Shown here: positions 1 to 64,000 of the stretch, in pieces
Numbering within the stretch: the stretch's first letter is position 1
Layout of the letters: each line of letters begins with the position of its first letter
Source: Erythrobacteraceae bacterium
Lineage (GTDB): Bacteria; Pseudomonadota; Alphaproteobacteria; Sphingomonadales; Sphingomonadaceae
Direction of reading: 5' to 3'
Assembly (NCBI GenBank): GCA_027489065.1
Contig: JAIYAM010000010.1
Span: 1 to 64,000, forward strand
DNA: 64,000 bases
Program-made: the position numbers and the translations under genes
The notes under the pieces: generated by a model
Told to the model about the DNA's origin: nothing
Database searches by the model: none
The model's input: only the letters and a program-made list of their open reading frames with translations

Positions 1-43
1 TAGGCGCGCTTCCGCTCTTCCTTAGACCGCTTGGAAGAGTTGC

Positions 44-118
44 TCCCCGATAGCTCAGCGGTAGAGTAGGTGACTGTTAATCACTTGGCCGTAGGTTCGA
101 ATCCTACTCGGGGAGCCA
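44..118 (+). tRNA. tRNA-Asn (anticodon GTT)
   Basis: Full cloverleaf. The 7-bp acceptor stem is TCCCCGA paired with TCGGGGA. The D-arm contains AGCTCAGCGGTAGAG, and the anticodon loop CTGTTAA places GTT at 76-78. The T-arm is GGTTCGAATCC, the discriminator base is G, and CCA is encoded at 116-118. The gene converges on the TonB-C domain gene, whose stop lies 11 bases beyond. Confidence 0.97.
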
Positions 119-129
119 TTAATTCCAGT

Positions 130-549
130 TCATTGCCGTGAATAGGTGATCCTGGTGCTCCAAGGCGCCGGCACAGCCTCGCCGTTTTGATCGAGGGCAG
201 GAGTAAAGCGGGCATGCGCGATCAAGCCGCTGCACGCAGCATTGTCTAGAACGGCATGGCCGCTTGAACCGGTCACGACGCAGTCCGCCGCCCGCCCCTC
301 AGCCGTCACCGTCACTCTCAAAGCGACCGTGCCTTCCAAAGCGTCACCCGATGCCGCGGCCGACATGACGTGCAGGATCTTGCGAGCCCACTTCGCCTGA
401 TTGGTGGGCTCGACCCTTCTGGACGGAGCTGCGGCAGGTTGGGGATCGGCTTTAGCAGTTGCGGCGGCTTCCTGCGCACCGGCCGCCACGCCGAAGGTTG
501 GCAGGCTGGCGAGCATGGCCGAGCAAGCCCAAGCGATCATCCGGTTCAT
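130..549 (-). CDS. Secreted TonB C-terminal domain protein
   Basis: 139-aa exported protein. An N-terminal signal peptide (hydrophobic run about residues 4-20, Ala-rich cleavage region near AGA/QEA) is followed by a short Ala/Pro linker and then a TonB_C-type beta domain at about residues 70-136, with GTVALRVTV early and ARFTPALDQNG late. There is no classical transmembrane anchor plus long Pro-rich spacer as in energy-transducing TonB, so it probably acts as a free periplasmic protein and not as the ExbBD-coupled transducer. Domain family is clear; role is unknown. The open frame extends to a TTG at 561 and an ATG at 555; ATG 549 has a GGAA-type ribosome site at better spacing. It stands alone, convergent with tRNA-Asn. 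Confidence 0.8.
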   Translation of the reverse strand: MNRMIAWACSAMLASLPTFGVAAGAQEAAATAKADPQPAAAPSRRVEPTNQAKWARKILHVMSAAASGDALEGTVALRVTVTAEGRAADCVVTGSSGHAVLDNAACSGLIAHARFTPALDQNGEAVPAPWSTRITYSRQ

Positions 550-673
550 GAGCATTTCCAATTTCGGGCTTACGCCGATGCAGTTAGCATAGCATCACCC
601 ACGAAAGACAGGCGTGGTTCGATCGCCCCGAAGTGCCTCTGCTTCAAGGCTCCGTCACCTTGCGCCTGCGTCG

Positions 674-1075
674 CTAGTCCTCGAACGGGAACGGCTCACG
701 GGGACCGAGGTCTTCCTCCGATACCGGCGGGCGTGCCGCATTCCGGCTGAGCCGGGCGTAGAGCGATTTCGTCACCAGGGACTGGACAGTCGCCGACTGC
801 AGCGGCGTGGCGAAGCACAACCCGGCTTTGCCGTCCGACGCCCAGATCACATAGGCGCTGAGCATTTCGAGACCGGTAATCTTGATGCCGTGCATTCGTT
901 CCAGCACCAGATCCTCGCCGGACAGGATCCGGACCATGCATCCCTCTTCCGAGATGTTGGTGATCTTGGCCACATATGACTGGCCGGCCGAGTCCGTGAG
1001 GTCGGCATCGAGTTCGACCCCGCGCCGGAAGGACCATCTTCTGTCCTTCTCCATCTCGTTATCGTTCGCGCTCAT
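674..1075 (-). CDS. PilZ domain protein
   Basis: 133 aa, single PilZ domain. Both c-di-GMP signature elements are visible: RxxxR (R13 to R17 in DRRWSFRRG) and N/DxSxxG (N40-S42-G45 in TNISEEGC), followed by the beta-barrel strands to about residue 105 and an acidic C-terminal tail. PilZ proteins bind cyclic di-GMP and alter motility, exopolysaccharide or other outputs; no specific target is evident here. The open frame extends upstream, but ATG 1075 is preferred because it lies 4 bases after the stop of a tiny DRR-rich ORF, suggesting translational coupling. Confidence 0.85.
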   Translation of the reverse strand: MSANDNEMEKDRRWSFRRGVELDADLTDSAGQSYVAKITNISEEGCMVRILSGEDLVLERMHGIKITGLEMLSAYVIWASDGKAGLCFATPLQSATVQSLVTKSLYARLSRNAARPPVSEEDLGPREPFPFED

Positions 1076-1079
1076 GGGG

Positions 1080-1223
1080 CTATGCGTCGGGCTCGGTCGG
1101 TTTACGCACCTGCGAGCGGCGGTCATTGCCCGATCGCCTTTCCCCGCGCCTGCGGTCCTCGCCGTCAAACGGAAGCTGCGCCTTGCGGCGATCCGATTTT
1201 CTGCGGTCTGCGTCGATTTCCAT
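1080..1223 (-). CDS. Small Arg/Asp-rich (DRR) protein upstream of PilZ gene
   Basis: 47-codon ORF starting at ATG 1223, preceded by an AGGGGG ribosome site. The product is highly charged, with repeated DRR/ERR units (RRKSDRR, DRRRGERR, GNDRR). Such clusters are often seen at the N-termini of PilZ and GGDEF proteins; here they form a separate ORF whose TAG stop is 4 bases before the PilZ start. It may be a co-translated partner or an unneeded leader peptide. No domain recognised. The ribosome site and tight spacing support it; no homology search was possible. Confidence 0.5.
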   Translation of the reverse strand: MEIDADRRKSDRRKAQLPFDGEDRRRGERRSGNDRRSQVRKPTEPDA

Positions 1224-1320
1224 ATGCCCCCTGCTGGTGCTCAGGCGGACAAATTGTCGGATTTGCCATCGCAGGTCGCTTAAACAGGATAGGTTTTTGC
1301 GGCTGTAGGTTCGCCGACGC

Positions 1321-2091
1321 CTAGATGCCGGTGAGCAGTCGCACGCCGACAACCGCCACCAGCAGCGCGGTCATCCAACGGATGTACTTGGGCGGAAGCA
1401 GGCGCGCCGCGAGCAAGCTGCCGATCTGGCCACCGATCACCACGGCAACCAGCAAGGGCAAGGCCGCGCCCAGCGCCTGCCCGAGAAGCCCGGGTCCGTT
1501 CTTGAGCATCTGCCCGGCAAGGCCGAACAGCGAATTCACGAGGATGAACAGGCTCGCAGTTGCGGCTATTCCGCGCGGGGCCTGCCAGCGCACGAGGTGG
1601 AGGAGCGGCGCGAGGAAGATGCCCCCGCCGATTCCCACCAGCCCCGCGAAATAGCCGAGCGGGGCGGCGGTGAGCGGCATGAACCGGGCGAACCGCGTGG
1701 GTTCGTCCCCGCTACCTTCGGCACCTTTCTCGCGCACCGGGATCAGCATGGTAAGCGCGGTCAGCACGAGGCTCGCCCCCAGCAGGGTGAGGAAGGTCGC
1801 CTCCTTAATCGGGGTCAGCCCGCCAAGGAAGCTCGCAGGCGCGCCCAGTGCGACGATCACCAGCGCCTTCTTCCAAGGGGTGATTCCAGCGCGGGCGAAG
1901 CGGATGCTCGACCCGGTCACCACCACGATGTTGCAGGCGAGGCTAACCAGCGGCAGCAGGCGATAATCGAGCCCCGAAAGCGCCAGCAGCGCGGAATAGG
2001 TCGACCCTCCCCCGAAACCGACGCTGGCATAGAGCAGCGCGGTGACGAGAAAGGCGACCGCCAGCACTGCCGGAACCGCCCCGATCATCAT
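1321..2091 (-). CDS. TauE/SafE (TSUP) family membrane permease
   Basis: 256-aa integral membrane protein with about eight hydrophobic segments in two halves. The first half carries the family glycine motif VGFGGGS (about residues 25-31) and the second carries GLVGIGGGIF (about 151-160), the duplicated signature of sulfite exporter TauE/SafE proteins. The family moves sulfite, sulfonates or other small organic anions; the substrate cannot be read from sequence. It begins 23 bases after the secA stop on the same strand, so it is probably co-transcribed. Two adjacent ATGs (2091, 2088) are possible starts. Confidence 0.85.
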   Translation of the reverse strand: MMIGAVPAVLAVAFLVTALLYASVGFGGGSTYSALLALSGLDYRLLPLVSLACNIVVVTGSSIRFARAGITPWKKALVIVALGAPASFLGGLTPIKEATFLTLLGASLVLTALTMLIPVREKGAEGSGDEPTRFARFMPLTAAPLGYFAGLVGIGGGIFLAPLLHLVRWQAPRGIAATASLFILVNSLFGLAGQMLKNGPGLLGQALGAALPLLVAVVIGGQIGSLLAARLLPPKYIRWMTALLVAVVGVRLLTGI

Positions 2092-2114
2092 CGCTCAACC
2101 CCCCGTGGAAGCGA

Positions 2115-4880
2115 TCAGGCGATCGTGCGCGGGCTGAGGGCGCCGTGGCAATGCTTGTACTTGTTGCCGCTGCCGCAGGGGCAAACAGCGTTACGGCTCA
2201 GGCCGAGATTGGCGTAAGGATCGCTTCCCGCCTCGGCCGCGCCGGGGCCGACCTCAGCCATCGGCGAGCCCGCCAGCGAGCCGAACAGTTCGGGGCGCAA
2301 TGCCGAACCGTCACCGTCCGCCGAATCGTCCATGCCGGTGAGCGGATCAATATGTCCCGTCAGGAAGTCGGGGAGCTCAGGCAGGCTGTCCATCTGCGGC
2401 GGCTCGATGCGCAACTCGGCGCGGAACAGGATCTTGGTGACCTCTTCGCGCAGCGCATCGAGCATGGACTCGAACAAGGCGAAGGCTTCCTGCTTGTACT
2501 CGTTGATCGGCTGCTTCTGCGCCATGCCGCGCATCCAGATCACCTGGCGCAGAGCATCGAGGGTCGAAAGGTGCTCCTTCCAGTGATGGTCGAGCTGGCG
2601 CAGCAGCACGTCCTTTTCGACGATCCGCCAGATCGCCGGGTCCGAAGCGGTGATCTTTTCCTCCATCATGCCGTCGGTCAGCGCGCGCAGCTTCTCCTCG
2701 AGGATTTCGGGCTCGACCTCGTCTTCGGCGAGCCATGCATCGAAGGGCGGCTCGATGCCGAAGATCTCCTCGGTGCGGGCCTTAAGACCGGCGATGTCCC
2801 ACTGCTCGGGATAGGAGCCCGGGGGGCACGCGGCGCCGACCATGGCGTTGATCGTGTCGTGGCGCATGTCGAGAACGACGTCATCGACCGCCTCGCTGTC
2901 CATGATCTCGGCGCGCTGTTCGTAGACCACCTTGCGCTGGTCGTTCATCACGTCGTCGTACTGCACGACCTGCTTGCGCATGTCGTAGTTGCGCGCCTCG
3001 ACCTTCTTCTGCGCAGTCTCGATGGCCTTCGACAGCCACTTCGAACCGATCGCCTCGCCGTCAGCGAGGTTGGAGTTCATCATCTTCGAGAACAGCGTGT
3101 CGGGCCCGAAGATGCGCAGCAGGTCATCCTCGAGACACAGGTAGAAGCGCGACAGGCCGGGGTCGCCCTGACGGCCCGAACGGCCGCGCAGCTGGTTGTC
3201 GATCCGGCGGGATTCGTGACGTTCGGTGCCGAGCACGAACAAGCCGCCAGCAGCGCGCACGCGGTCCTTTTCTTCGGCGACCTCGGCCTTGATGCGGGCG
3301 ATTGCCGCATCGCGCTCGGGACCTTCGGGCATGTCGGCGAGCTCGTCGTTGATGCGGAAGTCGACATTGCCGCCGAGCTGGATGTCGGTGCCGCGCCCGG
3401 CCATGTTGGTGGCAATCGTCACTGCGCCATAACGGCCCGCCTGGGCAACGATATGGGCTTCCTGTTCGTGGAAGCGGGCGTTGAGGACGGCGTGCTTGAC
3501 GCCTTCCTTGTCGAGATATTCGCTGAGCAGTTCCGACTTCTCAATCGACACTGTGCCGACCAGCACCGGCTGGCCGATCTCCTGCTTCTCCTTGATCGCC
3601 TTGGCGATGGCCTGGAACTTGTCGGCGGTGTTCTTGTAGAACTCGTCGTCATTGTCGATGCGCGCGACTGGAAGGTTGGTCGGAATTTCGACCACGCCGA
3701 CCTTGTAGATGTCCCAGAACTCGGCCGCTTCGGTCGCGGCAGTGCCGGTCATGCCGGACAGCTTGGGATACATACGGAAGTAGTTCTGGAAGGTGATCGA
3801 GGCGAGCGTCTGGTTCTCGGGCTCGATCTTGACGCCCTCCTTGGCCTCGACCGCCTGGTGCAATCCGTTCGACCAGCGCCGCCCGTCCATCATGCGGCCG
3901 GTGAACTCGTCGATGATGATGATCTTGTCGTCCTTGACGATGTAGTCGGTGTCGCGCTTGCGGCCGAAATTCGCGACCAGCGCCTGATCGAGGTGGTGGA
4001 CGACCTGCGTGTTCTCGACGTCGTAAAGGTTGGTGGTGGCGAGCAGGCCCTTTTCGAGCAACAGCTGTTCGACGCCCTCGAGGCCCTCCTCGGTGAGCTG
4101 CACGCGCTTCACCTTCTCGTCGATGTCGAGCCATTCGACCGGGATCTCGCGCGCCACGAGATCGAGCGCGACGTAGAGGTCGGACTTGTCCTCGGTCGGC
4201 CCGGAGATGATCAGCGGGGTGCGCGCCTCGTCGATCAGGATCGAATCCACCTCGTCGACGATCGCGAAGTTGAACGGCCGCTGCGCCATGGCACTGCGTT
4301 CGTGCTTCATGTTGTCGCGCAGGTAATCGAAGCCGAATTCGTTATTGGTGCCGTAGGTGATGTCGGCGTTGTAGGCGTCGCGCTTGTACTCCTCGGGCAT
4401 GTTGGGAACGATCACGCCCACACTCAGCCCGAGCCAGTTGTACAGCCGCCCCATCTCCGCAGCATCGCGCCGCGCAAGGTAATCGTTGACGGTCACGACG
4501 TGGACGCCCTTGCCCTCGAGCGCGTTGAGATAGACCGCGAGCGTCGCCATCAGGGTCTTGCCCTCGCCGGTGCGCATTTCCGCGATCTCGCCGCGGTGGA
4601 GCACAAGGCCGCCGATCAGCTGGACATCGAAGTGGCGCATCCCGAACACGCGGACGGAAGCCTCGCGCACCGTGGCGAAGGCTTCGGGGAGAATGTCGTC
4701 GAGGCTCGAACCGGCATCGATCAGCCCGCGCAGCTTGGCGGTCTGGCCCTGCAGTTCCTCATCAGAGAGCGCCTGGATCTGCGGTTCGAGCGCATTGATC
4801 TGCGCGACGACCTTGCGCGCGGCCTTGATGTAACGGTCATTGGCGGAGCCGAAGACGGACTTGACGATGGTGTTGAGCAT
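2115..4880 (-). CDS. secA: Preprotein translocase ATPase SecA
   Basis: 921 aa, normal length for alphaproteobacterial SecA. It is the cytoplasmic motor that pushes unfolded preproteins through SecYEG using ATP. Visible parts in order: N-terminal helix ([11 protein letters not shown]), Walker A RTGEGKT at about 103-109, DEAD-like [14 protein letters not shown] at about 209, helicase motif VI region [11 protein letters not shown], and a C-terminal SEC-C zinc element with [14 protein letters not shown], which binds SecB and lipids. A variable acidic linker precedes the zinc element. ATG 4880 gives the standard N-terminus. The TauE/SafE gene follows. Confidence 0.98.
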
Positions 4881-5003
4881 GGAAAGGGCAACCTTGGATG
4901 GGGCAGCGGCCCGTCAAGGGGCCAGCGAACAGCTTATGGGAATGGCACGCGCGGCACTCAGGCCGGCGCGCGCAAGAACACGATCGGAAATGTCGAAAGG
5001 CGC

Positions 5004-5279
5004 CTATTCGTAGGCGCGTTCGATTCCCATCAGCACCGGCAGTCGCAGCACGCGCGGGGCGGCAGGCGGCGGGCACGGCGTCTCGGCCGCGCGGGTGGCG
5101 CTGATCGTGGAGGGTGCGGGCTGGATGGCGACGCTTTCGCTCTTGTGCGCCTCGTCCCCGCTCGCCGCAGCGATGCTGGAGGAGCAAGCCAGTGCCTCGG
5201 CCAATGACGCCTGCGCCGTGCCGCCCAGAGCGACAAGGCCGGTAAGCAGGGCCAGAAGGGCAAGGAAACGCCGGGTCAT
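5004..5279 (-). CDS. Small exported protein of unknown function
   Basis: 91 aa from ATG 5279 (the open frame is longer, but this start gives a textbook signal peptide: MTRR, then a Leu-rich core and cleavage near AQA/SLA). The mature part is about 65 residues, Ala/Pro-rich, with two cysteines (LACSS and ETPCPPP) that could form a disulfide, and an Arg/Leu-rich C-terminus. No domain recognised. It lies between secA and the divergent argJ, 123 bases upstream of secA on the same strand. Probable gene, modest support. Confidence 0.55.
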   Translation of the reverse strand: MTRRFLALLALLTGLVALGGTAQASLAEALACSSSIAAASGDEAHKSESVAIQPAPSTISATRAAETPCPPPAAPRVLRLPVLMGIERAYE

Positions 5280-5433
5280 CACACGTCCAGATAGAGATTC
5301 TGCGTCAATTCGTCCACAAGCATAGTGCGAATAGCTGTGCGAGAGCTTAATCGTCGGACTTGAGGGCTGCACCAGCAAAGCGCCAAAGCGCGCGATTGCA
5401 GGCCATTGATTTGGCCATTACGGGCCTTGAGCC

Positions 5434-6660
5434 ATGCAGATCGACCCCTCGCCCCTCGCCCGCCCCTTCCCCGCCATGCCGCCGATCGCGGGCGTCACGC
5501 TGCGCGTCGCACGGGCGCGTTACAAGACGTGGGACCGCTGCGACCTGACCTTTGCCGAGCTTGCGGAAGGCACCAGTGTGGCGGGCGTCTTCACCAAGAG
5601 CGCCTGCGCCTCTTCCGAGGTGGAACTCGGGCGCGAGGCGGTGCGGCATGGCCGCGCGCGGGCGCTAATCGTCAATGCGGGCAACTCCAACGCCTTCACC
5701 GGATGGCGCGGCCGCGCCGCGGTGGAGGCGATCCGCGCGCAGGTTTCCGAGGCGCTGTCTTGCGGGCCCGACGAGGTATTCGTGTCCTCCACCGGCGTGA
5801 TCGGCGTGCCGCTCCCGGTCGACAAGGCTCGTGCCGGGATCGAGGCCGCACTGGTGGCCGCGCCCTGTGGCTGGGAGGAGGCCACGAACGCAATCGGCAC
5901 CACCGACACCTTTGCCAAGGGCGCAGGCGCTTCGGCAATGATCGCAAGCACACGCGTGGAGCTTGCCGGGATCATCAAGGGCTCCGGCATGATTGCCCCG
6001 GACATGGCGACGATGCTCGGCTACATCTTCACCGACGCCGACGTTGCCCCTGCCTTCCTCCAGGAGGCGCTGGAGCGCGCCAACGCCGCGACCTTCTCGT
6101 GCATCACGGTGGACGGCGACACCTCGACCAGCGACACGGTGCTGGTCTTCGCCACAGGCAAGGCGGGCAATGACCGGATCGCAAGCTGGGACAGCCCGGG
6201 CGCGGACGCCTTCGCTGCCGCCCTTGCCGATGTGTGCCGCGAGCTTGCGCAACTGGTGGTGCGCGACGGGGAAGGCGCGCGCAAGTTCGTCACGATCCGT
6301 GTGAGCGGTGCGGCAAGCGACGACAGCGCCCGCCGCATAGGCCTCGCCATCGCCAACTCGCCCTTGGTCAAGACCGCCATCGCCGGCGAGGACGCAAACT
6401 GGGGCCGCGTCGTCATGGCGGTCGGCAAGGCTGGCGAGCCAGCGGACCGTGACAAGCTCTCGATCGCCTTCGGCGGCATCTGGACCGCCCGCGAGGGCGT
6501 TCCGGTGGACGACTATGACGAGGCTCCCGTCGCAGCCCATCTCAGGGGTGACGAGGTCGACATCGCGGTCGACCTCGGCCTTGCAGAGGGTCGCGCCACC
6601 GTGTGGACCTGCGATCTGACCCACGGCTACATCGCGATCAACGCGGATTACCGCTCGTGA
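5434..6660 (+). CDS. argJ: Bifunctional glutamate N-acetyltransferase / amino-acid N-acetyltransferase (ornithine acetyltransferase)
   Basis: 408 aa, the usual ArgJ length. It transfers acetyl from N-acetylornithine to glutamate in the cyclic arginine pathway, and may also use acetyl-CoA. The precursor is self-cleaved into two chains at the KGSGMIAPDMATML motif, with Thr193 as the new N-terminal nucleophile. The N-terminus SPLARPFPAMPPIAGVTL and internal VNAGNSNAFTG match the family. Start ATG 5434. The next gene starts within its stop codon (GTGA), so the two are translationally coupled. Confidence 0.97.
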   Translation: MQIDPSPLARPFPAMPPIAGVTLRVARARYKTWDRCDLTFAELAEGTSVAGVFTKSACASSEVELGREAVRHGRARALIVNAGNSNAFTGWRGRAAVEAIRAQVSEALSCGPDEVFVSSTGVIGVPLPVDKARAGIEAALVAAPCGWEEATNAIGTTDTFAKGAGASAMIASTRVELAGIIKGSGMIAPDMATMLGYIFTDADVAPAFLQEALERANAATFSCITVDGDTSTSDTVLVFATGKAGNDRIASWDSPGADAFAAALADVCRELAQLVVRDGEGARKFVTIRVSGAASDDSARRIGLAIANSPLVKTAIAGEDANWGRVVMAVGKAGEPADRDKLSIAFGGIWTAREGVPVDDYDEAPVAAHLRGDEVDIAVDLGLAEGRATVWTCDLTHGYIAINADYRS

Positions 6661-7457
6661 GCCTGTCCGCACTCGACGCCGAAATCCGCGACCTCATGCG
6701 CTTTGCCGCGCAGAAATCGATGCTGCCGCGCTTCCGCAACCTCGCCGCCGGCGAGGTGGAGATGAAGGGCGCCGACGATCCGGTCACCATCGTCGACCGC
6801 GAGATCGAAGCCTTCCTCACCGAGGCGCTGACCAGGCTCGCGCCCGGCGTTGCCGTGGTCGGCGAGGAGGCGGTCCATGCCGACAAGGCAGTGCTCGATC
6901 ACCTCTCGGGCCAATGCTGGATCATCGATCCGCTCGACGGCACGGCCAACTTTGCGGAAGGCAAGGAGCCCTTCGGGATCATCATTGCGCTTGCCGACGC
7001 AGGCGAGGCGGTCGCGGGGTGGATCTACGATCCGAACAAGGACCGCTTCTGCCACGCCCGCCGCGGCGAAGGCGCCTTCGTGAATGGCGAGCGGATCGCG
7101 GCGCGCACCACCGGCCAGCAGCCGCCCGTGACGGCGGTGAGCCGCATCTTCCTGACCCCCGAGCAGTCGGCGATGGTCGATGCGAAGCTCGCAGATCACT
7201 ACACGCTGGTCGACATCCCGCGCTGCGCCGCCGAGCAATACCCGCGCCTCGCGCTGGGCAAGAACGACATCTCGAGCTTCAAGCGCACCCTCGTCTGGGA
7301 TCATGCCGCGGGCGTGTTGTGGCTGAACGAGGCGGGCGGCAAGGCGGCGCGGCTCGACGGCACCGCCTACCGGGTGGACCAGCACGACGCGCCCGGCCTG
7401 GTCGGGGCCTCAAGCCCTGCGATCTGGGACGAATTCGTCGCGCGGGTCCTGGCCTGA
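6657..7457 (+). CDS. Inositol monophosphatase-family phosphatase, probable histidinol-phosphatase
   Basis: 266 aa starting at GTG 6657, overlapping the argJ stop as GTGA. It contains the Mg-dependent FIG superfamily motifs: GEE at 69-71, DPLDGTANF at 91-99 and a C-terminal WDHAAGVLWLNEAGG. Family members dephosphorylate inositol-1-phosphate, histidinol-phosphate or related sugars. The overlap with an amino-acid gene and the resemblance to the HisN type found in many alphaproteobacteria make histidinol-phosphatase the best guess, but substrate is inferred, not shown. No earlier start is credible because it would lie inside argJ. Confidence 0.85.
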   Translation: MSLSALDAEIRDLMRFAAQKSMLPRFRNLAAGEVEMKGADDPVTIVDREIEAFLTEALTRLAPGVAVVGEEAVHADKAVLDHLSGQCWIIDPLDGTANFAEGKEPFGIIIALADAGEAVAGWIYDPNKDRFCHARRGEGAFVNGERIAARTTGQQPPVTAVSRIFLTPEQSAMVDAKLADHYTLVDIPRCAAEQYPRLALGKNDISSFKRTLVWDHAAGVLWLNEAGGKAARLDGTAYRVDQHDAPGLVGASSPAIWDEFVARVLA

Positions 7458-7460
7458 GGC

Positions 7461-7781
7461 TTACAGCTCGCTTTCGAGCCAGGCCTTGAGCTGGCTCTTG
7501 GGCGCCGCACCGAGCTTCCTCGCCACCACTTCGCCGTTCTTGAAGAGCAGCATCAGCGGGATCGACTGCACGCCCATTTGTGCAGCAATATCCGTGTTTT
7601 CCATGATGTCGATCTTCGCGATCTTGACCTGGCCGGCGAGTTCGTCGCTGATCTCTTCAAGCGCGGGCGCGATCATCTTGCACGGCCCGCACCAGTCGGC
7701 CCAGAAGTCCACCAGCACGGGGGTGTCGCTGTCCAGAACGTCGCCCTGGAAGCTCGCATCGGTCACGTTGACGGTCGCCAT
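7461..7781 (-). CDS. trxA: Thioredoxin
   Basis: 106-aa single-domain thioredoxin with active site WADWCGPCK (Cys31, Cys34) and the cis-Pro segment QSIPLM. It reduces cytoplasmic disulfides and supplies electrons to ribonucleotide reductase and peroxiredoxins. It lies 68 bases downstream of addA on the same strand and ends convergently 3 bases from the phosphatase gene. The 68-base gap may hold its own promoter, so operon membership is possible but unproven. Confidence 0.97.
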
Positions 7782-7849
7782 CTCTATCTCCTTTGCCGGC
7801 GACCATAGGGGTGCCGGTCATGCCAATGCAATCTAGTGCGCGCGGCTTT

Positions 7850-10800
7850 TCACTCAATACGGGGGAGTGACAAGGATTGCTGCGGGGCCTGCAACGCGAT
7901 CTTGTGGGGGTCTAGAGCCACCCTGGGGAGGTCGAACAGCACCGGAGCATGGGTGTAAAGCACCCCTGCGCGTACCTGACGGCCCGGATAGATCGCCTCG
8001 AGCGCAGCCACGTAGGCGGCCATCTGGCGCATGGTGGCAAGCGGAATGTCGGCCGCGCTGGCAGGCGGTCGGCGCGTCGTCTTGAAGTCGATGATCGTGA
8101 TCCGGCCTTCCTCGATCAGCAAGCGGTCCGCCGTCCCCGCCACCACCACGCCATCGACCGTCGCGGCGAGCGGCACTTCGGCGAGCGCATCGGGGGAGAA
8201 GATCGCGGCGAAATCCGGGTGATCGATCACGGCCAGCGCCGCAGCGAGCATTTCCTCGCGCAGGTCCTCGCCCAGATCGCCCGCCTGCCGCGCGAGCCAG
8301 CGCCGCGCCGCCTCCTCGCGCTCGGCTGGGGGCACGTCGGGCAGGCGCTCGAGCAGGGCGTGGATCATCACACCCCGCCGCGCCGCGTGGCGTGCGGCTT
8401 CGGGCGGGAGCGGCGGTTCGCTTCCCTTGTCCTCACCCGCAGAGGACGGCGCGAGCGGGCGCGGGGGGCGCGGTTCGGGTCCGATCGGGGTGATCGCCCA
8501 GGGCGGCAGAACGAATGGCTCCTGCGCGGCTGCGGCGCTGTCCTCGGGTACCAGCGGCTCGGCCCGTTCGCCCCATTCCTTGCGCCACACCCAGACAGGG
8601 TCGGTGATCTCCTCACCCTCGAACAGCGGGGCGAGGCGCGCGTACCAGCTGTCCTCATGCGGCACGCCCTTCTTCGCCTCGTTCTTGTTCAGCGAGCCGC
8701 CGATGAACAGCGCCTCCTCCGCGCGGGTCAGGGCGACGTAGAGCAGCCGCCAGTGTTCCTGCAGCGCGGCGCGCTTCTTCGCCTCGGCAGCCTCGGCGAT
8801 GCGGCCCTTCTTCTCGTCCTTGCCGAGCGGCGGAAGCGGCACCATCCGCTTGCGCGCCAGCACCTCGCCAAGGGGATTGTCCTCGAGGGCAAGGTCCCCC
8901 GGATCACCCGGCGCGCCCGTGGCATCGGCGAGGATCACGATCGGCGCCTGCAAGCCCTTCGAGCCGTGCACCGTCATCACCCGCACCTGCCCGCTTGCGG
9001 AATCGGAATCGCGCTTCAGGTCCCCCGTCCCGGCATCGAACCACGCGATGAACCCGGCAAGGCTGGGCCAGTGCTCCGCCTCGTAAGCGAAGGCGGCGTT
9101 AAGCAGTTCGTCGAGCGGATCGTTGGCCTCTGCCCCCAACCGCGCGACCAGCTTCGCCCTGCCCTGCCATGGCCCGGTGAGCACCCACGCAATCAGCGCC
9201 TGCGGGGTCTGGTAATCGGCGCGGCGGAGGAGATCGCGGAGGCGCTCGGCCGTCTCGGCGACAAAGGCAGGCGCATCCGTGCGGCGCAGGTGCTCCCACA
9301 GCCGCAAATCCCTGTCGCGCGGCACGTAGGCGAGGAGATCGTCCTGCGTCCACCCGATCAGCGGCGAGGCGAGCAGATTGGCGAGGCTGAGATCGTCCTG
9401 CGGCTGCGCGGCGAACCTCAGCGCGGCCATGACGTCCTTCACCGCCAGCGGCGCCCCCAGCCGCAGACGGTCCACCCCCGCCACCGGCACGCCGCGCGCG
9501 TAGAGCTTGGCGACGATCTGCGTTGCCAGCTCCTTCCTCTGGCGCACCAGCACCATGATGTCGCCCGGCCCGGCGTGACGATGCGTGCCCTTGGCGAGCA
9601 CGAAAGGCTCCGTGCCGTTCACCCAGCGCTGCACCTGCTGCGCAATGTGCTCGGCGAGCATCGTGTCGTGACGCGCGAGCCAGCCCTGTTCGGCGTCTTC
9701 GCTCTCGTCTTCCTCGCTCTCGCTGTCGGCCTTGTCCGGCACCACCGGCGGCCACAGGGTGACGAGGCCCGGACGCTCGGCACCCTCATGCGGCGCAGGC
9801 TCACGGTCGAGCCCGAATTCGGCAAACCCCAGCATCCCGATCATGCGGTTGACGAAGTCGAGCACCACCCGCGCCGTGCGGAATGACTGGCCGAGATCGA
9901 GATCGTGCCAGCCCGGCTCGCGGCGGTTGATGCGGCTCTGGCGGATGCCCTCCTGCGCGGCGGTGATGCGCGCATGGACCCGGGCCTTGGCGGCGGCGAA
10001 GTTCTCGGGGCTCGTTCCCTGGAAACCGAAGATCGCCTGCTTGTAATCGCCCACGGTGAAGATGGTGCGCAGCTTGTCGCCGCGGGCACCCTCACCTGCA
10101 AAGAAGTCGTCGATCAGGGCCTCGACGATGTCCCACTGGCTCTGGTTGGTGTCCTGCGCCTCGTCGATGAGGATGTGGTCGAAGTGGCGGTCGAGCTTGT
10201 AGCGGATCCAGTCGGCGGCCTCGGAATTGGCGAGCAGGCTCGCGGCCTTGCGGATCAGATCGCCGAAATCGAGCAGACCTTCGCGGGCCTTGCGTGCCTC
10301 CCACTTGAGCGCGAAGGCGCGGCCAATCTCGAGCGCGGATGTGACGATCTCGGCGCAGGCGAGGAGCGAGCGGCGGTCGTCGCATTCGCGCAGCGCCTCG
10401 GCGACATTGTCTTGGCAGTCGACAAAGCGCGGCTCGTGCGCGGTGGCATGGCGCAGGTTGCCGTTGGGCAGGAGCTTGGCGTTGACGACGGTGCCGATCA
10501 GGCAATCTGTCGCACCAAAGCGCGCCGCGGTGTCGAGCCGCAGCCACCGCTCGATCCCCGCGATCGCGCCCTCGCCGGATGGCTTGCCCCAGGCCCGCAA
10601 GGCATCGCGGATCGTCACCAGCGCGCCGTCGGGGAAGAGTTCGGGATCAAGCGGCTGGCTCACCCAGTCCTCCCCCGCATCGGCAGGCATCCCCAGCGTC
10701 TGCCGCACCCGCGCGCCCATCGGCGATCGCCAGCTGGCCGGCCCTTCCCACAGCTCGTGCGCGTCGGCGGCGCGCATCAGCCAGCCATGCAGGGCCGACG

Positions 10801-11368
10801 GGTCCTTGCGGGTGGTGAATTGCTGGATGCCGTCCAGCACCCGCACGTCATGGGTGCGCTCGGCCTCCTCGAACAGCTCGGTCAGCACCTCGCGGGCGAG
10901 GAGCTCGCGGCTGCGATCATCCATGACCCGCGCTCCGGGGGCGAGGCCCGCTTCCTCGGGAAAGTTGCCGATCAGGAACTGCGCAAAGGCGTGGATCGTG
11001 TCGATCCTGAGCCCGCCGCCGGGGCAATCGAGCACGCTGGCAAAGAGGCTGCGCGCGCGGCTCTGCGTGGCGGGGTCGATATCGGCGCCGAGGTATCCGA
11101 GCTCCTTTGCGAGGCTGGTCGAGGGAAGGCGCACCCAGCGCGCGAGCACCGCGTTGATGCGGTTCGCCATCTCCGCAGCGCCTGCCTTGGTGAAGGTCAG
11201 GCAAAGGATTTGCGAGGGCGCTACATCCTCGCGCAGCAGCAGCCGGAGCACGCGCGCGGAGAGCACCTGGGTCTTGCCCGTGCCCGCCGAGGCGGAGAGC
11301 CAGACATTGTGCTCGGGATCGGCCGCCAGGCGCTGGTTGCCGGCGAGCGGATGGACGAGACCGCTCAT
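7850..11368 (-). CDS. addA: Double-strand break repair helicase AddA
   Basis: 1172 aa. UvrD/Rep superfamily helicase-nuclease that with AddB resects double-strand breaks to start RecA-dependent recombination. Walker A SASAGTGKT lies near residues 27-35, with helicase motifs LLYVALTRAEEAL and VMTVHGSKGLQAPIV. A PD-(D/E)xK nuclease is at the C-terminus (GTADRLLIEEGRITIIDFKTTRRPP region). ATG 11368 is chosen because it overlaps the addB stop (ATGA) and places the Walker motif at the usual distance; an upstream in-frame start would lie in addB. AddAB replaces RecBCD in alphaproteobacteria. Confidence 0.96.
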   Translation of the reverse strand: MSGLVHPLAGNQRLAADPEHNVWLSASAGTGKTQVLSARVLRLLLREDVAPSQILCLTFTKAGAAEMANRINAVLARWVRLPSTSLAKELGYLGADIDPATQSRARSLFASVLDCPGGGLRIDTIHAFAQFLIGNFPEEAGLAPGARVMDDRSRELLAREVLTELFEEAERTHDVRVLDGIQQFTTRKDPSALHGWLMRAADAHELWEGPASWRSPMGARVRQTLGMPADAGEDWVSQPLDPELFPDGALVTIRDALRAWGKPSGEGAIAGIERWLRLDTAARFGATDCLIGTVVNAKLLPNGNLRHATAHEPRFVDCQDNVAEALRECDDRRSLLACAEIVTSALEIGRAFALKWEARKAREGLLDFGDLIRKAASLLANSEAADWIRYKLDRHFDHILIDEAQDTNQSQWDIVEALIDDFFAGEGARGDKLRTIFTVGDYKQAIFGFQGTSPENFAAAKARVHARITAAQEGIRQSRINRREPGWHDLDLGQSFRTARVVLDFVNRMIGMLGFAEFGLDREPAPHEGAERPGLVTLWPPVVPDKADSESEEDESEDAEQGWLARHDTMLAEHIAQQVQRWVNGTEPFVLAKGTHRHAGPGDIMVLVRQRKELATQIVAKLYARGVPVAGVDRLRLGAPLAVKDVMAALRFAAQPQDDLSLANLLASPLIGWTQDDLLAYVPRDRDLRLWEHLRRTDAPAFVAETAERLRDLLRRADYQTPQALIAWVLTGPWQGRAKLVARLGAEANDPLDELLNAAFAYEAEHWPSLAGFIAWFDAGTGDLKRDSDSASGQVRVMTVHGSKGLQAPIVILADATGAPGDPGDLALEDNPLGEVLARKRMVPLPPLGKDEKKGRIAEAAEAKKRAALQEHWRLLYVALTRAEEALFIGGSLNKNEAKKGVPHEDSWYARLAPLFEGEEITDPVWVWRKEWGERAEPLVPEDSAAAAQEPFVLPPWAITPIGPEPRPPRPLAPSSAGEDKGSEPPLPPEAARHAARRGVMIHALLERLPDVPPAEREEAARRWLARQAGDLGEDLREEMLAAALAVIDHPDFAAIFSPDALAEVPLAATVDGVVVAGTADRLLIEEGRITIIDFKTTRRPPASAADIPLATMRQMAAYVAALEAIYPGRQVRAGVLYTHAPVLFDLPRVALDPHKIALQAPQQSLSLPRIE

Positions 11369-14300
11369 GGGGCGCTGTCCTTGCTCTCCGGCCCGGTCAT
11401 GCGCACCAGCCACTCGTCGAGCCGCATCAGCTGATCGTAATCGGTGTAACCCTTGTAGTCGGGGTTCGCACGTGCGGTGAAAGGGTCGCTGCCCTTGATG
11501 AAGCGGCGGATCGCCTCTTCGAGCTTGGCGATGTGATGGGGGAGGAAGGCGTCGGGGAGCAGACCCTTCTCTCGCGAGGAAAGCTTCATTGGGCTCTCGC
11601 GCTTGCCGAAGCCCTCGTCCTTCTTGAATGACCAGTATTCGAATTTCGTGGCGTGGCCCTGCACCACCTCGCTCGTCTTTCGATCGGTGAAGGTCCCCCG
11701 TTCCGCGATCAGGCCAAGGAGGCCCAGCTGCAGCGCATATCCGGCCTCGACCTCCTCCTTGGTCGGCACGCGGCCGGTCTTGTAGTCGACGATGGCGAGG
11801 CTCCCGTCGGCGAGGCGGTCGATGCGGTCCGCGCGGCCCTGGACCTTGACGCCCTCGAAGGTCATCGCTCCGTCGATCTCCGTCGCGAGCACTGTGCGGC
11901 CTTCTGCAACGTCATCGGCGATCCACTGCTCGAAGCGTTCAAGCCCCGCGATCAGCCGCGGCTGCCACAGCGCCCGGAACAGCGGGTGGACGCGCTCCGC
12001 CTTGAAATGCGCGGCAGCAAAGGGCGCGAGCGCCAGGCCGGGCTCGTCACGCTTGGCCCGGTGCCACTTGTCGAGAAGGTCGTGTACCAGCGTGCCGCGC
12101 AGGGCCGGATCACTGAACGGATCGTTCGCAAGCGGATCGAGCCTGCGAAGGCCAAGGATCGCCTGCGCGTAGAACTGGTAGGGATCGCCCAGCAGCCGGT
12201 CGAGCGCGGTGACCTTGATGGGCACATCGCGCAAGGACGGCCCGGGATCGGGCGCGGGGCGCGGATAATCGGGCGCAGGTGGACGCAGCCGGTCGAGATG
12301 CGGGAGCAGGTGCGGGATCGCGCGCTCGCGGTGCTCCTTGTCGAGATCGTCGCCAAGCAGCGCCTCGACGCGCAGCAGGAACCGCGAAGGCAGCGTAGGC
12401 CCCTCGGCATCGCGCAGGGAGCGGCTCAGCATCACCTGCGGCGCGCCCATCGCTCCGGCAAGGTCATGCGCGGCAAGGCCGATGCGGAATTCGGCGCCCG
12501 GAATGCCCAGCGCGCGCAGGATCGCAGGCGCGAGCAGCGCGTCGGCGCCGGGGGGCTGCGGCCAGCTGCCTTCGTTGAGGCCCCCGCAGATCACGAGGTC
12601 GGCGCGGGCCATGCGCGCCTCGAGCAGGCCATAGATGGCGACGCGCGGGTGACCGCCATAGCCGGGCCGCACCGCGACAGCCTCCATCGCATCGCGCAGC
12701 ACACCGCCAAGGTCGGCGGTCTCGATCCGTGTGCCGAGCGCTTCGGCCGTTCCTCGCAGTTCCTCGACCATCTGGCCGAGCGCGCGCCCGTCCTCGCGCT
12801 CCCAAACCGCACCGTGGGCAAAGGCTTCGGCGGCGGCAGAGAGCTTGGCCAAAGCCTCGGCGAGAGCGATCTCTTTCGGCCAATCGGCGAGCAGCGCGAC
12901 GAGTGCCTCGGCATCCTCCCACCACGCGGTAACCTTGGCCTTGGCGGCGGCCTTGCGCAGCGGCTCCATGCCGGGAGCGAGCGCGGGGCCGCGCAAGCTC
13001 CGGTCGAAGGCGCGCAGGCCCTTGAGCCAATCGCGCCGCGCCGCCTCATCCCACCCGCGCAGCAGCGGATGACCGAAGGCGGCGACGAGGCGCGCAGGCT
13101 CGGGGCCGTTCGCGGCGATTTCGGCGATCAGCCCGAACAGCCGGCCAGCCGGGGTCAGCGCCAGCGGACGACCGGCGGAATCGTCGGCGGCAATGTTCCA
13201 GCGCTCGAGATGCTGCACCACCCGCCGCGCAAGGCCACGGTCGGCGGTCACCACCGCGACGCGCTTTTCGGGCTGCTCCAAGGCCTGGCGCACCAGCAGA
13301 GCGATACCCTGCGCCTCCTCCTCGATCGTGGCGCTCGCCATCAGGCGCACCCCGTCGAGCCGGCGCCGGTTCGCTTCGAGCGCCTCCCACGCCCGGCTCG
13401 CCTGCGGGGGGAGGAACAGCGAGGAGATCGCGCGCGCGCGAGCCGGATCGGCGGCGGCGATCCCGCGGCGGTGCCATTGCTGCACCTCCGCGCGGTTCAC
13501 GCCCATGCGATTGAGCAGGAGCTTGAGGTGGTACTGCGGATGGGTCAGCGCGTCGCCGGGCGCGAATACCGGTCCGCCCGGCTCGGCCGAAGCGCCCGCG
13601 AGGCCCAGTTCCTCCCACGCCTCATCGTCCATGGCGAGGTCGAGATCGGGGAGCACCACCGCACCCTGGGGCAATTCGGCGATCACGCGCAGCAGCCGCG
13701 CCAGCGCGGGCGAGGCGCTGGTGACGCCCACCGCGACAATCGGATTGGGCGGCGGCGCTTCCTTCCAGCGCCGTGCGGCGCGCGCGAACAGCAGGTTGCG
13801 CCGGGTCGCCGCGTCGACCTGACCCATCTCCGCGAGTTCTGCCTGCCAGCGGAGATTGACGCGGGCAAAGAGCCGGATCGAGCGCTTCCAGTGCTCGGCG
13901 AGCCCCGCCACAGAATCGAGCACCGCCTCACCCAGCAGATCGGCGACCTCCTTCTCCTCGACCAGCAGCCGGTCGATGGTCCGCGCCATCTCGCGCGCAA
14001 GGTTGAGGCGCGCGCGGCCGGGGAGCGCATCCATGCCTTCTTCCGCAGGCTCTTCGGCGACAAGGCGGTCGAGCGTCAGCCAACGGCGCACCGGATCGCA
14101 GGCCGGCGGTATGTCGCTCGCACCCAGAGGGTCGAGTGCCGCGCCCAGCTTCTCGTCTAAGTCTAGGTCGCCCACCGCGATCATCCGCGGCATCAGCAGA
14201 CCGCCCTCGCCCGTTGCTCCGGCATGGCGGATGAAGGCTTCCGACAGGGTCCGCGCGGCGCGGCTCGAGGGGACCAGCAGGGTCAGGCGCGCGAGGCCGA

Positions 14301-14409
14301 AGCCCTCCTCACGGTAGCGCGGCACCAGCCCCGCCACCAGCGCATCGGCGAAACCGCGATGCGCGGCGATCGAATAGACGAGCGGGCCGGGCTTGCGCGG
14401 TTCAGCCAC
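11365..14409 (-). CDS. addB: Double-strand break repair protein AddB
   Basis: 1014 aa, partner of AddA. The N-terminus (LVYSIAAHRGFADALVAG) and LLVPSSRAARTL match AddB, which keeps an inactive helicase fold and a C-terminal RecB-type nuclease. The nuclease is visible as VQGRADRIDRL then LAIVDYKTGRVP. Start is GTG 14409, overlapping the murU end by 8 bases, and the stop overlaps the addA start by 4. The pair is therefore expressed with the divL-tsaE-amgK-murU genes. Confidence 0.95.
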   Translation of the reverse strand: MAEPRKPGPLVYSIAAHRGFADALVAGLVPRYREEGFGLARLTLLVPSSRAARTLSEAFIRHAGATGEGGLLMPRMIAVGDLDLDEKLGAALDPLGASDIPPACDPVRRWLTLDRLVAEEPAEEGMDALPGRARLNLAREMARTIDRLLVEEKEVADLLGEAVLDSVAGLAEHWKRSIRLFARVNLRWQAELAEMGQVDAATRRNLLFARAARRWKEAPPPNPIVAVGVTSASPALARLLRVIAELPQGAVVLPDLDLAMDDEAWEELGLAGASAEPGGPVFAPGDALTHPQYHLKLLLNRMGVNRAEVQQWHRRGIAAADPARARAISSLFLPPQASRAWEALEANRRRLDGVRLMASATIEEEAQGIALLVRQALEQPEKRVAVVTADRGLARRVVQHLERWNIAADDSAGRPLALTPAGRLFGLIAEIAANGPEPARLVAAFGHPLLRGWDEAARRDWLKGLRAFDRSLRGPALAPGMEPLRKAAAKAKVTAWWEDAEALVALLADWPKEIALAEALAKLSAAAEAFAHGAVWEREDGRALGQMVEELRGTAEALGTRIETADLGGVLRDAMEAVAVRPGYGGHPRVAIYGLLEARMARADLVICGGLNEGSWPQPPGADALLAPAILRALGIPGAEFRIGLAAHDLAGAMGAPQVMLSRSLRDAEGPTLPSRFLLRVEALLGDDLDKEHRERAIPHLLPHLDRLRPPAPDYPRPAPDPGPSLRDVPIKVTALDRLLGDPYQFYAQAILGLRRLDPLANDPFSDPALRGTLVHDLLDKWHRAKRDEPGLALAPFAAAHFKAERVHPLFRALWQPRLIAGLERFEQWIADDVAEGRTVLATEIDGAMTFEGVKVQGRADRIDRLADGSLAIVDYKTGRVPTKEEVEAGYALQLGLLGLIAERGTFTDRKTSEVVQGHATKFEYWSFKKDEGFGKRESPMKLSSREKGLLPDAFLPHHIAKLEEAIRRFIKGSDPFTARANPDYKGYTDYDQLMRLDEWLVRMTGPESKDSAP

Positions 14410-15124
14410 CCGTCAGCGCCTCCTCGGTGGGGCGGATCGCTTGCGGCGTGCCAACTTCGAACCATCGGCCGGTGAAGCTGAGGCCGTAGAGCCGCCCTTC
14501 GGCCATCGCCCGGTTCCAGAGGATGTTGGTCGAGAAGGCACCCTCGGGGGCGTCACGCAGCAGGCGGTGGCTGACGAGCTGGATGCCGGTGTAGATGAAG
14601 GGCGCAATCCGCCCGTCGCGGCGGCGCGAGAGGCGGCCCAGCGGGTCCATGTGGAAATCGCCCGGCCCGCGGAAATTCTCGGCACGGGCATGGGGCACCA
14701 CCAGCAGCAGCGCGTCCATCGTCTCCGGGTTCCAGCGGCGAGAGAGATCGTGGAAGGCGCTTTTGGGGCCGTCGAGCCAGATATTGTCGGCGTTGAGCGC
14801 GAAGAACGGGTCGGGCAGATGCGCCTGCGCCTTGATCATCCCCCCGCCCGTCTCGAGCAGCAGCGCGCGCTCGTCCGAAACCGTGACCTGCGGCAACTTG
14901 CGGGCGAGCACATGGGCTTCGAGCGCGTCGGCGAGGTAGTGGACATTGACCACCGCCTTGGCGATCCCCGCCTCGGCAAGCCGGTCGAGCGCGTGGTCGA
15001 TCAGCGCCTTGCCCGCCACGCGCACCAGCGGCTTGGGTTGGCTGGCGGTGAGGGGCCGCATGCGCTTGCCGAGCCCCGCGGCGAGGATCATCGCGGTGTC
15101 GGAGGCGAGCGGGGGGGTGCTCAT
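14402..15124 (-). CDS. murU: Sugar-phosphate nucleotidyltransferase, probable N-acetylmuramate-1-phosphate uridylyltransferase
   Basis: 240 aa with the nucleotidyltransferase signature AAGLGKRMRPLTASQPKPLV at residues 15-34. MurU makes UDP-MurNAc from MurNAc-1-phosphate in the cell-wall recycling shunt that bypasses de novo UDP-MurNAc synthesis. The assignment rests on the immediate upstream kinase (AmgK type), joined by an ATGA overlap; AmgK-MurU pairs are known from Pseudomonas and Caulobacter. A generic mannose-1-phosphate guanylyltransferase-like role cannot be excluded from sequence alone. Confidence 0.87.
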   Translation of the reverse strand: MSTPPLASDTAMILAAGLGKRMRPLTASQPKPLVRVAGKALIDHALDRLAEAGIAKAVVNVHYLADALEAHVLARKLPQVTVSDERALLLETGGGMIKAQAHLPDPFFALNADNIWLDGPKSAFHDLSRRWNPETMDALLLVVPHARAENFRGPGDFHMDPLGRLSRRRDGRIAPFIYTGIQLVSHRLLRDAPEGAFSTNILWNRAMAEGRLYGLSFTGRWFEVGTPQAIRPTEEALTGG

Positions 15125-16110
15125 GCGGCGAACGCGCCGTTCGTGGCACGCAGCTCGTCGGGAATGTTGGCGTCGAACCAGCGCGCCACCGGCTCCAGCG
15201 CCGGATGCGCCAGATCACGTTCGAGAGCGGCCCAGACGCGCGGGATCATCGCGAGATAGCGCGGCTTGCCGTCGCGCCGGTCAAGCCGTGTGAAGATGCC
15301 GACGATCTTGGCGTTCCGCTGCGCGCCCAAGGTCGCGTAGTCGGCGATGAAGTCATCGTCGTCGATGCCGGCATGGTAGGCGTAGTGGACCAGCATCGCG
15401 GTCTCCAGATCGACCGCCACATCGCGCCGTGCGTCCTGGAGAAGCGAGACCAGGTCGTAAGCCGGGTGCCCCGCGAGAGCGTCCTGGAAGTCGATCAGAC
15501 CCTGAGGCGCGCTGGCCTTGCCGCCAAGCAGCATGATGTTCTCGGCATGATAGTCGCGCAGCACGGTCACGCCGGGGTTCTGCCGCGCGAGCACCGGGGC
15601 GAGCACCTGGCCCCAAGCCGCAGCATAGCCTTCGGCGTCCACCTCCAGCCCTTGCGCCGGGCACCACCATTCGGTGAGCAAAGCGGCCTCGCGCTGGTAG
15701 ACCGCCATGTCATAGGGCGCGAAAGGTCCCGGCGGCAGGCGGTGGAGCGCCGCAAGCGCCTCGACGGCCGCCTCGTAGGCGGCGCGCTCGTCACCCGGAT
15801 GAAGGTCGAGCCAGTCGCGCATCCGGTCGTCGCCGAAATCCTCGGTCAGCACCCAGCCCTCGGCGGCATCCTCGGCGAGTATTGCCGGACCGCGCATGTC
15901 ATGATCGTTCAGCCAGCGCGCGACATGGAGGAACGGCGCGGGGTCTTCGTGCGGCGGAGGGGCGTGCATCAGCATCGCGGTTTCGCCGCTTGCCCGCGCA
16001 AGGCGGAAATAGCGGCGGAAGGAGGCGTCACCCGGCAGCGGATCGACCGCGGCGTCTGACCATCCGGCGCGGGACACAAATTTGGCAAGACCTTGAGGCA
16101 GCTGGCTCAT
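15121..16110 (-). CDS. amgK: Aminoglycoside-phosphotransferase-fold kinase, probable anomeric MurNAc/GlcNAc kinase
   Basis: 329 aa. The APH-type kinase fold shows the catalytic loop VLRDYHAENIMLL and the metal-binding segment LIDFQDALAGHPAYDLVSLL. AmgK phosphorylates MurNAc at C1 to feed MurU. The function is inferred from the fold plus the coupled murU. ATG 16110 is chosen over an upstream in-frame start because it forms an ATGA overlap with the tsaE stop, and the N-terminus MSQLPQGLAKFVSRAGW fits the family. Confidence 0.87.
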   Translation of the reverse strand: MSQLPQGLAKFVSRAGWSDAAVDPLPGDASFRRYFRLARASGETAMLMHAPPPHEDPAPFLHVARWLNDHDMRGPAILAEDAAEGWVLTEDFGDDRMRDWLDLHPGDERAAYEAAVEALAALHRLPPGPFAPYDMAVYQREAALLTEWWCPAQGLEVDAEGYAAAWGQVLAPVLARQNPGVTVLRDYHAENIMLLGGKASAPQGLIDFQDALAGHPAYDLVSLLQDARRDVAVDLETAMLVHYAYHAGIDDDDFIADYATLGAQRNAKIVGIFTRLDRRDGKPRYLAMIPRVWAALERDLAHPALEPVARWFDANIPDELRATNGAFAA

Positions 16111-16571
16111 GGCATGCGCCCTACCCAATCCGCCCCGCCCCGGGCAATCGCAATCCGCCCGCCTTCCCCGCTTTCTCCCACGGGCTCGATAGCGATGGAG
16201 AGGCAGCCCGGCTCATGGTCGAAGCCACCGGCGTGATCGGGCCATTCCGCGAGCAGCACCGCGCCGTCGCGGTAATCGTCCAAACCGATTTCGGCGAGTT
16301 CGGACGGGTCGGCAAGCCGGTAGAAATCGGCGTGGACCGCCGGCAGCCGGAGCGGCGGCGAATCGTAGGTCTCGATGATCGTGAAGGTCGGTGACGGAAC
16401 TTCGCCGGCGTGACCGAGGCTGGCGAGGATCGCGCGGGCAAGCGTTGTCTTGCCCGCTCCGAGCCCTCCGGTGAGCGCAACGACGTCGCCTGCTTCCAGC
16501 CGCTCGGCGATGCGCGCGCCGTAGCTCGCCATTGCGGCAAGATCGGGCAGGGCCTCGCGCGTCTCGTTCAC
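16107..16571 (-). CDS. tsaE: tRNA threonylcarbamoyladenosine biosynthesis ATPase TsaE
   Basis: 154-aa P-loop ATPase with Walker A GGLGAGKTTLAR at about residues 36-47, then the PSPTFTIIETY segment, the acidic HADFYRL motif and LLAEWPD near the C-terminus, all characteristic of TsaE/YjeE. It powers the TsaBD complex that makes t6A37 on tRNAs reading ANN codons. It overlaps the divL stop by ATGA upstream and the amgK start by ATGA downstream, so it is embedded in a fully coupled operon. Confidence 0.95.
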   Translation of the reverse strand: MNETREALPDLAAMASYGARIAERLEAGDVVALTGGLGAGKTTLARAILASLGHAGEVPSPTFTIIETYDSPPLRLPAVHADFYRLADPSELAEIGLDDYRDGAVLLAEWPDHAGGFDHEPGCLSIAIEPVGESGEGGRIAIARGGADWVGRMP

Positions 16572-18928
16572 GGCAGGCGAATCGTCGCGGTGGTGCCCGC
16601 GCCCTTGCGGCTGTCGATCTCCAGCGTCCCGTCATGCGCGGCGATCAGCTGGCGGGCGAGCGGAATGCCGAGACCGGTGCGTCGTTCGGGTGCACCTGCG
16701 CCGCCCGGCTTCAACCCGCCTTGGGCCCGCGCGAGTTCCTGCGAGCTCATGCCTCGACCATTGTCGGCAATCCGGATTTCGGTGCCCCAATCGGCCCCTT
16801 CGGGTGCGCGCTTGATCTCGATGACGATCCGTCCTCCCTCCTGCGTGTGGGTGACGGCATTGTCGATAAGGTTGCCCAGCGCCCGGCTCATCTGGCGCGG
16901 GTCCGCCTCGATCACCCGGCCCCTGCGCCCCTTGAGGTCGAGGCTCAGGCCGGCCTCGATGATCGCTCCCTCGCGCTCGCGCACCAGCGTGGTGAGGAAA
17001 TCGAGCACATCGAGGCGCTCCTTGCGGATCGGCAGCAGCCCCGCCTCGCTCTGCGAGAGGTCGAGGACGTTCTCGACCTGCTCGGTCAGACGCTCGACCG
17101 CGGCGAGGATCGCATCGACATATTCGGCTGCCGCTGCCGGATCGCTCGCAGCGCCGCTCTTCAGCAACTCAGCATATCCGCCGATCGTGGTGAGCGGGGT
17201 GCGGAATTCGTAGGACATGTTGGCGAGGAAGCGCGCCTTGACGGCGTCCGCCTCCTCCAGTGCCTCTGCCCGTTCGCGCAGGGCCTGTTCGGCCTTTTGC
17301 GAGGCCGTAATGTCGAGCACGGTGAGGAGGCCATTGCCATCGGGCAGCGGTATGCCGGCAAAGCGCAAGGTGCGCCCGTCGGCAAGCTCGACCTGCCCGC
17401 CCTTCTCGCGTCGGTCGAGCGTCGCCGCGCGCACCGCCGCGCCAATCAGGCTCGCTTCCTCGGGATCGACGAGGTTGCGCCCGATCGCGCTGAGCAGCTC
17501 GTCGGCGCTGGGGTGACGGTCAAGGATATCGGTGCTGAGCCCCCAGGTGCCCGCGAAACTGCGGTTCCAGAGCTGCACCGATCCATCGGGCGCGAAGATC
17601 GCCAGCGCCTCAAAGAGGCTGTCGAGCGTGGCGGTGCGGGTGCGCAGCAGGGTGTCGCGCACAGCGGAGAGCGCGAGGCTTTCGGTGCGGTCCTCGGTGA
17701 TGAGGACAAGGCCGCCGTCGGGCATCGGCTGGGCCACGACCCGCAGGTGCGTCCCGCCGGGCAGCGGCCAGGCTTCCTCGAGCGATTCGCGCATCCCGAA
17801 CCACGCAGTGCGCTCGCGCCGCCATTCCGGGAAGTCGCGCACCTCCGGCGTGCGCCCGCGTTCGCGCGCTTCGGCGAGGAATCGCTCAAAGGGCGTGTGC
17901 GCCTCGATCGCGTCGTCGGTGAGCGAGAACAGCCGCCGAAAGGGCCGGTTGGCGAAGGTCAGGCGCTCCTCGTCGTCGAACAGCGCGACGCCGACCGAGA
18001 GCTGGTCGAGCAGAGCGCGCTGGGCGTCGCGGAAGGCCCGGAACTCGCGCTCGACCTGCTGCTGCTCCTCGATGTCGATGGCGTAGCCTGCGACGCCCTC
18101 GTGCCCGAGCGGGAGATCGCTGACCCGCAGCGTGCGCCGCGCGCCGTGGATAGTGGAGGCGACGATCCGTTCCGAGGCGTTCTGGCTTTCGAGGCTGGCC
18201 CGCGCGATGTCGCCAGGGGAGCGGCCCTCTTCGGTCTCGAGCAGCTCGATCTGGCCCTGCACCACCTCGGCGGCGCTGGTCGCGCCCACGGCATCGACAT
18301 AGGCCTGGTTGACGAGCTGGAGCTTGAGCTCATCATCGCGGAACCACATCGGCATCGGTGCGGCTTCGATCAGGCCCACGAGCGCGGCAAAATCCCCTGT
18401 GGCGCGCGAGGCGGCTGCCCGAAGCCGGGCCATTTCGGCATGGCTCTCGGTGAAGTCGAAGATCCACACCAGTGCCGCCCCGCCCGGCGAGACCTGCGGA
18501 TCTGCGAGCGTCCCGTAAAGCGCGAGGCTGCGCTGCGAGCCGGGCAGGTTGATCGCCATGCGGAACGGTGCGGCAGATTTCTGGGTGGTCTGGATTCTCG
18601 TCCAAAGCTGGTCAAGCTGGCCCTGCGCAAGCCCGCCCGCCTTGGGCTGACCCGGCGTGGCGGCGAGTTCGGAGAGGTACTTGGGCATGGCCCCGAGCCC
18701 GAGCATCCGGGCAAGCTTGTCCGATGCCTCGATCCGCCCATCGACCCGCACCAGCAGCGGCAGCGCCGGAGCAACGTCGAGCAAGGTCTGCATGCGCTTC
18801 AGGCTGGTACGCATCGCCTTGGCGCGCTTCACGCTCTGGTTCGCGCGCAGGACGACGATCGCCGCCCCCACCGCCCAAGCGGCGAGGACGAGCGCGATCA
18901 GCACCAGCGAGAGAGGCGTCACGTCCAT
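16568..18928 (-). CDS. divL: DivL-like PAS-domain pseudo-histidine kinase (Tyr in place of His)
   Basis: 786 aa. One N-terminal transmembrane helix (about residues 6-27), then three or four PAS-like segments (about 50-160, 180-290, 300-415, 430-545), a dimerisation/H-box helix and an HATPase domain. The H-box reads NMSYEFRTPLTTI: Tyr573 (codon TAC at 17210-17212) stands where kinases have His. The HATPase boxes look intact: N-box LGNLIDNAVTHT near 684-695, G1 DNGRGM at 722-727, G2 TGLGIPLA at 751-758. Caulobacter DivL has the same Tyr substitution and controls CckA, and thereby CtrA, after sensing DivK. The downstream tsaE also suits the DivL assignment. Symbol assigned by architecture and the Tyr, not by alignment. 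Confidence 0.85.
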   Translation of the reverse strand: MDVTPLSLVLIALVLAAWAVGAAIVVLRANQSVKRAKAMRTSLKRMQTLLDVAPALPLLVRVDGRIEASDKLARMLGLGAMPKYLSELAATPGQPKAGGLAQGQLDQLWTRIQTTQKSAAPFRMAINLPGSQRSLALYGTLADPQVSPGGAALVWIFDFTESHAEMARLRAAASRATGDFAALVGLIEAAPMPMWFRDDELKLQLVNQAYVDAVGATSAAEVVQGQIELLETEEGRSPGDIARASLESQNASERIVASTIHGARRTLRVSDLPLGHEGVAGYAIDIEEQQQVEREFRAFRDAQRALLDQLSVGVALFDDEERLTFANRPFRRLFSLTDDAIEAHTPFERFLAEARERGRTPEVRDFPEWRRERTAWFGMRESLEEAWPLPGGTHLRVVAQPMPDGGLVLITEDRTESLALSAVRDTLLRTRTATLDSLFEALAIFAPDGSVQLWNRSFAGTWGLSTDILDRHPSADELLSAIGRNLVDPEEASLIGAAVRAATLDRREKGGQVELADGRTLRFAGIPLPDGNGLLTVLDITASQKAEQALRERAEALEEADAVKARFLANMSYEFRTPLTTIGGYAELLKSGAASDPAAAAEYVDAILAAVERLTEQVENVLDLSQSEAGLLPIRKERLDVLDFLTTLVREREGAIIEAGLSLDLKGRRGRVIEADPRQMSRALGNLIDNAVTHTQEGGRIVIEIKRAPEGADWGTEIRIADNGRGMSSQELARAQGGLKPGGAGAPERRTGLGIPLARQLIAAHDGTLEIDSRKGAGTTATIRLP

Positions 18929-19042
18929 TGGCTAACCGCTATGCGCGGCAGCGCGCAAGCGCAACGGTGATCGATCCGCCCGCCCCCAGCCCCGTGTTGA
19001 TGCGGGGTGGAGCGGGCGGTTTTGCACGATCAGATGCGCTAA

Positions 19043-20479
19043 TCAGTAGCGGTAATGGTCGGGCTTGAACGGGCCCGCCTGCGGCACGCCGATGTAGCTT
19101 GCCTGCTTGTTGCTGAGCTGGGTCAGCTTCACGCCGAGCTTTTCGAGGTGCAGCGCGGCGACCTTCTCGTCGAGGTGCTTGGGGAGAACGTAGACGTCGT
19201 TCTGGTACTCTTCCGCCTTGGTGAAGAGCTCGATCTGCGCGAGGGTCTGGTTGGTGAAGCTCGCGCTCATCACGAAGCTCGGGTGGCCGGTGGCACAGCC
19301 GAGATTCACGAGGCGCCCCTTGGCGAGGATGATGATCGACTTGCCGTCCGGGAAGGTGACGAGATCGGTGCCTTCCTTGATTTCCTTCCAGTTGTAGTTG
19401 GAAAGCGCGGCAATCTGGATCTCGCTGTCGAAGTGGCCGATGTTGCAGACGATCGCCATCGGCTTCATGTTCATCATGTGATCGGCGGTGATCACGTCCT
19501 CGTTGCCCGTGGCGGTGACGAAGATGTCGGCGCGCTGCACGGCGTCTTCCATGGTGACGACCTCGAAGCCGTCCATCGCGGCCTGCAGGGCGCAGATCGG
19601 ATCGATCTCGGTGACCATGACGCGGGCGCCGCCGTCACGCAGCGAAGCGGCCGAGCCCTTGCCGACATCGCCGTAACCGGCAACGCAGGCGACCTTGCCG
19701 GCGAGCATCACGTCAGTGGCGCGACGGATCGCGTCGACCAGCGATTCCTTGCAACCGTAGAGGTTGTCGAATTTCGACTTGGTCACCGAATCGTTCACAT
19801 TGATCGCCGGGAAGGGAAGCTTGCCCTGCTTGGCGATCTGGTAAAGGCGCATCACGCCCGTGGTGGTCTCTTCCGAGACGCCCTTGATGGCCTTCACCGT
19901 CTTGGTGAGGTAGCCGGGCTTGGCAGCGACGAAGGCCTTGAGGGCGCGCTGGAATTCGACTTCCTCGTCGTTCGTCGGCTTGCCCATTTCTTCACCCGCT
20001 TCGAGGCGTGCGCCCCACAGAGCGAACATGGTGGCATCGCCGCCATCGTCGAGGATCATGTTGCAGGTGAGGTCGGGATCGGCTTCCGAAGCCCAATCGA
20101 AGATGCGACCCACGTAGTCCCAATACTCTGCCAGCGTCTCGCCCTTGATGGCGAACACCGGAATGCCGCTCGCGGCGATCGCGGCGGCGGCGTGGTCCTG
20201 GGTCGAGAAGATGTTGCAGGTCGCCCAGCGCACTTCGGCGCCGAGCGCCACGAGGGTCTCGATCAGCACCGCGGTCTGGATGGTCATGTGCAGCGAGCCG
20301 GTGATGCGCGCGCCCTTGAGCGGCTGGGCCGCGCCATACTCTTCGCGCAGCGCCATCAGGCCGGGCATCTCGGTCTCGGCGATCATGATCTCGTCACGGC
20401 CGAAGGGGGCCAGCGCGATGTCCTTGATGACGTATTCTTGGGTCGGGGTGCCGGCTTGTTGGGGGGCGAGGGTGGCCAT
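19043..20479 (-). CDS. ahcY: Adenosylhomocysteinase (S-adenosylhomocysteine hydrolase)
   Basis: 478 aa, NAD-dependent. It splits S-adenosylhomocysteine into adenosine and homocysteine, relieving product inhibition of methyltransferases. Seen: [17 protein letters not shown], the NAD-binding [32 protein letters not shown] and the C-terminal KPDHYRY. ATG 20479 is chosen over the longer open frame because it follows a GGAGAC ribosome site (AGGAGACAAGACC-ATG) and gives the normal N-terminus. A palindromic operator-like site lies about 90 bases upstream. divL follows after a 114-base gap. Confidence 0.97.
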
Positions 20480-20566
20480 GGTCTTGTCTCCTATGCGCAG
20501 ATACGCACCCGCAAGGGCGGGTCTGCTTAAGCGCCTGCCCCTAGCCTCAGTCGGGCCGCGAGGCAA

Positions 20567-20586
20567 ATATAAACGTATCTTTATAT
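20567..20586. promoter_or_regulatory. AT-rich perfect palindrome upstream of ahcY (candidate operator)
   Basis: On the minus strand: ATATAAA, six bases, TTTATAT. The arms are exact inverted repeats of 7 bp in an otherwise GC-rich region, about 88 bases before the ahcY start and 76 before the divergent peroxiredoxin start. ArsR-family SahR repressors that sense S-adenosylhomocysteine are known to control ahcY in Proteobacteria through AT-rich palindromes, so this is a plausible SahR-type operator. I cannot verify the match to a published motif. Confidence 0.55.
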
Positions 20587-20592
20587 GTCTAT

Positions 20593-20622
20593 TTGTTGCC
20601 CCTCTGAGATGACCCGTTATAG
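20593..20622 (+). promoter_or_regulatory. Possible sigma-70-like promoter of the peroxiredoxin gene
   Basis: TTGTTG, 18 bases, TTATAG, ending about 40 bases before the peroxiredoxin ATG. It adjoins the ahcY palindrome. Weak match by eye only; GC-rich alphaproteobacterial promoters are hard to call without mapping. Confidence 0.3.
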
Positions 20623-20661
20623 AAGCCTCCGGACACTTCCACCCACAAGGATGCACGACAC

Positions 20662-21141
20662 ATGACCATCTCCGTTGGCGACACAATTCCCGAAGTCACT
20701 CTCGTCAAGGCGACGCCGGAAGGCCCGCAGGCGATCAAGTCTTCCGAGTATTTCGCCGGCAAGAAGGTTGCACTGTTCTCCGTTCCCGGCGCCTTCACCC
20801 CGACCTGCTCGGCCAAGCACTTGCCGGGCTTCGTCGAGAAGGCCGAGGATCTCAAGGCCAAGGGCATCGACGAGATCGTCGGCACCGCAGTGAATGACGC
20901 CTTCGTGATGGGCGCCTGGAACAAGGCGCAGGGATCGGACGACATCACCATGCTGGCTGACGGCAACGCCGATTTCGTCAAGGCGATCGGCCTCACCATG
21001 GACGGCTCGGGCTTCGGCATGGGCACCCGCGGCCAGCGCTTCTCGATGGTCATCAATGACGGCGTGGTCGAACAGATCAACGTCGAAGAGCCGGGCGACT
21101 TCCGGGTTTCGAGCGCGGATCACCTGCTCGGTCAGCTCTGA
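20662..21141 (+). CDS. Peroxiredoxin, Prx5/redoxin type, single cysteine
   Basis: 159 aa. The peroxidatic site PGAFTPTCS has Cys49, preceded by VALFSV, and the C-terminal half carries the [14 protein letters not shown] strand pair of the Prx5 class. The protein contains no other cysteine, so it must be resolved by an external thiol (glutathione/glutaredoxin or thioredoxin; trxA and gor are both in this window). It reduces hydrogen peroxide and alkyl hydroperoxides in the cytoplasm. Divergent from ahcY. An ACAAGGA ribosome site precedes ATG 20662. A terminator follows. Confidence 0.93.
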
Positions 21142-21164
21142 AGCATTATCTGCACGTGACGTCG

Positions 21165-21200
21165 AAGGGGGCTCGTTCCACGCGGAACGGGCCCCTTTCC
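21165..21200 (+). terminator. Rho-independent terminator after peroxiredoxin gene
   Basis: 12-bp stem with one mismatch: GGGGCTCGTTCC, loop ACGC, GGAACGGGCCCC, followed by TTTCCTTT. It lies between the convergent peroxiredoxin and membrane-protein genes, so may act on both. Confidence 0.75.
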
Positions 21201-21210
21201 TTTGACGGCC

Positions 21211-21948
21211 TCAACCCAGACGCAAGGTGATCGCGGGCGATTCGCGCCGGCGCATCTCGAACACGACAGCAAGATACAGGATCACCGCCCCGCCCTCGAG
21301 CGCTTCCTCGAGCGTCGCGAGCACGCGGTAACGACCGCTGTGCAGGACCTCGTCCGAGGCTGCACCGATCGCGCCGGCCAGCATCTCCATGCCGATCGCA
21401 CCGGACAGGAACAGCGCCGCCGACAGCAACAGTAACGCACGCAGGCCTGGCGGGAATGCGCGGATGAACGGAATGAACGCAAGCAGACCCAGGCCCGAGA
21501 GGATGCCGGCCGGAATGATCCAAGCGAAATGGAAGGCACCGCTGGTCCCGAGCCCGCTGGTCAGGCGTCCCGACAGCGCCTCGTGCACCGAACAAGCCTC
21601 ATCCGCGGACAGCAGCAGGAACACCGCGGCCAGCAACATCCAATGGATGCGCAAGGGATCGCCCGCCGCCTTGCGTTCCAAGGCGACAAGCCCGGTCAGA
21701 AGTGCCGCTGCCGCCAACAACAGCACCGAAAACCAGGTGTAGAAACTGCTCTCGACCTCCACGTCCAGCATCCACACCCTGTCCCCCACAAGGCCAAGGG
21801 CGGCGGCGATATCCTGCCCCGAGCTCAGTGCCAGCAGGAAGGCCCACGCGACGAGCAGGGGCCGGATTGGATGGGCAAGAGCAAGCTCCCTTTGCTCGGC
21901 ACGGGGAGAGGCACCGCGTGCCGATCGGGATGCATGAAGGGTTGCCAT
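21211..21948 (-). CDS. Multi-pass membrane protein of unknown function
   Basis: 245 aa with about six or seven hydrophobic helices (starting near residues 29, 68, 103, 143, 168, 222). Acidic and His residues sit inside or next to helices: SADEACSVHE at about 113-122, GMEMLAG near 190, and EEALEGGAVILYLA near 215. Such buried charged residues suggest a channel or membrane-enzyme site, but I recognise no family. The ends are cytoplasm-like (Arg-rich). Start ATG 21948. It stands alone between two terminators. Confidence 0.7.
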   Translation of the reverse strand: MATLHASRSARGASPRAEQRELALAHPIRPLLVAWAFLLALSSGQDIAAALGLVGDRVWMLDVEVESSFYTWFSVLLLAAAALLTGLVALERKAAGDPLRIHWMLLAAVFLLLSADEACSVHEALSGRLTSGLGTSGAFHFAWIIPAGILSGLGLLAFIPFIRAFPPGLRALLLLSAALFLSGAIGMEMLAGAIGAASDEVLHSGRYRVLATLEEALEGGAVILYLAVVFEMRRRESPAITLRLG

Positions 21949-22061
21949 GCCCCTTTGTTACGGTTCCGTGACAGAACGGGAGCAACCTGGATGAGGATTT
22001 GGCGTCCGGCCGCGAAACTTCGCACCATGCGCGGCGGACTTGCGATCACCCGTCGGAAGCG

Positions 22062-22091
22062 AAAGGGGGCGCCCCTTGCGAGGCACCCCCT
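22062..22091 (-). terminator. Rho-independent terminator after small secreted protein gene
   Basis: On the minus strand a 10-bp stem AGGGGGTGCC / GGCGCCCCCT (one G-T pair) with loop TCGCAAG-like, followed by TTT. It lies 37 bases beyond the stop of the 22129-22569 gene. Confidence 0.65.
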
Positions 22092-22128
22092 GTCTTGTAA
22101 TCACGGTCTTGCCATAGAGCGCGGCGGT

Positions 22129-22569
22129 TCAGCCGCGGGTGGTGGCGGTGTCCGCTTCGGCCACGAGCGTGGCTCTGTCCCGTTCGACCAGCGCCAGCAG
22201 CGCGGCGCGGACGTTCTGCCCACGGGCGTCGACGAGTTTGTCGAGGCCTTGTGCGTTGGTGGGGCACCAGCCCGGACGCGAACCGCCGGCGACATCGTCG
22301 CTCGTCAGCGTGCGGCGCGACTGCAGCGCTGCGCCAAGCTTCGCCACCCGCTCGACATCGAGCGATGCGGTCCACTTGCACTGCAACGTGCTCGGCCGAC
22401 CAGCCACGCCGGCGGTGCCGATCTGCTTCGTTTCGATCCTGATCGAACCGCGATAATCCGCCGCGATGGGGCCGGCTGTGTGATCGATCACCACTTCATG
22501 TTCGAGCGCGAGCGCGGGCGATGCGAGACACGCCGCCAGTGCCGCACTGCATAGGGCACGTTTGATCAT
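22129..22569 (-). CDS. Small secreted protein of unknown function
   Basis: 146 aa with a clear signal peptide (MIKRALCSAALAACLASPALA, cut near ALA/LEH). The mature part is about 125 residues, with two cysteines (LQCKW and GWCPTN) that may pair, and begins with beta-rich sequence (HEVVIDHTAGPI, RGSIRIETKQIG). The C-terminal half is helical (LLALVERDRATLVAEA). No family recognised. Ribosome site GGAGAGTAACC precedes the ATG. Single gene with its own terminator. Confidence 0.7.
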   Translation of the reverse strand: MIKRALCSAALAACLASPALALEHEVVIDHTAGPIAADYRGSIRIETKQIGTAGVAGRPSTLQCKWTASLDVERVAKLGAALQSRRTLTSDDVAGGSRPGWCPTNAQGLDKLVDARGQNVRAALLALVERDRATLVAEADTATTRG

Positions 22570-22716
22570 GATGGTTACTCTCCTGCTTCACGCGGCCTTT
22601 TGGCCGTCGATGATGCATCATATCATCGGTTCCGAGAGCGGCCAACAACCTGAGATTGCATTTTCCGCAAAGCCCTATGAGCGGCATCAATGTGCCGGTT
22701 CTCGCAGGCTTGCAGG

Positions 22717-23340
22717 TCAATAGCCCATCAGGCTCATCACTTCCTTGCGGCTGCTGTCGTTCTCGAGGAAACAGCCAAGGATGCGGCTCGTGATCATGCC
22801 CACCCCGTGGGTCTTGACGCCGCGGCCGGTCATGCAGCCGTGCTCGGCCTCGATCACCACGGCCACGCCATGCGGATCGAGATGATCCCAGATGCACTGC
22901 GCGACCTCGGCGGTCAGGCGCTCCTGGATCTGGAGGCGGTTGGCATAGCCGTGCAGCACGCGGGCGAGCTTGGAGATGCCCACCACCTTGTTGCGCGGCA
23001 GGTAGGCGATCGCCGCCTTGCCGGTGATCGGCGCCATGTGGTGTTCGCAATGCGACTGGAAGGGAATGTTCTTGAGCAGCACGATCTCGTCGTAGCCGCC
23101 AACTTCGGTGAACTGGCGGGTGAGGTGGATCGCCGGGTCTTCCTTGTAGCCCGCGCAATACTCGAGCCACGCGCGCCCGACGCGCTTGGGCGTGTCAAGC
23201 AGCCCTTCGCGCGAGGGATCGTCACCGGCCCAGCGAAGCAGCGTGCGAATCGCGTCCTGGACCTCGTCGGGCACTTCGGGCTTGCCCAGCGGGTTCTCGG
23301 GATCGAATTCGTCGTGATCGTGGGCGGAAACGTAATTCAT
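22717..23340 (-). CDS. folE: GTP cyclohydrolase I
   Basis: 207 aa. It converts GTP to dihydroneopterin triphosphate, first step of folate (and pterin) synthesis. Zinc ligands are in QSHCEHHMAPI and EAEHGCMTGRG; SREGLLDTPKRV and GISKLARV also fit type IA FolE. ATG 23340 is favoured, as the AGACATC-preceded MNYVSAHDHDEF reads like family N-termini; an alternative start 24 bases upstream exists. It is divergent from the zincin gene. Confidence 0.96.
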   Translation of the reverse strand: MNYVSAHDHDEFDPENPLGKPEVPDEVQDAIRTLLRWAGDDPSREGLLDTPKRVGRAWLEYCAGYKEDPAIHLTRQFTEVGGYDEIVLLKNIPFQSHCEHHMAPITGKAAIAYLPRNKVVGISKLARVLHGYANRLQIQERLTAEVAQCIWDHLDPHGVAVVIEAEHGCMTGRGVKTHGVGMITSRILGCFLENDSSRKEVMSLMGY

Positions 23341-23544
23341 GATGTCTTGTCTTTCTTCCCTCATCGGCGCGTGCGTGGCCCCCTCGCCTTCGGAGCGTAA
23401 GTGACGTCAACCATCCGGCCCTGCTCGCGTTCCATACAGATACGCGGATTGCGCCGGAAGGATGCTCTCCCCATTCTATGCAAATGTAATAGCGCGCGCG
23501 ATCAATTCATCCCCCCGCGCGCGTTCAAGGAAAACGAGGGTATC

Positions 23545-23934
23545 GTGCACGAACCGAGCACTGCCGAATTCGAAGCCGCCGCGCACAGTGTGTTGGCACG
23601 CCTGCCCGAGGTCTTCCGCCGCGAACTTGCCGGCGTGGTGCTGCGTGTCGAGGAGTTTGCCAGCGACGAGCAGCTGGATGCGCTCGGCATCGATGACCCG
23701 TGGGATCTGACCGGGCTTTACGAGGGCGTGGCGCTCACGGAGCGGTCGCAGTGGGACAGCGACGGCCTGCCGCCGGTCATCACCCTGTTCCGCCAGCCGC
23801 TGCTCGCCGAGATGGAGGAAACCGGCGTCGGCTTTGCCGAACTGGTGCGCCACGTGGTTATCCACGAGGCCGGACACCACTTCGGCCTGTCGGACGACGA
23901 CATGCACGCGCTCGAAGATTCGGTGAGAGACTGA
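23545..23934 (+). CDS. Small zincin-like metallopeptidase-family protein
   Basis: 129 aa with the zinc protease motif HEAGHHFGLSDDDMHALE (His107, Glu108, His111). It matches the small predicted zincin family (metallopeptidase family, DUF1025 type) widespread in actinobacteria and alphaproteobacteria; physiological substrate unknown. GTG 23545 is chosen because a GAGGGT ribosome site lies just before it and the upstream in-frame extension to 23401 is atypical Arg/Cys-rich sequence. A terminator follows, then tRNA-Arg on the other strand. Confidence 0.88.
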   Translation: MHEPSTAEFEAAAHSVLARLPEVFRRELAGVVLRVEEFASDEQLDALGIDDPWDLTGLYEGVALTERSQWDSDGLPPVITLFRQPLLAEMEETGVGFAELVRHVVIHEAGHHFGLSDDDMHALEDSVRD

Positions 23935-23950
23935 AGGGCTGCAGAACCGA

Positions 23951-23986
23951 AACAGCCCGCCCCTTTTTCAAGGAGCGGGCTGTTTT
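23951..23986 (+). terminator. Rho-independent terminator after zincin gene
   Basis: 10-bp perfect stem AACAGCCCGC / GCGGGCTGTT with a T-rich 14-base loop, followed by TTTT that merges into the 3' end of the opposing tRNA-Arg. Confidence 0.7.
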
Positions 23987-24062
23987 GGCGCACCCGGAAC
24001 GATTCGAACGTCCGACCCCCAGATTCGTAGTCTGGTGCTCTATCCAGCTGAGCTACGGGTGC
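23986..24062 (-). tRNA. tRNA-Arg (anticodon ACG)
   Basis: 77-nt tRNA on the minus strand. The acceptor GCACCCG pairs with CGGGTGC, and the discriminator is G with encoded CCA. The D-arm is AGCTCAGCTGGATAGAGC, and the anticodon stem-loop CCAGA-CTACGAA-TCTGG gives ACG (read as ICG after deamination). The T-arm contains GTTCGAATC. It lies between the zincin terminator and mutT. Confidence 0.97.
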
Positions 24063-24122
24063 GCGCTGAGGGGGGCCGAATAGGGGGGTCGTCCCGGCTT
24101 GGCAAGGGTCTTTTGCGGCGTC

Positions 24123-24533
24123 TCAGAGATTTTGGAACAGTCGCGCGGCAAGCTGGATGTCGAGCGGCGGCTTGGGCAGGGCCAGCGCCTCGGCGGGGGA
24201 GAACCACCCGATCGCCCCGCCCTCGAGCGCGCGTGGCTCGCCCTCCCAGGCGTCGATCGTGTAAAGCAACAAGACAAGCCGCCGCCCGCCCTCCCCTTGG
24301 GGGCTTTCGGCAAAGCCGGCGGGACGACAGTCCTCGGCCCGGCACGATATGCCGAGCTCCTCGGCGAGCTCACGCACAAGCGATTCCACAGGAATTTCAG
24401 ATGCTTCCACCTTGCCGCCGGGAAACTCCCAAAGTCCCGCATGGTGCTTGCCTTCAGGGCGGCGGTGCATGAGCCAGCACCCATCCGCCCGCTGCAGCGC
24501 CCCGGCCACGACCGCGATCCAGCCTTCGATCAT
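24123..24533 (-). CDS. NUDIX hydrolase, MutT-like (8-oxo-dGTP or CTP diphosphatase)
   Basis: 136 aa. The NUDIX box is complete: GGKVEASEIPVESLVRELAE continuing ELGI, fitting GX5EX7REUXEEXGU. N-terminal VVAGALQRADGCWLMHRRPEGKHHAGLWEFPGG is typical of MutT, which removes oxidised dGTP before incorporation. Exact nucleotide specificity is not decidable here. ATG 24533 has a family-like N-terminus. Divergent from the first Flp pilin gene, with a 99-base shared upstream region. Confidence 0.88.
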   Translation of the reverse strand: MIEGWIAVVAGALQRADGCWLMHRRPEGKHHAGLWEFPGGKVEASEIPVESLVRELAEELGISCRAEDCRPAGFAESPQGEGGRRLVLLLYTIDAWEGEPRALEGGAIGWFSPAEALALPKPPLDIQLAARLFQNL

Positions 24534-24632
24534 GTCGGTTTTCTTTCCACCTGCGTAGCCCCCGGTAACTTCTTTTTAACCCGCCCAGCCGATTCTTGTT
24601 TCATCAGGACGAAGAAAGCAGGGGCCAACCCG

Positions 24633-24818
24633 ATGTTGTCGAATATCACGAAAGATCTCGTCGACGACACCTCTGGCGCCACCGCTATCGAATACGGCCT
24701 GATCCTTGCTCTTATCGCGATTGCCATGATCGTCACGCTGCAAAGCCTGGCCGATACAACGGTCTCGATGTGGAACATGGTCAGAAGCAGAAGCGTCAGT
24801 GCCATGAACAATTATTGA
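24633..24818 (+). CDS. Flp-family type IVb pilin (first of three)
   Basis: 61 aa. The prepilin motif reads SG/ATAIEYGLI: cleavage after Gly by a TadV/CpaA-type peptidase, Glu at +5 and Tyr at +6, then a hydrophobic helix LILALIAIAMIVTLQSL. These small pilins polymerise into Flp adhesion pili built by Tad proteins. The C-terminus (SMWNMVRSRSVSAMNNY) differs from the other two copies, so it may be a minor or diverged pilin. The longer open frame upstream covers mutT in antisense; ATG 24633 is the natural start. Confidence 0.88.
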   Translation: MLSNITKDLVDDTSGATAIEYGLILALIAIAMIVTLQSLADTTVSMWNMVRSRSVSAMNNY

Positions 24819-24929
24819 AAACTTCCGCTTCGCATTAGGAATTTCTCAATAGGTGCTGACTTAGGAAGACAACAGCCCACCGTGACACAGGGGGGCCTCG
24901 GGTATCGAAGACCAAACAGGAGACCAGAC

Positions 24930-25109
24930 ATGACTTTCTTCAAGAACCTCGTCCGTGACGAACAGGGCGCCACCGCCATCGAATACGGCCTGATCGCCGC
25001 TCTCATCGCCGTCGCTGCCATCACCGCCATGACTGCTCTGGGTTCGACCCTCTCGGGCACCTTCAGCAACGTGAACAGCAAGATGGCTCCGGGCGTTACC
25101 GGCGCGTAA
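24930..25109 (+). CDS. Flp-family type IVb pilin (second)
   Basis: 59 aa: MTFFKNLVRDEQG leader, cleavage before ATAIEYGLIAALIAVAAI, and a short polar C-terminus ending GVTGA. It is nearly the same as the third copy and shares the GGAGACCAGAC-ATG leader, so the two come from a tandem duplication. A strong terminator follows directly, suggesting it is expressed as a major pilin on its own transcript. Confidence 0.92.
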   Translation: MTFFKNLVRDEQGATAIEYGLIAALIAVAAITAMTALGSTLSGTFSNVNSKMAPGVTGA

Positions 25110-25134
25110 TTCTCGCTGCTTTGCTAAAGAACAG

Positions 25135-25161
25135 CGGCGGGAAGAGATTCCCGCCGTTTTT
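25135..25161 (+). terminator. Rho-independent terminator after second Flp gene
   Basis: 9-bp perfect stem CGGCGGGAA, loop GAGA, TTCCCGCCG, then TTTTTC. Confidence 0.88.
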
Positions 25162-25339
25162 CTTTCCAGACTATCTTCCCTATTGGGTCGCCTATTTCCA
25201 GTTACGAAAAGACACGAGCAATCGACGCCAGCGTCGATGTCGTTCGGCGGATCGGATCACACCTTTGCGGCTTGGGACCAAACGCAAGCCGCGCCTGTGG
25301 GAGGCAGATAGGACTGACACTACCAGCCGGAGACCAGAC

Positions 25340-25519
25340 ATGACATTGATCAAGACGCTCGTCCGCGACGAGCAGGGGGCGACCGCCATCGAATATGGCC
25401 TCATTGCCGCTCTCATCGCTGTCGCCGCGATCACAGCCATGACCAACCTTGGCAGCACCCTGAACGGTACGTTCAACAACGTCCGCAGCAAGATGCAGCC
25501 CGGTACGACTGGCGCCTAA
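25340..25519 (+). CDS. Flp-family type IVb pilin (third)
   Basis: 59 aa: MTLIKTLVRDEQG leader, cut before ATAIEYGLIAALIAVAAI, with a C-terminus ending QPGTTGA. It differs from the second copy at only a few positions, mostly conservative (TALGSTLSGTFSNV versus TNLGSTLNGTFNNV). It has its own 5' region of about 170 bases and its own terminator. No Tad/Cpa assembly gene is within this window. Confidence 0.92.
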   Translation: MTLIKTLVRDEQGATAIEYGLIAALIAVAAITAMTNLGSTLNGTFNNVRSKMQPGTTGA

Positions 25520-25546
25520 TCTCTACTGACATTCGAACAAGAAATT

Positions 25547-25574
25547 ACGGCGGGGAGCAATCCCCGCCGTCTTT
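25547..25574 (+). terminator. Rho-independent terminator after third Flp gene
   Basis: 10-bp perfect stem ACGGCGGGGA, loop GCAA, TCCCCGCCGT, followed by CTTTAT. Convergent with the M48 protease gene, so may be bidirectional. Confidence 0.85.
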
Positions 25575-25618
25575 ATATGAGCCGCCGGGTTTCCGGGGCG
25601 GAAACCGCAACCTACGTA

Positions 25619-27094
25619 TTAGCGCGCACGCACCACCAGCTTGACCTTCTGGCCCGGGGTCACGGTATCGCCGCTCCCCAGCGCGTTGAGCACGCGGAAG
25701 CGATCCTCCTGCGCGCTGTCATAGGCCATCCGCCTCGCCAGGCTCGCCACGGTGTCGTTTCGGCCCACCGTAACCACCTGAAGCTTGCGCGGGACCACAG
25801 CGCCCGCCTCCGCCTGAGTGATTCGCCGCATCGACTGGAACATGCTGTTGAAGGTCCCTGCGCTGCCGGCCGGGGCGATTGTCGCGAAGTGGTACGCCCG
25901 GTCACGGGCGAATTCATAGGCGAACACCACCACGTCGACCTGCGAATTGCCGTTGTTCACCCGCGCCGTGCCGACAACGGCCGACAGGCCGTTCACCGTG
26001 GTACGCTGGATCTCGCTGGGCGCGAGCGTGCTGTTTTGCCCGCCGAGCGCAGTAAACTGCTGACGCACATAGCTTTCCAGATCGCCGTTATAGGTGGCTG
26101 TCGACATCTGCGCCTGCCCACCGCCCTGCCCCTGGATGCTGACCGCGCGCGTGCCGTTGACCATGTAATAGCCCTGCGGCGCGGTGAAGGCGAGGCGCAG
26201 CTCGGGATGGATGAAGGTGCTGCCCTCGATCACCCCCTGCTGCGGGTCATCGCCATAGAGCAGCCCGTCGATGCGGGTCAGGAACGTGTCGCGATTGGTC
26301 ACCCCGGTGCTCGTCGTGCCGGCCTTGGCGAGCGCGCTCTGCACGCGGCTCGCCGGATCGGGGTGGGTCGATGCCCAAGCCGGCACGCTCGCGTTGCGGC
26401 CCTGAAGCCGCGCGTCGAGCGAGGTTTGCGCGGCGAGGCTCGCCAGCACCGTGCCCATCGCCCGCCGATCGTAGCCCGCCTTGCCGAGATACTGGATGCC
26501 GAGATCATCGGCCTGAAGCTCCTGCTTGCGCGAGAACTTGAGGGTGAGCAGCTGCGATCCCTGAAGAAAGCCCCGCGACAGCGTCTGCCCGATCTGCGAA
26601 TCGCCCAGCAGCAACGAGGAGCCGATCGCGCCGAGGATGCCGAGCAGCGAATTCTTTGTCGCAGCCTGCTGGCGGCGCTGCGAATGGCGCGCCGCGACAT
26701 GGCCGACCTCGTGTCCGAGAACGGCGGCAAGCTCCGCCTCGCTGTTCATCAGCGTGACCAGCTGCCGGGTGCTGTAAATGTAGCCGCCGGGCACCGCAAA
26801 GGCATTGTTCACCGGCGAATTCAGGAGCGTGACCGTGAAGGCTTCGCGCGCATTGCCGAGGCCAGATTGGACCGCGATGTTCTTGCCGACCTGCTCGACA
26901 TAGCTCGCCTGCGGTCCGGACATCGCCCCGCCGAACTCGGCGAGGAATTGCGGGTGATACTCGGCGCCCATCTGGGCTTCCTTCGGAGTGATCGCTGTCG
27001 CGGTCGCGGGCGCCTTGGCGTCCGCCGTCATGCACCCCGCGAGCGCAATCGTTGCCGTGCCAAACGCCAGAACGCCGCGTGAAATCCGTGCCAT
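25619..27094 (-). CDS. M48-family metalloprotease lipoprotein
   Basis: 491 aa. The lipobox IALAGC (Cys21) predicts an inner- or outer-membrane lipoprotein facing the periplasm. The zinc site HEVGHVAARHSQRR has HEVGH at 128-132, as in BepA/LoiP-type envelope quality-control peptidases. The C-terminal about 50 residues (RNDTVASLARRMAYDSAQ, then TVTPGQKVKLVV) resemble a LysM-like peptidoglycan-binding repeat. ATG 27094 is best spaced from an AAGGGA ribosome site; an ATG three bases upstream (27097) is equally in frame. Convergent with the Flp genes, downstream of accA. Confidence 0.9.
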   Translation of the reverse strand: MARISRGVLAFGTATIALAGCMTADAKAPATATAITPKEAQMGAEYHPQFLAEFGGAMSGPQASYVEQVGKNIAVQSGLGNAREAFTVTLLNSPVNNAFAVPGGYIYSTRQLVTLMNSEAELAAVLGHEVGHVAARHSQRRQQAATKNSLLGILGAIGSSLLLGDSQIGQTLSRGFLQGSQLLTLKFSRKQELQADDLGIQYLGKAGYDRRAMGTVLASLAAQTSLDARLQGRNASVPAWASTHPDPASRVQSALAKAGTTSTGVTNRDTFLTRIDGLLYGDDPQQGVIEGSTFIHPELRLAFTAPQGYYMVNGTRAVSIQGQGGGQAQMSTATYNGDLESYVRQQFTALGGQNSTLAPSEIQRTTVNGLSAVVGTARVNNGNSQVDVVVFAYEFARDRAYHFATIAPAGSAGTFNSMFQSMRRITQAEAGAVVPRKLQVVTVGRNDTVASLARRMAYDSAQEDRFRVLNALGSGDTVTPGQKVKLVVRAR

Positions 27095-27197
27095 CATCAG
27101 TCCCTTTCCGCTTTCCCGTCGCTGCCTGCGGCAGATCATCGGCAAAGCCTTGTGCGACAATGCATTGGCAAACGGAACATTAACTTGCGATGGCCCG

Positions 27198-28142
27198 TCA
27201 GCCTCCGATCGCAAGGAAACGTTGCTCCCGCGCGGCGATCAGCTGCCCGCCGCTCTTGCCCGCGAGCGCGTCGAGCTCTTCGGAGAGCGCCGTGCCGAGC
27301 ATCCGTGCGGCTGCCACGGAATCGCGGTGCGCGCCGCCAACCGGTTCCTTGACGATCCGGTCGATGACGTTGATGCGCTTCAGATCCTGCGCAGTGACTT
27401 TCATCGCCTGCGCGGCGTCGGCCGCCTTTTCCGAAGTCCGCCACAGGATCGAGGCGCAGCCCTCCGGCGAGATCACCGAATAGACCGCATGCTCCATCAT
27501 CAGCACTCGGTTGGCGCTGGCGAGCGCCACGGCACCGCCCGATCCGCCTTCGCCGACGATCGCGGCGACCATCGGCACTTCGAGCGCGAGGCAGGCCTCG
27601 GTCGCACGGGCGATAGCTTCGGCCTGACCGCGCTCCTCGGCCTCGATCCCCGGAAAGGCCCCCGATGTGTCGACCAGAGTCACCACCGGCAGACCGAATC
27701 GGCTCGCCATCTCCATCAGGCGGATCGCCTTGCGGTAGCCTTCGGGCTTGCCCATGCCGAAATTGTGGCGGATGCGGCTCTGCGTGTCGTTGCCCTTCTC
27801 GTGGCCGAGCAGCATCACCCGCCGTCCGCCGAGCCGCGCAAAGCCGCCCATGATCGCCAGATCGTCGCCATACAGGCGGTCGCCGCCCAGGGGCACGAAA
27901 TCGCTGAAAGCGTGGGCGACATAGTCGCGGAAGTGCGGGCGCTGCGGATGGCGGGCAACCTGCGTCTTCTGCCACGGGGTCAGCGAGGCATAGGTGCTGG
28001 CGAGCAGTTCGGTGCTCTTGGCCTCGAGCCGGCCGATCTCGCTCGCCACATCGACATCGTGCAGCGCGTTGACGCTACGCAACTGGGTGATGCGCTCTTC
28101 GAGCGCGGCGACAGGCTTCTCGAAATCGAGGTAGGAAATCAT
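27198..28142 (-). CDS. accA: Acetyl-CoA carboxylase carboxyltransferase subunit alpha
   Basis: 314 aa, normal length. With AccD it transfers the carboxyl group from biotin to acetyl-CoA to give malonyl-CoA, the first step of fatty-acid synthesis. Visible family segments: YLDFEKPVAALEERI at the N-terminus, HEKGNDTQSRIRHNFGMGKPEGYRKA (crotonase-like core), TLVDTSGAFPGIEAEERGQ and IGEGGSGGAVAL-type glycine loop. Start 9 bases after the xerD stop, so probably co-transcribed with it. Confidence 0.97.
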   Translation of the reverse strand: MISYLDFEKPVAALEERITQLRSVNALHDVDVASEIGRLEAKSTELLASTYASLTPWQKTQVARHPQRPHFRDYVAHAFSDFVPLGGDRLYGDDLAIMGGFARLGGRRVMLLGHEKGNDTQSRIRHNFGMGKPEGYRKAIRLMEMASRFGLPVVTLVDTSGAFPGIEAEERGQAEAIARATEACLALEVPMVAAIVGEGGSGGAVALASANRVLMMEHAVYSVISPEGCASILWRTSEKAADAAQAMKVTAQDLKRINVIDRIVKEPVGGAHRDSVAAARMLGTALSEELDALAGKSGGQLIAAREQRFLAIGG

Positions 28143-28151
28143 GGCGAGGCG

Positions 28152-29057
28152 CTAGTCCGATGTTGCCCGCGTGGCAAGTGGAGGCTGGGCAAGCGGATGA
28201 CGGGAATTGACCAGCGCCACAAGCCGCGTCGGCTCGACATGGGTGTAGATCTCGGTGGTGGCGATGTCGGCATGGCCGAGCAGGGTCTGGAGGATACGCA
28301 GGTCCGCCCCGCCTTCGAGCAGGTGGGTCGCGAAGGCATGGCGAAGGACGTGAGGGCTGATCGCCGCAGGATCGAGCCCCGCGCGGCCGGCCAGACCCTT
28401 GAGGAGCTGGAACAACCGCACGCGGGTGAGATGCTGGCCCTTGGCGCCTGACGGGAACAGATAGCGTGAGGCGGGCACCTGCGGGCGCAGCGCAAGCCAT
28501 CGCCCCACCGCCTCGAGCGCGCGCCCGCCGACGGGAACGAGCCGGGAGACGCCCCCCTTGCCCGTCACGGTCAGGAAGGGCGCATCGCGCGGCACGGCGT
28601 GGAGTGGCAAGCTGACGAGTTCGCTCGCGCGCAGGCCCGAGCCGTAGAGCAGCTCGATCAGCGCCAGCAGCCGCACTGCTGCGGGATCGTCCCCCGCCGC
28701 CTCGGCTTCCGCACAGGCGAACAGCGCGGCGATCTGGACGTGGCCCATCACCCGGGGCAGCGGGCGGCGAATGCGCGGGCGTGGCAGGGCGCCCGAGGGG
28801 TCGTCCTGCCGCCAGCCTTCGTCGAGGGCGAAGCCGAAGAACTGCCGCAGTGCCGAAGCCTTGCGCGCGACGCTCGCCGGCGCAAGGCTCGCCCATTCGC
28901 CGCCGAGGCTCGCAACCGCGTCGCGGTCGGCTACGGCAAGTTCACCGATCGCGTCTTCAGCGCCTTGGAGATCGCGGCGGTAGGCGGCGAGCGTGTTGGC
29001 GGCCGCCCCGCGTTCGGCGGCCAGCATGGCGAGAAACGCCTCGGTCGCCGCCGACAT
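28152..29057 (-). CDS. xerD: Tyrosine recombinase XerD
   Basis: 301 aa. An N-terminal SAM-like core-binding domain (residues 1-85) precedes the catalytic domain, which has all catalytic residues: Arg143 (GSGLRASEL), Lys167, His236 and Arg239 (HVLRHAFATHLL), His262 and Tyr271 (LLGHADIATTEIYTHV). With XerC it resolves chromosome dimers at dif. No integrase-type context is present, and the aroK/accA neighbourhood suits the housekeeping recombinase; XerC is the alternative label. The start ATG overlaps the upstream stop as TAATG. Confidence 0.92.
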   Translation of the reverse strand: MSAATEAFLAMLAAERGAAANTLAAYRRDLQGAEDAIGELAVADRDAVASLGGEWASLAPASVARKASALRQFFGFALDEGWRQDDPSGALPRPRIRRPLPRVMGHVQIAALFACAEAEAAGDDPAAVRLLALIELLYGSGLRASELVSLPLHAVPRDAPFLTVTGKGGVSRLVPVGGRALEAVGRWLALRPQVPASRYLFPSGAKGQHLTRVRLFQLLKGLAGRAGLDPAAISPHVLRHAFATHLLEGGADLRILQTLLGHADIATTEIYTHVEPTRLVALVNSRHPLAQPPLATRATSD

Positions 29058-30961
29058 TACCCGCGCGCCACCGCCTCGGCGGCGATCATGCGGGCCTCGG
29101 CCTCCAACCCAACGCGGGTCAGCGCGGCGGTGATGTGATAGAGGTGCAGCGGGGTCATCTGCTTCCAGCTCGTCCCCTGCATTCCCAGCCCGGCGAGCAG
29201 CACCACCAGCCCCGGATTGCCGACGTTCGCGGCATCCGCGATGGCGCGGGTCCAGCGGGTCTGGCGCGCGAAATCGACATTGAGGTCGCCGCCCAGCGAA
29301 GCGGCGTCGCTCTCGCTCAGGCGTCCAAGGCCGGCGAGCCCCGCAACGAGGAAGGCGGACTTGCGCTGCGCCTCGCTGTTGTCGCTCTCGACGAAGCTTT
29401 CGACCGCGCCCTGTCCGACCTCGCCCCCACGCGGATTGGCGATGGCGATCAGCGCCCAGCCCAGCGAGCCTTCTTCGACAATGTTGCCCCAACGCGCCGC
29501 GTTCCGGTCGAGCCCGGCGGCGAGCATCGCTCCGATCAGATCGCCGGCTGCGCCAGCATGGCTCGCGTTCACGGGAATGCGCGCCGCTGCATAGGCGGTC
29601 AGCACCCTCGCGCCGTAGCCGTCTCCGCCGCCGAGTTGCGCGCCTGCAGCCCACAGGCGCTCCATCGCGGCGATGCGCGCGGCGGGATCGGTGGCGAGAT
29701 AGGCTTCGCGCAAGGTGGCGGCATTGGTCTCGGCGTCGCCGGTCGCGGCCGGATCATTGTAGACCTCGGAATAGAGATCGACGATCGCATCTGCCGACAG
29801 GATGCCCTCGCGCGCGGCACGCCCGGCGAGCGCAGCGCGCTGAACGACGGGGACCATCGGCATCAAAGCCCCGGCACGGGCATAATAAGCCCCGCCGCGG
29901 TCCTTCAGCGCTGCATCGAGCAATCCGTCGGGAAGCGGCTCGCCGACTGCATTGGCGAGGCCAAAGCGCCAGGGGTTGAGATCGTCCACCCCGTTCCATT
30001 CAATCTGGACGCCGCGCTGGCCCCGGCCTGCCGCGCCCGCAAAGCGCCGCGCCAGCAGCACATCGACACGCGGCGCCGCACCGCGGAACAGCGCACGGTC
30101 GAGCTGCGTCGCCGCCAGCGCAGCCTCGCCCGCATAGGCATTGCAGATCGCCTGCCACATCTGCCATTCGCCATCGGTGCGCTGCGAGCCTTGCAGCCGT
30201 ACCGCCGGGCACGCCCCGGTGATGTCCCCACTCGCGAGATAGGCGGTAAGCGCCTCCTGCGTGAGCGCGGGCGACCAGTTGGCGGTGTCGACATCCTGCA
30301 CCACGGCGCGGGCGGTCGCATATTCGCCGATCCGGTTGAGCACGCCGACACGCAGTGCGGCGAACTCGATCGGGTCCATGCCCAGCGGCGCGGCAAGCCG
30401 GCTCGCCAAGGCGCGGCGCAGGAGGATGTGGCCCCAGCGCGACACAATCGGGCCTTGTGTGCCGTTCAGCACCGCGCGCACCAGCTTGTCCGACTGGTTG
30501 GCGAGCGCGACCGGCGGCAGCCCGCCCTCGTCCACTGCCAGCACCCCGACACGCGTCAGAGCACGCTGTGCGCCCGGAGGAATGTCGTTCTTGGGCTTCA
30601 GGCCCAGCAGCTGGTCGAGCTCGTCGGTCGACATGTTCTCGAGCTGCTCGAGGCTCGGCAGGCGCGCAAGGTCCTCGCGGCTGATGCTCGGCAGCGGCGG
30701 GAGGGTGGAAGGATCGACCGGCATACCGGGCTGCGGCAGGGCTCCGGGCGCTCCGGCGGCCGGAGGCGCGACGGCGCCGGGGGCCTGCGAAGGCGCTGGC
30801 GTGGGCCGCTGCGTCGGGACGGGATCATCGAAGCCGGGGGGCAGCAGCGATTCGGGCTTGCTCTGTGCCCCCGCAAAGCTCGCCAGCCCCGCGCCGCCGA
30901 GTGCACCCACGAGGCCGATTGCGGCCATGCTCGCAGTCAGGCCGAACCGCCGCGCGCTCAT
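29057..30961 (-). CDS. Exported or membrane-anchored alpha-helical repeat protein of unknown function
   Basis: 634 aa. N-terminal signal or anchor helix (residues 9-32, Gly/Ala-rich), a Pro/Ala-rich linker (about 40-90), then about 520 residues of Ala-rich helices without a recognised domain, suggesting a helical solenoid. The motif SREDLARLPSLEQLENMSTDELDQLLGL region is acidic and Leu-rich. The start ATG overlaps the preceding 68-aa gene stop (ATGA), and the TAA stop overlaps the xerD start (TAATG). The longer open frame upstream is antisense to aroK and is not used. A periplasmic function is likely; nothing more can be said. Confidence 0.8.
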   Translation of the reverse strand: MSARRFGLTASMAAIGLVGALGGAGLASFAGAQSKPESLLPPGFDDPVPTQRPTPAPSQAPGAVAPPAAGAPGALPQPGMPVDPSTLPPLPSISREDLARLPSLEQLENMSTDELDQLLGLKPKNDIPPGAQRALTRVGVLAVDEGGLPPVALANQSDKLVRAVLNGTQGPIVSRWGHILLRRALASRLAAPLGMDPIEFAALRVGVLNRIGEYATARAVVQDVDTANWSPALTQEALTAYLASGDITGACPAVRLQGSQRTDGEWQMWQAICNAYAGEAALAATQLDRALFRGAAPRVDVLLARRFAGAAGRGQRGVQIEWNGVDDLNPWRFGLANAVGEPLPDGLLDAALKDRGGAYYARAGALMPMVPVVQRAALAGRAAREGILSADAIVDLYSEVYNDPAATGDAETNAATLREAYLATDPAARIAAMERLWAAGAQLGGGDGYGARVLTAYAAARIPVNASHAGAAGDLIGAMLAAGLDRNAARWGNIVEEGSLGWALIAIANPRGGEVGQGAVESFVESDNSEAQRKSAFLVAGLAGLGRLSESDAASLGGDLNVDFARQTRWTRAIADAANVGNPGLVVLLAGLGMQGTSWKQMTPLHLYHITAALTRVGLEAEARMIAAEAVARG

Positions 30962-31164
30962 TGCGCCTGCTCCGGCAGCGCGACCGGCTCGGCGATCGGG
31001 TGGATCGCCTCCTCGCCGCCATCGAACCACGCAAGCATCAGGAGCACCACCACCGCCAGAACGGCAAGGCCGATCGTCAGCTTGCGCCGCGCCGGCGGCA
31101 CAGCGGGTGCGGGGCCATCGGAAAGACCGGTCGGGGAGAGACGCGAGGGGCGTGGGGTTCGCAT
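30958..31164 (-). CDS. Small single-pass membrane protein coupled to the helical repeat protein
   Basis: 68 aa: a Pro/Arg-rich cytoplasmic N-terminus (about 28 residues), one transmembrane helix LTIGLAVLAVVVLLMLAWF, then a short acidic periplasmic tail. Stop and next start share ATGA, so it is translationally coupled to the 634-aa protein and is divergent from aroK. Likely a membrane partner of that protein. No family recognised. Confidence 0.7.
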   Translation of the reverse strand: MRTPRPSRLSPTGLSDGPAPAVPPARRKLTIGLAVLAVVVLLMLAWFDGGEEAIHPIAEPVALPEQAQ

Positions 31165-31202
31165 ATTGCGCGTGCCCTAGCCCATCTATAGGCCTTGCGG
31201 CA

Positions 31203-31772
31203 ATGTCCGCCGCGCCCTTCTTCCCTCCCGCAAGCGAGCTTGCCGCCATCGCAGCCCGGATCGACCGGCCCGTGGTGCTGGTCGGGCTGATGGGGGTCGG
31301 CAAGTCGACCGTCGGGCGCAAGCTCGCCGCGCTCCTCAACCGCGATTTCGTCGACGCCGACGAGGCGATCGTCGCGGCAGCCCGGCGCTCGATCCCCGAG
31401 ATCTTCGAAACCTTCGGCGAAGCCCATTTCCGCGACGGCGAGCGGCGTGTGATCGCCCGGCTGATCGAAGAGCGCCACGGAGTCATCGCGACCGGCGGCG
31501 GCGCCTTTGTCGACCCCGCAACCCGCGCACTGGTGCTCGAGAAAGCCATCGCGGTGTGGATCGACTGCGATATCGATACGCTGGTGGAACGCACCGCGCG
31601 CCGATCGAACCGCCCGCTGCTCAAGAACGGCGACCCCAGAGAAATTCTGACGCGCCTCGCCGCTGAACGCCGGCCCTTCTATGCCGAGGCTCCCATCCGC
31701 GTCGTCAGCGAGAACAGCCCCCATGCCGAAACCGCCCGCGCGATTATCGAGGCGATAGACGAATGGCTGTGA
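31203..31772 (+). CDS. aroK: Shikimate kinase
   Basis: 189 aa. Walker A GLMGVGKSTVGRKLA at about residues 28-42, the shikimate-binding region FVDADEAIVAAARRSIPEIFE, the GGGAF motif (IATGGGAFVDP) and lid RSNRPLL. It phosphorylates shikimate in aromatic amino-acid synthesis. ATG 31203 is chosen; the upstream open frame lies in the divergent genes. The 3' end overlaps aroB by 10 bases. Confidence 0.95.
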   Translation: MSAAPFFPPASELAAIAARIDRPVVLVGLMGVGKSTVGRKLAALLNRDFVDADEAIVAAARRSIPEIFETFGEAHFRDGERRVIARLIEERHGVIATGGGAFVDPATRALVLEKAIAVWIDCDIDTLVERTARRSNRPLLKNGDPREILTRLAAERRPFYAEAPIRVVSENSPHAETARAIIEAIDEWL

Positions 31773-32881
31773 TCGACGTGGCGCTCGCCGGGCGCCCCTA
31801 CTGTGTGGTGATCGAAGAAGGCGTGCTCGGCCGGCTCGCCCAAGCCGCCGCGCCGTTCCTCAAGGGCTACGCGGGCGGGCGCGCCGTGCCGTTCGTCGCC
31901 GATGCGAACACCCACCGGATTTTCGCAGGCCGTGTCGATGCCGCGCTCGCCGAAGCGGGCCTTGCTGCCGACTGGTTCGTGGTCGAGCCAGGCGAAGACG
32001 CCAAGACCTGGGGCGTGCTGGAGCGCCTGTGCGACTGGCTGCTGGCGCTCGGCGTTACGAGGTCGGACCATGTCTTCGCTCTTGGCGGCGGCGTGGTCGG
32101 CGACCTGGTCGGCTTCGCCTGCGCAATCGCCAAGCGCGGGGTGGGCTTCGTGCAACTGCCCACGACCCTGCTTGCACAGGTGGATTCCTCCGTGGGCGGC
32201 AAGACCGCGATCAACACGCGAGCGGGCAAGAACCTGATCGGTGCCTTCCACCAGCCAGCCCTCGTGCTGATCGACCCGCTGGTGCTGGCCACCCTGCCCG
32301 ACCGCGAAATGCGGGCCGGCTATGCCGAGGTGCTGAAATACGGTCTTCTCGGCGATGCGGCCTTCTTCGCATGGCTTGAAGCTCACGGAAGCAAGGTCTT
32401 GGCGCGCGAATCCCATGCGCTCGAACACGCCATCGCGACCAGCATCGCCATGAAGGCGCGGATCGTAGCCGCCGACGAACGCGAGACTCTCGACAAACGC
32501 GCGCTGCTCAATCTGGGCCACACTTTCGGCCATGCTCTGGAGGCCGAAACGGGCTTTTCCGACCGCCTCCTGCACGGCGAGGCGGTCGCGCTCGGGATGG
32601 TCCTGGCGGCGCGCTATTCGGCGCGGCGCGGGGAGATTTCCGCCGAGGATGCCGAGCGGGCCGCACGTGCCATCGCCGCTGCGGGCCTGCCTGCGGATCT
32701 CTCCGGGCTCGGACTTGCCTGCGACGGGGCGGCGCTCGTTCAGCATATGCGCCACGACAAGAAGGCCGAAGGCACCACCCTGCCCTTCCTGCTGCTCCGC
32801 TCGCTCGGCGAGGCTTACGTGGCGCGTGATGTCGATCTGGCCGACATCGCGGCCTTTCTGGATGGGGAGCTCTCCCGATGA
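31763..32881 (+). CDS. aroB: 3-dehydroquinate synthase
   Basis: 372 aa. It makes 3-dehydroquinate from DAHP using NAD and Zn/Co. Family motifs: EPGEDAKTW, LGGGVVGDLVGFACAIAKRG, TTLLAQVDSSVGGKTAIN, LNLGHTFGHALE (zinc His) and GEAVALGM (zinc His). Classic aroK-aroB order with overlapping reading frames. Its stop overlaps the cyclase start (ATGA). Confidence 0.96.
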   Translation: MAVIDVALAGRPYCVVIEEGVLGRLAQAAAPFLKGYAGGRAVPFVADANTHRIFAGRVDAALAEAGLAADWFVVEPGEDAKTWGVLERLCDWLLALGVTRSDHVFALGGGVVGDLVGFACAIAKRGVGFVQLPTTLLAQVDSSVGGKTAINTRAGKNLIGAFHQPALVLIDPLVLATLPDREMRAGYAEVLKYGLLGDAAFFAWLEAHGSKVLARESHALEHAIATSIAMKARIVAADERETLDKRALLNLGHTFGHALEAETGFSDRLLHGEAVALGMVLAARYSARRGEISAEDAERAARAIAAAGLPADLSGLGLACDGAALVQHMRHDKKAEGTTLPFLLLRSLGEAYVARDVDLADIAAFLDGELSR

Positions 32882-33648
32882 CACGCTTTGTCGATCTCTC
32901 GATCCCGATCACCAACGCGGTCATCTCCGATCCCGAAGTGATGCGCCCCAAGGTCACCTACATGACCCACGAGAGCACGTGGGAGCAGATCGCGATGTTC
33001 TTCCCCGGCCTCACGCGGGAGGACCTGCCGGATGGCGAAGGCTGGGCGGTCGAGTTCGTCGAACTGTCCACCCACAACGGCACGCATATGGACGCGCCGT
33101 GGCATTTCCATTCGACCACCGACAGCGGAGCGCACCCCGCGCCGAGCATCGACGAGGCCCCGCTCGATCGCTTCTTCCGGCCCGGGGTGAAGCTCGATTT
33201 CTCGCATCTGCCCCACGGCCACGTGGTCAGCGCCGCCGAGGTCGAGGCGGAGCTGGCGCGGATCGGCTACGAGCTTGAGCCCCTCGACATCGTGCTGGTC
33301 CAGTCCGGCGCGGTCTACGGCACAGTCAATTTCACCGATCAGGGGGTCGGACTCGGCGCAGAGGCGACCTTGTGGCTGACCGAAAGAGGCGTCGAGGTGG
33401 TCGGGACCGATGCCTGGAGCTGGGACGCGCCCTTCAGTCACACAGCAAAGCGGTGGGCAGAGACGCGCGACCCTGCGATCATCTGGGAGGGGCACAAGGC
33501 CGGGCGCATCCGGCCCTATTACCAGATTGAAAAGCTTGCGAATCTCGCCGCGCTTCCAACCCACGGCTTCATGGTGAGCTGCTTCCCGGTCAAGATCGAG
33601 CGCGCCAGTGCGGGCTGGATCCGGGCAGTGGCGATCATCGCCGAATGA
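32878..33648 (+). CDS. Cyclase / kynurenine formamidase-like metal hydrolase
   Basis: 256 aa. The signature HNGTHMDAPWHF (about residues 63-74) is the metal-binding motif of the cyclase superfamily, which includes kynurenine formamidase (KynB), isatin hydrolase and polyketide cyclases. N-terminal FVDLSIPITN is typical. It is longer than KynB (about 210 aa), so a related amidohydrolase of unknown substrate is likelier. Coupled to aroB by ATGA and to the GNAT gene by ATGA. Confidence 0.85.
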   Translation: MTRFVDLSIPITNAVISDPEVMRPKVTYMTHESTWEQIAMFFPGLTREDLPDGEGWAVEFVELSTHNGTHMDAPWHFHSTTDSGAHPAPSIDEAPLDRFFRPGVKLDFSHLPHGHVVSAAEVEAELARIGYELEPLDIVLVQSGAVYGTVNFTDQGVGLGAEATLWLTERGVEVVGTDAWSWDAPFSHTAKRWAETRDPAIIWEGHKAGRIRPYYQIEKLANLAALPTHGFMVSCFPVKIERASAGWIRAVAIIAE

Positions 33649-34121
33649 CCCCGCGGATCGCCCCAGCCGACCTTGGCGACGCCGGCGTGCAGGGCCTCAT
33701 CGCCTTGCACCAGCGCGCCATGATCGAAGGCTCTCCGCCCGGCTTCAGCTTCGCTCTCGACCTTTCCGGACTGCAAGACCCCGACGTGAGCGTGTGGGCC
33801 GCCCATGTCGAGGATCGGGTTGCGGGCATAGGAGCCTTGAAGCGGCTCGATGCGTCGCGCGGCGAGGTGAAGTCGATGCGCACCCATCCCGAATTCCTGA
33901 GGCAGGGAATCGCCGCGGCTCTGCTCGAGACGATCATCGCCCACGCCCGCGCTGTGGGTCTGGAAGTGCTCAGTCTGGAGACCGGTACCGGCCCGTCCTT
34001 CGAGCCGGCCCTCGCGCTCTATCGCCAGCGGGGTTTCACCAATGGCGCGGCCTTCGGCGACTATACGCTCACCGACTTCAACCAGTGCCTGCACCTGCCG
34101 CTCGGCGAGGCGCGGCCCTGA
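33645..34121 (+). CDS. GNAT-family N-acetyltransferase
   Basis: 158 aa. Acetyl-CoA-binding motif A is seen as MRTHPEFLRQGIAAALLETIIAHA (R/QxxGxA pattern: RQGIAA), followed by LEVLSLETG and LYRQRGF (motif B), typical of PhnO/ElaA-like small-molecule acetyltransferases. Substrate unknown. ATG overlaps the cyclase stop by 4 bases, the last gene in the aroK-aroB-cyclase run. Confidence 0.88.
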   Translation: MTPRIAPADLGDAGVQGLIALHQRAMIEGSPPGFSFALDLSGLQDPDVSVWAAHVEDRVAGIGALKRLDASRGEVKSMRTHPEFLRQGIAAALLETIIAHARAVGLEVLSLETGTGPSFEPALALYRQRGFTNGAAFGDYTLTDFNQCLHLPLGEARP

Positions 34122-34126
34122 GGCTG

Positions 34127-34405
34127 TCACCGCGCCGGGCGGGTCTGCAGGTGCGCGACGTTTCCGGCGTCGGCGATGCGCGTGGCCTTAATCGCTTCTT
34201 CTTCCTCGACCATCTGGTCATGATCGGCGAAGAGCTGCTCGATCTCCGCGCGGCGTTCGAGCAGCATGTTGGCAATGCCCGGCGCAAGGCTTTCCCCATC
34301 GCCGATCTTGCCGAGCAGCGCCGCAAGGTCGCTCGCCGTCGCCTCGCGCGCAGTTTTGAAAAAGTTGCCCTTTCGATCGAAAAAGCCGGTCCCTGTATGT
34401 GCCAT
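34127..34405 (-). CDS. Small acidic cytoplasmic protein of unknown function
   Basis: 92 aa from ATG 34405 with an AGGA ribosome site 7 bases upstream (an in-frame TTG 6 bases further is less likely). N-terminus HTGTGFFDRKGNFFKTAREATASDLAALLGKIGDGESLAPGIANMLL looks folded; a central helix is acidic (DHDQMVEEEEAIKA). No family recognised. Convergent with the GNAT gene, 5 bases apart; its own promoter would lie in the large upstream gap. Confidence 0.7.
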   Translation of the reverse strand: MAHTGTGFFDRKGNFFKTAREATASDLAALLGKIGDGESLAPGIANMLLERRAEIEQLFADHDQMVEEEEAIKATRIADAGNVAHLQTRPAR

Positions 34406-34795
34406 GATCAAATCCTCCCACTGAGATTCAATCCCTCGCGCGGGTTATTCCGCGACTCGGCAGGGTGAGTGTCTCACAAGACGAATTGTAGGACAGAACG
34501 GCGCGACATTTTGTGTCGGATATCACTAATCTGGCGTAGTACTACAAGGATTGAGGCAAGATGATTACCCTGTAACGTAGCAAAGTTGCGAATCGGCGTA
34601 AAAACGCGTCGAGAGCCGAATCGGGCTGTCATCCGCGGAGCACGGCTCAAGTGCCTGCTTGGACCCGATTTGTCGGGGTCGAGGAGGGGTCTAGGCGGGG
34701 TCTGGCAGGGCTCTGGACCGGGTCTGGCGAAGCCTGACGGCCAGCGAGTTCCGCCGCCCGCCATGCCAAAGCCGCCCGGCCATCGCGCCGCGCCG
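34406..34795. other. 390-base intergenic region with an 11-bp repeat array
   Basis: No convincing gene. It holds the promoter side of the 92-aa gene, a short AT-richer stretch around 34500-34600 (including the palindrome GTAGTACTAC at 34537), and the 4-unit 11-bp repeat array described separately at 34689-34732. An open frame on the minus strand (34474-34764) has no ribosome site and encodes low-complexity Pro/Arg-rich sequence, so I do not call it. Confidence 0.6.
34689..34732 (+). repeat. Four-unit 11-bp tandem repeat (GTCTRGC family)
   Basis: Units GTCTAGGCGGG, GTCTGGCAGGG, CTCTGGACCGG, GTCTGGCGAAG start at 34689, 34700, 34711 and 34722, exactly 11 bases apart. The same consensus (GTCT-R-G, GG-rich tail) and the same 11-bp spacing recur at 54511-54590. 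Eleven is not a multiple of three, so this is not a coding repeat. It is degenerate, and lies downstream of pccA. Confidence 0.65.
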
Positions 34796-36856
34796 CTACT
34801 CCAGCTCGAGGATCACCGCATCCACCGCAAGGCTCTCGCCTTCGGCAGCGTTGATCTTCGCAATCACGCCCTCCTTCTCGGCGCGCAGGATGTTCTCCAT
34901 CTTCATCGCCTCCACCGTGGCGAGCGGCTGACCCGGCTGCACGGTCTCGCCTTCGGCAACGTGGAGCTTCACCAGCATCCCCGGCATCGGGCAAATCAAC
35001 AGGCGCGACAGATCGGGCGGGATCTTCTCGAGCATCAGCGATTCGTGCCGTGCGAGGCGCAGCGGGAGCACCAGCGCGGTGTGGGCGGCGCCGCGGGTGG
35101 TAACCTTCCACTGGTTGCCGATGCGCTCAACGATCAGGCCGAGCCGCAGGCCCGTTCCGTCTGTCGCCTCTGCCTGCACCATGCCAGGGAGCCAGTTGCA
35201 GGTGCCTTCGACCCGCACGCCGTCAACCACCGCGTGGCCATCGCCCAGCACCACCTCGAAACGCTCGTCGCCGAGCTTGACCAGCCATTCGGTCGTCACC
35301 CGCTGGACACCGGACCGGCCATCGTCACCATCGAGCTGGCCCGAGATGCGCCGCGCGCGGCTGGCCCACGTGAATTCGTTGCCCGCGCAGACTGCCGCGA
35401 GGAGCCGCTTGACGTCCTCGCCCGTCGCCGCGCCGTGGAAGCCTTCGGGATATTCCTCGGCGATGAAGCCCGTGGTCAGCTCGCCCGAGCGGAAGCGCGG
35501 ATGCTGCATGATCGCCGAGAGGAAATCGACATTGTGGCCGAGGCCCTTGATCCGGAACTTGTCGAGCGCCTCGATCTGCAGATCGGCCGCTTCGTCGCGG
35601 GTCGGTGCCCAGGTGATCAGCTTGGCGATCATCGGATCGTAGAAGCGCGAAACCTCGCCGCCTTCATACACACCATCATCGACTCGCACCGAGCCTGCCC
35701 CATGGGCGACCCCGCGCCGCGTCTTGCCGGCGACAGTCTCGTCCTCGTGCCACCCTGCGACCGGCGGGGAGTAATGCACCAGCCGTCCGGTTGAGGGCAG
35801 GAAGCCGCGATAGGGGTCTTCGGCATAGACGCGGTTCTCGATCGCCCAGCCGTCGATCCCGATGTCGTCCTGCGTGAAGGCCAGCTTTTCGCCCGCCGCC
35901 ACGCGGATCATCTGCTCGACGAGATCGATGCCGGTGATCGCTTCGGTGACGGGGTGTTCGACCTGAAGCCGGGTGTTCATTTCGAGGAAGTAGAAGCTCT
36001 CCCCCGTCGGGTCCGCGCCACTGACGATCAGCTCGACCGTGCCCGCGCTGTAATACCCGACAGCGCGCGACAGGGCGACGCATTGCTCGCCCATGGCCTT
36101 GCGCATCTTGGGCGTCACGAAGGGTGACGGCGCTTCCTCGACCACCTTCTGGTGGCGGCGCTGGATCGAGCATTCGCGCTCGTTCAAATAGAGGATGTTG
36201 CCGTGCTTATCGCCGAGGATCTGGATCTCGATGTGGCGCGGATTGAGGATGAACTTCTCGATGAAGACGCGGTCGTCGCCGAAGGAGTTGAGGCCTTCGC
36301 GCTTCACGCTCTCGAAGCCCTCACGCACGTCGGCCTCGTTGTAGGCAAGGCGCATACCCTTGCCCCCGCCGCCGGCCGACGCCTTCATCATCACCGGATA
36401 GCCGATCTCGTTCGAGATGCGCACCGCGTGCTCGGTATCCTCGATCTCGCCGACGAAGCCGGGGACGACATTGACGCCCGCCTCTTTCGCCAGCTTCTTG
36501 GACTCGATCTTGTCGCCCATCGCCGCGATCGCGTTCACCGGCGGGCCGATGAAGGCGATGTTCTCCTTCGCCAGCGCCTCGGCGAAGGAGGTGCGCTCGG
36601 AGAGGAAGCCGTAGCCCGGATGGACGGCCTCGGCCCCGGTCTGCTTGCAGGCGGCGATGATCTTGTCGGCGATCAGGTAGGATTCCGCCGCTGGCGACGG
36701 CCCGATATGCACCGCCTCATCTGCCATGGCGACGAAGGGCGCGCGCGCGTCAGCATCGGAATAGACCGCGACGGTCTTGATCCCCATCTTGCGGGCAGTG
36801 GTGATGACCCGGCAGGCGATCTCGCCGCGGTTGGCAATCAGGATTTTCGAGAACAA
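34796..36856 (-). CDS. pccA: Propionyl-/acyl-CoA carboxylase alpha subunit (biotin carboxylase plus biotin carrier)
   Basis: 686 aa. An N-terminal biotin carboxylase (FSKILIANRGEIACRVI; ATP-grasp loop GGGGKGMRLA; MNTRLQVEHPVTE) is followed by the carboxyltransferase-binding linker region and a C-terminal biotinyl domain with VEAMKMENI; the biotinylated Lys is residue 652. It carboxylates biotin for transfer to propionyl-CoA by PccB, giving methylmalonyl-CoA. The pccB, epimerase and mutase genes upstream on the same strand support this substrate over methylcrotonyl- or geranyl-CoA. Confidence 0.93.
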   Translation of the reverse strand: MFSKILIANRGEIACRVITTARKMGIKTVAVYSDADARAPFVAMADEAVHIGPSPAAESYLIADKIIAACKQTGAEAVHPGYGFLSERTSFAEALAKENIAFIGPPVNAIAAMGDKIESKKLAKEAGVNVVPGFVGEIEDTEHAVRISNEIGYPVMMKASAGGGGKGMRLAYNEADVREGFESVKREGLNSFGDDRVFIEKFILNPRHIEIQILGDKHGNILYLNERECSIQRRHQKVVEEAPSPFVTPKMRKAMGEQCVALSRAVGYYSAGTVELIVSGADPTGESFYFLEMNTRLQVEHPVTEAITGIDLVEQMIRVAAGEKLAFTQDDIGIDGWAIENRVYAEDPYRGFLPSTGRLVHYSPPVAGWHEDETVAGKTRRGVAHGAGSVRVDDGVYEGGEVSRFYDPMIAKLITWAPTRDEAADLQIEALDKFRIKGLGHNVDFLSAIMQHPRFRSGELTTGFIAEEYPEGFHGAATGEDVKRLLAAVCAGNEFTWASRARRISGQLDGDDGRSGVQRVTTEWLVKLGDERFEVVLGDGHAVVDGVRVEGTCNWLPGMVQAEATDGTGLRLGLIVERIGNQWKVTTRGAAHTALVLPLRLARHESLMLEKIPPDLSRLLICPMPGMLVKLHVAEGETVQPGQPLATVEAMKMENILRAEKEGVIAKINAAEGESLAVDAVILELE

Positions 36857-36944
36857 GGGTGAGACCTCTCTCCAGGGGGCGTCATTCGTGTGCGGAGGCT
36901 ATGCCGAGGGATTGGCGAAGCTGCAAGCTAGCGGATTTGTGGCG

Positions 36945-37364
36945 TCAAAGCTCGGGATCGGCCAAGTGCCTGAGTTGCTCTGTGCGTTCCTGCGTGAGTT
37001 CCCTCATGCAGAATGCCGCCAGCATCGGTTCCATGCTGCCCCCGCTGATCGGAGCGTAGCGATCCATCCCGCAATGCGCGTCGCGGTAACGCAGCCATGC
37101 CCGCTGCGCCTCGAGCAGGCTGTCGAACCAGCCGAGGCGGGTGTCGTTTGCGTCCCTATAGGGCGCCCAGTCGGCATCGCGCTCCTTCATCGCGGCGACG
37201 GTGATCTTCCATTGCGTGTTGAGTTCGGCATCGGCGATCCGGAATTCGCGCCATGCGCACTGGTTCATTTCCGGCTGGATGCCCCTGTCAGCTTCCGCCT
37301 GATTGCATTCCGGCAGAGGCTCCGCTGATTGCAGAAGCAGCGGGAGGATCAGCGAGGCGATCAT
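36945..37364 (-). CDS. LprI-like DUF1311 protein (lysozyme-inhibitor family)
   Basis: 139 aa with a short hydrophobic leader (MIASLILPLLLQSAEPLP). The core AWREFRIADAELNTQWK, LLEAQRAWLRYRDAHC and GGSMEPMLAAFCMRELTQERT is the DUF1311/LprI N-terminal pattern, including its paired cysteines. Members are secreted or lipoprotein, some inhibit lysozyme. Start ATG 37364 overlaps the stop of the upstream DUF3445 gene (ATGA), an unexpected pairing. Confidence 0.8.
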   Translation of the reverse strand: MIASLILPLLLQSAEPLPECNQAEADRGIQPEMNQCAWREFRIADAELNTQWKITVAAMKERDADWAPYRDANDTRLGWFDSLLEAQRAWLRYRDAHCGMDRYAPISGGSMEPMLAAFCMRELTQERTEQLRHLADPEL

Positions 37365-38152
37365 ACGGCGGTCCTTTCAGCAAAGGCGATCAGGCTCGCA
37401 GCATAGGCGGGCGCGCCGCGGCGGTCTCCCTCGCCGCTGACGAGGCTCTGCACGGCCCTGCCCAGCATGGCGATATTGGCGGGGGAGAGCTTGCCGAGCG
37501 GCTCGACATAGATGCCGATGGTGAACAGGATCGCGCCCGTCTCGGGCAGCCGCCGCAGCGTCTGGCGTTCGGAGCGGACGAACAGGGTCTCGTCGGCGTT
37601 CTCCGGGGTGACGTGGGCGAAGGCCTGTTGCGGCGGCTTGTCAGGGAGCCAGCGGCGTTCCCCCGTCGCGGCGATGAACCAGTTGCAGCGGCCGTAGATC
37701 GGGCCGGGGCGCAGGGTTTCCATGAAGCGGTCGACCCCGGTGGCGAGTTGCTCCTCATAGCCTGCGATGGGCGCATGGAGCGCCCTCAGCGGGAGGCCGA
37801 TTTTCTTCGAAGGGTGCCAGTCGGAAGGCCATGCGACCGCCGCTCCGATGAGGCGGTAGACCTCCCCGTCCGGCTGTTTGGTGAGCAGACACAGGTCTTC
37901 ATGAGTAGCGAGCGCTGCTTCCGGCAGCGCACCTTCCACGCCCAGCATCGCGGCGAGTTCCCGCCCCGGTGCGTCCACCTCGGGGGTGAGCTGCACAGCT
38001 TCGGGCCACGCTGCGAAAGACGCCGTCCGCGCCTCCCAATCAGGCATCGGGTCGCGCCACTCGCGCTCTTCCAGTTTGACCAGCCCCATGCGCAGCTGCC
38101 CGCCCCCGCGCGCTTTGGGAAGCAGGCTGTCAACGGAGAAGCCGAGGGTCAT
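37361..38152 (-). CDS. DUF3445 heme-dependent oxidative N-demethylase-like protein
   Basis: 263 aa. Features of the DUF3445 family are seen: MGLVKLEEREWRDPMPDWE, LLTKQPDGEVYRLIGAAVAWPSDW, SKKIGLPLRALHAPIAGYE, RCNWFIAATGERRWL, LFVRSERQTLRRLPETGAILFTIG and the terminal YAASLIAF. The family includes the catalytic subunit of a heme-dependent N-demethylase (dimethylamine degradation), but the other subunits are not here. Substrate is unknown. ATG 38152 at an IR-bounded gap; coupled to the LprI-like gene. Confidence 0.82.
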   Translation of the reverse strand: MTLGFSVDSLLPKARGGGQLRMGLVKLEEREWRDPMPDWEARTASFAAWPEAVQLTPEVDAPGRELAAMLGVEGALPEAALATHEDLCLLTKQPDGEVYRLIGAAVAWPSDWHPSKKIGLPLRALHAPIAGYEEQLATGVDRFMETLRPGPIYGRCNWFIAATGERRWLPDKPPQQAFAHVTPENADETLFVRSERQTLRRLPETGAILFTIGIYVEPLGKLSPANIAMLGRAVQSLVSGEGDRRGAPAYAASLIAFAERTAV

Positions 38153-38164
38153 GCGTGAAAGACT

Positions 38165-38261
38165 CCGTTTGCCCTGAGCGTGTCGAAGGGCTGCCCTTGT
38201 TCTTTTGGTGCGGTTCTCGCCTCGAGGAAAGACAGTGCTTCGACAAGCTCAGCACGAACGG
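38165..38261. repeat. REP-like inverted repeat between esterase and DUF3445 genes
   Basis: Left arm at 38165-38188 (CCGTTTGCCCTGAGCGTGTC...) and right arm at 38238-38261 (CTTCGACAAGCTCAGCACGA...) are imperfect inverted copies. The core GCTGAGCTTGTCGAAG is a motif I recall as common in sphingomonad genomes. It may act as a transcription terminator or nucleoid-protein site for the flanking same-strand genes. Confidence 0.75.
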
Positions 38262-38268
38262 ATTTCGG

Positions 38269-39105
38269 TTACCCGCCCCGCCTTTCGCACCGCAGCACCA
38301 TGCCATACTCCTCCAGCCAATCGGCCTTGGTCGGCAGCAGATATTGGAGCGCCTCGGGGAACAACCCGTGGAGCGTGGTCGCGTGATGCAGCTCCTTGCG
38401 GCGATCGGAATAGCAAAAAGGCTGCGTGGGCGGCAGGGCGTCGAGGAACCGCATCATTCCCGTCTCGGTCGACCCGCCTTCGTCGGCGAGGCTGATGTAA
38501 AGCGGGGGGCGGGTGGTCGTGCCGAGCGGGCGGCGGCTCAGCGCCTCAAGGTCCCATTGCAGACTGGGCGAGATCGCGGCGTAGCCGGTGAACAGCGCGG
38601 GGGCCTGCTCCCAGGTTTCGACCACGAAATGCCCTGCCGCGCTTTCGCCGATCAGGAAGGCGGTGCCATCGGTGCGGTAGCGCCCCTCGACCAGCGGCTT
38701 GACGACTTCGGCGATCCACTTGCGGAACGCCGCGCTATCGCCCGCAGTGGGATAGCGCTTGGCCTCGGCGGGGTCGCGGGTGGCGGGGAGCAATTCGCGC
38801 TGGCGGTCCTGCGTTGCGATGCCGACGAGGATCGCGTCCTGGCTGCGGCCCCACAGCGCGTTCCAGCGCAGCATGCCGGTGCCCATCATCAGGTCCTGCC
38901 GGATCGCCCCGTCGAGCTGGTAGATCACCGGCCAGCGCTTGTCCGGCTCCTTGCCGTAATCGGGCGGCAGCACGATGCTGACCTGCCGCTCGGCCCCCAG
39001 CACCGACAGCGTCACGGTCTCACCGATGACGAGCGGCTGTGGTTCGGGAAGTGGCGCGGGGGAGGAGGCGGCGAGAAGCGCGGCGGCAAGGAGGCTGAGG
39101 GGCAT
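38269..39105 (-). CDS. Secreted alpha/beta-hydrolase, putative esterase (esterase D / enterochelin esterase-like)
   Basis: 278 aa. Signal peptide (PLSLLAAALLAASSPA) precedes an esterase-family core: RQVSIVLPPDYG, WPVIYQLDG, GIATQDRQRELLPATRDP, nucleophile elbow IGESAAGHF, and a late HHATTLHGLFPEAL that supplies the catalytic His. Related proteins hydrolyse S-formylglutathione, siderophore esters or acylated sugars; substrate is unknown. ATG 39105. The gene is separated from its upstream neighbour by a 228-base gap with no feature I can call. Confidence 0.85.
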   Translation of the reverse strand: MPLSLLAAALLAASSPAPLPEPQPLVIGETVTLSVLGAERQVSIVLPPDYGKEPDKRWPVIYQLDGAIRQDLMMGTGMLRWNALWGRSQDAILVGIATQDRQRELLPATRDPAEAKRYPTAGDSAAFRKWIAEVVKPLVEGRYRTDGTAFLIGESAAGHFVVETWEQAPALFTGYAAISPSLQWDLEALSRRPLGTTTRPPLYISLADEGGSTETGMMRFLDALPPTQPFCYSDRRKELHHATTLHGLFPEALQYLLPTKADWLEEYGMVLRCERRGG

Positions 39106-39333
39106 TACCCGGACCTATGCCCTTCGCCCGCCTGCCACAAGGGTGCGAGGGCGTGCCAGTGGTGCCAAAGCAGTGCGGCGTGGAATGCCGCCGCTGAGAG
39201 CGCCCCATACGAAGTCTCCACTCAGCATCGTGTGATAGACGAAGACTACCCGCATCGGCCCGCTCAGCAGCCCTCCCCCATCGTCCGACAGGGAAAGATT
39301 AGCCGCGGTGTCACGCGTGCCTCCAGCCCGGGA

Positions 39334-39732
39334 TCAGCCGGGGTTGTGCGCGAGGTACTCCGCCTCGAGCTCGGGCGCGCACCGCCATGTCGAGCGGCGC
39401 ACCCAGCTCGCGCCGACATACCGGGTCGCAAGGTAGGTGCCGACCCGCGCGAGGTAATCCTCCTGTGGCCGCGGCGCGCGGCTGTCGTGGCGCCACTGAA
39501 CGATCACCGTCTCGCAATCGACGATCTCGGGATTGTCGGTCGGCGTATGGACCGCCTTGCACACGAAAGCGAAGTTGTTGCGCCCCGCAAGGTCCTCGAC
39601 CGTGCCGATGCGCCACGGGTTCATGTGCCAGTGGTTGAGGTGGCTCGGCCAGACGAGCCGATCGCCCGCGTCGCGGTCGACCACCTCGGCGCGGTGGCCG
39701 CCCTCCGGGTCCCGCTCCAGCGTGAAGCCCAA
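39334..39732 (-). CDS. Conserved-looking small protein downstream of methylmalonyl-CoA mutase
   Basis: 132 aa from TTG 39732, 4 bases after the mutase stop, with a CGGAG-like ribosome site. Aromatic- and His-rich: LVWPSHLNHWHMNPWRIGT, then NNFAFVCKAVHTPTDNPEIVDCETVIVQWRHDS and a C-terminal half with Trp/Arg-rich segments. No family recognised; looks like a compact soluble domain. The tight spacing suggests co-translation with the mutase. The start codon is uncertain because no ATG lies early in the frame. Confidence 0.6.
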   Translation of the reverse strand: MGFTLERDPEGGHRAEVVDRDAGDRLVWPSHLNHWHMNPWRIGTVEDLAGRNNFAFVCKAVHTPTDNPEIVDCETVIVQWRHDSRAPRPQEDYLARVGTYLATRYVGASWVRRSTWRCAPELEAEYLAHNPG

Positions 39733-39736
39733 GCCG

Positions 39737-41890
<2,154 letters not shown>

Positions 41891-41910
41891 GTTCTTCTCT
41901 ATACATTGTC

Positions 41911-41992
41911 CGTCACCCCCGCGAAGGCGGGGGTCCATCTGTCTTCGCAAACGCCCGAGAGCACGGATGGGCCCCCGCCTTCGCGGGGGCTA
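41911..41992. repeat. Large GC-rich inverted repeat between enoyl-CoA hydratase and mutase genes
   Basis: Arms CCCCCGCGAAGGCGGGGG (41916-41933) and CCCCCGCCTTCGCGGGGG (41972-41989). Each arm is itself a near-perfect hairpin, and the two arms are inverted relative to each other, with flanking GTCCATC/GATGGGC extending the match. A second REP-like family, unlike the 38165 element. Confidence 0.8.
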
Positions 41993-42013
41993 CGGGTCAA
42001 AAGTCCTTGCGGA

Positions 42014-42799
42014 CTATTCCCCCTTGAACTCGGCCATGCGCTTCTGGAGGAAGGCCATACCGCCCTCCATCGCGTCCTTGGTGCGGCCCGCAATCGCCTG
42101 CGCTTCGGCCTCGGCGAGCAGCACCATCTGGAGGTTGGTGTCGAGCGCGGTCGCAAGGTTGCGCTTCATCTGGGCGTAGGCGACCGTCGGCCCGTTCGCC
42201 AGCTTCGTCGCCAGCGCACGCGCCTCGGTCATCAATTCGGCATCATCGACGCACTTGTAGATGAGGCCCCATTCCTCGGCCTGTTCGCCCGAAATCTTCT
42301 CGCCGAGCATCATCATCCGCGTCGCGCGCGCACGGCCGATGGCGCGGGCGAGCAGCCAGGTCGAGCCGCCGTCGGGCACGAGGCCGATGTTGACGAAGGC
42401 CTGAAGGAAATAGGCGCTCTTGGCGGCGATGGTGAAGTCCGCCGCCAGCGCGAGGCTGCAACCAACACCCGCCGCCGGGCCGTTGACCGCGCAGATTACC
42501 GGCACCTGCGCACGGATCAGGTGGCTGACGGCCGGGTTGTAATGATTGTTCAGCGCCTTGTGGCTTCCACCCTTGCCCGTCACCGCCGAGGTCTCGCCCC
42601 GCGCCGAAAGGTCCGCGCCAGAGCAGAAGCCCTTGCCCTCACCCGTGATCAGCACTGCACGCGCATCGCCGAGGTCGTAGAACGCCATCCCGATCTCGTC
42701 CGCCATCTGCGGGGGCATGGCGTTGAGCCGCTCGGGGCGGTTGAGGGTGATCGTCAGCAGCGGGCCGTCACGGTCGACGCGGATGGTTTCGTAGGACAT
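42014..42799 (-). CDS. Enoyl-CoA hydratase/isomerase family protein (crotonase fold)
   Basis: 261 aa. The oxyanion-hole segment ICAVNGPAAGVGCSLALAADF and the LVPDGGSTWLLARAIG region are typical of the crotonase superfamily, near PaaG-type isomerases. Glu residues at the usual catalytic places are not both evident, so the precise reaction is open. It sits between the methylmalonyl-CoA epimerase and mutase genes, suggesting a role in feeding propionyl-CoA, for example from odd-chain or branched acyl-CoA breakdown. Confidence 0.88.
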   Translation of the reverse strand: MSYETIRVDRDGPLLTITLNRPERLNAMPPQMADEIGMAFYDLGDARAVLITGEGKGFCSGADLSARGETSAVTGKGGSHKALNNHYNPAVSHLIRAQVPVICAVNGPAAGVGCSLALAADFTIAAKSAYFLQAFVNIGLVPDGGSTWLLARAIGRARATRMMMLGEKISGEQAEEWGLIYKCVDDAELMTEARALATKLANGPTVAYAQMKRNLATALDTNLQMVLLAEAEAQAIAGRTKDAMEGGMAFLQKRMAEFKGE

Positions 42800-42815
42800 T
42801 CGTTTTTCTCCCTAT

Positions 42816-42843
42816 CGTCATCCCGGCGCAGGCCGGGGTGACG
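42816..42843. repeat. 12-bp-stem hairpin between epimerase and enoyl-CoA hydratase genes
   Basis: CGTCATCCCGGC, loop GCAG, GCCGGGGTGACG: a 12-bp stem with one T-G pair. Third distinct short hairpin family in this gene run. No T-tract follows, so a transcription terminator role is doubtful. Confidence 0.7.
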
Positions 42844-42847
42844 TGAA

Positions 42848-43300
42848 TTAGTTCGACCAGTGCGCATCCTCGCGCGGGGTCTCCATGATCTCGGTAAGCA
42901 TGCCGCCCATGTCCTTGGGATGGACGAAAAAGATAGGGGTGCCGTGCGCCCCGATGCGCGTGGGGCCGAGGATGCGCTTGCCGAGCGCCTCGAACTCGGA
43001 GCGGGCCTCGGCGATGTCGGGCACTTCGAAGCACAGATGATGCTGCCCGCCGAGCGGGTTCTTGGCGAGGAAGCCCGCAAGCGTGGAATTCTCGCCCAGC
43101 GGCTCGATCAGCTCGATCTGCGTGCCGTTCATCGCCCCGTCCGCGCCGGGCGTGTCGACGAAGCAGACCTTCACGCCCTGCTCCTCAAGATCGAACGGCG
43201 TGTGGATCTTGGTCGCGCCCATGACGTCGCGGTAGAACGCGATCGAGTCCGCGATGGAGGGCGTGGCGACCCCGATGTGGTTGAGACGGCCGAGTTTCAT
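42848..43300 (-). CDS. mce: Methylmalonyl-CoA epimerase
   Basis: 150 aa of the vicinal oxygen chelate fold. N-terminal GRLNHIGVATPSIADSIAFYRDVMGA supplies the first metal His (His8). The mid HHLCFEVPDIAEARSEF and late EIMETPR supply the others. It interconverts (S)- and (R)-methylmalonyl-CoA between PccAB and the mutase. The ATG overlaps the stop of a 33-codon membrane ORF (ATGA), so translation is coupled to it and through it to pccB. Confidence 0.95.
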   Translation of the reverse strand: MKLGRLNHIGVATPSIADSIAFYRDVMGATKIHTPFDLEEQGVKVCFVDTPGADGAMNGTQIELIEPLGENSTLAGFLAKNPLGGQHHLCFEVPDIAEARSEFEALGKRILGPTRIGAHGTPIFFVHPKDMGGMLTEIMETPREDAHWSN

Positions 43301-43394
43301 TGGATGGGATCTCCGTGCATGAACATTCCGCTGTAGAGCATCAGCGCAAAAATCGCCGCCGTAAGAAGCAGCACAATCAAGATGCTGCGCTTAC

Positions 43395-43398
<4 letters not shown>
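43297..43398 (-). CDS. 33-aa single-pass membrane protein between pccB and mce
   Basis: 33 codons: Met-Ser-Lys-Arg-Ser, one transmembrane helix [20 protein letters not shown], then [11 protein letters not shown] 43398 lies inside the pccB stop (GTGA), and the TGA stop lies inside the epimerase start (ATGA), leaving no spacer on either side. This arrangement is hard to get by chance and strongly implies real translation. Positive residues at the start put the N-terminus in the cytoplasm. Function unknown; a membrane tether or regulator of the pathway is only speculation. Confidence 0.75.
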
Positions 43399-44927
<1,529 letters not shown>

Positions 44928-45021
44928 TGGACTTCCTCTCGTGGTGACTTTGCGCAACGCGTTGCCTTAGGCATCGCCAAGCGTCAACGTGGCAAAAATG
45001 GCGGTCGGTGCGAGGTTGCAA

Positions 45022-46125
45022 ATGCAGACGGCGGACGTGGTGGTGATCGGCGGCGGGATCGCGGGGCTCTCGGTCGCCGCGGGCATGGCACCCCACGCGC
45101 GGGTGATCGTGCTCGAGGGCGAGAGCGCGCCCGGCTACCACGCCTCCGGCCGTTCGGTGGCCTTCGCGCATTACGGGCTCGGCGAGAAAGTGGTGCGGAC
45201 GCTGACGGCGCTGAGCATGGCGGAGCTGTCGGAGCATGGCAGCCTGCACCCGGCGCTGCATATCGCCTCGGCTGGCGAGATCGCGGCGCTCGATGCGCTG
45301 GAGGATGTCCACCGCCAGTTCGGCTGCGACTACACCCGCATCGGGCCGGACGAGGCGCGGGCGCTTGTCCCGGTGCTGAAGTCCGAGGCGTGCCACGCGG
45401 CATTGGTCGATCACGGTTCGCTGAAGCTGGACACCAACGCGATGTTGCACGCCCACGCGGCGAGCCTCAGGGGCGCAGGCGGGATGCTGGTCACGGGCGC
45501 TCAGGTTCACGCGATTGCCCGGGCGGGAGACGGCTGGCGGATCGAGGCGAGCGGGGAAACCTACGCCGCCCCGATCCTCGTGAATGCCGCTGGCGCATGG
45601 GCGGACGCGGTCGCGCGAATGGCCGGCGTGGCACCGGTCGGCCTCGAGCCGCGCCGCCGCACCGTCATCAGCTTCGCCGCGCCCGAAGGAACGGACGTGC
45701 ACCGCTGGCCCTTCACCAAGACCGTCGGCGAGGGCTTCTACCTGCTGCCCGAAGGACGCGGGCAATTGCTCGCCTCTTCGATGGACCAGACCCCGTCAGA
45801 CCCCTGCGATGCCGCCGCCGAGGAGCTCGACAAGGCGATCGCAGCGGACCGCGTGGAGCGAGCGACAAGCCTCGCCATCCGGCGGATTACGCATAGCTGG
45901 GCGGGGCTGAGGAGCTTCGTCTCCGACGAGCTGCCCGTAATCGGCTCCGCGACAGGCGCGCCCGGTTTCGTGTGGTGTGCCGGGCAAGGCGGAGCAGGCT
46001 TCCAGACCTCGCCCGCCCTCTCGCGGATCGCAGCGGCGGCGGCACTCGGCCTGCCCTTCCCCGCAGACGCGGCGGCGGCGGGTTTGGACTTCGGGACCTT
46101 CGCTCCGGCGCGGCTAGGCGCATAA
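45022..46125 (+). CDS. FAD-dependent oxidoreductase (DAO family, glycine oxidase / D-amino-acid dehydrogenase-like)
   Basis: 367 aa. N-terminal FAD dinucleotide motif VVVIGGGIAGLSVAAGM, ILVNAAGAWADAVARMAG mid, and C-terminal GFVWCAGQGGAGFQTSPALSRIAAA, as in the DAO superfamily. Substrates range over D-amino acids, sarcosine and glycerol-3-phosphate; not predictable here. ATG 45022 follows GCGAGG. Divergent from pccB with about 94 bases between starts, so regulation may be shared. Confidence 0.87.
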   Translation: MQTADVVVIGGGIAGLSVAAGMAPHARVIVLEGESAPGYHASGRSVAFAHYGLGEKVVRTLTALSMAELSEHGSLHPALHIASAGEIAALDALEDVHRQFGCDYTRIGPDEARALVPVLKSEACHAALVDHGSLKLDTNAMLHAHAASLRGAGGMLVTGAQVHAIARAGDGWRIEASGETYAAPILVNAAGAWADAVARMAGVAPVGLEPRRRTVISFAAPEGTDVHRWPFTKTVGEGFYLLPEGRGQLLASSMDQTPSDPCDAAAEELDKAIAADRVERATSLAIRRITHSWAGLRSFVSDELPVIGSATGAPGFVWCAGQGGAGFQTSPALSRIAAAAALGLPFPADAAAAGLDFGTFAPARLGA

Positions 46126-46135
46126 TCTCCTCACC

Positions 46136-46238
46136 TCGTCATTGCGAGGCCGAAGGCCGCGGCAATCCAAGGACCATCCGCTTGCGGCAAGTTCGGGCGA
46201 TGGATTGCTTCGTCGCCTGCGGCTCCTCGCAATGACGA
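46136..46238. repeat. Large inverted repeat between convergent oxidoreductase and SDR genes
   Basis: Outer arms TCGTCATTGCGAGG (46136-46149) and CCTCGCAATGACGA (46225-46238) are exact inverted copies, with inner arms GGCAATCCA and TGGATTGC. The CGTCATTGCGAGG core recurs in many alphaproteobacterial genomes as I recall it. It lies between two genes that face each other, a position suited to a two-way terminator. Confidence 0.8.
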
Positions 46239-46246
46239 AGGAATGC

Positions 46247-46969
46247 CTAGAAGCGGCGCATGATGTTCCGGGCCAAGGCGGGCGACACGGAATAGACCGC
46301 GCGCAGCACCTTCACCATGCCGACATTCGCCTCGTCGTCGCCATTCTCCAGCGCGGCGATGATCTGGCGGGCGCACTCCTGCGGCGATAGCTTCTTCGTC
46401 TTGCGGTCCGCGGTCATCTGCGTGTCGACCACCGGCGGAAGCGCCTCGATCACCTGGATCGGCTCGCCCTTGAGCTGCGCGCGCAAGGCCATGGTGTAGC
46501 TGCGCAAGCCCGCCTTGCTGGCGCAATAGACGGAACTTGCGGTGTTGGGCGCGATCGCGAGGCCGCTGGTGACGTTGATGATCGCCGCCTGCGGGCGCGT
46601 GCGCAGCCTTGGGAGCAGCGCCGTGATCAGCCGGATCGGCGCGGAGAGATTGGCATAGAGGCAGCCGTCCGCCGCATCCGGATCGGGCGCGCCGTTCCTC
46701 ACGTCGTGCGGCACGCCGAGCCCCGCATTGTTGATAAGCACGTCGATCGCCCGTTCGCCGAGCGCTGCCACCAAGGCATCGACGCCCGCGGCATTCGACA
46801 GGTCGGCGGCGATCACCTCGAAGCCCTCGGCCTCCATCGCCGCAAGCCGCGCCGGGTCCCGTCCCGTCAGGACCACGGCTGCGCCCTTTGACTTGAGTTG
46901 CCGCGCGATTTCGCGGCCGATCCCTGCGCTGCCGCCGGTCAGCAGCACCGTTTTGCCGTTCACATCCAT
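46247..46969 (-). CDS. Short-chain dehydrogenase/reductase
   Basis: 240 aa classical SDR. NAD(P)-binding VLLTGGSAGIGREIARQL, NNAG-type LINNAGLG, and catalytic Ser/Tyr/Lys (VYCASKAG). ATG 46969 overlaps the upstream epimerase stop (TGATG), so coupled. N-terminus MDVNGKTVLLTGG is normal; the earlier in-frame start would be inside the neighbour. Substrate unknown. Confidence 0.87.
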   Translation of the reverse strand: MDVNGKTVLLTGGSAGIGREIARQLKSKGAAVVLTGRDPARLAAMEAEGFEVIAADLSNAAGVDALVAALGERAIDVLINNAGLGVPHDVRNGAPDPDAADGCLYANLSAPIRLITALLPRLRTRPQAAIINVTSGLAIAPNTASSVYCASKAGLRSYTMALRAQLKGEPIQVIEALPPVVDTQMTADRKTKKLSPQECARQIIAALENGDDEANVGMVKVLRAVYSVSPALARNIMRRF

Positions 46970-47991
46970 CACGCTTTCACCACCCCGTGTGCAATCAAGC
47001 TCTCGCCGCAATCGGCTATCGTGTCCTCGACGGGCCGCATCGTCCAGCCGAGCCGCTCTTTCGCGTGGCTCGCATCGACGTTGCGCACCTTGCCGATCTC
47101 GGTCTTCACGCCGCGCACCTCGGCGTTGAACAGCGCGAGGAGGTTCACCACCCAGTCGGGCATGGGCCGGGTCGGGGCCTTGCGCGCCCTCGCGCCAAGC
47201 CGCGCGCGCAGCACGCCCGCGATTTCGAGCGCGGTAAGGAACTTGCCCGCGCCGAGGAACCGCTCGCCCGCCAGCCCCGGCGTCTCGAGCGCCAGCACGT
47301 GGAGCGCGGCGATATCGCGCACGTCTACAATGGGGAAGCCGAGGTTCGGCGCCATCGGCATCGCGCCGCTCAGCAATTGCGAGACCAGGTCGACAGAGGC
47401 GGAAAAGTCGCCGCTATCGACTGGCCCCAGCACCATGCCGGGGTTGACCGAGACGAACTCGAGCCCGCCGCCCTCCGCCGCCACCCAATCGCGCGCGGCG
47501 CGTTCGGCGATCGTCTTGGACTTGACGTAAGGGTAGGCGTTGGGGTGGTCGATGTCGGTCCAGCGGCTCTCGTCGAAGGTGTAGGTGCCGCGGTCGACGC
47601 CGTAGACCACCGCGGCGGTCGAGGAGGTCTGAACAAATCGGGTGACGCCCGCATCCCGAGCGAACCGCAGTGCGCGCAGGGTGCCCTCCCGCGCGGGGAC
47701 GATGAGGTCGTCCTCGTGCCTGGGGGCCTGTGCGGGGATCGGCGAGGCGACATGCGCGACATGGGTGCAGCCGGCGACGGCCTCGGCCCAGCCCTTGTCG
47801 GACATGAGTTCCGCTTCGAACAAGCGGAATTCCTGCGCCGAAGGATCGCCGAGCCGGTCGCGCAAACCGGGCTCGCTCTTGGCGACATTGCGGACCGTGC
47901 CATGCACCGTCCAGCCCTTGCCCAGCAATTGCCGGATCAGCTCTCCGGCGATGTAGCCGGTTGCCCCGGTGACCAGAACCGTACCTGCCAT
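46969..47991 (-). CDS. NAD-dependent epimerase/dehydratase family (extended SDR, dihydroflavonol-reductase-like)
   Basis: 340 aa. Extended SDR with VLVTGATGYIAGELIRQLLGKGW, Tyr-Lys in YPYVKSK (about residues 182-188) and RFVQTSSTAAVVYG, as in dihydroflavonol/aldehyde reductases. Its TGA stop overlaps the next ATG as TGATG. Probable role is carbonyl reduction with the SDR; substrate not known. ATG 47991 lies in a short gap after gor. Confidence 0.87.
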   Translation of the reverse strand: MAGTVLVTGATGYIAGELIRQLLGKGWTVHGTVRNVAKSEPGLRDRLGDPSAQEFRLFEAELMSDKGWAEAVAGCTHVAHVASPIPAQAPRHEDDLIVPAREGTLRALRFARDAGVTRFVQTSSTAAVVYGVDRGTYTFDESRWTDIDHPNAYPYVKSKTIAERAARDWVAAEGGGLEFVSVNPGMVLGPVDSGDFSASVDLVSQLLSGAMPMAPNLGFPIVDVRDIAALHVLALETPGLAGERFLGAGKFLTALEIAGVLRARLGARARKAPTRPMPDWVVNLLALFNAEVRGVKTEIGKVRNVDASHAKERLGWTMRPVEDTIADCGESLIAHGVVKA

Positions 47992-48048
47992 GCGAACCCC
48001 TCCCCTTAGTGATCAGGGCAACCTAGCAGATAGGTTTCGACAAGCACC

Positions 48049-49401
48049 TTATTTGAAGAGCACCAGCTCCTCGGCCATGGTCGGGTGGATCGCCACGGTC
48101 GCGTCGAAATCCGCCTTGGTCAGCCCTGCCTTCACCGCGATCGCGGCGGCCTGCATGATCTCGGGCGCATCGGGGCCGATCATGTGGATGCCGACGATCC
48201 GGTCGTTCGCCGCATCGACGATCATCTTGTAGAGGCTGCGCTCGTTCCGGCCGGCAACCACGTTCTTCATCGGGCGGAAGTCGGACTGGAAGACCTTGAC
48301 GTTGCCGAGCTTGTTCTTGGCTTCGCCCTCGGTCATGCCGACCGCCGCGATGGGCGGGTGGCTGAAGACCGCACTCGGCACGCAAGCATGGTCGACGGCA
48401 TAAGGCTCGACGCCCCCGAAGACGGAGTCGGCAAAGGCCTGACCTTCGCGGATCGCCACCGGCGTGAGCTGCACCCGGTCGGTCACGTCGCCCACGGCGT
48501 AGATATAATCGACGTTCGTCCGGCTGAAGGCATCAACGACGATCTCGCCGCGCTTGCCGAGCTGGATGCCGACGGTTTCCAGCCCCAGCCCCTCGGTGTT
48601 CGGAACGCGGCCGGTGGCGACCATCACCACGTCGTACTCGCAAAGCTCCTGCCCGGTGAGCTTGACCCGGAGAGTGCCGTCCGCCTGCTTCTCGACACTC
48701 TCGAACTCGGCGTGGAACAGGAAGGAGATGCCCTTCACCATCGAGATCTGGAGGAGCCGGTCACGCACGCTCGCGTCATAGCCGCGCAGGATCGTGTCCG
48801 AACGGTTGGCGATCGTCACCTTGCAGCCGAATTCGTTGAAGATGCCGGCGAACTCGTTGGCGATGTAGCCGCCCCCGGCGATCAGGATGCGGCGGGGCAA
48901 GGTCTCGAGGTGGAAGGCCTCGTTCGAGGTGATGACGTGCTCGTTTCCGGGGAACTCGGGCACGTGCGGGCGCGCGCCGGTGGCGATGAGGATGTGTTTT
49001 GCGGTAACCTGTCTGCCGCTCGCCAGCGTGATCTGGTGATCGCCGGTGATCGTCGCGCGCTCGGAGAAGATCGTGACCTCGTGATTGCCGAGGGTCTGGC
49101 TGTAGAGCCCTTCGAGCCGCGTCACGTCGGTCTGCACGGCATCGCGCAAGGACGCCCAGTCAAAGCGCTTGCCCTCGATGGTCCAGCCGAACGCCTTGGC
49201 GTCCTCGAGGTCCTCGGCGAAGTGCGCGCCATAGACGAGCATCTTCTTGGGCACGCAGCCGCGGATCACGCAGGTGCCGCCGACGCGGTACTCCTCGGCC
49301 ACGGCCACGCGCGCGCCGTGGGCAGCGGCGACGCGGCTGGCGCGCACCCCGCCCGAGCCTGCGCCGATGGTGAAGAGATCGAAGTCGTATGCGTCGGCCA
49401 T
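48049..49401 (-). CDS. gor: Glutathione-disulfide reductase
   Basis: 450 aa pyridine nucleotide-disulfide oxidoreductase. FAD motif FTIGAGSGGVRASRVAA, redox pair GGTCVIRGCVPKK (Cys44, Cys49), NAD(P) domain with GGGYIANEFAGIF, and a C-terminal VAIHPTMAEEL catalytic His. It regenerates GSH with NADPH. The start is ATG 49401 (49404 is the alternative) after GGGAGC. Likely supports the single-Cys peroxiredoxin of this window. Confidence 0.94.
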   Translation of the reverse strand: MADAYDFDLFTIGAGSGGVRASRVAAAHGARVAVAEEYRVGGTCVIRGCVPKKMLVYGAHFAEDLEDAKAFGWTIEGKRFDWASLRDAVQTDVTRLEGLYSQTLGNHEVTIFSERATITGDHQITLASGRQVTAKHILIATGARPHVPEFPGNEHVITSNEAFHLETLPRRILIAGGGYIANEFAGIFNEFGCKVTIANRSDTILRGYDASVRDRLLQISMVKGISFLFHAEFESVEKQADGTLRVKLTGQELCEYDVVMVATGRVPNTEGLGLETVGIQLGKRGEIVVDAFSRTNVDYIYAVGDVTDRVQLTPVAIREGQAFADSVFGGVEPYAVDHACVPSAVFSHPPIAAVGMTEGEAKNKLGNVKVFQSDFRPMKNVVAGRNERSLYKMIVDAANDRIVGIHMIGPDAPEIMQAAAIAVKAGLTKADFDATVAIHPTMAEELVLFK

Positions 49402-49493
49402 CATGCTGCTCCCGTCGTCAGGCGCACGCATATGGCCCCCAGCGGCCGGAGCGGCAACCTTGTGCGGGTGAAATGCCGGAATTCGGACACGGA

Positions 49494-49528
49494 AAAGGGC
49501 GGGAGTTTGCCGCTCCCGCCCTTTCCTT
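49494..49528 (-). terminator. Rho-independent terminator after RNA helicase gene
   Basis: 12-bp perfect stem AAAGGGCGGGAG / CTCCCGCCCTTT with 7-base loop; on the minus strand it is followed by TTCC. It lies 12 bases after the helicase stop. Confidence 0.75.
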
Positions 49529-49540
49529 GTTGTTCAGCTG

Positions 49541-51055
49541 TCAGACGCTGGCAGCGCGGGGGCGACCCCCACCACCGCCGCCGCCGCCGGGACGGCCGCG
49601 ACCGCGATTACCGCCGCCGTTGCCAGCCGGGCGCCCGCCACCGCCCGGGTGACGCTGGCCGCCGCCATTCCCGCCGGGCTTGCCGCCACCAAAGGCGCGG
49701 CGATCACCCTCTGGGCGGCGCTCGCCCTGCGGCTTGCGATCACCTTCCGCACGGCGCTGTTCGCCCTGCTGCGGGCGACGTTCGCCGCGGTTTTCACCCT
49801 GCGGCTTGCGATCACCCTGCGGACGCTGGCCGAGCGGACGCGGATTGACGCGCTTCATCGGCGTGCGGGCGGCCGGCTTGGTCGGGCCTTCGCCTTCCAC
49901 CACGGCGCGGAAGTTGTCCGGCAGCGGCAGACGCTCGAGCTCGGCGCCCGTCACCTTGCGGATATCCTTGAGGTAGGCGCGTTCGTCCTCGGCGCAGAAG
50001 GCAATCGCGATCCCGCTCTTGCCCGCACGCGCGGTGCGGCCGATGCGGTGGACATATTGCTCCGGCACATTGGGCAGTTCGTAGTTGATGACGTGGCTGA
50101 CACCCGGAATGTCGATCCCGCGCGCGGCCACATCGGTCGCGATCAGCACCGGAACGCGGGCCTTGCGGAAATCCTCGAGCGCGCGCTGGCGCTGGGGCTG
50201 CGACTTGTTGCCGTGGATCGCATTGGCCGGGATGCCAGCCTGTTCGAGCTTCTTCACCACCCGGTCCGCGCCATGCTTGGTGCGGGTGAAAATCAGCACG
50301 CGTTCGATCGCACCGGGAACGGTGTGACGGCCCTTGAGGATCATCTCGAGCAGGCTCAGCTTCTCGTCCTGCTGGACCATGAAGAGGTACTGGTCGATGC
50401 GCTCGGCGGTGGTGCTCTCGGGGGTGACCGACACCTGCACCGGGTTGTTGCAGAACCCGCTCACCAGTTCCTTGATCGCCTTGGGCATGGTGGCGCTGAA
50501 GAACAGCGTCTGGCGGTCCTTCGGAGCCAGTTCGCGGATCTTGCGCAGCGCATGGATGAAGCCGAGGTCGAGCATCTGGTCCGCCTCGTCGAGCACCAGC
50601 ACCTCGATACCGGCAAGGTTCAGCGCCTTCTGGTCGATCAGGTCGAGCAGGCGGCCCGGGGTCGCAACGAGGATGTCGGTGCCGCGGTGGAGCTTGTTGC
50701 GATCCTTGCCCACCGACGTGCCGCCGACGATGCACTGCACCTTGAGGCCGGCGAGCGCGCCGTAATCCTTGGCGCTGTCGGCGATCTGCACGGCAAGCTC
50801 GCGGGTCGGGGCAAGCACCAGCATGCGGCAGCTCTTGAACGGGATCGGCTTGTCGGCCTCACGCAGTCGGTCGATGCTGGGGAGCATGAAGGCGGCCGTC
50901 TTGCCGGTGCCGGTCTGCGCGATGCCGAGCAGGTCGCGGCCCTTGAGCACGGCGGGGATCGCCTGCGCCTGGATCGGGGTGGGGATGGTGTAGCCCTTCA
51001 TGTCGAGGGCTTGGAGCACGGGCTGCGACAGCCCGAGGTCAGCGAAAGTGGTCAT
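49541..51055 (-). CDS. rhlE: DEAD-box RNA helicase, RhlE-like
   Basis: 504 aa. Q-motif region TPTPIQAQAIP, Walker A AQTGTGKT, DEAD as VLDEADQMLDLG, SAT in FFSATMP, and motif VI YVHRIGRTARAG. The C-terminal about 110 residues are low complexity, Arg/Gly-rich (repeated GDRKPQGE-type and a final GGG run), an RNA-binding tail common in RhlE and cold-adapted helicases. It acts in RNA remodelling and ribosome maturation. ATG 51055; upstream in-frame start rejected. A 252-base gap separates it from pgi, of which about 200 are upstream region. Confidence 0.93.
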   Translation of the reverse strand: MTTFADLGLSQPVLQALDMKGYTIPTPIQAQAIPAVLKGRDLLGIAQTGTGKTAAFMLPSIDRLREADKPIPFKSCRMLVLAPTRELAVQIADSAKDYGALAGLKVQCIVGGTSVGKDRNKLHRGTDILVATPGRLLDLIDQKALNLAGIEVLVLDEADQMLDLGFIHALRKIRELAPKDRQTLFFSATMPKAIKELVSGFCNNPVQVSVTPESTTAERIDQYLFMVQQDEKLSLLEMILKGRHTVPGAIERVLIFTRTKHGADRVVKKLEQAGIPANAIHGNKSQPQRQRALEDFRKARVPVLIATDVAARGIDIPGVSHVINYELPNVPEQYVHRIGRTARAGKSGIAIAFCAEDERAYLKDIRKVTGAELERLPLPDNFRAVVEGEGPTKPAARTPMKRVNPRPLGQRPQGDRKPQGENRGERRPQQGEQRRAEGDRKPQGERRPEGDRRAFGGGKPGGNGGGQRHPGGGGRPAGNGGGNRGRGRPGGGGGGGGRPRAASV

Positions 51056-51307
51056 GTTTTTGAAACTCGCAAATATGCTGCGACGCGCGCTGGCCTGCCC
51101 GAACGCCAAACGTTCACAGGCACGCCACGCGCGGCGCGGGGGTTGAAACCGCCCGCGTGAAAAGGGAAGTCTTGGGTAGAACCGAGGCGCGGCCGGGGCG
51201 GATGCTTTTAGTTTTCCGCCGCTTCACGCATGGCTAGCGCGCTTCGATGGGGCGCAGATGGGGGCTAAGTTCGCAAATGTCAAAGGATATTGTCTGAGGG
51301 CTGTCCC

Positions 51308-52870
51308 TCAGGCGAGCCCCGCCGCCGCCATCAGTGCGCTTGTCGAGGCGTCGAATGCCCCCTCCCCGCTCTCGATCTGCTTGGCGATCGCCTTGCCGAG
51401 CTCGACACCGAACTGGTCGAAGGGGTTGATCCCCATCAAGACGGCATTGGCGAAAGTGCGGTGTTCGTGGAAGGCGATCAGCGCGCCGAAGGCCGCCGCG
51501 TCGCAGTCCTCGACGAGGAAGGTGGTGGATGGCCGGTCGCCCGGATAAGCGCGCGCCGGATCGTCCGAGGCCTTGCCCGCCATCAGCGCGGCGCCTTGGG
51601 CAAGGCAGTTCATCAGCAAGATGCGGTGATGCGCAGGGTCGAGCTGGTCGCCCGGCGCGATGCTGGCGATGAAATCGACCGGGACGAGGTGCGTGCCCTG
51701 ATGGAGCAACTGGAACACCGCGTGCTGAGCATCGGTGCCCACCCCGCCCCAGGTGATCGGCGCCGTCGGGCCGTCGACCGGATGACCCTCGACTGTGACG
51801 CTCTTTCCGTTCGATTCCATCTCGAGCTGCTGGAGATAGTCGGGAAGCAGCTTCAACCGCTCGTCATAGGCGAAGACCGCGCGGGTCTGGCAGCCGCGAA
51901 GCCGCGTGTAATAGAGGTCCGCAAAGGCGGCGAGCAGCGGGGCATTGGCGCGGCCTTCCTGCGCACCGAAATGGTCGTCGACCGCCTTCGCGCCGGCCAG
52001 CATCGCCCGGAACTCGTCCATGCCGATCGCCAGCGCGACCGGAAAGCCGATCGACGAGAACAGCGAGTATCGCCCGCCTACGCTCTCGACAAAGGGCAGG
52101 ATGCGGGTTTCGTCGACGCCCCATTCGACCGCCTTCTCGGGTGCGGCAGTGAGCGCCACCACGCGCCCGTCCGGGTCCTCGACGCCGTTCTCGGCTAGCC
52201 ACTTCAGCGCGCTCGCGGCGTTGGTCATGGTTTCGGTGGTGGTGAAGGTCTTCGACGCGAGCGCGATCAGCGTGGTCGCCGGATCGCAGGCCGCAAAGGC
52301 CTGCTCCAGCGCAAGGCCATCGATGTTCGAGACCACGTGCACATCGACCAGCGCAAGATCGCGGGTCAGCGCGTCGATGGCGAGCGCAGGGCCCAGCGCC
52401 GAGCCGCCGATGCCGATCGCGATGCAGTGCTTGATCTCGCCGAGCGCGCCCTGGTGGATCGCCTCGACCAGCATGCCCATGCGCGCGAGCAGCGCCTCGG
52501 TCTCCTCGACCTGTGCGGGCGTGCCGCTGCCGCGCAGCGCGCCGTGGGTGGCCGCGCGCCCCTCGGTGGGGTTGACGATCCCGCCGCTGAACAGCGCCGA
52601 GCGCGCCGCCTGGAAGCCCGCTGCCTCGGCCAGCGCCTCGAAGGCGGTCAGGGCATCATCCGACAAGTGGGTCTTGGAAAAGTCGATCAGCATGCCGGTC
52701 TCGGCATCGCTGCCCGGCTCCACCGGCCAGTCAATGCGCCGGGTCATTGCCGCGACCCGCTCGGGATCGGCGGCGAAGAGCGCCTTGAGCGTCGGCTGCG
52801 GCAAGGCGCGCAAAGCCGCCCACGCCGCCGCGACTGCCTCGCTCCCGCCGATAGTGCCGCTGTCGCTCAT
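51308..52870 (-). CDS. pgi: Glucose-6-phosphate isomerase
   Basis: 520 aa phosphosugar isomerase. Motifs: GIGGSALGPALAIDAL, TFTTTETMTNA, VGGRYSLFSSIGFP, PVDGPTAPITWGG-type loop, and LGVELGKAIAKQIE-like end. It interconverts glucose-6-phosphate and fructose-6-phosphate. ATG 52870 follows GGGAAGGG. Divergent from lepB with 48 bases between starts, so the two promoters overlap. Confidence 0.95.
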   Translation of the reverse strand: MSDSGTIGGSEAVAAAWAALRALPQPTLKALFAADPERVAAMTRRIDWPVEPGSDAETGMLIDFSKTHLSDDALTAFEALAEAAGFQAARSALFSGGIVNPTEGRAATHGALRGSGTPAQVEETEALLARMGMLVEAIHQGALGEIKHCIAIGIGGSALGPALAIDALTRDLALVDVHVVSNIDGLALEQAFAACDPATTLIALASKTFTTTETMTNAASALKWLAENGVEDPDGRVVALTAAPEKAVEWGVDETRILPFVESVGGRYSLFSSIGFPVALAIGMDEFRAMLAGAKAVDDHFGAQEGRANAPLLAAFADLYYTRLRGCQTRAVFAYDERLKLLPDYLQQLEMESNGKSVTVEGHPVDGPTAPITWGGVGTDAQHAVFQLLHQGTHLVPVDFIASIAPGDQLDPAHHRILLMNCLAQGAALMAGKASDDPARAYPGDRPSTTFLVEDCDAAAFGALIAFHEHRTFANAVLMGINPFDQFGVELGKAIAKQIESGEGAFDASTSALMAAAGLA

Positions 52871-52918
52871 GCCCTTCCCCTTTGCGCAAGTGTGCGGCTG
52901 CGAGTAAGGGCAGACAGG

Positions 52919-53791
52919 ATGGATGTTAAGACCCAATCGCTTGCCGGCGCACCGCCTGCCGCAGCTGGCGCTCGCACGGGCGACGTGCCGGCCGACAGGT
53001 CGGGCGATAGGTCGGGCGATTCCTGGGGGGGCTTCGCGTGGTTCCTCGTCAAGCTGCTCGTTGTGGTGCTGGCGTTTCGCACCTTGGTCTTCGCGCCTTT
53101 CTCCATCCCGTCTGAGTCCATGCTGCCGCGCCTGATGAACGGCGACTACCTGCTCGCCGCCAAATGGCCCTACGGCATCTCGCGCCATTCGCTGCCCTTC
53201 GATCTGCCGCTGCCGCAGGGTCGCCTGCTGGCCGCCAGCCCGCGCCGCGGCGACGTGGTGATCTTCAAGCACCCGGTCGATGGGCGCGATTACATCAAGC
53301 GGGTGATCGGCCTTCCGGGCGACCGCGTGGCGGTGATCGGCGGCGAAGTCGTGCTGAACGGCGCGCGGGTGCCGCGTGAGCGGATCGGCGACGCGCTGGT
53401 CCCGCTGTCGCCCAACACCGGCTGCGCATGGGGCGGCACCGTCGTGCAGACCGGCGACGATGGCGAGGCGTGCTCCTATCCGCGCTACCGCGAGACCCTG
53501 CCGGAGGGCAGATCCTACGATGTGCTCGATTTTGGCCCCTCCCCGGCGGATAGCTTCGCGGAAAGAGTGGTCCCCGCCGGGCGCCTGTTCGTGATGGGCG
53601 ACAACCGCGACAGCTCGCTCGACAGCCGCTTTCCGGCGGAGGCGGGTGAAGGCGTGGGGATGATTTCCGAGGACCTGCTGGTCGGCCGCGCTGCCCTGAT
53701 CGTCTGGTCGACCGACGGGAGCGCCGAGTGGCTCAATCCCCTGACGTGGTTCACCGCCGCGCGCTGGGAGCGGATCGGGGACATGCTGTGA
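52919..53791 (+). CDS. lepB: Signal peptidase I
   Basis: 290 aa. A Pro/Ala/Asp-rich cytoplasmic N-terminus (about 37 residues), one transmembrane helix (about 40-56), then the catalytic motif FSIPSESMLPRL (Ser67) and DYIKRVIGLPGD (Lys127) of the Ser/Lys protease that removes signal peptides. C-terminal GDNRDSSLDSR is box E. It overlaps rnc by GTGA, the common lepB-rnc arrangement. Confidence 0.95.
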   Translation: MDVKTQSLAGAPPAAAGARTGDVPADRSGDRSGDSWGGFAWFLVKLLVVVLAFRTLVFAPFSIPSESMLPRLMNGDYLLAAKWPYGISRHSLPFDLPLPQGRLLAASPRRGDVVIFKHPVDGRDYIKRVIGLPGDRVAVIGGEVVLNGARVPRERIGDALVPLSPNTGCAWGGTVVQTGDDGEACSYPRYRETLPEGRSYDVLDFGPSPADSFAERVVPAGRLFVMGDNRDSSLDSRFPAEAGEGVGMISEDLLVGRAALIVWSTDGSAEWLNPLTWFTAARWERIGDML

Positions 53792-54474
53792 GCGCCGGAC
53801 TCGGCCCTGCCGCGCGCGAGTGGCTTGAGGCGCAGGGCTTCGCGCCGGAGCGCGAGGCGCCGTGGCTCGAGGCGCTGACCCACGGCAGCTTCAACGGCTC
53901 GGGAGCGGAAGTCGCGGATTACCAGCGGCTCGAATTCCTCGGCGACCGGGTGCTCGGCCTGTCGGTCGCGGCCTGGCTGTTCCGCGCCGGCGACGCGCCG
54001 GAAGGCAAGCTTTCCCAGAGGCTTAACGCCCTCGTCAGCGGCGCGACCTGCGCCCGGATCGCCCGCAAGATCGGGCTTCCGGTGCACATCCGCCTCGGCA
54101 AGCAGGCGCGCGACGATGGCGGCGCGGACAGCGACAAGATCCTCGGCGATGTGATGGAGGCGCTGATCGGCGCCTGCTTCATCGAGCACGGTTTCGACGC
54201 CGCGCAGACCCTGATCTACCGCCTCTGGGCGAGCGAGTTGGAAGGCGACGAGGGCAAATCCAAACACCCCAAGAGCGCGCTTCAGGAATGGGCTGCGGGC
54301 AACCGCCGGATGACCCCGCTCTACGAGGTGATCGACCGCTCCGGACCCGACCACGCGGCGCGCTTCACCGTCCGGGTCACGGTCCGCAACGTCGGCAGCG
54401 CCGAGGCGACCGCGACCAGCAAGGGCGAGGCCGAAAGGCTTGCCGCCAAGGCCTTCCTCGAAGAGTTCGGATGA
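53788..54474 (+). CDS. rnc: Ribonuclease III
   Basis: 228 aa. Catalytic signature EFLGDRVLGLSVAAWL with the acidic triad, DVMEALIGACFIEHG, then a C-terminal double-stranded RNA-binding domain (SKHPKSALQEWA ... AKAFLEEFG). It processes rRNA and degrades dsRNA. The start is GTG 53788, overlapping the lepB stop. The parS-like site lies immediately after its stop, and era follows after a repeat-bearing gap. Confidence 0.96.
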   Translation: MSAGLGPAAREWLEAQGFAPEREAPWLEALTHGSFNGSGAEVADYQRLEFLGDRVLGLSVAAWLFRAGDAPEGKLSQRLNALVSGATCARIARKIGLPVHIRLGKQARDDGGADSDKILGDVMEALIGACFIEHGFDAAQTLIYRLWASELEGDEGKSKHPKSALQEWAAGNRRMTPLYEVIDRSGPDHAARFTVRVTVRNVGSAEATATSKGEAERLAAKAFLEEFG

Positions 54475-54479
54475 TCGAC

Positions 54480-54495
54480 TGTTTCACGTGAAACA
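54480..54495. promoter_or_regulatory. parS-like 16-bp palindrome (ParB-binding centromere site)
   Basis: TGTTTCACGTGAAACA, a perfect palindrome identical to the standard bacterial parS consensus, five bases after the rnc stop. parS is bound by ParB and marks the origin-proximal region. It is the only copy I could see in the window. No parA/parB lies here. Its position hints that this part of the chromosome is near the replication origin. Confidence 0.85.
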
Positions 54496-54510
54496 GCGGC
54501 GGTGGCGGGG

Positions 54511-54590
54511 GTCTAGCGGAGGTCTAAAGGGGGTCTAGCAGGGGTCTAGCGTAGGTCTAGCGTAGGTCTAGCGTAGGTTAGCAGGGGTCC
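54511..54590 (+). repeat. Eight-unit 11-bp tandem repeat array between parS and era
   Basis: Units begin at 54511, 54522, 54533, 54544, 54555, 54566, 54577 and 54587, at 11-base steps (one step of 10, where a base is missing). Typical unit GTCTAGCGTAG, with GTCTAGCAGGG and GTCTAAAGGGG variants. Three consecutive units at 54544-54576 are exact. It ends about 70-80 bases before era and starts 15 bases after parS. Non-coding, one repeat per helical turn, so all units face one side of the DNA. Confidence 0.8.
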
Positions 54591-54672
54591 GGCGCCCACT
54601 TCCGCCGCGGGAGCCGCACCCTGCGCCACCCAGCCTTCGACAAGCGACCCGCGAAAGGTTATGGGGCGGGCC

Positions 54673-55605
54673 ATGACCGATACCCCCGAAGCCTCGTCCC
54701 GCCCCACCCGCTGCGGCATGATCGCCGTGATCGGCGCGCCCAATGCCGGCAAGTCCACCCTCGTCAACCAGCTCGTCGGCCAGAAGGTCGCGATCACCAG
54801 CGCCAAGGCCCAGACCACCCGCGCCCGGATGCTCGGCATCGCGCTGCACGAACTGGACGGCACGCCCACGCAGATGATTCTCGTCGACACGCCCGGCATC
54901 TTCGCGCCCCGCCGCCGCCTCGACCGCGCGATGGTCAGCGCCGCGTGGGAGGGTGCGGAAAGCGCCGACGCCGTGCTGCTGCTGGTCGATCCGATCAAGC
55001 AGCGCCGCCACGAACTAGAACCCCTGCTCGAAGCCCTCGCGACCCGCCACGAGCGCAAGATCCTCGTCATCAACAAGGTCGACCGCGCCAAGAAGGAGCC
55101 CATGCTGGCGCTGGCACAGGACCTCGCCGGCAAGGTCGATTTTGCCGAAATCTACTTCGTCTCCGCGCTGACCGGTGACGGGGTGCCCGAACTCAAGGAC
55201 GCGCTCGCCGGGATGATGCCCGAAGGCGAATGGATGTACCCCGAGGATCAGGTCTCCGACGCGTCGGAACGCCTGCTCGCCGCCGAGATCACCCGCGAAC
55301 AGCTCTACCAGCAGCTCCACGAGGAACTGCCCTACGACAGCGCGGTGCGCCCCGAAAAATACGAGGTCCGCAAGGATGGCAGCATCGAGATTCACCAGCA
55401 GATCGTGGTCGCGCGCGAAACCCAGCGCGCGATCGTGCTCGGAAAGGGCGGCGCGCGGATCAAGGCGATCGGCGCTGCGGCGAGGAAGGAATTGTCAGAG
55501 GTGCTGGGCGTGCCGGTGCACCTCTATCTCCACGTCAAGCAGCTGGAGAACTGGGCCGAGGACAAAGAGATCTTCGAAGAGATCGGGCTCGACTGGGTTC
55601 GGTAG
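54673..55605 (+). CDS. era: GTPase Era
   Basis: 310 aa (ATG 54661 would add four residues). G1 GAPNAGKSTL, G3 DTPGIF, G4 NKVD and a C-terminal KH domain with VLGKGGARIKAIGAAARKE. It binds 16S rRNA and completes 30S maturation; rnc-era are neighbours in many bacteria. No canonical ribosome site is clear for either start. The long leader (about 200 bases) holds parS and the repeats. Confidence 0.95.
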   Translation: MTDTPEASSRPTRCGMIAVIGAPNAGKSTLVNQLVGQKVAITSAKAQTTRARMLGIALHELDGTPTQMILVDTPGIFAPRRRLDRAMVSAAWEGAESADAVLLLVDPIKQRRHELEPLLEALATRHERKILVINKVDRAKKEPMLALAQDLAGKVDFAEIYFVSALTGDGVPELKDALAGMMPEGEWMYPEDQVSDASERLLAAEITREQLYQQLHEELPYDSAVRPEKYEVRKDGSIEIHQQIVVARETQRAIVLGKGGARIKAIGAAARKELSEVLGVPVHLYLHVKQLENWAEDKEIFEEIGLDWVR

Positions 55606-55632
55606 GCACACGTGCATTGCTGAGAGGCAGAT

Positions 55633-56496
55633 ATGAAGCAGATTTTCAGGACCGCCCCCCTCGCGCTGATCCTGATGGGTATTCCCGCAATCGCCGAAGT
55701 GCCCCTTGAAATTGCGGACACGGGCCACGTGACCGTGCCGGTCCAAGGCCAGTTCGGCGAGAAGCAGTTCGTTCTGGACACGGGAGCGGAAGGCAGCGCG
55801 ATCTACGAGGATTTCGCGAATGCCTTCGCCTTCCCCGATGCAGGAAAAACCGAGCTTCAAGGACAGACCGGGGCCTCGGACATAGCACTGGCCAATATCG
55901 GATCGGTGACATTGGACGGCGTCGGTACTGCCCCGATCATGGCCGCCAAGCTGCCTGCGCGCGCTGACAAGGTCCCGCTGGCCGGGATCGTCGGACTGGA
56001 TGTGTTCGGCGACCGGACGCTGGACTTCGATTTGCCGCGCCGACGCGCTTCGCTGCTCGCGCCGGGGCAACTGCCCGCTGATCTCACGACCAAACCCGTT
56101 ATCGCTACCCCCACAGTTGGGCAGCTCCTGACAGTGCCCGTGAAAATCGGATCGGTGACTGCGACCGCGGTGATCGACACGGGAGCCCGCAAGACACGGA
56201 TCAACTGGAATCTGGCCCGATTGCTCAAGATCGATCCTGCGGACCTCGCGGAAGGTGAGACCATCCACGGAGCCACCAACACTGCATTGGAGACAGGGGC
56301 CACGCGACTGCGAGAGGCTTCCTTGGGCACTCGAAGCCTTGTCGATGCGCCTGTTCTGGTAGCCGATCTTCCTGTTTTCGAGGTTTTCGGCGTGGCTGAT
56401 CGGCCCGCCCTGATCCTGGGCCTGGACTGGCTGATGGACACGCGGATGGTCGTGGACTTCCCCGGTCAGCGCGTCTGGTTCGAACCTGCGAAGTAG
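55633..56496 (+). CDS. Secreted retropepsin-like aspartyl protease-family protein
   Basis: 287 aa. Signal peptide (LALILMGIPAIA) and two Asp-Thr-Gly-Ala active-site motifs: FVLDTGAEGSAIYEDF at about 43-58 and TAVIDTGARKTRINWNL at about 180. Unusually, both lobes are in one chain, as in pepsin-type folds, though each lobe resembles bacterial retropepsin-like (clan AA) proteins. C-terminal GLDWLMDTRMVVDF closes the second lobe. Substrate unknown. It begins 27 bases after era. Confidence 0.83.
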   Translation: MKQIFRTAPLALILMGIPAIAEVPLEIADTGHVTVPVQGQFGEKQFVLDTGAEGSAIYEDFANAFAFPDAGKTELQGQTGASDIALANIGSVTLDGVGTAPIMAAKLPARADKVPLAGIVGLDVFGDRTLDFDLPRRRASLLAPGQLPADLTTKPVIATPTVGQLLTVPVKIGSVTATAVIDTGARKTRINWNLARLLKIDPADLAEGETIHGATNTALETGATRLREASLGTRSLVDAPVLVADLPVFEVFGVADRPALILGLDWLMDTRMVVDFPGQRVWFEPAK

Positions 56497-56666
56497 GCGC
56501 TTCGTCAGCCTTCATTTCGCAGCGGTTCGGTGTCCGATCATTCCGCCCGCGACCGACGAATATTCTTGTGGCCATGAGGGCTGGCTCCCGCCTTCAGGCT
56601 ACCCTCCCTTGCAAGCGCCCCCGATCCACGGCACATCGGCAGAACTGTTCAGGGGGGACTTCATTC

Positions 56667-57392
56667 ATGCGCATCGCACTTGCCTTCGCGGGCCTCGCTC
56701 TCGCGTTCACGACTCCGTTGCTGGCCCAGACGGCGCCCAGCCCCTCCGCGAGCCCCGCTCCGGCGGCGGAGGAAGGCCCCAAGCCGGTCGCGACCTTCGA
56801 GAACCGCAAATTGTCCACCAAGGATCTGGGCGACAAGCTCAGTGCCGGGGGTCTCGTCATCCTGATGCGGCATGAGCGGACCAATGTGCCCTCGCGCGGG
56901 GACGATTACGCGCGTCCGGCCAATGACTGCAACGCGCAGCGCAATCTCTCACCCGCAGGCGTCACGGGTGCGGCGGAGACGGGCGCGGCCATTCGCGTGC
57001 TCGGCTGGCCGATCGGCCGCGTGCTCTCGAGCGAGATGTGCCGTGCGACCGAGACCGCGCGCTTCATGTTCGGCCGCTACGAGATCGAACCGCGCCTGAT
57101 GCACCATGACAATACCGCGGAGCGCACCGTGACGGTGGCGGGCAAGGAGCTGAACGCCCTGCTCGCGGACATGCCGGCGGGCGCCAAGGACAACACCGTG
57201 ATGGTCAGCCACATCGGCAACATCTATTTCGCCACGGGCCTGACCCTGAGCGAGGGCGAGTTCGCCGTGCTCGAGCGGCAGGAGGACGGGCATTATGTCG
57301 CCCTCGGCACCTACGACCCGGGCTACATCGGCGCCGCTGCGCGCACCAAGCAGTACCTCGAGGCACGGGCCGCGGAGGCCGCCGCCAAGTAG
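56667..57392 (+). CDS. Secreted histidine phosphatase-family protein
   Basis: 241 aa. A signal peptide and a Pro/Ala/Ser linker precede a histidine-phosphatase domain with LMRHERT (catalytic RH), SSEMCRATETARFMFG and MVSHIGNIYFATG (second His). Periplasmic acid phosphatase is the likely role; a mutase is unlikely because it is exported and lacks mutase-specific features. ATG 56667 follows AGGGGGGACTTC. Last residues are an Ala-rich tail. Confidence 0.85.
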   Translation: MRIALAFAGLALAFTTPLLAQTAPSPSASPAPAAEEGPKPVATFENRKLSTKDLGDKLSAGGLVILMRHERTNVPSRGDDYARPANDCNAQRNLSPAGVTGAAETGAAIRVLGWPIGRVLSSEMCRATETARFMFGRYEIEPRLMHHDNTAERTVTVAGKELNALLADMPAGAKDNTVMVSHIGNIYFATGLTLSEGEFAVLERQEDGHYVALGTYDPGYIGAAARTKQYLEARAAEAAAK

Positions 57393-57443
57393 CGCCAGCG
57401 ATCGTCAGATTTGCAATTCAGGAATACGAATCAGGGGGAAGGT

Positions 57444-58475
57444 GTGACTGGAAGCAGGATTCTCGGGCGCGGTTTGGCCGCTTTTCTGGCGCTCCCGCTG
57501 GCCTTCGCGGCGGCCGCCGCGGCCACGGCGCGCGAGCCAATCATCGACATGCACGTTCACGCACTGGCGGCCGACGATCAGGGACCACCGCCGCTGGCGA
57601 TGTGCGTTCCGATCAACCCCATGCCGACTTGGGACACCGGCCTGCCGACGATCCAGAACTTCATCACGCCCTTCAAGGCGCCGCCCTGCAAGGACCCCAT
57701 CTGGTCGCCCGAAACCACCGAGGAGGTGATGCGCCGGTCGCTTGCGGTGATGGAGCGCAACAATGTCATCGGGGTGGTGAGCGGGCGCATGAAGATCCTC
57801 ACGGCATGGGCGGCCGCAGCGCCTGACCGCGTGATGCCGAGCCTGACGCCCGATCTGCCGATACCAGCCGATTTCGCAGGCAGCCTCGCGCAGCTCAAGA
57901 AGGACGGTCGGATCGCGGTGCTGGGCGAGCTGGGCTTCCAGTACGAGGGCATTGCACCCGACGATCCGCGACTCGAACCGCTATGGGCCGCCGCCGAGGC
58001 GAATGACATTCCGGTCGCGTTGCACATGGGGCCGGGGCCTCCGGGCATCGCATACATGCCGGGCATGGGTTACCGCGCGAAGTTCTCAAGCCCGCTGCTG
58101 CTGGAGGACGTGCTGGTGCGCCATCCCAAGCTGCGGGTGAACGTGATGCACGCAGGCTTCCCCATGCTGGATGACACGCTGGCGCTGCTCTACGCGCATC
58201 CGCAGGTCTATCTGGACACAGGTGTGATCGTCTACACGCAGCCGCGCCCGGCGTTCTATCGCTATCTGGGCGCTCTGGTCGATGCTGGCTTCGGCAAGCG
58301 CATTATGTTCGGGTCGGACCAGATGGTGTGGCCCGAGACGATGGAACGCGGCATCGCGGTGATCAAGGAAGCGCCATTCCTCAGCGAAGAACAGAAGCGC
58401 GACATCCTCTACAACAATGCAGCGCGCTTCCTGAAGCTCGACGAAGCGACGATCGCGCGGCACCACGCGATGTAA
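57444..58475 (+). CDS. Secreted amidohydrolase-family protein
   Basis: 343 aa from GTG 57444, with a GGGGGAAGG ribosome site; an ATG further upstream has none. A signal peptide (LAAFLALPLAFAAAAAATA) is followed by a TIM-barrel hydrolase of the amidohydrolase-2 type: IIDMHVHAL (metal HxH), ALHMGPGPPG, NVMHAGFPMLDD, and MFGSDQMVWPET (metal Asp). Substrate unknown; decarboxylase-like or lactonase activities occur in this family. Confidence 0.84.
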   Translation: MTGSRILGRGLAAFLALPLAFAAAAAATAREPIIDMHVHALAADDQGPPPLAMCVPINPMPTWDTGLPTIQNFITPFKAPPCKDPIWSPETTEEVMRRSLAVMERNNVIGVVSGRMKILTAWAAAAPDRVMPSLTPDLPIPADFAGSLAQLKKDGRIAVLGELGFQYEGIAPDDPRLEPLWAAAEANDIPVALHMGPGPPGIAYMPGMGYRAKFSSPLLLEDVLVRHPKLRVNVMHAGFPMLDDTLALLYAHPQVYLDTGVIVYTQPRPAFYRYLGALVDAGFGKRIMFGSDQMVWPETMERGIAVIKEAPFLSEEQKRDILYNNAARFLKLDEATIARHHAM

Positions 58476-58502
58476 GGCGGAGGCTGGCGCGGGGCCGGAG
58501 GC

Positions 58503-59144
58503 TTAGCCCCGCCCCAGCTTCTCCAGCTTCGCCTTCAGCGCGGCCTCGTCGAAGGGCTTGACGATGTAGTCGTCGGCCCCTGCGGCGATGCCGTCGTGTA
58601 TGTCCTTGGCCTCGCCGTTCGAGGTGCAGAACACCACCACCGGTTCCTTGGGCGTGGGGATGGCGCGCAGCTTGGCGACGAATTCGATGCCGTCCATCTC
58701 GGGCATATTCCAGTCGGTCAGGACCAGATCGGGCATGGCCTGCTTGCAGCGGGCGAGCGCCTCGTGGCCGTCCTGCGCTTCGATCGGCACATAGCCGAGG
58801 CTGGTGGCGATCTTGGCGGCGACCTTGCGGATCACCCGGCTGTCGTCGACGATCAGGCAGGTCTTGGCGGCCGCGGCGGGCGCCGGCTGGCCGGCATAGC
58901 GATCGCGCATCGCCTTGGCGGCGGCGACGATGGCGGCGGTGTCGTCAGGCTCTACGGACGCGGCAGGCTGCGGCGGCGCGCCTGCGCCGGCGGCAGGCGC
59001 TGCGGCCTCGGCGACGCGTTCGGCATCGCTTTCGGCGCGGGCAGCAAGCATCGCTTCGTTCTCGGCGAGCTTTTCCGCCAGGGTCTTGCCGTCACGCGGT
59101 GCGTGGCGGTTGGGGCCGGTGTGGCGCTTGATCAGATTCTGCAC
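58503..59144 (-). CDS. Response regulator with N-terminal Ala-rich extension and CheY-like receiver
   Basis: 213 aa. The receiver is C-terminal, from about residue 94: acidic pair Asp100-Asp101, phospho-acceptor Asp144 (VLTDWNMPEMDG), Thr174 and Lys196 (YIVKPF). Before it are about 90 residues of basic then Ala/Pro-rich, partly coiled-coil sequence (TLAEKLAENEAMLAARAESDAERVAE). No output domain. GTG 59144 overlaps the 104-aa gene by 13 bases, after a GGGGGAGC ribosome site. No histidine kinase lies nearby. Confidence 0.83.
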   Translation of the reverse strand: MQNLIKRHTGPNRHAPRDGKTLAEKLAENEAMLAARAESDAERVAEAAAPAAGAGAPPQPAASVEPDDTAAIVAAAKAMRDRYAGQPAPAAAAKTCLIVDDSRVIRKVAAKIATSLGYVPIEAQDGHEALARCKQAMPDLVLTDWNMPEMDGIEFVAKLRAIPTPKEPVVVFCTSNGEAKDIHDGIAAGADDYIVKPFDEAALKAKLEKLGRG

Positions 59145-59446
59145 GGCTGCTGCTCCCCCCGAAGGCTCGCGAAGCCCGCGTCGTAAGCGGCCGCCGCATA
59201 ATCGTCGGAGAACGGATCGGCCTCGATCGCGCCCGTGCCCTCGCCCGGCGTCATGCGGATGTGGAGGTAGGGCATCCAGACATCGCCAAATTCGGCCTTC
59301 TGGTACCACACGTCGAGCACATCATAGCTCGCCCACATCCCGTCCGGTTCGCGCAGGCGGATGCCTTCGCCGATGCGCGGAACCGCGGCGAAGCGGATCC
59401 GCGACTGGGTCTGGTGAGTCTCGTTCTGGACTTCGATTTCTATCAC
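59132..59446 (-). CDS. Small beta-rich protein coupled to the response regulator
   Basis: 104 aa: MIEIEVQNETHQTQSRIRF, VPRIGEGIRLREPDGMWASYDVLDVWYQK and YLHIRMTPGE look like a small beta-barrel; the last 30 residues are acidic/Ala-rich. The 3' end overlaps the response regulator start by 13 bases. No family recognised. Could be an adaptor or sensor of the regulator; that is inference from coupling alone. Confidence 0.7.
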   Translation of the reverse strand: MIEIEVQNETHQTQSRIRFAAVPRIGEGIRLREPDGMWASYDVLDVWYQKAEFGDVWMPYLHIRMTPGEGTGAIEADPFSDDYAAAAYDAGFASLRGEQQPCRI

Positions 59447-59518
59447 GACGGCAAGCCCTTTTTCCGGAGCCGGTGATAGGGACCAAATGCTTTATGTTTT
59501 ATCAACGCCGCAGCGGCG

Positions 59519-59541
59519 GGAGCGGCGTTTTGCGCCGCTCC
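59519..59541 (-). terminator. Hairpin after topA, weak terminator candidate
   Basis: 9-bp perfect stem GGAGCGGCG, loop TTTTG, CGCCGCTCC, 6 bases beyond the topA stop. No T-tract follows on the minus strand; termination is uncertain. Confidence 0.4.
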
Positions 59542-59546
59542 GCACC

Positions 59547-62174
59547 TCAGTTCGTCGCAGAAGCGGCCTTCTTGGCTGGAGCCTTCTTCTTGGCGGGCGC
59601 TTTCTTTGCGGCAGTCTTCGCAGGCGCTTTCTTCGCAGGCGCTTTCTTCGCAGGCGCTTTCTTCGCGGCAGCCTTCTTGGGGGCAGCCTTCTTCTTCGCC
59701 TTGCCCTTCGCCGGGCCCTTGGCCGCACGCGCGTCGATCAGCGCGATCGCGGTCTCGAGCGTCACCTCTTCGGGCTTGGCATCGCGCGGGACGTTGGCGT
59801 TGGTGGTGCCGTCGGTGATGTAGGGGCCGTAGCGCCCCGGCATGACCTTGATCTCGCCGCCGCTCACCGGGTGCGTGCCCAGCGTCGCGATCGGCTCCGC
59901 CTTGCCGCGCGCAGCCCCGCCGCGGGTTGCGGCCTGGGCAAGGATATCGACCGCGCGGTTCATGCCGACCTCGAACACCTCGCGGGTGTTCGACAGCTTG
60001 CCGTACTTGCCGTCATGCCGCAGGTAAGGCCCGTAACGCCCGATATTCGCTTCGATCTCCATCCCCGTATCCGGGTGCGCGCCGATGATCCGCGGGAGGT
60101 CGAGCAGTTTGACCGCCCAGTCGAGGTCGAAATCGTCGAGGTCCTTGGGGATGCTCGCGCGCTTGGCTTCCTTGCCGTCGCCCATCTGCACATAGGGGCC
60201 GAAACGCCCGGTCTTGCGGTGGATGTCTTCGCCCGTTTCGGGGTGCTGGCCCATGACACCATCCTCGGCCCCGCCCTCGCCTTCCCCGCCCGGCTGGGCG
60301 AAGCGGCGGGTGTATTTGCATTCGGGATAGTTGGCGCAGGCCACAAAGGCCCCGAAGCGGCCGCCGCGCAGGGATAGCCGCCCGTTGGCGCGGCCTTCGG
60401 CGGCGCACAGCGGGCAATCACGCGGGTCGCTGCCGTCTTCCTTGGGCGGGAAGAGGAAGTCCGAGAGATATTCGTCGAGCGCCTCGGTCACTTCCGAGGG
60501 GAGCTTCTCCATGACCTCGTCGGCCTTGGGCTTGAAGTCCTTCCAGAACCGCTCGAGCAGCCGCTTGTACTCCTCGCGCCCGTCGGAAACGACGTCGAGC
60601 TCGTCCTCCATTCCGGCGGTGAAGTCATAGGCGACGTAGGTGGGGAAGAAGCGTTCGAGGAAGGCGGTCAGCAGGCGGCCGCTTTCTTCCGCGAAGAAGC
60701 GGTTCTTCTCCATCCGCACGTAACTTCTGTCCCGCAACGTCTGGATGGTCGAGGCATAGGTCGAAGGCCGCCCGATGCCGAGCTCCTCCAGCCGCTTGAC
60801 CAGCGACGCTTCCGAGAAGCGCGGCGGCGGCTGGGTGAAGTGCTGGGTGGCATCGACCGCGCGCTTGGCCGGACAATCGCCTGCCTTCATCACCGGGAGC
60901 AAGCCGCCATCCTCGTCCTCGCTGTCGTCGAGCCCTTCCTGATAGACCGCAAGGAAGCCGGGGAAGCGGATCACCTGCCCGGTGGCGCGCAATTCGTGCT
61001 GGCCGGTGGGATCGCGCAGGGTGACGGTTGTGCGTTCCAGCTGCGCGGTCGCCATCTGGCTCGCCATCGCGCGCTTGAAGATGAGGTCGTAGAGCCGGCC
61101 TTCATCGCCCGCGCCTGAGCGTTCCTTGGTGAAATCGGTGGGACGGATCGCCTCGTGCGCTTCCTGCGCGTTCTTCGCCTTGGTGCTGTAGAAGCGCGGC
61201 TTTTCCGGCAGGTAGGCGGCGTCATAGCGCACTGCAATGGCATCCCGCAGAGCCATGATCGCGCCCGGGTCCATCTGCACGCCGTCGGTCCGCATATAGG
61301 TGATCGCGCCCGCCTCGTAGAGGCTCTGCGCGAGGCGCATGGTGTGCTGCGCCGAGAAGCCGAGCTTGCGGGCCGCCTCCTGCTGGAGCGTCGAGGTGGT
61401 GAACGGCGGCGCGGGGTTGCGCTTCAGCGGCTTGGTCTCGACGCCTTCGACCGTGAAGCGCCCGGCTTCGACAGCGGCCTTGGCCTCCATGGCGATGCCT
61501 TCAGCGCCGAGGCTGAGGCGTTCCAGCTTCTCGCCCCGGAACCGCACCAGCCGCGCATCGAATTCGGTGCCGTCATGCTGCATCCGCGCAACGACGCTCC
61601 AATATTCCTCCGCGCGGAAGGCCTCGATCTCGCGCTCGCGCTCGACGATCAGGCGCAGCGCCACGGACTGCACGCGGCCCGCGCTCTTGGCTCCGGGGAG
61701 CTTCCTCCACAGCACCGGCGAGAGGGTGAAGCCGAACAGGTAATCCAGCGCCCGGCGCGCCAGATAGGCGTCGATCAGCGGCTGATCGAGCTCGCGGGGC
61801 TTGGCCATCGCGTCGAGCACGGCGGTCTTGGTGATCGCGTTGAAGGTGACGCGGTCGACCTTGGCGGGCAGGCTCTTGCGCTTCTTCAGAAGCTCCTGAA
61901 CGTGCCAGCTGATCGCCTCGCCCTCGCGGTCAGGGTCGGTGGCGAGCACGAGGCGGCTCGCGCCCTTGGCCGCGTCGGCGATTTCCTTGAAGCGGCTCTG
62001 CTTGTCGCGGTAGAGTTCCCACTCCATCGCGAAGTCGTCCTCCGGCTTCACGCTGCCATCCTTGGGCGGCAGATCGCGGACATGGCCGTAGGAGGCCAGA
62101 ACCTTGAAGTCGGCCCCAAGATACTTCTCGATGGTTTTGGCTTTGGCGGGGGATTCGACGATGACAAGCTGCAT
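59547..62174 (-). CDS. topA: DNA topoisomerase I
   Basis: 875 aa type IA topoisomerase that relaxes negative supercoils. TOPRIM starts at residue 1 (MQLVIVESPAKAKTIEKYLG) with DPDREGEAISW; the catalytic Tyr293 lies in ITYMRTDGVQ; a C-terminal zinc region (CPLCAAEGR then CANYPECKYTRRF) and several repeated topo C-terminal modules (GRFGPYVQMGDG, GRYGPYLRHDG, GRYGPYITDG) follow. It ends with about 50 residues of histone-H1-like Lys/Ala/Pro repeats (KKAPAKKAPAKK), a known alphaproteobacterial and actinobacterial feature that boosts DNA binding. Confidence 0.97.
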   Translation of the reverse strand: MQLVIVESPAKAKTIEKYLGADFKVLASYGHVRDLPPKDGSVKPEDDFAMEWELYRDKQSRFKEIADAAKGASRLVLATDPDREGEAISWHVQELLKKRKSLPAKVDRVTFNAITKTAVLDAMAKPRELDQPLIDAYLARRALDYLFGFTLSPVLWRKLPGAKSAGRVQSVALRLIVEREREIEAFRAEEYWSVVARMQHDGTEFDARLVRFRGEKLERLSLGAEGIAMEAKAAVEAGRFTVEGVETKPLKRNPAPPFTTSTLQQEAARKLGFSAQHTMRLAQSLYEAGAITYMRTDGVQMDPGAIMALRDAIAVRYDAAYLPEKPRFYSTKAKNAQEAHEAIRPTDFTKERSGAGDEGRLYDLIFKRAMASQMATAQLERTTVTLRDPTGQHELRATGQVIRFPGFLAVYQEGLDDSEDEDGGLLPVMKAGDCPAKRAVDATQHFTQPPPRFSEASLVKRLEELGIGRPSTYASTIQTLRDRSYVRMEKNRFFAEESGRLLTAFLERFFPTYVAYDFTAGMEDELDVVSDGREEYKRLLERFWKDFKPKADEVMEKLPSEVTEALDEYLSDFLFPPKEDGSDPRDCPLCAAEGRANGRLSLRGGRFGAFVACANYPECKYTRRFAQPGGEGEGGAEDGVMGQHPETGEDIHRKTGRFGPYVQMGDGKEAKRASIPKDLDDFDLDWAVKLLDLPRIIGAHPDTGMEIEANIGRYGPYLRHDGKYGKLSNTREVFEVGMNRAVDILAQAATRGGAARGKAEPIATLGTHPVSGGEIKVMPGRYGPYITDGTTNANVPRDAKPEEVTLETAIALIDARAAKGPAKGKAKKKAAPKKAAAKKAPAKKAPAKKAPAKTAAKKAPAKKKAPAKKAASATN
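59621..59665. repeat. Three tandem 15-bp repeats inside the topA tail
   Basis: CAGGCGCTTTCTTCG repeats exactly at 59621, 59636 and 59651. In the topA frame each unit encodes five residues of the Lys/Ala/Pro tail, so tail length could change in 5-residue steps by slippage. Confidence 0.9.
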
Positions 62175-62388
62175 AAGCGGGGTGAGGTGTCCTTACGTGT
62201 ACGTACGCGCGAGGGTGGAGCGGCCCCGAGGGTAACGTCAAGCCGATTGCATCGCGGGCAGCGGTGGCGCAGAACACTGATCGAAGCAAGTGCGCGGCCC
62301 TCGCGGGTCTGATGGTGTCGCAGCGATGCTTCTTCAAGCGGACCCGCCCGGGCTCGCCAGTATGTGATGTTTTCAAGGAGACCCAGAC

Positions 62389-62946
62389 ATGACCCGCCTT
62401 ACCCGTTCCTTCGCGCCTACCCTCGCCGCCTTCGCAGGCATCGCGCTCGCCCCGCCCTCGGTTGCCGAGGATGCCGCGCCCGCTTCGGCCCCTACCGTCG
62501 CCGCGATGCGCACCGCCGATGGCAAGGACGTGGGCAGCGTGACCTTCACCCAGACCGAGCACGGGGTGGTGGTGGCGGTGAAGGTTCATGATGTGCCCGC
62601 CGGCAAGCATGGCCTCCACATCCACCAGACCGGCGCCTGCACGCCGGATTTCATGGCCGCCGGGGGCCACTTCAACCCTGACAATGCCGAGCACGGCTTC
62701 CACGCCCCGGGCGGCTATCACGTCGGCGACCTCCCCAACCTCGATGTCGCGGCAGACGGCAGCGCCGAGGCCGAGTTCTTCGTGCCGGACGTGACGATTG
62801 CCGGACCGGTCACCGAGATGCTCCCCCACACGCTCAGCGATGCGGATGGATCGGCGATGATGATCCACGCCGCGACCGACGATTACAAGACCATGGCCTC
62901 GAGCGGCGGACGGCTCGCCTGCGGGGTGATCGTCGCCAAGAAGTAA
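62389..62946 (+). CDS. sodC: Copper-zinc superoxide dismutase
   Basis: 185 aa with a signal peptide (about 26 residues) directing it to the periplasm. Copper/zinc ligands: GLHIHQTGAC (His-x-His), GGHFNPDNAEHGFHAPGGYHVGDLPNL, and a late MMIHAATDDY. It removes superoxide outside the cytoplasm. An AAGGAGACCC ribosome site precedes the ATG. It diverges from topA across a 214-base gap, in which I see no other gene. Confidence 0.95.
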   Translation: MTRLTRSFAPTLAAFAGIALAPPSVAEDAAPASAPTVAAMRTADGKDVGSVTFTQTEHGVVVAVKVHDVPAGKHGLHIHQTGACTPDFMAAGGHFNPDNAEHGFHAPGGYHVGDLPNLDVAADGSAEAEFFVPDVTIAGPVTEMLPHTLSDADGSAMMIHAATDDYKTMASSGGRLACGVIVAKK

Positions 62947-62950
62947 GTCG

Positions 62951-64000
62951 TCAGGCGCGCCTGACCGTCCCGTCGGCTTCCCGCACCAACTCGCCCGCCA
63001 GTTCGAGCTCGAGCAGCGCCATGTGCACCTCGGCCGCGCTGGCGGCGGACTGGCGGATCAGCTCGTCGACCTCCACCGGGCCGTTGGAAAGCAAGGCGGC
63101 GACGGCCTCGGTGCTGTCGGGGTTCCACTCGGCTTCGGCGAGTTCGGCATAGTCGAAGGCTTCCGCCCCGTCCGACACCCGGAAGCGCGAGCGCGGCGCG
63201 CCGGTGAAGCTTTGCAGCAGCTCGACCACCTCCTCGGGCGTCTGCACCAGCACCGCGCCTTCGCGGATCAGCTGATTGCACCCCAGCGCCCGCGCATCGA
63301 GCGGGGAGCCGGGGATCGCCATCACCTCGCGCCCCGCCTCGCCCGCCAGCCGCGCGGTGATCAGCGATCCCGATTGCGGCGCGGCCTCGACCACCAGTGT
63401 GCCCAAGGCGAGACCCGCGATGATGCGGTTGCGCGAGGGGAAATGGCGCCCGCGCGGCTCGGTGCCGGGGGGCTGTTCGGCGATCAGCAGGGCCTCGCTG
63501 GCGATGCGCTCCTGAAGGCTAGCGTGCTGCGGCGGGTAGGCGATGTCGATGCCGCTGGCGATCACCCCGATGGTGGCTCTGGAGCCAAGGCTCAGGGCGC
63601 CCTCGTGCGCCGCACCGTCGATGCCCCTCGCCAGCCCCGAGACGACGGTGAAGCCAGCCTCGGCGAGCCCTGCGGCAAAGTCGCGCGCCAGCTTGACCGC
63701 GGCGGCGCTCGCGTTGCGCGCACCGACGAGAGCGACGCAGGGCTCCGAAGCCAGCGCCAGCCGCCCGCGGCAGGTGAGGATCGGCGGGGCGCTGTCGAGT
63801 TCCGCCAGCAGCGCAGGGTAATCGGGCTGGTCGTGGAACAGGTAGCGCGCGCCGGCCTTGCGCACCGCGGTGATCTCGTGCTCGATGCTTTCCGCCTTGG
63901 CGGGGCGGTAGAGCCCCCTCCCCCGGCTGGCGAGATCGGGCAGTGCGTCCAGCGCAGCGCCTGCGCTGCCGAAGCGGGCAATGAGCTGGCGGTAGCTCAC
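62951..64000 (-). CDS. dprA: DNA-processing protein DprA (5' end beyond window)
   Basis: C-terminal about 350 residues. A Rossmann-like domain is seen in VVSGLARGIDGAAHEGAL, IGVIASGIDIAYPPQ and GTLVVEAAPQSGSLITARLA, typical of DprA/Smf, which loads RecA on single-stranded DNA in transformation. A C-terminal winged-helix segment (EVDELIRQSAASAAEVHMALLELELAGELVR) is also present. The first codon in the window (GTG at 63998-64000) is inside the SYRQLIARFG segment, which in full-length DprA is not the start, so the real start lies off the right edge. Convergent with sodC. Confidence 0.92.
   Translation of the reverse strand: MSYRQLIARFGSAGAALDALPDLASRGRGLYRPAKAESIEHEITAVRKAGARYLFHDQPDYPALLAELDSAPPILTCRGRLALASEPCVALVGARNASAAAVKLARDFAAGLAEAGFTVVSGLARGIDGAAHEGALSLGSRATIGVIASGIDIAYPPQHASLQERIASEALLIAEQPPGTEPRGRHFPSRNRIIAGLALGTLVVEAAPQSGSLITARLAGEAGREVMAIPGSPLDARALGCNQLIREGAVLVQTPEEVVELLQSFTGAPRSRFRVSDGAEAFDYAELAEAEWNPDSTEAVAALLSNGPVEVDELIRQSAASAAEVHMALLELELAGELVREADGTVRRA

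Follow-up and report, generated by a model that had tools for sequence, protein, structure and literature searches.

The ParR/parC partition system of plasmid R1 contains 11-bp direct repeats, and the parS site of P1 combines A and B boxes with an IHF site. REP/BIME repeats are extragenic palindromes found in many copies near gene ends. For chromosomal parS, excerpts of two papers place the vast majority of sites within the ori domain and treat 20 to 23 sites near ori as high numbers (PMC7022226, PMC7333895). Bacillus subtilis has eight parS sites over about 0.75 Mb, and scattered parS sites occur in a few lineages, according to part of another (PMC8357415), while an extract of PMC7022226 describes binding of Pseudomonas aeruginosa ParB to half-parS sites. 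A passage of a review (PMC7333895) raises the question of what causes parS sites to cluster and why they are found so near one another.

Here we describe a composite element in which a chromosomal parS palindrome is accompanied on one side by a helically phased repeat array. Its anatomy, its polarity, its 11-bp register, its absence from the parAB cluster, its preference for convergent genes and its spread over the chromosome are established, as are its conservation at some orthologous loci and a concerted switch of its parS sequence in one species.

Results

The array between rnc and era follows a perfect parS site

We analyzed a 64,000-nucleotide stretch of DNA (the window), in which a sequence check places an array of eight units at 54511 to 54597. 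The units start at 54511, 54522, 54533, 54544, 54555, 54566, 54577, and 54587, that is, at 11-bp steps with a single 10-bp step from 54577 to 54587, in line with the eight units and the one 10-base step of the original prediction; unit 7 reads GTTAGC and unit 8 GTCCGGC. The prediction had also placed the array 15 bases past a perfect parS site and ahead of era, and the parS match together with the rnc and era ORFs confirms this arrangement. The features of the window are the following.

53788 to 54474, plus strand: rnc (ribonuclease III), left flank; ORF and codon-usage call
54480 to 54495, no strand assigned: parS palindrome TGTTTCACGTGAAACA; exact match
54496 to 54510, plus strand: 15-bp spacer setting the register; the first GGTCT starts 30 bases past the parS start
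54510 to 54597, plus strand: polar array of eight units, consensus GGTCTRRNNGG, the last two degenerate; sequence, TRF, and unit profile
54661 to 55605, plus strand: era (GTPase), right flank; ORF, start called at 54661
34674 to 34730 (about), plus strand: second 11-bp array of related units without parS (orphan array); TRF periods 11 and 22, and sequence

The flanking genes, named by recognition with no family search behind the names, are presumably rnc and era. The rnc stop codon ends 5 bases before parS, and for era a downstream ATG agrees better by eye with the relatives than the called start. The array has a TRF score of 86 at period 11, and the pattern GGTCT-N6-GGTCT-N6-GGTCT, present at four places in the window, appeared in none of 100 first-order Markov simulations of the window composition. 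At the gathering score, no Rfam family matched the array or the parS site, the only matches in the window being two tRNAs. The parS 16-mer is the same as that in the parAB-proximal cluster of the home genome (G000). It is the sole parS-like site at up to three mismatches in the window, so that no second such site accompanies the orphan array. This orphan array, which was absent from the original prediction, lies downstream of a minus-strand biotin-carboxylase-like gene (named by eye).

At the rnc-era locus of 30 relatives, one of them incomplete, an exact parS was found in 15 and an array, judged by eye, in seven. Absence from relatives at this locus, which the original prediction had named as a ground for refutation, applies to the array in many of them. 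Three of the genomes (G007, G188, and G455; L268-L270) have another sequence, conserved among them, past the end of rnc at the place expected for parS. The era gene itself had a match in 100/100 genus genomes searched, a few of them only partial or to a related GTPase.

A dispersed composite element with fixed polarity and register

The array in the window is a single instance of a dispersed composite, which is made up of a 16-bp parS and three to eight GGTCTRRNNGG units on one side of it. In the home genome (3.38 Mb, 60 contigs), GGTCT-N6-GGTCT-N6-GGTCT occurs at 116 places, against 16 for a reversed control (TCTGG at the same spacing), which overstates chance because the control string sits inside GGTCTGG units. 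When the array loci were read out, a parS-like 16-mer stood a few tens of bases ahead of nearly every array. The genome-wide search proposed in the original prediction therefore turned up dozens of further copies, and the link to parS proved to be the rule rather than a peculiarity of one locus.

The parS sample of the home genome comprises at least 59 exact TGTTYCACGTGRAACA sites, with about 7 to 13 more sites outside it. Fifty-one of the 59 are dispersed and eight lie in one cluster with the gene order rho-trmE-gidA-gidB-parA-parB, which we take, naming the genes by recognition, to be the usual origin-side arrangement. At 43 of the 51 dispersed sites, two or more GGTCT motifs lie within 150 bp on one side and read outward, compared with 0/8 of the parAB-cluster sites (Fisher 5.8e-6). 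On the opposite side, six of these 43 elements show one GGTCT as well, and one locus (L079) has two inverted matches. Sampling from the arrays gave the same picture, with a parS of up to one mismatch upstream of 16/17 arrays in G000 (drawn from 30 loci), 29/33 in G022, and 22/26 in other congeners. None of these sampled arrays had a parS with up to three mismatches downstream. Each part also occurs alone: arrays without parS number 1/17, 4/33, and 4/26 in the same three sets, and parS sites without an array make up 8/51 of the sampled dispersed sites in G000 and 11/12 of those sampled in G035.

The units keep a register with parS. In the 43 G000 elements, 175 of 177 units start at a distance from the parS start that equals 6 to 8 modulo 11. 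In G022, 103/111 units (35 elements) fall in phases 5 to 7 of 11, and in the named genomes 233/251 units (65 elements) fall in phases 6 to 8, the Rayleigh R being 0.95, 0.89, and 0.88, respectively. Several spacers in G022 are alike, so that shared descent may account for part of the register there. The first unit of the 43 G000 elements is mostly offset from the parS start by 29/30, 39 to 41, 51, or 62 bases. In the G000 unit profile GGTCT is nearly fixed and is followed by R R N N G G, in chains of three to eight units. Of 13 asymmetric parS sites with an array, 12 keep GTGAAACA on the array side and carry the variant base in the array-distal half (p 0.003). The suggestion of a protein-binding array or nucleoid-organizing element thus pointed in the right direction, since the array is phased with parS and tied to it genome-wide.

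Elements favor convergent gene ends and are spread over the whole chromosome

Gene contexts were derived with our own codon-usage ORF caller, not from annotation, and counted for flank gaps below 400 bases, which kept 37/43 elements of G000 and 32/35 of G022. Oriented by the array, the 69 elements lie in 45 convergent, 14 and 8 tandem, and 2 divergent gaps. Convergent pairs thus account for 45/69 elements but for only 36/302 other gene pairs at the same loci (Fisher 1.6e-9 in G000 and 1.3e-10 in G022). A parS lies inside a called ORF in seven cases (4/51 in G000 and 3/41 in G022), where the G022 context sample consists of 41 exact sites, part picked by array and part by the switched 16-mer described below.

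The placement near the origin that is usual for parS does not apply to the dispersed sites of the two one-contig genomes, as measured by distance from parAB. In G022, the 45 dispersed switched sites are evenly spread in this distance (KS p 0.60), with 12 of them in the 20% of the chromosome nearest parAB, about the uniform expectation, and the spacing between neighbors varies somewhat less than chance would give (CV 0.71 versus 0.97, p 0.009). G003 has 54 parS sites, 46 dispersed and eight clustered, with 13 of the 46 in the nearest 20%, again close to the uniform expectation (KS p 0.33); of its first 15 sites in map order, seven have two or more GGTCT motifs, five have one, two have the GAAC box described below, and one has neither.

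In G022 the dispersed parS sites have switched together with the parAB cluster

In the G022 genome, TGTTCCACGTGGAACA stands at seven of the eight parS sites of the parAB cluster and at 45 of the 47 dispersed exact sites. Each of the remaining three has one of the two changes, and TGTTTCACGTGAAACA is found at none. Elsewhere TGTTCCACGTGGAACA is rare, with 0 to 3 forward matches in each of 60 other genus genomes. The switch is seen, for instance, at cluster L228 (G022:C1:418348-423161). The G000 and G022 genomes share nine loci that are orthologous on both flanks and ten more that are orthologous on one flank, of 51 and 41 sites. At the nine (four picked in G022 by switched sequence and five by array), the switch is present at 9/9 and polarity is kept at 8/8 with arrays. 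In G022 the dispersed sites thus track the parAB-proximal parS sequence of the same genome.

The comparison of ParB proteins covered 30 hand-picked genomes, reduced to 29 because G007 lacks a full ParB. At position 204 (Caulobacter numbering), G022 alone among the 29 has K (R204K). A passage of PMC7383237 describes this position as a parS-contacting residue that is conserved across ParB and Noc. The home genome, 96% complete, has one ParB match; in G022, the parAB-borne ParB is accompanied by two weaker matches that resemble ParB. A switch common to parAB and dispersed sites, together with R204K, argues that one ParB reads both. This is the simplest account of the two site sets, with the residue link coming from one lineage (n = 1).

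The element was found in part of the genus

The genome samples for the array, parS, composite, switched 16-mer, era, and GAAC counts were drawn by program, and the relatives include incomplete drafts (G034, G016, and G013 among them). The exact array triple was found in 13/60 relatives, namely 12/36 congeners and 1/24 genomes of other genera, the single genome of another genus having it at one place along with two control matches. The composite was present in 8/42 genus genomes (G000 included) and in 0/354 others in the order sample, with zero control matches. A contig scan gave at least 80 composite loci, and those among the matches listed belong to Erythrobacter or Porphyrobacter isolates or to Porphyrobacter, Erythrobacteraceae, Sphingomonadales, and Alphaproteobacteria MAGs. 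Named isolates with the composite are Erythrobacter colymbi JCM 18338, E. dokdonensis DSW-74, and Porphyrobacter sp. AAP60. One IMG/VR contig (L343 893-933) contains a copy, located at the 3' end of an ORF that by eye resembles CysG. A phage origin was set aside, as this copy adjoins phage-like genes (named by eye) and is probably the host flank of a prophage.

In a ParB tree of the 29 genomes, 22 of them labeled by parS class and seven unlabeled, the 15 genomes with at least 20 parS strand-matches are separated from the seven with at most eight by one branch (support 100/100). The split indicates that many parS sites mark one side of the tree, within which the arrays vary. Three genomes (G001, G010, and G028) have 20 to 25 parS strand-matches, and the exact array triple is absent from them. 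Dispersed parS sites without arrays, in these three as well as in G000 and G035, show that tolerance does not always need the array.

A second class of dispersed sites carries a GAAC box

Dispersed parS sites without an array often have GAAC at a distance of exactly 22 bases, counted from where parS starts (parS-N6-GAAC). Counting both sides of each arrayless site, GAAC is at +22 on 5/16 sides in G000 (eight sites), 8/22 in G035 (11 sites), 8/18 at the rnc-era locus (nine sites), and 1/12 in G022 (six sites). It is found at none of the 23 parAB-cluster sites examined. Across the family sample, parS-N6-GAAC has eight occurrences in G000 and a single one in the 118 other genomes, among which there is only one other congener. 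The sites of this class are the following.

G000: C1:18154, C41:3916, C42:110732, C43:11399, C45:88325
Relatives: L278-L289 (G035), L249-L276 (rnc-era)

Discussion

We lean toward the view that the parS and its one-sided, helically phased array form a dispersed ParB-site element with a proposed protein partner. The chromosomal ParB very probably reads the dispersed palindromes. The array is likely to be read as double-stranded DNA by a protein on a fixed helix face relative to ParB, the candidate readers being a yet-unnamed protein or another face of ParB itself. ParB on parS and the protein on the array would then make up one DNA-level complex.

By analogy with ParB systems elsewhere, we speculate that the array protein might form a roadblock or an anchor, on one side only, for ParB-CTP clamps that slide along the DNA or for the SMC that they load. 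Such a barrier would confine ParB to short, polar patches where convergent genes end and would keep dozens of ori-distant parS sites from acting as competing centromeres. A passage of PMC7053999 describes unidirectional attenuation of Caulobacter ParB spreading by DNA-bound TetR in vitro. In the relevant passages of PMC5815017 and PMC7333895, Caulobacter and Pseudomonas tolerate an additional parS cluster well mainly when it lies in the region of about 500 to 600 kb around the native cluster, and moving parS sites far apart in B. subtilis makes SMC complexes collide, as stated in an extract of PMC8357415. Given the limited tolerance of distant parS clusters and the SMC collisions, a barrier would fit a need. 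The need would not be absolute, since the same sources describe a parS pair near the Caulobacter terminus as milder than a mid-arm pair (PMC5815017) and the defects of far-apart parS in B. subtilis as hardly affecting growth (PMC8357415). Genomes such as G035, with many dispersed parS sites and few arrays, also count against it.

The strongest competing account is a REP- or MITE-like extragenic repeat that copies itself into gene ends, any effect on ParB being secondary. The high copy number (dozens) and the location of most copies outside genes and close to stop codons would suit such a repeat, as would the common spacer sequence of several G022 copies and the fact that G000 and G022 share only some loci (the nine and ten given above). 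However, polarity and position are kept at the shared loci, and parS has switched in concert with the parAB cluster. We consider this account unlikely as the whole explanation; a mobile-repeat origin and a function for the element are compatible.

It is less probable still that the element works as RNA, namely as a terminator between convergent genes in which Rho would load on the C-rich strand (a rut-like site with 11-nt spacing) and the palindrome would form the 3' hairpin. Rut sites follow a spacing rule, the complement of the units is C-rich, G-poor, and regularly spaced, and the elements are enriched between convergent genes; the one-sided parS variant (12/13) would, we infer, still pair as G-U in the C-rich transcript. 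Against these points, the parS register matches the DNA helical pitch, the palindrome switches along with the parAB parS, and the window copy reads GGTCT on the rnc-era coding strand. Of the 22 tandem contexts, 14 have the C-rich strand as sense and eight have it as antisense, which is no strong preference. A hairpin with a T run is found in 9/50 element-bearing convergent gaps versus 6/25 background gaps, figures that do not tell the two sets apart.

That a protein other than ParB, with a parS-like site, reads the dispersed palindromes seems to us distinctly improbable. It would accommodate the auxiliary boxes (the array, or GAAC at +22) found at dispersed but not at parAB-cluster sites, but the home genome has its single ParB match at 96% completeness and both site sets switched together in G022.

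The array is polar, G-rich, and chromosome-wide, as a KOPS/SRS-like orientation signal for replication or translocation would be, yet only 17 of the 33 G022 arrays point from parAB to the opposite map point (7+/8- and 8+/10-), a random result when the terminus is assumed opposite parAB, and we rejected this polarity signal as having next to no chance of being right. A cis-regulatory leader of era, which the original prediction had offered as one option from the position of the array in the rnc-era gap, is rejected as well, with a probability close to nil, because dozens of copies of the element stand next to other, unrelated genes, most of them at the 3' end, with 45/69 copies between convergent genes and 2/69 in divergent gaps, and because only seven of 30 relatives have the array at rnc-era. 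A G-quadruplex was set aside by reasoning on the unit profile, where conservation is higher for TCT than for the outer Gs. Our best guess is a DNA-level array of protein that acts together with ParB; the terminator, KOPS-like, and era-leader readings fit more poorly.

If the ParB-site element is taken further, a tentative picture emerges of an Erythrobacter clade in which parS may have turned chromosome-wide, with 45 or more ParB loading sites, mostly where convergent genes end, that are possibly gated one-sidedly by an array protein giving each of them direction and range. Were this true, such gated ParB (perhaps SMC) sites would be the bacterial equivalent of sites that join a loader to a barrier. 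A clade whose chromosome carries dozens of parS sites throughout offers a natural exception to origin clustering, and the array is a candidate for making dispersed parS sites tolerable or giving them another job. G022 offers a natural ParB/parS specificity switch across 52 sites, and the named isolates with the element should put ChIP-seq and Hi-C within reach.

Comparison with known systems

ParB, parS, and scattered parS sites are already known. Our search of open-licence literature, by titles and abstract starts, found no description of the element and no matching repeat class, in keeping with the original statement, whose author knew of no described family that matches it. Nothing in the literature searched shows this number of sites, such a spread across the entire chromosome, or a phased polar array as companion; the tables of Livny et al. 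2007, which the search did not cover, could show high parS counts in related genera.

The window site belongs with chromosomal parS (ParABS): it is the same 16-bp palindrome, is identical to the sites of the parAB cluster, and is of the kind that switches alongside them in G022. The difference is that at least 45 sites are found round the chromosome (G022 and G003), mostly with a phased array (G000 and G022). Like the half-parS sites of P. aeruginosa, as far as the excerpt on them goes, the sites described here are genome-wide and outside the origin, ParB binding being predicted in our case; unlike those half-sites, they are full palindromes, mostly intergenic, and have a dedicated array. In the second class, the GAAC at +22 resembles an extra partial half-site.

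Among plasmid systems, R1 ParR/parC is similar in having direct repeats at 11-bp steps beside a partition function, a likeness by spacing, but the element here is chromosomal and dispersed, and parM and parR are absent beside the window copy, which is flanked by rnc and era. P1 parS likewise joins a partition site to a second, different motif in a fixed geometry, whereas P1 is a phage plasmid with a single locus and no 11-bp array. With REP/BIME the element has in common its many extragenic palindromic copies at gene ends; here, however, the palindrome is parS and the array is polar.
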